Virus record (IMG/VR): IMGVR_UViG_3300026367_000005
Span: 1-20,471 of that record
Direction: 5' to 3' (one strand)
DNA length: 20,471 nt
Source: a virus
The notes below the pieces were generated by a model that saw only the letters and a program-made list of their open reading frames with translations, did no database searches and was not told where the DNA came from. Shown here in pieces: positions 1 through 20,471 of the stretch. The first letter of the stretch is position 1; every line of letters begins with the position of its first letter. Position numbers and translations under genes: made by a program.

Positions 1-902
1 AAGCCCGGCTGGACGAGGCCGTCACCGTCTACGAGGAGCTCAAGACACTCGCTCAAAATCGCGACGTCCCGGAAATCTGGCAAGAACAAGCTAAGGCGGC
101 GGTCAATCTCGTCGGCGACCTCGGCAACCACGAAGCCCGGCTGGACGAGGCCGTCACCGTCTATGAGGAGCTCAAGACACTCGCTCAAAATCGCGACGTC
201 GCGGAAATCTGGCTGGCACAAGCTATGATGGCGGCCAATCTCGTCGGCGACCTCGGCAGCCACGAAGCCCGGCTGGACGAGGCCGTCACCATCTATGAGG
301 AGCTCAAGACACTCGCTCAAAATCAAGACGTCCCGGAAATCTGGCTACGACAAGCTAGGGCGGCGGTCAATCTCGTCGGCTACCACGGCAATCACGAAGC
401 CCGGCTGGACGAGGCCGTCACCGTCTATGAGGAGCTCAAGACACTCGCTCAAAATCGCGACGTCGCGGAAGTCTGGCTGCTACAAGCTAAGGCGGCGACC
501 AATCTCGTCATCCACCTCGGCAACCACGAAGCCCGGCTGGACGAGGCCGTCACCGTCTATGAGGAGCTCAAGACACTCGCTCAAAATCGCGACGTCGCGG
601 AAATCTGGCTACAACAAGCTATGGCGGCGGTCAATCTCGTCGGCTACCTCGGCAACCACGAAGCCCGGCTGGACGAGGCCGTCACCGTCTATGAGGAGCT
701 CAAGACACTCGCTCAAAATCGCGACGTCGCGGAAATCTGGCTACGACAAGCTAGGGCGGCGGTCAATCTCGTCGGCTGCCTCGGCGCCCACGAAGCCCGG
801 CTGGACGAGGCCGTCACCGTCTATGAGGAGCTCAAGACACTCGCTCAAAATCAAGACGTCCCGGAAATCTGGCTACAACAAGCTAGGGCGGCGGTCAATT
901 TA
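1..902 (+). repeat. Seven tandem 132-bp coding repeats
   Basis: The string aagcccggctggacgaggcc recurs at 1, 133, 265, 397, 529, 661 and 793, an exact 132-base period that keeps the reading frame (44 codons). The first half of every unit is nearly identical at DNA level. The differences gather in codons 28, 31, 34, 38-40 and 42 and mostly change the amino acid. Codon 28 reads E, A, R, L, Q, R, Q in units 1-7; codon 31 reads K, M, R, K, M, R, R; codon 39 reads D, D, Y, H, Y, C in units 1-6. The seventh unit decays after its codon 36. The first visible unit may not be the true first one. Confidence 0.95.
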
Positions 903-1223
903 GCGGTTAATGCGCTCCGGAGCTCCCGTGCCACGTTGGTGCCGGGGATTCAAGATTGGAAAGCCCTCTTCATATACTTAGGCAAGCCGCGACCTGAGAC
1001 AACAGCCGATTTGCTTCAAAAGATAGGGAATGCCGTAATTCATTGGGCTGGTTTCATCCTGCGCAAGACCATGCTTGTCAATCCAGGCGATTTGGCCTCA
1101 ATGCGAACGGATATGCTTTCGAAAATAGGGGATGATGCAATGGCTGCGGTAGAACAGTTAAACGAGCAGATGAAAAGTGACGGTTTCGGCACTCCGGACT
1201 TCAAAGGGCTGCCCGAGAGATGA
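1..1223 (+). CDS. TPR-like hypervariable repeat protein, 3' part only
   Basis: The frame is open from base 3, with no start in the window that must be used, so the gene begins upstream and only its last 406 residues are visible. The first ~300 residues are seven 44-residue helix-turn-helix units: helix A is close to LDEAVTVYEELKTLAQN and helix B follows the DVxEIW segment. The pattern (Y-EEL, A-x-NL, G-x-HEA-LDEAV) resembles TPR, and the 42-44 residue period is nearest to kinesin-light-chain-type TPRs. After base 902 the repeat decays into a non-repeated C-terminal tail of about 105 residues that I do not recognise. There is no signal peptide or membrane segment in the visible part. Such solenoids bind proteins or peptides. 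The effector or enzymatic part, if any, would lie upstream. It could be a host gene or a phage cargo gene. The tail is visibly less GC-rich than the structural operon downstream. Confidence 0.85.
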   Translation, partial: ARLDEAVTVYEELKTLAQNRDVPEIWQEQAKAAVNLVGDLGNHEARLDEAVTVYEELKTLAQNRDVAEIWLAQAMMAANLVGDLGSHEARLDEAVTIYEELKTLAQNQDVPEIWLRQARAAVNLVGYHGNHEARLDEAVTVYEELKTLAQNRDVAEVWLLQAKAATNLVIHLGNHEARLDEAVTVYEELKTLAQNRDVAEIWLQQAMAAVNLVGYLGNHEARLDEAVTVYEELKTLAQNRDVAEIWLRQARAAVNLVGCLGAHEARLDEAVTVYEELKTLAQNQDVPEIWLQQARAAVNLAVNALRSSRATLVPGIQDWKALFIYLGKPRPETTADLLQKIGNAVIHWAGFILRKTMLVNPGDLASMRTDMLSKIGDDAMAAVEQLNEQMKSDGFGTPDFKGLPER

Positions 1224-1284
1224 AAGCTATCAACTCGGTCATCTAAAAATTCCCCAGAACTCCACGGGTCGACGATACTTTCGG

Positions 1285-1306
1285 CTAAATGCGGTAGCGC
1301 ATTTAG
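1285..1306. other. Inverted repeat, 9-bp arms with 4-base loop
   Basis: ctaaatgcg (1285-1293) and cgcatttag (1298-1306) are perfect reverse complements around gtag. The site lies 62 bases after the stop of the repeat-protein gene. No T-run follows on the plus strand, so it is not a clear Rho-independent terminator. It could be a Rho-assisted 3' end hairpin for the upstream gene or an operator. Confidence 0.5.
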
Positions 1307-1326
1307 TGAGAACGCCCGCATGTATA

Positions 1327-1338
1327 ATTCTGCAGAAT
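1327..1338. other. 12-bp perfect palindrome
   Basis: attctgcagaat reads the same on both strands and sits in an AT-richer patch (tgtata just before it). This is the shape of a dimeric repressor operator, but no regulator gene is in the window and a single copy is weak evidence. Confidence 0.25.
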
Positions 1339-1426
1339 GTAGCGAGATGCTTCATTCGAACCGCACCAAAGGGCCGGATGTGTCAGTTAGAAAAGCCGGA
1401 TCTGACGGCCGGAAATGCGGAGCCAA

Positions 1427-1455
1427 TTGACAGGTGCGGGAATTTGGTGGTTACT
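1427..1455 (+). promoter_or_regulatory. Weak sigma70-like promoter candidate
   Basis: A consensus TTGACA -35 element lies at 1427-1432. The best-spaced -10 candidate (17-base spacer) is gttact at 1450-1455, which matches the consensus poorly. It would start transcription near 1462 and feed the structured leader and the late operon. Only the -35 half is convincing. Confidence 0.25.
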
Positions 1456-1594
1456 CAACCACGGTAAAACAGATTGATCTGCTTGATTCGCCCCGACCGG
1501 CTTCCCCGGCTCGGGGCGAAGTCGTTTCGGAGGGTGTGGAATGGCGATGGCGGACAGTGCGAGCCGCCCCGATGGGCAAAACTCATCTCACCCT
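1447..1594 (+). ncRNA. Candidate structured leader RNA
   Basis: Successive self-complementary elements occupy this gene-free stretch. They are gtggtt/aaccac (1447-1452 with 1457-1462), caga/tctg (1470-1481), a strong ttcgccccga/tcggggcgaa hairpin (1487-1496 with 1511-1520, with an inner ccgg/ccgg extension), and a possible three-way junction. The junction is closed by agggtg (1531-1536) with caccct (1589-1594) and contains ggcgg/ccgcc (1549-1568) and gatggg/ctcatc (1571-1587). A terminator-like hairpin follows at 1623-1647. GC-rich DNA yields chance hairpins, so only the 10-bp hairpin is secure. I recognise no known RNA family. Confidence 0.3.
1487..1520. other. Strong GC-rich inverted repeat
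   Basis: The perfect 10-bp arms ttcgccccga and tcggggcgaa enclose 14 bases in which ccgg pairs with ccgg, giving a nearly continuous 14-bp stem with one bulged C at 1510. No U-tract follows in either direction, so it is not a standard intrinsic terminator. It may act as an RNA element in the leader of the structural operon. Confidence 0.6.
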
Positions 1595-1622
1595 GAAAAG
1601 GACAACAGACCATCTTCAAACC

Positions 1623-1647
1623 CGCTGGCAATCCCGGCGATTTTTTT
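1623..1647 (+). terminator. Intrinsic-terminator-like hairpin with T7
   Basis: cgctgg (1623-1628) pairs with ccggcg (1634-1639) with one G-T wobble across a 5-base loop, followed by one A and seven Ts (1641-1647). It ends 15 bases before the ATG of the first structural gene, whose Shine-Dalgarno-like ggag (1651-1654) lies just beyond it. Transcripts from upstream would need read-through or antitermination to express the operon. The stem is short, so it may be weak. Confidence 0.5.
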
Positions 1648-1662
1648 CGTGGGAGAACGGGC

Positions 1663-2217
1663 ATGAGCCAGGCAAGGGTGCAAATCGACGCGAGCGACTT
1701 TCGCGTCCTCGGTGCCGCCATGCACAATCTGCCTGCTGAGATGAAGGCCAAGGCGTTCCGCTCGGCGGTCAATCATACCGGTAAGAAGGCCCGCACACAG
1801 ATCACGCGGCTGGCGGCGAGCTATTCCGGCCTGCCTTACCGGCTTGTCCGGGGCGCGTCCGCGATGCGGCTGACCGGTGACGATGTCGAGATCAGGCTGC
1901 GCTCTCGCTGGATTTCTTTGGCGCAACTAGGCGCGCGGCAGACCCGCAAGGGTGTGAGCGTTCGCGGCCGCGGATCCTACGCCAGTGCGTTCATCGCCTC
2001 GTCGAAGATCTCGGGCGGTTCGGCAGTGCTGGCTCGCAAGGGCTCGGCGCGGCTGCCGGTCCGCGAACTCTACGCCGCCAACCCTGCCCACGCCATGGGC
2101 GCGGATCGTCACGGCGAGTTCGAACGCCTGGCGCAGTCGATCATGGACCGCGACTTCGCGCCACGTCTTCTGCACGAGATCGATCGCCGTCTCGCACGCC
2201 TCGCCGCCAGTCGCTAG
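1663..2217 (+). CDS. Minor tail protein Z-like (lambda gpZ family)
   Basis: This 184-residue basic protein matches the usual size of the GpZ family (lambda gpZ is 192 residues). Family-like features are an N-terminal region rich in R/K (AFRSAVNHTGKKARTQ), a central L-x-R-SRW-S segment and the conserved C-terminal LPVREL-x-x-NPAHAM motif near residues 131-145, followed by a helical end. GpZ acts at the head-proximal end of the tail during head-tail joining or tail completion. The ATG at 1663 follows gggagaacgggc, a plausible ribosome binding site. The position is unusual: it lies upstream of the terminase, away from the other tail genes. Function is assigned from motif memory and not from a search. 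Confidence 0.7.
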   Translation: MSQARVQIDASDFRVLGAAMHNLPAEMKAKAFRSAVNHTGKKARTQITRLAASYSGLPYRLVRGASAMRLTGDDVEIRLRSRWISLAQLGARQTRKGVSVRGRGSYASAFIASSKISGGSAVLARKGSARLPVRELYAANPAHAMGADRHGEFERLAQSIMDRDFAPRLLHEIDRRLARLAASR

Positions 2218-2271
2218 TGCCGGCTATGTGGTCCGGGAGAATTAGGGACCGTACCCCTTCTCCAACCCGAG

Positions 2272-2289
2272 CGGGGCGGGACGACCCCG
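2272..2289 (+). other. Candidate cosN (cohesive-end cleavage site)
   Basis: The sequence cggggcgggacgaccccg has 5-bp inverted arms (cgggg/ccccg). With a 2-base gap it aligns closely with the lambda cosN core cggggcggcgacctcg. It sits in the gap just before the terminase small subunit gene, where lambda carries cos, and is followed by a repeat cluster at 2323-2369. The large terminase downstream is of the lambda gpA type, which makes staggered cuts at cos. No cleavage data are available and GC-rich chance similarity is possible. Confidence 0.4.
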
Positions 2290-2293
2290 GAAT

Positions 2294-2310
2294 CCTGCCA
2301 GTTTTGCAGG
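2294..2310 (+). other. Small hairpin between cos-like site and iterons
   Basis: cctgc (2294-2298) and gcagg (2306-2310) pair across a 7-base loop, followed by a G/T-rich tract (ggttttggttgggtt). The U-tract is interrupted, so this is at most a weak terminator for the Z-like gene. It may be part of a packaging-site structure. Confidence 0.3.
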
Positions 2311-2322
2311 GGTTTTGGTTGG

Positions 2323-2369
2323 GTTGTCAGGTTGTCAGTGGCGCTGAGGTGGCGTTGTCAGGTTGTCAT
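2323..2369 (+). repeat. Four GTTGTCA iterons in two tandem pairs
   Basis: gttgtcag occurs at 2323, 2331 and 2354, and gttgtcat at 2362. The copies form two head-to-tail pairs whose starts are 31 bases apart, close to three helical turns, so both pairs would face the same side of the DNA. They end 20 bases before the ATG of the terminase small subunit, whose N-terminus carries a helix-turn-helix. By analogy with lambda cosB R sites, they are candidate binding sites for that protein or for a late regulator. Confidence 0.6.
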
Positions 2370-2388
2370 AGAGGAATTTGAGGCGGTC

Positions 2389-3000
2389 ATGGTCGAGACA
2401 GTGATGATGACGCTGTCGGAGATTGCGGCGCGCGACGGGATTTCCCGCCAGGCGATTTCGAAGACCGTGCGGGAGCTGGTCGAGAAGCACGACAAGATCC
2501 CGGTCGAGCGGGACGGGCGGGAGCGGATCGTCCGGGTGTCGGTGGGTCACATCGATCACTATCGCGACAAGTTCCAGAACCCGGCCAAGGTGCTGGCGTC
2601 GCGGCCGTCACCGTCCGAGGACAAACCGAAGCGCGATGGCGCGCCGCCTATTGAGCAAGAGGGTGATTCCTTCGAGGAAGCGCGCCGGCTCAATGAGTGG
2701 CTCCGCTACAGCCGTCTGAAGCTTCAGCACGACGAAGCCTGCGGCCGGCTGATCAGCGCTGACGCCGTGGCTGCAGCGCTCGACAGCCTGGGACGGGAAA
2801 CGCAGGCGATCATCGCCAGGCTACCGAACCATGCCGACGATCTTTCTGCGCCCTTCGCCAAGGAAGGCGTACACGGGTTGCGGACGGCATTGAGGGAGGT
2901 TGCTCACCAGATCAGCCTTTCGATCGCCGAGAGGTTCAAGGAAATTGCGGCATCCGCTCCGGAGCGGGATGTCATCGAGGATGAAGAGACCCGGGCGTGA
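2389..3000 (+). CDS. Terminase small subunit (Nu1-like)
   Basis: The 203-residue product recognises phage DNA and recruits the large subunit to start packaging. The N-terminal helix-turn-helix is visible at residues 8-30 (TLSEIAARDGISRQAISKTV), followed by a basic wing-like segment to about residue 55. The C-terminal half is a helical region (residues ~100-200, with RLNEWLRYSRLKLQHDEACGR and a later R-L-P segment) of the kind that oligomerises and contacts TerL. I chose ATG 2389 because gagg lies 5 bases upstream; ATGs at 2404 and 2407 would still keep the HTH, and the longer TTG frame from 2332 runs through the iterons and is unlikely. The stop overlaps the next start (GTGA). Confidence 0.8.
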   Translation: MVETVMMTLSEIAARDGISRQAISKTVRELVEKHDKIPVERDGRERIVRVSVGHIDHYRDKFQNPAKVLASRPSPSEDKPKRDGAPPIEQEGDSFEEARRLNEWLRYSRLKLQHDEACGRLISADAVAAALDSLGRETQAIIARLPNHADDLSAPFAKEGVHGLRTALREVAHQISLSIAERFKEIAASAPERDVIEDEETRA

Positions 3001-5012
3001 CCATTCACCCAGGCGCATTGCAGCTGGTGGCCTCACGGCTCGCCGAGGCTATCCGCCCGCAACCGCCAAAGCCGTTTGTGGAGTGGCTTGCCGAAAACGT
3101 TGTTCTCGTCGACGGTCCGCGCAAGGGCGAGTTGTGGTCGCCGCGGGACGCGCCCTATCTGGTCGAGATCGCCGAGTGTCTCAGCCAGGAGCATCCGGCG
3201 AACCTGGTCACTGTCCGCAAGGCGCAGCAGACAGGGGTTTCGATCCTGGCGCTGTCGTGGTGCCTCTACATCGCGGAGATCTGCCCGGACAACATCCTGT
3301 ACGGGGTGCCCGGCATTGACGCGCTGCAGGATATCAACGGGCAGAAACTGCAGCCTTTGATTGATGCCTGGCAGGCGAAGACCGGCAAGCGGATCATCCT
3401 GCCGGTGACGAGCCGTTCGGGGCGCAACTCGACGACATACGAGAAGCGGTTCCCGGGAGGGTACATCTCGCTCGCCAACGCCAACACAGTTATGGACCTG
3501 TCCATGAAGACCTGCCGCTTCGGGGTCAAGGACGAGGTTTCGAAGTGGGGCGAGCTGGCGAACGGCGCGGATCCCGAGACGCTGTTCTTCGGACGCTTCA
3601 CCGCGTTTCGCCGGCAGCGGAGTTACAAGATATTCGAGTTGTCGACGCCGGAACTCGATTCCGGCGACGCGCTCGGCGACGACCCCGGGCATTGCCGGAT
3701 CGACCGGTCGTTCAAACGGTCCGACCAGCGGTTCTGGAACGTCGAGTGTCAGGAGTGCCATGAGTGGTTTGTGATGAGCGACGACCTGCTGCAGATCGAT
3801 CGGGAACACCCCCACAAGAGCGTGCTGGTATGTCCGAACCCTCAATGCGGCCACTGGATAGACGAGGCCGAGCGGGTGTCGATCGTTCGCGCCGGTGAGT
3901 ACCGGCCGACACAAAGTGGCCCGGACAGGCATCCGGGCTTCCATGTCGATGCCTTCATGAGCCTGCTCATGAGTCTGGGCGACATTGCCGACGACAAGCT
4001 GAAGGCTGAGAAACGCGGCGAGGCGGGTGCCAAGGACTATCACAACCTGGTGCGGGCGCTGCCCTACCAGATGCGCGGTAACGCGCCGGACTGGCAGCGG
4101 CTGATGGAGCGCCGCGAGGACTATCCGGACGGCGTCATCCCGCCGGACGGGCTGATATTTGTCGCAGGCGCCGACGTGCAGCACAACGGCATATATGTCG
4201 AGTTCGTGCCGTTCGGCTCGGACAGGCAGTCCTGGTCGGTGCACGCCGAGTTTCTCGAAGGGGAAACCGACGACAAGAACGCCGGGGCATGGGTGAAGCT
4301 AGACAAGCTTTACCGAACGGAGTGGCCCGATTCCTATGGATCGGCACGCCGCGTCGGGGCGATGGCAGTGGATTCCGGCGACGGCAACCGCACCACGCAG
4401 GTGCTGGAATGGTGCCGAGAGCGGCCTGACACCTATGCGATCGCCGGCAAGCACGGCCGCGGGGTGCCTGCCATCGGTGTTCCGACAAGGAAATCGGTTC
4501 GCAAGGGCGGCAAGCGCAAGCGCATCGGTTCCACTATGCAGTGGCCGGTCGGGACATGGTCGCTGAAGGGCGAGTTCTACGGAAACCTGCACCGGCTCGG
4601 GATTCGTTCCGGTGAGGTGGTCGACCCGCCAGGGTATTGCCACTTCAACGAGGCCCGGAACGAAGAATTCTTCCGCCAGATCACGGCGGAATATTTCGAT
4701 CAGAAGATGGTGCGCGGACGCCTCGTCGAGGAGTGGAAGAAGATCCGGCGCGACAACCACTTTCTCGATTGCCGGATCTACGCGATGGCGATGGCGGAGC
4801 ATCTTGGTCTGTCAAGGCTGACGCCCGCGGGTTGGGCGGCGCTGAGGGTGCAGTTGACGCCTGCGACAGCGCAGACGCTGTTCTCGCCGGTGTCGCAACA
4901 GATTGCCGCACGGGGCGGGGAGGATGCATCGACCGATGCTCCCGCGCAGGCAGCGGCTACAAACAAAGCGCCGGCCGAAGATGTGCTGGCCAAATGGAAA
5001 AGGCGAAAATGA
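2997..5012 (+). CDS. Terminase large subunit, lambda gpA family
   Basis: The 671-residue ATPase-nuclease packages DNA (lambda gpA is 641 residues). The Walker A segment is at residues 73-82 (VRKAQQTGVS, fitting the K-S/A-x-Q-x-G-x-S/T variant of this family). The Walker B region with catalytic acid is KDEVSKWG, residues 178-185. A zinc-ribbon-like set of cysteines lies at 251, 254, 279 and 284. Nuclease-type acidic residues are D393 (GADVQ), D459 (AVDSGDG) and D591 (FLDCRIYA). The C-terminus is low-complexity, Ala-rich, ending KWKRRK. Translation starts at GTG 2997, overlapping the TerS stop, and the end overlaps the portal start (ATGA). It partners with TerS and docks on the portal. Confidence 0.95.
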   Translation: MTIHPGALQLVASRLAEAIRPQPPKPFVEWLAENVVLVDGPRKGELWSPRDAPYLVEIAECLSQEHPANLVTVRKAQQTGVSILALSWCLYIAEICPDNILYGVPGIDALQDINGQKLQPLIDAWQAKTGKRIILPVTSRSGRNSTTYEKRFPGGYISLANANTVMDLSMKTCRFGVKDEVSKWGELANGADPETLFFGRFTAFRRQRSYKIFELSTPELDSGDALGDDPGHCRIDRSFKRSDQRFWNVECQECHEWFVMSDDLLQIDREHPHKSVLVCPNPQCGHWIDEAERVSIVRAGEYRPTQSGPDRHPGFHVDAFMSLLMSLGDIADDKLKAEKRGEAGAKDYHNLVRALPYQMRGNAPDWQRLMERREDYPDGVIPPDGLIFVAGADVQHNGIYVEFVPFGSDRQSWSVHAEFLEGETDDKNAGAWVKLDKLYRTEWPDSYGSARRVGAMAVDSGDGNRTTQVLEWCRERPDTYAIAGKHGRGVPAIGVPTRKSVRKGGKRKRIGSTMQWPVGTWSLKGEFYGNLHRLGIRSGEVVDPPGYCHFNEARNEEFFRQITAEYFDQKMVRGRLVEEWKKIRRDNHFLDCRIYAMAMAEHLGLSRLTPAGWAALRVQLTPATAQTLFSPVSQQIAARGGEDASTDAPAQAAATNKAPAEDVLAKWKRRK

Positions 5013-6616
5013 TGCGGGTACCGAGTGTTGCGCGAGACGGCTCCGTGAAGCCGCGCGGGGCCGTTGCCGGACCCGTGGCGCGGCCGGTGATGCGCATGTT
5101 GCGCGACAGCCCGTCCGGTGTCCTTTCCGCTCGGCTGACGCCGGTCTCGGAGAGCCGCGACGAGATCCGCCGTTCGTGGCGGCGGGCAGCGGCGCTGGCG
5201 CTGGATTTCATCCACAATTCGGGGCGGCTCAAGGGCGCTGTAGACCAGGTTATCGCCGACACCGTGGGGTCCGAGCTGATCCTGAAACCGGCCCCTGACT
5301 ATGCAAAGCTCGGCTGGTCGCAGGAGCGATCGGTAGCCTGGTCCAAACTGGTGAAGGGCGAGTGGAAGAAGGACTCATGGAATCCGCGCGAGTGCGATCA
5401 TCGCGGCAAGTTCACGGTGCCGCAACTGGTCGCAATCTCGCTGCGCTGGCACATTGCTTTCGGTGAGACAACGGGGATCCTGACGCATTTCGATGCAGGG
5501 CAGCGGGCAAGGTATGGTATCCGGACAGGATCGAAGACCTTGCTGGTTCCGCCGCCGCGCCTGGTGCAGGACACCAATGACGCGCTGCGACTGTTCCAGG
5601 GCGTCTATCACGACGAGAACGGCCGCGCCGAAGGGTACCTGTTCGAGGAGCGTCAGAACGGATTTCCGAAGAAGGTGCGATACCCGGCCTATGACGCCAG
5701 CGGTCGGCCGGTGGTCATGCATATCTTCGATCCGCTCGACGCCGACGATGTGCGCGGTATCTCGCAGTTGACGCCAATTCTCAAGCAGCACGCGCAGACC
5801 GAGGTGGCGCGCGAGGCGACACTTCAGACGCTGATCGTACAGACATTCTTTGCCGCGGTTCTGACTTCAAAACTGCCGGCAGCCGAGGCGATCGAATCGC
5901 TGCAGGAACTGGCCAAGGATGGCAACACAGCCGGAAAGGCAATCTACGACAATGTGCTGGGCTATCTGGGCAGCACGCTGGATCGCGCGGCCGAGGGCGG
6001 GGTCAGCCTGACCGGCGGGTCACGCATTCCGGTGCTGGGCCCCGACGAGGATCTGCAGTTCCGCCAGGCGCAGTCGCCGGGCGACAATTACCTGCCGCTG
6101 ACGCAGTCGCTTGATCGCGATATGGCGCGCGCGATCGGGGTCACCTACGGCGCCTACACGATGGACCATGGGGCCGCGACCTATTCATCGGTGCGGATGG
6201 AAAACGCGTCGATCTGGCCTGTGGTGATGCGCAGGCGCGAGCACATCGCGGCGCCGATGTACCAGATGATTTACGAGCAATGGCTCGACGAGAAGATCGA
6301 GACAGGTGCGATCCCGTTTCCGGGTGGGCTCTCGAACTACCGGGCCAACAAGGACGCCGCGAGCTGGGCCCAGTGGCAGGGGCCGGAGAAACCGACGGCG
6401 GACGACCTGAAGTCGGAGAAGGCAGCCAGCGAGCGGATTGCCAACGGCACGTCCAGCATTCCGCGCGAGGCGGAGCTGAAGGGTGTTGACGCCGACGAAC
6501 TGTTCGACGAGCGCAGCGCCGATCACAAGCGTTACGTCGATGCGGGAATGCGGTCGCCCTACGACCGCGACGCACCGGCCCCGGCACAGCCGGTCGAAGT
6601 CCAGAACACAAACTGA
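5009..6616 (+). CDS. Portal protein, lambda gpB family
   Basis: The product is 535 residues, close to lambda gpB (533), and forms the dodecameric ring through which DNA enters and leaves the capsid. Family hallmarks are the early R-x-A-x-x-LDFIHNSG segment with VDQVIADTVGSEL, the central HIFDPLDADDVRGISQLTPI, and the conserved GVTYGAYTMDHGAATYSSVR segment near residues 373-392. The C-terminal region is acidic and low-complexity. I chose ATG 5009 for the ATGA overlap with TerL and the GGAAAAGG upstream. ATG 5012 and 4994 are in the same frame; starting earlier would merely read TerL's C-terminal codons in another frame. Confidence 0.9.
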   Translation: MMRVPSVARDGSVKPRGAVAGPVARPVMRMLRDSPSGVLSARLTPVSESRDEIRRSWRRAAALALDFIHNSGRLKGAVDQVIADTVGSELILKPAPDYAKLGWSQERSVAWSKLVKGEWKKDSWNPRECDHRGKFTVPQLVAISLRWHIAFGETTGILTHFDAGQRARYGIRTGSKTLLVPPPRLVQDTNDALRLFQGVYHDENGRAEGYLFEERQNGFPKKVRYPAYDASGRPVVMHIFDPLDADDVRGISQLTPILKQHAQTEVAREATLQTLIVQTFFAAVLTSKLPAAEAIESLQELAKDGNTAGKAIYDNVLGYLGSTLDRAAEGGVSLTGGSRIPVLGPDEDLQFRQAQSPGDNYLPLTQSLDRDMARAIGVTYGAYTMDHGAATYSSVRMENASIWPVVMRRREHIAAPMYQMIYEQWLDEKIETGAIPFPGGLSNYRANKDAASWAQWQGPEKPTADDLKSEKAASERIANGTSSIPREAELKGVDADELFDERSADHKRYVDAGMRSPYDRDAPAPAQPVEVQNTN

Positions 6617-6626
6617 GGGCTTGCTG

Positions 6627-6890
6627 ATGGCGACCGTAAAGATCGATGGCGCGACCGTCGATATGGACGACCCGTGCGCGCTCTACCAGGCGCTGTACGC
6701 AATCAAGCTCAAGCGCCTTGCTGGTGATGCTGTCGAGGAAGGCGAAATAGCCTCTCCGGTAACCCGGCGGCGGATGCGCTACGCGACGGTCTCGCTCGCC
6801 GATCTCGATGCCGAACTCGGCCGCCTTGCCGGCGCGTGCGACGCAAAGACGGGCAAGCGCCGGCGCGGCGCAGCCAGCTTTCACTTTTGA
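6627..6890 (+). CDS. gpW-like head-tail connector
   Basis: This small 87-residue protein resembles lambda gpW and its relatives. It has a helix with LYQALYAIKLKRLAGDAVEE, a basic RRRMRYATVSLADLDAEL segment and a basic tail (GKRRRGAASF). gpW-type proteins plug the portal after packaging and create the platform for the tail connector. In lambda the order is A-W-B; here it follows the portal. ATG 6627 is preceded by gagg at the portal stop, 10 bases upstream; the same frame extends further upstream, but there it overlaps the portal gene and looks non-coding. Confidence 0.7.
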   Translation: MATVKIDGATVDMDDPCALYQALYAIKLKRLAGDAVEEGEIASPVTRRRMRYATVSLADLDAELGRLAGACDAKTGKRRRGAASFHF

Positions 6891-6900
6891 GGATCATGAC

Positions 6901-7950
6901 ATGGCAACAACTCTTGACGGACAGACCCTGACGCTTTCGGGCTTCGTAGGCGACAACTGGTGGGGTGAAGGCTTCACCTATGACGAGGTGCTGGTCGCGC
7001 TTGCATCGGTGGAAGACGATTCCGAGCTGGTGGTCGCCATTAATTCGGGTGGCGGCTACGCCACCGATGGCGCGGCAATCCACGCGCTTCTCGCGCGGCG
7101 CTCGGGCGTCACCAATGTGGTTGTCGATGGTGTCGCGGCTTCCGCGGCGTCGCTGATCGCCATGGCCGGCGAGACCGTCAGCATGTCGGCAGGCTCGATC
7201 ATGATGATCCATGATCCGGCAGGCATTTCGTTCGGAACTTCAGCGGATCACCAGAAGGCCGTCGAGGCGCTCGAGGCACTGGCGACCGCCTATGCGCGGG
7301 TTTATGCGGCCAAGTCCGGCAAGACTGCCGATGAGTGCCGGGAGATCATGAAGGCGGAATGCTGGATGACGCCGGAACAGGCGATCGCCGAAGGCTTTGC
7401 CGACGCCGCAAATGACAACGCGGCACCCGCCGTCGCTGCATTCGATTACCGCGCCTATGCCCATGCGCCGGACCAACTCCGGGCGGTGGCAAGCGCCAAC
7501 GGATGGAGCCTGAAACAGGCAACGCGAAAACCGCCGACGGCATCCGCCCCGGCGCCAACCGGTCACCAGAAGGAGAACCCCACCATGACCGACAAGACCA
7601 AGGCGGATACCCAGCCCGCCAATATCGAAGACGCAACAGCGACCGCCGCCCGGGAGGCCGTGAAGGCAGACCGCGATCGTCATGCCGCCATCATGGCGCT
7701 TGATGAAGCAAAGGGCCGTGAGCAGCTCGCCGCCCATCTTCACGCAACGACCGAAATGTCGGTGGATGATGTCAAGGCGGTTCTTGCTGTCGCACCGGTC
7801 GCGGATGCTGAAGAAAAGCCGTCGGCAGCCGCCTATGACAAGGCGCGCGCCGCAGCCGGCGCGGGACTTGCCACCCCGGCTGACGGGAACAAGGCCGAAA
7901 GCGGCCTTTCCAAGCTGATTACCGCGAGGGTTGAGCGCAAGCGCGCCTGA
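6901..7950 (+). CDS. Capsid maturation protease (ClpP-like) with scaffold tail
   Basis: The product is 349 residues. Residues ~1-190 form a ClpP-type (S14-like) fold: INSGGGYATDG, the nucleophile in GVAASAAS (Ser81), His104 in MMIHDP, and the ECWMTPEQAIAEGFAD segment. Phage proteases of this kind cleave scaffold and capsid parts during head maturation, as lambda gpC does. Residues ~215-349 are Ala/Lys/Glu-rich and helical with no protease motifs, the usual scaffold region. ATG 6901 has gagg 8 bases upstream. An internal start at 7585 makes the scaffold region a nested gene. A longer upstream ATG (6808) would overlap the gpW-like gene and is not favoured. Confidence 0.88.
   Translation: MATTLDGQTLTLSGFVGDNWWGEGFTYDEVLVALASVEDDSELVVAINSGGGYATDGAAIHALLARRSGVTNVVVDGVAASAASLIAMAGETVSMSAGSIMMIHDPAGISFGTSADHQKAVEALEALATAYARVYAAKSGKTADECREIMKAECWMTPEQAIAEGFADAANDNAAPAVAAFDYRAYAHAPDQLRAVASANGWSLKQATRKPPTASAPAPTGHQKENPTMTDKTKADTQPANIEDATATAAREAVKADRDRHAAIMALDEAKGREQLAAHLHATTEMSVDDVKAVLAVAPVADAEEKPSAAAYDKARAAAGAGLATPADGNKAESGLSKLITARVERKRA
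7585..7950 (+). CDS. Nested scaffold protein (Nu3-like internal start)
   Basis: Inside the protease gene and in the same frame, ATG 7585 is preceded by a strong Shine-Dalgarno sequence, gaaggag (7569-7575), with a 9-base spacing. It would yield a 121-residue protein (MTDKTKADTQPAN...) made only of the Ala/Glu/Lys-rich helical C-terminal region. In lambda, Nu3 scaffold is translated from an internal start in gene C in just this way. The start, spacing and domain boundary are visible; the function is inferred by analogy. Confidence 0.6.
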   Translation: MTDKTKADTQPANIEDATATAAREAVKADRDRHAAIMALDEAKGREQLAAHLHATTEMSVDDVKAVLAVAPVADAEEKPSAAAYDKARAAAGAGLATPADGNKAESGLSKLITARVERKRA

Positions 7951-8008
7951 CGCGGGTTCACCCCACAATCCCATAGCTCGCATCGCCCGCAAGCGGGCCT
8001 GACGCGGG
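7936..8008 (+). repeat. 21-bp direct repeat spanning the protease gene end
   Basis: cgcaagcgcgcctgacgcgg at 7936 recurs at 7988 with one mismatch (52-base offset, 21 bases). The first copy encodes the last residues RKRA plus the stop of the protease gene; the second lies in the gap before the decoration gene. It looks like a short duplication of the gene end. Confidence 0.7.
7985..7998. other. Intercistronic hairpin before decoration gene
   Basis: gcccg (7985-7989) pairs with cgggc (7994-7998) around a caag loop, inside the 76-base gap before the decoration gene. There is no U-tract. It may protect or process the mRNA 5' end of the highly expressed decoration and capsid genes. Confidence 0.4.
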
Positions 8009-8026
8009 ACACCAGGAGACACGTCC

Positions 8027-8728
8027 ATGATGCCGTATTATTCCAATACCGCGCCAAAGCGCGAGAGCCAGCTTGTCAAGCAGGAGTTCGACCCGCAGTT
8101 CTGCCGCGAGTCCTACATCCTCAAGGCGGGTTCCGGCGCCGTGCGTTCGGTTGTTCTCGGAACGCCGCTTGCCACGGTGATTGACGGAGACAATGTCACA
8201 ATCGCTGCGGCTGCTGTCGCCGGCGGAACCGGCAACGGTACCCTGACCCTTGCCGCTGCGCCTGCATTCACGGCCTCGGTCAAGGAAGGCCGCTATGTGG
8301 TCACCTGCTCGACGGGTGGCGCGGACGGAGCATCGAAGTTCCGGGTCGAAGGTCCGGACGGCAAGGCTGTCGGCACCGCAACCGGCGGCGCGGCTTTCGC
8401 CAAGGAGGTCAAGTTCACCATTGCCGGCGGTGGCACCGCCTTTGTCGAAGGCGACGCATTCACCATCGATGTCGATATTGACCAGTCGGCGGCTGGCAAT
8501 GAGCGCATTGCCTGGGTGCCGGGTGCAGCTGACGACACCGGCGTCATCACCGGGCTTTCGCTGCGCGACACCACGGCGCCTGACGGTGAAACCGCGCAGG
8601 GGCTGTCGCTTGATCGAGGCCCTGCCATCGTATCGGTCGCAGACATCGCGTGGCCTGACGGTATCAGCGCCGCGAACAAGGCCAAGGGCATCGAAATGCT
8701 CAAGGGGCTCGGAATCATCCAGCGCTGA
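8027..8728 (+). CDS. Head decoration protein (gpD-like) with inserted domain
   Basis: The product is 233 residues, about twice lambda gpD (110). The N-terminal part (residues ~16-50, VKQEFDPQFCRE and L-x-AGSGAVRSVVLGTPL) and the C-terminal part (residues ~160-233, ending WPDGISAANKAKGIEMLKGLGIIQR after a central A-DDTGVITG) match the two halves of the gpD-type fold. The stretch between (~55-150) is Gly/Ala/Thr-rich beta sequence (GNGTLTL, GRYVVTC, F-VEGPDGKAVGTATGG, FVEGDAFTIDV) that looks like a separate surface domain. gpD-type trimers cement the expanded capsid. The aggag (8014-8018) lies 8 bases before the ATG. Confidence 0.8.
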   Translation: MMPYYSNTAPKRESQLVKQEFDPQFCRESYILKAGSGAVRSVVLGTPLATVIDGDNVTIAAAAVAGGTGNGTLTLAAAPAFTASVKEGRYVVTCSTGGADGASKFRVEGPDGKAVGTATGGAAFAKEVKFTIAGGGTAFVEGDAFTIDVDIDQSAAGNERIAWVPGAADDTGVITGLSLRDTTAPDGETAQGLSLDRGPAIVSVADIAWPDGISAANKAKGIEMLKGLGIIQR

Positions 8729-8739
8729 CGCGCGCAATA

Positions 8740-8761
8740 CGGCGCGGTTTCGACCGCGCCG
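8740..8761. other. UUCG-loop hairpin before capsid gene
   Basis: The arms cggcgcggt (8740-8748) and accgcgccg (8753-8761) form a perfect 9-bp stem around TTCG, in the 91-base gap between the decoration and capsid genes. A very stable stem without a U-tract fits an mRNA stabiliser or partial terminator better than a full stop. Confidence 0.7.
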
Positions 8762-8819
8762 GCTTCATCCATCCAATCGACCATGCGCAGGCAATGCCCG
8801 CGTCACCAGGAGATTATCC

Positions 8820-9860
8820 ATGTTCGAATATCTTTACACCAGCACGGACCTGACCCAGGAGGTCAACCGGCTGCCGAACGAGTTCGGCCTGATCAATGCG
8901 CTCGGGCTTTTTCCCATTGAAACCATCGGTTCGCGGTTTGTCCGCGTCGACTACAGGAATGGCCAGATTCACGTGCTGTCTGCCGAGGAACCCGGTTCGC
9001 CCGGCGCCGTCGGTGGCGGCGAGGAAGAGGGCGGCGTGATCCTGCAGATCCCGCATTTCCCGCATCTCGAAAAGATCGCGGTCGGCGATGTCGACGGGTT
9101 GCTGCAGGTCTTCAATGGCCAGGTCGACCAGCGTTCCGTCGACCGCGAGACGGCCAGGAAGCTCGACGTCATCCGGCGCAATCATTCGATCACGCTGGAG
9201 TATATTCGTTTGGGCGCGCTCAATGGCCTGATCAAGGACGGCAAGGGCAAGACGCTCTACAATCTCTACACCGTCTTCGGCATCACCAAGAAGGAAGTAG
9301 ATTTTGTTCTGGGCACGGCCGGCACGGACGTTCGCGCCAAATGCGAGGAGGTGGTCGATCACACGATGACCAAGCTGCAGGGCGAAACCACCAGCGGCGT
9401 AGAGGCAGTGGTCGATTCATTGTTCTTCAACAAGCTGATCACCCATGCCAATGTCGAGAAGTTCTGGCTTAACGCGCAGAACTCGAGCGAGCACAGGATG
9501 CTCAATCGTGAAAGCCGAGCCGGAAACTGGGGCCGGGTGTTTGAGTTCGGCGACATCATGTTCCGCGAGTACAAGGGCGGCCTGCCGGTCCGCTCGACCA
9601 CCGGTGTGATCAGCACCGCGAAGAACGTGGCCGACAATTCTGGCACGGCCTATCCGACCGGTACCCAGTCGATGATGCGCACCTTCGAAGCCCCGGTCTA
9701 CCATATTGACCTGACCAACCAGGCGCCCGACGCGGACACGATCTACATCTCGGTCGAGCCGCTGAAGCACGGCCAGGGTGTGGAGATGCTGTCGCAGACC
9801 AACCGGCTTGCGGTCAACAAGCAGCCGGAATGCGCTGTCCAGATCCTGACATCGAACTGA
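8820..9860 (+). CDS. Major capsid protein, lambda gpE family
   Basis: The product is 346 residues (lambda gpE is 341). Family-like features include the N-terminal TSTDLTQEVNRLPNEFGLIN, the early beta strands R-VRVDYRNGQI, a glycine/glutamate-rich loop (GGGEEEGG), F-HLEKIAVGDVDGLLQV, and the C-terminal YISVEPLKHGQGVEM. It assembles the icosahedral shell around the scaffold. ATG 8820 has caccaggaga just upstream; the frame stays open far upstream (8250), but that part only shadows the decoration gene. The preceding hairpin may raise its mRNA level. Confidence 0.92.
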   Translation: MFEYLYTSTDLTQEVNRLPNEFGLINALGLFPIETIGSRFVRVDYRNGQIHVLSAEEPGSPGAVGGGEEEGGVILQIPHFPHLEKIAVGDVDGLLQVFNGQVDQRSVDRETARKLDVIRRNHSITLEYIRLGALNGLIKDGKGKTLYNLYTVFGITKKEVDFVLGTAGTDVRAKCEEVVDHTMTKLQGETTSGVEAVVDSLFFNKLITHANVEKFWLNAQNSSEHRMLNRESRAGNWGRVFEFGDIMFREYKGGLPVRSTTGVISTAKNVADNSGTAYPTGTQSMMRTFEAPVYHIDLTNQAPDADTIYISVEPLKHGQGVEMLSQTNRLAVNKQPECAVQILTSN

Positions 9861-9870
9861 CGCCAGGGCA

Positions 9871-10263
9871 ATGAACAACTGGACAGACATGGAGCGCCGC
9901 CTCGACACAGACGCGGCGGCGCTTTTCGACGAGACCGAGGTGCAGGCTGTTGCCCGAAAAAGCGGAGCGACGGTCAACGCCCGCAGGGAAAACGATCCGG
10001 ACCGGGTGGGGTTTTCCTTTCCCGGGTCGATCGAATTCAATCCGCCTCCGCTCCGCAACGAGCAGTTTATGCAGGCCGCCAAGAGCGGTCAGGCTAATGT
10101 CGCCTTCGACGCGGTTATTACTGCGCATGATGACGGCACATGGTTGTGGCGGCCGAAGCGCGGCGATCATCTGGTCGCTGTGGACATGACCTACGAGGTG
10201 GCCGACATTCACCGCGACGGTTCGGCCCGGCGTGTCTATTACGTCAACAAGGCGAAGCCATGA
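9871..10263 (+). CDS. Head-tail connector (FII-like position)
   Basis: The 130-residue protein follows the capsid gene where lambda has FI/FII. The N-terminus is a charged helix (MERRLDTDAAALFDETEVQAV); the C-terminal half has WLWRPKRGDHLVAVDMTYEVADIHRDG, the alternating beta pattern common to FII-like and other head-tail joining proteins. It would form the ring below gpW and the tail interface. The stop overlaps the next start. I am fairly sure of a virion connector role from position, less of the family. Confidence 0.55.
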   Translation: MNNWTDMERRLDTDAAALFDETEVQAVARKSGATVNARRENDPDRVGFSFPGSIEFNPPPLRNEQFMQAAKSGQANVAFDAVITAHDDGTWLWRPKRGDHLVAVDMTYEVADIHRDGSARRVYYVNKAKP

Positions 10264-10979
10264 CACTGACTGCTGAAGCTGCGCGGTTGGCGGCCATTGA
10301 GGTGCTGCGGCCAACGAGCGCGACCGTTCAGTTTCCGACTCTGGCCAGGGGCAATGTATTTGACAGTAGGCAGGCCAGCATTGCGGATCTCGATGATTTG
10401 CAATCCGGTGATTTGCCGTATCTGCCTGTCCTGTCGCTCTATACGGAAGACTCGACAGTGGAGACGCGGGGCGGTGCTGCTGATGTGTCTGACAATTTCT
10501 GTCACATGACGCTCGAAATCGTCGGAGAACTGGCCATCATATCCCGCGACGATGATGCTGATCTGGATTATGTTGATGCGGTGGCGGGAAGTGACCCGGA
10601 GGCACGGCTGGTGCTGTCTGCGATGATGGCGCAGGTCCGCAAGGAGCTGCTCTATTCCGAGCGTGGATACCTGTTCCGCCGGATTGTGACGCATTGCGAC
10701 AAGATCGAACAACAGAGCCACACAGTGCCGGAACTGGGGTTACGGTTTCAGCGCGAGTTCATGCGTCTGACACTAACGATCGCGGATGACGAGTTGAGCG
10801 ACGATGGCGGTCTGACCGGGCGGATCAAGACACTGTTCGACGCACTGCCAGCTGGCTCCTATGCCAAGGCAAAGCTCACAGACCTTGCCGCGCATCTGGC
10901 CGGCGAGACCCGGACGCCGCTGACTGAAATCACCCTCGACCCCGGTGCGGGGCCGACTGCAGGCACAACACTGGAGTGA
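10260..10979 (+). CDS. Tail terminator-like protein (Mu gp37 position)
   Basis: The 239-residue protein starts at ATG 10260 in an ATGA overlap with the connector gene. I do not recognise a family. The visible pattern is alpha/beta: VQFPTLARGNVFDSRQASI, L-YLPVLSLYTEDSTVE, a strand CHMTLEIVGELAI, a helix AMMAQVRKELL and FQREFMRLTLTIAD. This resembles the fold order of gpU/tail-terminator proteins. Its place between connector and DUF2635-sheath genes is that of Mu gp37, the tail terminator that caps the finished tube. Longer than usual for the role. Confidence 0.5.
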   Translation: MTLTAEAARLAAIEVLRPTSATVQFPTLARGNVFDSRQASIADLDDLQSGDLPYLPVLSLYTEDSTVETRGGAADVSDNFCHMTLEIVGELAIISRDDDADLDYVDAVAGSDPEARLVLSAMMAQVRKELLYSERGYLFRRIVTHCDKIEQQSHTVPELGLRFQREFMRLTLTIADDELSDDGGLTGRIKTLFDALPAGSYAKAKLTDLAAHLAGETRTPLTEITLDPGAGPTAGTTLE

Positions 10980-10984
10980 GCTCA

Positions 10985-11206
10985 ATGCAACGCTACAAAC
11001 CAGCCGCCGGAGCGCCGTTGCTGCGCACCACGGACGGCGAAGCCTTTCCCGAAGCGGGCAAGATGATCGACCCGGCCAACCGCTATTACGCGCGGATGAT
11101 CGGTGAGGGCTCTCTTGTTCCTGTCCCTGTTGAGGCCCCTGATTCCAAGCCTGAACCCAGTAAACCGGCGGCCGATGCCGCATCCAAGAAGGAGACGCGG
11201 CGATGA
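10985..11206 (+). CDS. DUF2635 family protein (Mu gp38-like)
   Basis: This 73-residue protein begins MQRYKPAAGAPLL and has the aromatic segment RYYARMIGEGSLVPV followed by a Lys/Pro/Ala-rich tail. This matches DUF2635, a small protein regularly found just before the contractile tail sheath gene in Mu-like phages; its exact role is unknown. ATG 10985 has ggag 8 bases upstream; GTG 10976, overlapping the previous stop, is the alternative. The stop overlaps the sheath ATG (ATGA). Confidence 0.75.
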   Translation: MQRYKPAAGAPLLRTTDGEAFPEAGKMIDPANRYYARMIGEGSLVPVPVEAPDSKPEPSKPAADAASKKETRR

Positions 11207-12684
11207 CCGTACCTGCAAACCTCGTGGCCCCCCTGTTCGCCTTCTCTGTCGAGAGTGGCGGGCAGTTTGAAGACCTCGCACCCGTGATCTTGTATGGTCA
11301 CAGCACAACCGCCGGATCGATGGCTGACAACGTCAAGACCTCCTGCGCCTCGCGCAGCCAGGCCCGGGCGCTGGCCGGCAAGGGCTCGATACTCGAGCAG
11401 ATGGTGGCGGTGTTCCGCAAGAACGCCCCAACGCATCCGCTTTACATTGTCTCGATTCCGGAAAGCGGCACCGCCGAGATCCGGACCATCACCGTGGGCG
11501 CCCCGCCGGCGGCCGGTGGCACCGGCATGGTCAATGTCATGGGCGAACTGGTCTCGATCTCGATTGCGGCGGGTGACAGTGCCGCGACCGTTGCTACTGC
11601 AATCAAAAACGCGATCAATGCCTATGACAACCCGCAGACCGGGCATGCGCTGCCTTACACCGCGACGGTTGCAATCAATGTTGTGACCATCACGGCACGC
11701 CATACGGGCGCCTATGCGGCGGAAATCGGCGTCACCGTGCCGGTGCTCGACGGGGCGAATGCGCTGACCGGTGTATTGACGATCGCCACGGGCACCGCCG
11801 GAGCGGGCACACCTGACACGTCGGCGGCCAATGCGGCGATCGAGGAGGATGACTGGTCGTTCCTGATCTCGGCCTTCGGCGACGCAACGAACGTCGGCAA
11901 ATACGACACGCTGCTGTCGGAAGTGTCCGGGCGCTGGTCCTATGCAAATCAGAAATTCGGCATCGCCTATTATCCGAAACGCGACAGCCAGGCGAACCTG
12001 ATTTCTTATGGTGAAGGCAAGGATACCTGGAAGCTTTGCGCCATCCCGAGCTTTACCGCGGGCGGCCATGCCGAGCCGGGTTATCTCTGGGTGGCGGCCA
12101 TGGTGGCCCGCGTTGCGCCCTGGCTGGCCGGCGGTGCAACGGGCGATGTTAACCGAAACCAGACCGGACTCGTGGTCGAGGGAATCACCGCGCCGACGGA
12201 TACGGCCTACTGGCCCGACCTTGCGACCCGCAACGCCTTTCTCGCTTCGGGCCTTTCATCCTGGCGGATCGACGGCAATGGCCGGGTGGCGGTCGACAAA
12301 ATCATCACCCACGCCCGCACCACCGCCGGCGTGCCGGACACCACGTTCCGCGATATTCAGAAGCCGCATGCGCTGATGTACTCGCTGCGCTATATCCTGG
12401 CGCAACTGGCTTATGAGCATTCCAACAAGGTGATCGCCGACGACAATCCGGGCAATGTCGGTTCGGTCTCGACGCCGAAAGATATCGAGGCGACTTGCTA
12501 CCACGCCTATGTCGGGTTGGAGCTGCGCGGTGTGCTTGAGAATTCCGCCGCGGCGCTCAAGAACCTGACAGTCACGCGCAACCTCGACAATCCTAACCGT
12601 GTCGACGCTGTGGTGCCGATGGACTTCAGCAACCCGCTCGATATTTTCTCCGGCCTGGCGCGGGTCTATTCGCAGTTTCGCTGA
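11203..12684 (+). CDS. Contractile tail sheath protein (Mu gpL-like)
   Basis: The 493-residue product has almost the length of Mu gpL (495). The N-terminus VPANLVAPLFAFSV opens the first sheath domain. A Gly/Ala/Val-rich beta domain (residues ~109-205: MVNVMGELVSISIAAGDSAAT, T-YAAEIGVTVPV) is inserted as in Mu. The second half has WSYANQKFGIAYY, the segment ATRNAFLASGLSSWRID, and the C-terminal DFSNPLDIFSGLARVYSQFR that threads into neighbouring subunits. It surrounds the tube and contracts on infection. Confidence 0.92.
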   Translation: MTVPANLVAPLFAFSVESGGQFEDLAPVILYGHSTTAGSMADNVKTSCASRSQARALAGKGSILEQMVAVFRKNAPTHPLYIVSIPESGTAEIRTITVGAPPAAGGTGMVNVMGELVSISIAAGDSAATVATAIKNAINAYDNPQTGHALPYTATVAINVVTITARHTGAYAAEIGVTVPVLDGANALTGVLTIATGTAGAGTPDTSAANAAIEEDDWSFLISAFGDATNVGKYDTLLSEVSGRWSYANQKFGIAYYPKRDSQANLISYGEGKDTWKLCAIPSFTAGGHAEPGYLWVAAMVARVAPWLAGGATGDVNRNQTGLVVEGITAPTDTAYWPDLATRNAFLASGLSSWRIDGNGRVAVDKIITHARTTAGVPDTTFRDIQKPHALMYSLRYILAQLAYEHSNKVIADDNPGNVGSVSTPKDIEATCYHAYVGLELRGVLENSAAALKNLTVTRNLDNPNRVDAVVPMDFSNPLDIFSGLARVYSQFR

Positions 12685-12693
12685 CCGACCTTG

Positions 12694-12717
12694 AGCCGGG
12701 CGCCATGTCGCCCGGTT
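12694..12717. other. Intercistronic hairpin between sheath and tube genes
   Basis: ccgggcg (12696-12702) pairs with cgcccgg (12709-12715) around a 6-base loop, extendable by a G-T and an A-T pair. It lies in the 62-base gap before the tube gene. No U-tract follows. It is probably a stabilising or attenuating element. Confidence 0.6.
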
Positions 12718-12746
12718 GACCCCATTCAAAACGAAGGATTCCTAAA

Positions 12747-13118
12747 ATGGCTGGTAAAGATTACGGCGGGCAAATCCGCTTTCGTCTGTCGAGCGGCGTG
12801 ACGTTTTCCCTGCGCGGCACCATGAACCTCAAGACCGCCGGGCGTTCTGTCGAGGCGGTTGTCAATCAGGACCGCTCTACCGACCGGGTAGAAACCCTGA
12901 TGCCTTACGCGTTCGAGGTTTCATTCGCCGATCGTGGCCAGGACCTCGAGGCGCTGATGAAGTCCGACCGGTTTGATGCAACCTTTATCGAGGATGACAC
13001 CGGCGTGTCGCATTATTTCACCCGGAGCTTTTTTGTCGGCGAGCCGACAAGCAACAGGATGAACGGCGAAGTCAGCGGCGTTTCGGGTGCTGCCGAAACC
13101 TACGTCCGGAAGGGCTGA
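12747..13118 (+). CDS. Tail tube protein (Mu gpM-like)
   Basis: The 123-residue product compares with Mu gpM (118). The features MAGKDYGGQIRFRLSSG, a strand SLRGTMNLKTAG, TLMPYAFEVSFADRGQDLEALM and GEPTSNRMNGEVSGVSG fit the tube fold of contractile tails: hexamers stack into the channel for DNA. A good aagga lies upstream of ATG 12747. It is preceded by its own intercistronic hairpin. Confidence 0.88.
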   Translation: MAGKDYGGQIRFRLSSGVTFSLRGTMNLKTAGRSVEAVVNQDRSTDRVETLMPYAFEVSFADRGQDLEALMKSDRFDATFIEDDTGVSHYFTRSFFVGEPTSNRMNGEVSGVSGAAETYVRKG

Positions 13119-13121
13119 TCC

Positions 13122-13460
13122 ATGTCAGGCGAAAAAACGGTCCGGCTGTCGCGGCGTTATGAGGCGCATGGCCGGACCTTCGACAGCCTCGTTTTCCGCG
13201 AGCCGAAAATGGCGGATTTCGAGGAGATCGGCGAAATCGCCGAGCGGCAACCGGCGCCGATGGGCGGCGAGATGATCCTTTATCACGATGACCGCGTCTG
13301 GAAATACCGCGATCGACTGCTCAAGCGCGGCGATGATCTGCCATCATCGGCAGACCTCGGTGATCTGGACCTCGCCGACGGCATCGCGGTCAAGGAAACT
13401 ATTACCGGTTTTTTTTCCCAGGCGCGGGCAAAGTCTGGCGGCGATCTGCCGACCTCCTGA
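13122..13460 (+). CDS. Tail assembly chaperone (Mu gp41-like), zero-frame product
   Basis: The 112-residue product begins VRLSRRYEAHGRTFDSLVFREPKMADFEEI, the typical opening of the gp41/E/14-type tail assembly chaperones that coat the tape measure before tube polymerisation. The ggaaggg (13108-13114) is a good ribosome binding site. Near the end it reads through eight Ts, then a Gly/Lys-rich tail ending DLPTS. A -1 shift at the T-run makes a longer product, given separately. Confidence 0.8.
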   Translation: MSGEKTVRLSRRYEAHGRTFDSLVFREPKMADFEEIGEIAERQPAPMGGEMILYHDDRVWKYRDRLLKRGDDLPSSADLGDLDLADGIAVKETITGFFSQARAKSGGDLPTS

Positions 13461-13555
13461 TTTTCAAATTCGGGTTCAATCCTGACGGCGTCATGCAGAT
13501 GACGCTGTCGCAATGCTTTTCCTGGGCCGTGCGCGGCCAGTCTTTCCGGAGTTGA
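13122..13555 (+). CDS. Tail chaperone -1 frameshift product (gpG-T type)
   Basis: A -1 slip on T TTT TTT (13409-13415) joins 98 zero-frame residues to 46 residues of the overlapping frame, giving 144 in total. The extension reads FPGAGKVWRRSADLL, then FKFGFNPDGVMQMTLSQC and FSWAVRG, ending at TGA 13553-13555. The MTLSQ-x-x-SW motif is the type seen in the second part of many phage tail chaperone pairs. The extension frame ends 2 bases before the tape-measure start. The extension has no start codon or ribosome binding site suited to independent translation. Phage tail chaperones with -1 frameshifts are widely established (lambda G/GT). Confidence 0.65.
13409..13415 (+). promoter_or_regulatory. 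Slippery heptamer T TTT TTT for -1 frameshift
   Basis: The zero-frame codons here are GGT TTT TTT TCC. Both TTT codons can re-pair perfectly one base upstream, a canonical X XXY YYZ heptamer. The +1 alternative frame stops after only about 25 codons, so -1 is the productive shift. I see no convincing downstream stimulatory pseudoknot by eye. Confidence 0.65.
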
Positions 13556-13557
13556 CA

Positions 13558-15444
13558 GTGAACCGCACGATCGAAGCCATGGTTCGCCTGTCGGCCAAGC
13601 TCGGGCCGATGGCGGCATTCGGCCAGATGGGCGCCAAGCTTGCGGATGTGAACCGCAAGGCCTCGGCGTTCAACAAGACGCAGGCGCTGGTGGCGCGGAG
13701 CTCGAATGCCGCGACGGCCGCGATGCTGCGCTTTGCAGCACCCGCGGCGCTGGCCTACGGCGCGCAGCGTGTCGTGCGTGAGTTCGCCGGCGTCGAGCGG
13801 ACACTGACCCGCATCGGGATTAACGCCGACGCCAGCCGTGAACAGATGGCGGACGTGTTCAAGGAACTCCAGCAAGTTGCCCAGGCTACTGCCACGCCGG
13901 TTGACAATATTGTTTCGGGTCTCGATTCGCTGATTGCCTCTGGCAAGTCGCTCGACGAGGCCATGGCCCTGATCGGGTCTGTATCCGCGACAGCGCAGGC
14001 GGCTGGGGCGGACTTTGGCCAGATGGCGACGACGGCCGACGCGGTCTCGAATTCGTTCGGCATCGCCGGCGAGAGTATGCAGGGGGCATTCGACATCCTG
14101 GCCATGGGCGGCAAGGCAGGCAAGTTCGAATTGCGCGACATGGCGGCGGAATTGCCCTCACTCGCGCCGGCCTTCGCGGCGCTGGGTTACGAGGGCGAGG
14201 ACGGGCTCAAGCGGCTGACCGCGGCGCTGCAGACGGTGCGCATGGAGACCGGCACCTCGGGCGAGGCGGCCACGTCTTTCATGGATGTTCTGACCAAGAT
14301 GAATTCGGTGACGGTTTCCAACAGTTTCAAAAAGCAGTTTGGCGTCGATCTGCGCAACGAGATGAAAAAGGCGAAGGCCGCCGGCGAGGATACGCTCGAG
14401 GCCTTCATCCGGCTTTCAAAAGAGGCCGTGGATGGTGACATGTCGAAACTGCCGCTGCTGTTCACCGACAAGCAGATGCTGATCGGCATGCGGGCGCTGA
14501 TGAACCATACCGGCGAATACACCGAACTACTCAAAGAACTCGCCAGTGCCACTGGCACTGTTGCGAAGGATCAGGCCCGCGTTCTCGCAGACACGCAAGC
14601 CGGTATCGACCGCATGGCCAATTCCTGGGACCGGCTCAAGACCAGCCTTGGCGAAACCATCGCGCCGCCGGCGGCAGGTGTCATGGATTACATCTCCGGC
14701 GGAATCGACAGGGCCTCCGCCGTCAATGCCGGCCTTGAAAAAACAGGCACGGCAAAAGGCTGGTGGGCCCGCACGGGCTGGGGCGTAACCTCGAGTGAGG
14801 CGCAAAAGGATTCCATGGCCTGGGTCGGCGGGTATCGCACCGATGCGCAGCGGGCGGCCATCGCGAGTTATGGCGCCTATGCCAAGTCGCGATCGGAAGC
14901 GCCAGCCTTTCGCATGCCGCGCGAAACCCTTCCAGACACCGGACCGCTGGTCAGGGCCCGCGACGGCACGGTCATTTCGGCTGCTGCCGCTGCGGCTGGT
15001 GGATCGCGCATTCCGCTGCCCGCAGTCAAACCAAACCAGACCGACATGGCAATTGAGGCGCAGGACGCTGCTCGGGGCTGGACCCCTGGCCAGAACGCTT
15101 CGATGGCAGGGGCGCCGGCTGGCGACGCCTCGCTTCGCCCAGGCCAGGGCGTGTCCGAACTGCAGGGCCTGCTTGGCAGGCTTGAACAGGCGGGCGCGCA
15201 ATCCGGATCCGACCTCGCTCGAGGGGGCAAGGAGGCCGCCGATGCGGTCAGCGTTTCGGGCGACGAGATCGCGCGCGGTGGTCAGGAGGCTGCCGCGGCT
15301 TTGAAAGATGCGGGCGCGTCGATTGCAGCACAGATCAAGTCGGCCGCTGCAAATATCCAAATTAGGGCGCAAGGCGCGCAAGCTGTTTCCGGAAACCGCG
15401 GGCGCACCATGCCACGGGCCGGGCAGGCCAGTCAGGCGCAATAG
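13558..15444 (+). CDS. Tail tape measure protein
   Basis: The 628-residue product sets tail length and enters the cell with the DNA. Residues ~65-310 form the TP901-type tape-measure core: EFAGVERTLTRIGINADASR, ELQQVAQATATPVDNIVSGL, AMALIGSVSATAQAAGADFGQ, the MAAELPSLAPAFAALGYEGED motif and SLGETIAPPAAGVMDYI at its end. The C-terminal third is Ala/Gly-rich with a repeated ARGG(K/Q)EAA element near residues 553-580. I chose GTG 13558 because cggag lies 6 bases upstream and it follows the frameshift product's stop by 2 bases. ATG 13513 would read into the chaperone extension. At about 0.15 nm per residue, the tail should be near 95 nm. Confidence 0.85.
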   Translation: MNRTIEAMVRLSAKLGPMAAFGQMGAKLADVNRKASAFNKTQALVARSSNAATAAMLRFAAPAALAYGAQRVVREFAGVERTLTRIGINADASREQMADVFKELQQVAQATATPVDNIVSGLDSLIASGKSLDEAMALIGSVSATAQAAGADFGQMATTADAVSNSFGIAGESMQGAFDILAMGGKAGKFELRDMAAELPSLAPAFAALGYEGEDGLKRLTAALQTVRMETGTSGEAATSFMDVLTKMNSVTVSNSFKKQFGVDLRNEMKKAKAAGEDTLEAFIRLSKEAVDGDMSKLPLLFTDKQMLIGMRALMNHTGEYTELLKELASATGTVAKDQARVLADTQAGIDRMANSWDRLKTSLGETIAPPAAGVMDYISGGIDRASAVNAGLEKTGTAKGWWARTGWGVTSSEAQKDSMAWVGGYRTDAQRAAIASYGAYAKSRSEAPAFRMPRETLPDTGPLVRARDGTVISAAAAAAGGSRIPLPAVKPNQTDMAIEAQDAARGWTPGQNASMAGAPAGDASLRPGQGVSELQGLLGRLEQAGAQSGSDLARGGKEAADAVSVSGDEIARGGQEAAAALKDAGASIAAQIKSAAANIQIRAQGAQAVSGNRGRTMPRAGQASQAQ

Positions 15445-15447
15445 GAC

Positions 15448-15915
15448 ATGGCAATGAGGGACTGGGCAAACACTCTCCGCAGGGCATCGTTCCGGGGTGT
15501 GCCGTTCTGGGTGGACGGCGAGGAACCGGAAATCGGCCGGCGGGTCGCCGTGCATGAAATCTCGGGCGGCGAGGCCGTGCTCACCGAGGATATGGGCGCA
15601 CGGTCGAAAACGATCTTTGTGGAGGCCTATGTCGCCGGCGATCTGGCGGATTTTGCAGGCCGCACGCTCGAGGCTGCTTGCGGGGCACCCGGCGCGTCGC
15701 TGCTGATCCTGCCGATGGATCCTGGCGAGGCTGCTCACTGCATGGCCTGCGCCAGGAACCGGCGCAAGGACAAGAACGGGTTCATCGCCTATCGGCTCGA
15801 GTTTGTGCGTGCCGGCGTCGGGGTTTCATTCACGGCAAGCGGCCTCGGTCAGCTTCGCCAGGCATTTACTGCTGGCGTGGCTGCGGTTGCCGCTGCCATG
15901 GCTGCAGCGTTTTGA
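15448..15915 (+). CDS. DNA circularisation protein N-terminal half (Mu gpN-like)
   Basis: The 155-residue product has the N-terminal domain of the Mu gpN / DNA_circ_N family: WANTLRRASFRGVPFWVDGE, GRRVAVHEISGG, L-EDMGARSKTIFVEAYVAGD, and LLILPMDPGEAAHC. It ends in a short Ala-rich helix. The C-terminal half of the family is encoded by the next gene. gpN is a baseplate hub-region protein needed for tail assembly. The start may be ATG 15454 instead (better spacing from agga at 15443). Confidence 0.8.
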   Translation: MAMRDWANTLRRASFRGVPFWVDGEEPEIGRRVAVHEISGGEAVLTEDMGARSKTIFVEAYVAGDLADFAGRTLEAACGAPGASLLILPMDPGEAAHCMACARNRRKDKNGFIAYRLEFVRAGVGVSFTASGLGQLRQAFTAGVAAVAAAMAAAF

Positions 15916-15926
15916 CCGGGATCACT

Positions 15927-16517
15927 ATGCAACAGGCACTTGATTATCTCGGCAGCCTGGCGCGGGAACTCATCACGGATGACGATGACCTGCTGCAGGT
16001 CGACGGACTGATGGTGGCGGCCCAGGCAGGCGGCATGGCCGGCGTGATCGCGCTTTTGCAAGTGGCGCAACTGATCGGAGAGGCGGCGGATGACGCCGCC
16101 GCCGTGCCGTCCGCACTGGACAGGACGCCGGCAGCTGACGCCCTTTGGGCAGTTGCTGGCCTGGTGACGGCATCTTTCGCCGCCGTCCGTGCCGACTATC
16201 CGTCGCGGCAGGACGCGCAAGCGGCCCGGGCGGCGATCTCGGCCCGGGCGGAAACGGTCTATGCATCTGCCGGTGTTTTCGGCTCGGATCTGGTCGACTG
16301 GCTGGTTTCACTTACCGGTATCACGGTAATTCACCTGTCGCGCACCGCGGCAGAGCGATCGCCCGCGGTGCGGGTGGAGACCGGGGTGTCATTGCCCTCG
16401 ACGCTGTTGGCTTATGATCTTTATGGCAGCGCGGCGCGTGCCGGAGAAATTGTCGATCGCAACCGGATCAGCACTTCGCTGGTGATGCCGGTCTCGTTTG
16501 AGGCGCTGGCAGAATGA
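15927..16517 (+). CDS. DNA circularisation protein C-terminal half (Mu gpN-like)
   Basis: The 196-residue product is helical at first (MQQALDYLGSLARELI, GMAGVIALLQVAQLIGEAAD) and ends with the hallmark of gpN C-termini: LPSTLLAYDLYGSAARAGEI, DRNRISTSLVMPVSFEAL. The pair together (351 residues) is shorter than Mu gpN (about 490). It starts 11 bases after the previous stop in another frame; its ribosome binding site is weak (cggga). The stop overlaps the next start. Probably the two proteins form one complex. Confidence 0.72.
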   Translation: MQQALDYLGSLARELITDDDDLLQVDGLMVAAQAGGMAGVIALLQVAQLIGEAADDAAAVPSALDRTPAADALWAVAGLVTASFAAVRADYPSRQDAQAARAAISARAETVYASAGVFGSDLVDWLVSLTGITVIHLSRTAAERSPAVRVETGVSLPSTLLAYDLYGSAARAGEIVDRNRISTSLVMPVSFEALAE

Positions 16518-17566
16518 CGCTCGAGGTGATTGTTTTTGCGGTTGGTGGCAACCCGCTGCCGCACAAGAGCGCCCAGCTTGACCAGTCCGCCGAGGAGGCG
16601 GTGCGCACCGCGCAGTTTGATGTCGCGTGGATTGGGCACGGTATCCCGTGCGCGCCGGATGACGAGGCGATCATCACGGTTTCGGGCGTGTTGTGGGGCA
16701 CGGGATATGTGCGTGATGTCCGGGCCGCGCATGATGGTGAAAACCGCAGTTACAGTGTGACCTTTGCCTCGCGAGCCTGCGATGCGACGGAGTGCTCGAT
16801 CGAACACCCGACCGGGCTCAAGCGCGATGCGGATCTGGGCGATATCGCAAAGGAATTCGACACGCTGGGCATTGGCATCGATGTCAAGGCGAAGACGATC
16901 AAAAAGGCGGTGCATAAGGTGAGGCCTGGTGAGACATTGTTCGAGACTCTGGAAACTGACGCGCGGGCGCAAGGCGTGCTGATCCACGACAGTCCGGAGG
17001 GTAAGCTGGTGCTGGCGGACAGGCCGGAGGGCCGACACGCGGGCAGCCTCAAGCGCGGGGTGAATATAGAGCAAGCCAGCGGCAGCCTGTCGGGCGCCAC
17101 AAATTTCTCCACCGTCAAGGTGCGCGGGCAGGCATCGATCGGGGTCAGTGCCTCGGCGTTGCGGCCGGAAGCCGAGGCCAAGGGCGCAGCCCGCCGCCGG
17201 CGTCCGCTGATTGTACCGTTCGAGGGAGAGGCGACATCGGAGCGGCTGAAAAAGCGCGCCGGCTGGGAAGCAAAGCGGGCAAGCGGCGAGGGTGTGACCT
17301 GCAGCCTTACCGTGCCGGGGTTCCGTGATCAGGGCGGCAAGCTCTGGAAAGCGAACTGGCTGGTCGAGGTCGATGATGACTGGCTCGGGATCAACCAGGA
17401 CATGGTGATCGCGTCGGTGTCGCTGGTGCAGGACGGCAGCGACGGAACGGTTGCCAGGCTCAATCTCAAGGATCCGCGCGCGCTCGGCGGCGACAACCCG
17501 CGCGGCAAATCAAATTCTGCATGGGGCGCGCCATCGGTGGCGGCGCCATCCTACAGGGAAGGGTGA
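16514..17566 (+). CDS. Baseplate hub protein (Mu gp44/gpP-like)
   Basis: The 350-residue product (Mu gpP is 379) begins as a beta domain (A-LDQSAEEAVRTAQFDVAWI) with an OB-like strand pattern; then comes a VRPGETLFETLETDARAQG segment (~residues 136-154, LysM-reminiscent) and LIHDSPEGKLVLADRP. Next is the central N-FSTVKVRGQ strand, and the R-SGEGVTCSLTVPGFRDQGG and W-VDDDWLGINQDMVIASV segments typical of the gp27-like hub fold. It forms the trimeric hub at the tube end. ATGA overlap with the preceding gene. Confidence 0.82.
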   Translation: MTLEVIVFAVGGNPLPHKSAQLDQSAEEAVRTAQFDVAWIGHGIPCAPDDEAIITVSGVLWGTGYVRDVRAAHDGENRSYSVTFASRACDATECSIEHPTGLKRDADLGDIAKEFDTLGIGIDVKAKTIKKAVHKVRPGETLFETLETDARAQGVLIHDSPEGKLVLADRPEGRHAGSLKRGVNIEQASGSLSGATNFSTVKVRGQASIGVSASALRPEAEAKGAARRRRPLIVPFEGEATSERLKKRAGWEAKRASGEGVTCSLTVPGFRDQGGKLWKANWLVEVDDDWLGINQDMVIASVSLVQDGSDGTVARLNLKDPRALGGDNPRGKSNSAWGAPSVAAPSYREG

Positions 17567-17569
17567 GGC

Positions 17570-18049
17570 ATGTTTGACGGTCACCTGACCCGATTTTCCC
17601 TTGATGGCACGGTCGAGCACCGCGAGGGCCAGCAATTCGTGAACGGCAAGGGGTTTTCTGGCGACAGCTTTGAGCGGGTTCACCGTATCGAGCCGCACGG
17701 CTTTGCCAGTCATCCGGTCAAGGGCGGCATCGGCGTGGCCATGTCGGCGCGCGGTAACCGGGATTCGGCCTATGTGTTCGGCGGCGAAAACCCGGGCCTG
17801 CGGCCTTCTGTCGATATGGGCGGAACCGCGATTTATGACCATACGGGCAACATTGTCTCGGTGGTCCAGAAGGATTTGCGGATCGTGCATGCCACCAAGG
17901 TCCACATCGTTGCGCCGGAGATCGTGCTTGAGGGTGAAATATTCCTCGGCGGCCCTGGGGCTTCGCGGCCGGTTTCGGCGCAGGGCACTATCGACAGCGC
18001 CGGTCATGTGGAGACGAGCAACTTTGGCACCGGGGTATATGTGACGTGA
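17570..18049 (+). CDS. Baseplate spike protein (Mu gp45/gpV-like)
   Basis: The 159-residue product (Mu gp45 is 197) has an OB-like N-terminal portion (SFERVHRIEPHGFASHPVKGG, ARGNRDSAYVFGGE) and a repeating beta pattern, GNIVSVVQKDLRIVHATKVH, then APEIVLEGEIFLGG, consistent with the triple-stranded beta-helix of the membrane-piercing spike. No H-X-H pair, the iron-binding tip motif known from P2 gpV-type spikes, is visible near the C-terminus. The start follows the previous stop by 3 bases with a gggaaggg upstream. Confidence 0.82.
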   Translation: MFDGHLTRFSLDGTVEHREGQQFVNGKGFSGDSFERVHRIEPHGFASHPVKGGIGVAMSARGNRDSAYVFGGENPGLRPSVDMGGTAIYDHTGNIVSVVQKDLRIVHATKVHIVAPEIVLEGEIFLGGPGASRPVSAQGTIDSAGHVETSNFGTGVYVT

Positions 18050-18576
18050 AAATCATTGCGCTTGCTCCTGACGCCGAGCCGCTGCTCGACCCGGACCTGG
18101 TCTGGGATGGTCGCATCGGCGATCTGGTGACCACACCGATCGACGACCCGGTCAACCCGGGCGGGCTTCGGGCCAGCCAGGCGCTGGCCACGGCTATTCT
18201 CATTTGCCTGATGACAGATGCGCGGGCCGATGCCACCGAGCTCCGCGCCGGCGATGTCAACCGCGGCTGGCCCGGCGACAGTTTTGACAGGGATTTTGAC
18301 GAGCCGGCACTCGGCTCGAAATTGTGGCTGTTGCGCCGCCGGGCGCTGACCGGCGAGATCGAGACGCTTGCCGAGGACTACACACGCGCCGCCTTGCAGC
18401 CGCTGATCGATCAGGGCGCCGTGGCGCGCTTTGATGTGTCGGCCGCAGCCAACCAGGCCAAATCCACGCTTGTGCTTACCATCGCCGGCTATGGCCGTGA
18501 TGGCGCGCAGGTTCATGACCAGAAATATGCAGTTTTGTGGGAGCAGTTGAATGGCGTTTCCGATCCGCTCGCTTGA
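18046..18576 (+). CDS. Baseplate protein, Mu gp46 family
   Basis: The 176-residue product has the gp46 hallmarks: D-DLVWDGRIGDLVTT, a helix ASQALATAILICLMTDARA, RGWPGDSFDRDFDEPALGSK, LWLLRRRALTGEIETLAEDY, followed by a beta C-terminus. It is related in role to gp25-type wedge proteins and links spike and wedge. It starts at GTG 18046, sharing bases with the previous stop (GTGA), and overlaps the next gene by 26 bases. Confidence 0.82.
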   Translation: MKIIALAPDAEPLLDPDLVWDGRIGDLVTTPIDDPVNPGGLRASQALATAILICLMTDARADATELRAGDVNRGWPGDSFDRDFDEPALGSKLWLLRRRALTGEIETLAEDYTRAALQPLIDQGAVARFDVSAAANQAKSTLVLTIAGYGRDGAQVHDQKYAVLWEQLNGVSDPLA

Positions 18577-19642
18577 CGAGATTTCGGCCTCGGTGCGCGG
18601 GGCCATGCGGCAATACCTGCCGGGCACCGACGCCAGCCTCAAGCAGAACGTGCTGCGCGTCATTGGCAAGGTGCAGGCGCTCCTGGCGCATGAATATGAG
18701 TTGCGGTTGAAATGGATATTCAGCCAGCTTTATCTGTCGACGGCGACCAGCGAGGCCATCATAAGGCTGCATGCCGCCGAATACCGGATATTGCAGAAGC
18801 CCGCCTCGGCGAGCGCGGGTGAGGTGACGGGCACCGGTCAGGCGAACGCCATCTATCCGGCAGGGGTGCGTTTCATTTCGGCTGGCATTTCCTACCGGAC
18901 CACGACGGCCTTTACCGCGAACGCTGCCGGCGATTTTACGGCGAGCGTGCAGGCGGAGAGCGCAGGTGCTGCGACAAACCGCGAGGCGGCTGCCGAATTG
19001 CTCCTGGCCGATCCCGCACTCTATCCGACCTTGCCGGAAAAAGTGACGGTTGCCGGGGGTGGACTTGGCGGTGGAGCCGATATCGAACAACTCGAGGAGT
19101 TGCGTGCCAGGGCGCTCAAGCGCAAGGCGTCTCCGCCGCAGGGTGGCGCATTGCCGGATTATGAAAACTGGGCGCTTGAGGTTCCTGGCGTAGTCAACGC
19201 GTGGGCGGCGAACTTCGCCGACGGGTTTTATACGATTGGCGTCTGGGTTCTGTTCAAGGGGCGGGCGAACGGCATTCCGGAACTTGCGGATCTGGCCGCA
19301 GTCGATGCTTACATCGCCAGCCTGCGGCTTGTGCGGGCGCGTTATTACACCATGGCGCCGGTGGCCAAGCCGGTTGACCTTTCAATCAGCCTGTCGCCCG
19401 ACACCGCGGCGATGCGCACCTCGGTGACCACGGCGCTGGCGCAATTCTTTGACGCGACTCTTGAGGGTACGCGGTTGCGGCCAGGCCTGCCGGATGACCC
19501 GTTTACCTTGCCGCGCGCATGGTTGTCGGAGGTGATTTCCGGTGTGCCGGGCGAGACCAGCCACATATTGAATGAGCCCTCTGGCGGCGTGGTGTTCCAG
19601 CCTGGCGAGTTGCCGGTGCTTGGAACAATCACATGGGCATGA
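18551..19642 (+). CDS. Baseplate wedge protein (Mu gp47 / baseplate J-like)
   Basis: The 363-residue product is the size of Mu gp47 (360). Typical features are GTGQANAIYPAGVRFISAG, YRTTTAFTA then GDFTASVQAESAGAATNR, a VTVAGGGLGGGADIEQLEEL motif, the KRKASPPQGGALPDYENWAL motif and EVPGVVNAWAANF. The ggag in the end of the gp46 gene lies 7 bases before ATG 18551. It builds the wedge ring of the baseplate with gp46 and gp48. Confidence 0.88.
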   Translation: MAFPIRSLDEISASVRGAMRQYLPGTDASLKQNVLRVIGKVQALLAHEYELRLKWIFSQLYLSTATSEAIIRLHAAEYRILQKPASASAGEVTGTGQANAIYPAGVRFISAGISYRTTTAFTANAAGDFTASVQAESAGAATNREAAAELLLADPALYPTLPEKVTVAGGGLGGGADIEQLEELRARALKRKASPPQGGALPDYENWALEVPGVVNAWAANFADGFYTIGVWVLFKGRANGIPELADLAAVDAYIASLRLVRARYYTMAPVAKPVDLSISLSPDTAAMRTSVTTALAQFFDATLEGTRLRPGLPDDPFTLPRAWLSEVISGVPGETSHILNEPSGGVVFQPGELPVLGTITWA

Positions 19643-19665
19643 GCTAAGGGCTGGGCGGAGAGAAA

Positions 19666-20471
19666 ATGTCAACCTGGCATGTGAACAACGAGTGGGCGAA
19701 TTTCTTCGCCGCTGATGGCGGACCCGTGTTCTGGGTTGACCCGAGCGACGGGTTTTCCGACCTGGACATTGACCCGCGCGATGTGCTGTCAGCGCCCATT
19801 GTCGAGGCGCTTGTGTTCTCCGGGCTGTCATTATGGCCGCGCGGTGCGGCATGGGGAACGCCGGACGGCGAGGCGCCGGGAACGGCGAGCGTGATTGCAA
19901 ACCTGACCCGGGCGCTGCTGTCTCCGTTCGCCGATCTTTATGCAAAAGCCTGGCGGCTGACCGAGGAATCGCGGTCTGCATCGCTGGTTGACAGCCTCGA
20001 GGACTGGGAGGCCGATTTCGGCCTGCCGAGCCCATGCGCAGGTGACAACCAGACGGATGAAATGCGGCTTGCGATCCTGCGTTCGCGCGTCGCTCGGCTC
20101 GCCACCATCACGCCCGCCGATGTGGTGAGGCTGGCGGCGAGGCTGGGCTACACGATTGCCATCGAGGAGCCCGACGCTTTCCTTGCGGGCGAGGGACCCT
20201 GCCTTGGTCTCGGCGAACTTTCGAACGTCGCTCTCGAGAGCCAGTGGGTTGTACTGGTGCGCGATGCGCCGACAAGCCAGTTCGAGACCGGGATCGGTGA
20301 GACTGGCGTGACGCGGCTCCTCGATTTCGACCATGGCCTACTTGAGTGCGAGATCGAACGCATCCGGCCGGCATGGACCGATGTCGTCTTCAATTACGCG
20401 GAACAGCCGATCGTTCTTTATCTGATGACCGAGGATGGCGTGCCGCTGATCACCGAAACCGGCGAGATGCT
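19666..20471 (+). CDS. Baseplate protein, Mu gp48/DUF2313-like, 3' end outside window
   Basis: The frame opens at ATG 19666 (ggag at 19657-19660 upstream) and stays open to the window end, giving at least 268 residues. The features VEALVFSGLSLWPRGAAW, LTRALLSPFADLYAKAW, S-VDSLEDWEADFGLPSPC, MRLAILRSRVARLATITPAD and a final C-EIERIRPAWTDVVF fit gp48, which caps the wedge and carries the fibre connection. Usual family members end near this last motif. Here the sequence goes on with LYLMTEDGVPLITETGEM, the start of T-E-x-G type repeats, so it probably has a C-terminal extension. Confidence 0.8.
   Translation, partial: MSTWHVNNEWANFFAADGGPVFWVDPSDGFSDLDIDPRDVLSAPIVEALVFSGLSLWPRGAAWGTPDGEAPGTASVIANLTRALLSPFADLYAKAWRLTEESRSASLVDSLEDWEADFGLPSPCAGDNQTDEMRLAILRSRVARLATITPADVVRLAARLGYTIAIEEPDAFLAGEGPCLGLGELSNVALESQWVVLVRDAPTSQFETGIGETGVTRLLDFDHGLLECEIERIRPAWTDVVFNYAEQPIVLYLMTEDGVPLITETGEM

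What the first reader, a model, noticed from the sequence alone, without database searches (positions are those of the whole stretch)
2272..2369. Candidate cos site: cosN-like core plus iterons ahead of TerS
The gap before TerS holds cggggcgggacgaccccg, which aligns with the lambda cosN core apart from a 2-base gap. It is followed by four GTTGTCA iterons in two pairs offset by 31 bases (about three turns). Lambda has the same order: cosN, then cosB R sites, then Nu1. The iteron sequence itself is unlike lambda R sites, so this would be a new binding specificity matched to the HTH of this TerS.
Basis: partly seen in the sequence, partly recalled or inferred. Interest (0 to 1): 0.6.

Follow-up and report, generated by a model that had tools for sequence, protein, structure and literature searches.

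The report
Lambda-style phage packaging site, new specificity
This stretch is almost certainly the spot where a Hoeflea-type bacteriophage cuts and starts packing its DNA; it is laid out like phage lambda's cos site but uses different short repeats, whose bases track the DNA-reading residues of the neighbouring packaging protein across 73 relatives.

Summary
The gap before TerS holds a complete lambda-type packaging module: a cosQ-like octamer GGGACCGT (2245-2252), a cosN core (2272-2289, predicted 12-nt cohesive end GGGCGGGACGAC at 2274-2285), a conserved CCAGT (2298-2302), and four direct GTTGTCA iterons. Two relatives' records, Rhizobium phage PPF1 and Microcystis phage yong2, begin and end with the same 12 bases at exactly this place. 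In both, in the window and in its Hoeflea-group relatives, the first iteron starts at +50 from the left end, inside lambda's R3 (bp 48-65). Distant relatives carry lambda's cosQ exactly (GGGTCCT). The same module also occurs in roughly 13-kb, integrase-bearing elements without TerL, apparently an undescribed satellite group. The ends of this phage itself have not been mapped.

The parts
1663..2217 (+). gpZ-like minor tail / tail-completion gene, last gene before cos
   Evidence: Pfam Minor_tail_Z E 9.8e-07; phrog_27 E 3e-22. PPF1 has a tail-completion gene in the same place before its end
2245..2252 (+). cosQ-like element GGGACCGT (lambda and distant relatives: GGGTCCT)
   Evidence: Only copy in the window; present in 93 distinct relatives; 29 nt left of the predicted end, 29-30 in PPF1/yong2/lambda
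2272..2289 (.). cosN core CGGGGCGGGACGACCCCG with CGGG/CCCG arms
   Evidence: Arms conserved in 71 aligned relatives, core variable; identical in all 9 Hoeflea-group sequences compared, window included
2274..2285 (+). Predicted 12-nt cohesive end GGGCGGGACGAC
   Evidence: Homologous to the 12-nt repeat at both ends of the PPF1 record (GGCCGGGGCGAC) and of the yong2 record (ATGCGAAAGCGG); not mapped in this phage
2298..2302 (+). CCAGT element between cosN and the iterons, role unknown
   Evidence: Distance from YCAG to the first iteron is 25 nt in 54 of the 57 relatives that have it
2323..2329 (+). TerS iteron 1, GTTGTCA (+50 from predicted left end)
   Evidence: Exact; +50 in all 9 Hoeflea-group sequences, window included
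2331..2337 (+). TerS iteron 2, GTTGTCA
   Evidence: Exact
2354..2360 (+). TerS iteron 3, GTTGTCA
   Evidence: Exact
2362..2368 (+). TerS iteron 4, GTTGTCA
   Evidence: Exact
2389..3000 (+). TerS gene, 203 aa, predicted winged HTH
   Evidence: phrog_57 terminase small subunit; AlphaFold model pLDDT 84
2443..2463 (+). Codons of TerS residues 19-25 (SRQAISK), start of the recognition helix
   Evidence: Helix 20-33 in the model; residue 21 co-varies with iteron base 4
2997..5012 (+). TerL gene, lambda gpA family
   Evidence: GpA_ATPase E 9.1e-40, GpA_nuclease E 6.1e-66

Best explanation
The module is the cos site of a contractile-tailed phage of Hoeflea-like Hyphomicrobiales. TerS binds the tandem GTTGTCA iterons through its winged helix-turn-helix, with the recognition helix reading bases 2-5 of the iteron and the wing reading base 7. 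That places the gpA-type TerL on cosN, where it makes staggered nicks 12 nt apart at 2274-2285, giving 12-base cohesive ends (5' polarity inferred). Packaging then runs rightwards through terS and terL. The cosQ-like GGGACCGT serves recognition of the next cos at termination. Shown here: the module and its fixed geometry across relatives, 12-nt terminal repeats at the homologous place in two relatives' records, and helix/iteron co-variation. Inferred: the cutting itself, overhang polarity, the roles of cosQ and CCAGT, and which residue touches which base.
For: 12-nt terminal repeats in PPF1 and yong2 at this place. Fixed spacing: cosQ to iteron 1 is 77-81 nt in 71 of 71, and iteron 1 at +50. 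Lambda's own cosQ and ends read from the record; exact GGGTCCT in distant relatives. Lambda TerS contacts bp 55-63 and R3 spans bp 48-65 (PMC9026076). TerL is of the gpA family and the TerS model is a winged HTH. Co-variation: helix residue 21 against base 4 z=23, next of 194 columns 6.6; partial Mantel r=0.41 given the rest of TerS and TerL, 0 of 2000 permutations. On the TerL tree 10 branches change both, 2.2 expected; helix T22 and base-2 C change together 3 times out of 3. In AmM-1 a methyltransferase gene separates cos from TerS, yet helix and iteron still match. ZitR/AdcR, among the nearest sequence matches with solved structures, have A at the same helix position and bind TTAACYRGTTAA (PMC6372160). 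The module also occurs in elements lacking TerL.
Against: No end mapping of this phage. A paper on a related cyanophage says no fixed terminus was found in yong2 (PMC9503304), at odds with the 12-nt repeat in its record. The more distant TerL relative KLER1-1 has no such terminal repeat. A-type helices are not strict: L045/L112/L116 mix AAC and GAC, and L061 (A) has GTTGTC. Base 5 is not explained by the seven helix residues alone (SKQAVSK with both GAC and GTC).
Confidence: 0.92

Rival explanations
1. The iterons are an operator: TerS, or another phage HTH protein, represses or activates the terminase/late operon from them, and packaging starts elsewhere.
For: They lie just upstream of the first late gene, and TerS's DNA-binding domain resembles MarR-type repressors.
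Against: No sigma-70-like promoter in 2200-2450. Spacing is fixed to cosQ and cosN, while the gap to the TerS start varies. In AmM-1 a methyltransferase gene lies between the array and TerS. Two relatives' records end here. An additional autoregulatory role is not excluded.
Confidence: 0.04
2. A pac (headful) site: TerS binds the iterons, but the cut is imprecise and later cuts are headful.
For: Repeated TerS sites flank the cut in pac phage SPP1 (PMC4669245); one paper reports no fixed terminus for yong2.
Against: TerL is of the lambda gpA family; two relatives' records carry exactly 12-nt terminal repeats at the homologous place; cosQ, needed for cos termination in lambda, is conserved.
Confidence: 0.04
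3. The stretch 2293-2311 is an intrinsic terminator of the upstream operon and explains the sequence conservation.
For: One terminator-like hit at 2293-2311, 0.2 expected.
Against: The inverted repeat is lost in most relatives while CCAGT, spacing and iterons are kept. It may act as a terminator in the Hoeflea group in addition to cos.
Confidence: 0.03

Closest known systems
Phage lambda cos (cosQ-cosN-cosB, gpNu1/gpA)
   Same: Order, gpA-family TerL, winged-HTH TerS gene to the right, cosQ about 30 nt left of the end, 12-nt end, first TerS site at about +50 to +64, CG at both nick flanks in yong2
   Different: Iterons GTTGTCA instead of R sites, all direct and 8-9 nt apart; no inverted R2; no IHF-like site in the module; cosQ is GGGACCG, not GGGTCCT; cohesive end only 6 of 12 like lambda
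Rhizobium phage vB_RleM_PPF1 left/right ends (NC_025427)
   Same: Homologous module, 67% identical TerL, 12-nt repeat at both record ends, first iteron at +50
   Different: Iterons GTTAAC with helix SKAAVSK; cohesive end GGCCGGGGCGAC
N15 'simple' cosB
   Same: No IHF bend, TerS site at the R3 position (PMC4669245)
   Different: N15 has one critical site; here there are four tandem iterons
Gram-negative PICI cos-rpp
   Same: Satellite-like relatives of this module also carry cosQ and cosN without TerL
   Different: PICI cos lacks helper-type R sites and uses Rpp (PMC9026076); here the elements keep helper-type iterons and most carry a TerS homologue

Membership tests
Lambda-type cos packaging (works like) | gpA-family TerL with wHTH TerS encoded next to the site | tested here: met
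Lambda-type cos packaging (works like) | cosQ about 30 nt left of cosN | tested here: met
   GGGACCGT at -29 in the window; GGGTCCT in distant relatives and lambda
Lambda-type cos packaging (works like) | 12-base cohesive ends | tested here: inconclusive
   12-nt terminal repeats in the records of two relatives; a paper disputes fixed ends for one; not measured in this phage
Lambda-type cos packaging (works like) | 5' polarity of the overhang | not testable with these tools
   Only suggested: filled-in 5' overhangs would duplicate the sequence at both ends, 3' overhangs would be trimmed
Lambda-type cos packaging (works like) | TerS recognition helix matched to repeated sites right of cosN | tested here: met
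Lambda-like phages as defined by Feiss et al. [quoted passage not shown]
   6 of 12, not better than chance in this window
Lambda-like phages as defined by Feiss et al. 2015 | Complex cosB: R3, inverted R2, R1 with IHF site between R3 and R2 | tested here: not met
   All iterons direct; no IHF-like match in 2245-2389 with up to 1 mismatch
N15-type simple cosB | Single critical TerS site | tested here: not met
   Four exact copies

The most novel reading that the evidence does not exclude
A large, so far undescribed clade of cos phages of Hyphomicrobiales uses an iteron-based cosB whose specificity follows a simple residue-to-base code in TerS. A group of roughly 12-14.5 kb satellites (primase, cos, small conserved ~180-aa protein, usually TerS homologue, tape measure, integrase; no TerL) exploits the same module, some with mixed arrays that fit several helper specificities.
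Probability: 0.6. Interest if true: 0.75.

Novelty: new variant of a known kind. Interest (0 to 1): 0.62.

Why it matters
Lambda, 21 and N15 gave three natural TerS/site pairs from which to guess how a phage picks its own DNA. Here more than 70 natural pairs share one geometry and differ mainly in a few residues and bases, so the recognition code of a small terminase becomes directly testable. The module is also a specific search key: one reversed-pattern control hit in 397 genomes. It located complete cos sites in elements without terminase, which look like phage satellites in bacteria where I found none described.

Tried and rejected
Lambda 12-mer similarity as evidence: not above chance at this site. 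Rotational symmetry of cosN: the CGGG/CCCG arms are conserved, but the symmetry excess over independent columns is weak, so it is not used as proof. IHF site: none in the module. Promoter: none found. Terminator hairpin at 2293-2311: present but not conserved. KLER1-1 as a third phage with terminal repeats: none. RR1-A and AmM-1 records start at arbitrary points and say nothing about ends. Foldseek with the whole TerS model gave no significant match (best E 0.075), only wHTH regulators at low score. Literature search found no held paper on PPF1's ends or on such satellites; the library lacks most subscription journals. First family-search attempts failed on a wrong frame.

Full report
WHAT IS THERE. 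The window is a 20,471-base virus record of a contractile-tailed phage: TerS, gpA-type TerL, ClpP-type head protease, tail sheath and baseplate J were matched. Its closest genome relatives by TerL are Hoeflea prophages (93% in H. alexandrii). No 7-mer reaches four copies in 46 nt in 60 shuffles. TerS starts at ATG 2389; a longer in-frame TTG start at 2332 would lie inside the iterons, but relatives align from the ATG.

RELATIVES' ENDS. TerL searches found PPF1 (67%), yong2 (51%), AmM-1 (48%) and RR1-A (64% over part) among sequenced phages. The PPF1 record begins GGCCGGGGCGAC-CCCG and ends ...GCG-GGCCGGGGCGAC. The yong2 record begins ATGCGAAAGCGG-CGCGGGG and ends CCCCGCG-ATGCGAAAGCGG. The longest terminal direct repeat is exactly 12 in both; AmM-1 has none, and lambda's record holds its overhang once. 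Aligned by the downstream CCCCG..CCAGT, PPF1's 12 bases correspond to window 2274-2285, GGGCGGGACGAC. A 12-base repeat at both ends is what filled-in 5' overhangs would leave (inference). A paper states that yong2 has no fixed terminus (PMC9503304), so that record is weaker evidence than PPF1's.

GEOMETRY. Lambda's record reads GGGTCCT 30 nt before its right end. GGGACCGT stands at the same place in 93 distinct relatives, and more distant ones (Methylobacterium, Rhodoblastus, Bosea, yong2 and others) have lambda's GGGTCCT exactly. In 71 non-redundant relatives the distance from cosQ to the first iteron is 77-81 nt (78 or 79 in 60), and from YCAG to the first iteron 25 nt in 54 of the 57 where YCAG was found. 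The first iteron starts at +50 in all nine Hoeflea-group sequences compared (window included), which all share the 12-mer GGGCGGGACGAC; counting from the record starts gives +50 for PPF1 and yong2 as well. Lambda TerS contacts bp 55-63 and R3 spans bp 48-65 (PMC9026076). Across the set CGGG, CCCG, CAGT and TTGGGTT are conserved while the 10 bases between the arms vary, as expected of a cohesive end.

SPECIFICITY. Iterons differ between relatives in bases 2 and 4-7: GTTGTC, GTTGAC, GTTAAC, GTTTAC, GTTGCC, GCTAAC, GTTATG. Bases 1 and 3 were fixed by the search pattern and carry no information, and one pair (L065) was added by hand. Over 73 TerS below 80% identity, mutual information was computed between every TerS column and every iteron base. 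For base 4 the top column is the third residue of the helix motif (window Q21): z = 23, next best 6.6 of 194 columns. Counts: Q-G 43, P-A 11, A-A 11, A-G 3, M-T 2, E-G 2, S-G 1. For base 2 the top columns are motif residues 7 and 4 (T22-type helices with GCTAAC, 4 of 4). For base 7 the top columns lie in the wing turn (window R44, D42; the labels printed are two too high). For base 5 the best are L9, V50, R28 and motif residue 6. Shuffling ignores kinship, so two controls were added. A partial Mantel test given the rest of TerS and TerL gives r = 0.41, 0 of 2000 permutations. On a TerL tree base 4 changes 13 times and the helix class 15 times, with 10 on the same branch (2.2 expected), and base-2 C and helix T change together 3 of 3 times. 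The AlphaFold model of window TerS (mean pLDDT 84) is a winged HTH with helices 9-16 and 20-33 and strands 39-41 and 47-51, which puts residue 21 at the start of the recognition helix and residues 42-46 in the wing. Independently, the nearest sequence matches with solved structures include AdcR and ZitR, whose aligned helices read SQAAVTK and SPAAVTK and whose operator is TTAACYRGTTAA (PMC6372160): A at this position with TTAAC, as in the GTTAAC phages.

WHAT IT IS NOT. The element is not lambda's complex cosB: there is no inverted R2 and no IHF-like site in the module. It is not N15's single-site cosB. The cohesive end is only 6 of 12 like lambda's. So it works like lambda cos but does not meet the definition of the lambda-like group in PMC4669245.

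A FURTHER FINDING. The pattern GGGACCGT-N(56-76)-GGGTTNNC-N(1-4)-GGTTNNC hit 86 stretches of viral contigs and 4 of 397 genomes drawn from the order of H. alexandrii, against one reversed-pattern control hit in those genomes. Of 90 loci examined, 66 have TerL within 2.5 kb; many of the rest are truncated. But several elements have a full module and no TerL or portal match: L213 (12.9 kb), L257 (13.2 kb), L253 (13.2 kb), L238/L279 (14.5 kb), L203/L278 (on one 65.5-kb record with a TerL-bearing prophage), and L276 in a genome without any gpA-family TerL match. L213, L253 and L257 carry a primase (phrog_1156) and an integrase at the far end; L203 also has an integrase. L213, L253, L257 and L238 carry a tape measure protein. 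L213, L257 and L203 have TerS-family matches and L238/L279 a TerS homologue. A conserved protein of about 180 aa follows cos in five of them, and a search with it brought two more contigs of 11.9 and 14.0 kb (L280, L281), in which no full module was found. L253 also has ClpP and capsid genes, so decay of larger prophages is not fully excluded for every member. L257 and L278 mix GT, GA and AA iterons, seen in 1 of about 70 phages; the sample is too small to conclude.

LIMITS. No physical data on this phage; host inferred from relatives; cosQ and CCAGT roles inferred from position; the co-variation shows that TerS and iterons evolve together, not the contacts themselves.

Noticed in passing
L213, L257, L253, L279/L238, L278/L203, L276; cos at L213:2279, L257:2993, L253:3437, L279:7760, L278:8867: Satellite-like elements of about 13 kb with the same cos module but no TerL/portal: primase, conserved ~180-aa protein, usually TerS homologue, tape measure, integrase; some with mixed iteron types.
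   Followed up: partly
window 1-899: Almost identical 132-base tandem repeats (6.8 copies, 92% matches) in one open frame, giving a 44-aa TPR-like repeat protein (EARLDEAVTVYEELKTLAQNRDV...) next to the phage late genes.
   Followed up: no
AmM-1 (NC_027334) 46377-47789: A DNA methyltransferase gene lies between cos and terS in Aurantimonas phage AmM-1 (also apparently in L082), yet TerS helix and iteron still match.
   Followed up: partly
window 2293-2311: Terminator-like stem-loop TCCTGCCAGTTTTGCAGGG-GTTTTGG inside the cos module, restricted to the Hoeflea group.
   Followed up: partly
L203/L278 and L245/L277 on one 65.5-kb record (IMGVR_UViG_2846802666_000001): A satellite-like element and a PPF1-like prophage, each with a cos module, on the same record; the satellite array contains GTTAACG, the prophage's iteron type.
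   Followed up: partly
OM654378 (KLER1-1) 70-130: Pararheinheimera phage KLER1-1 has GGTTGAA/TTCAACC repeats before its terS, possibly another iteron type in a different layout.
   Followed up: no
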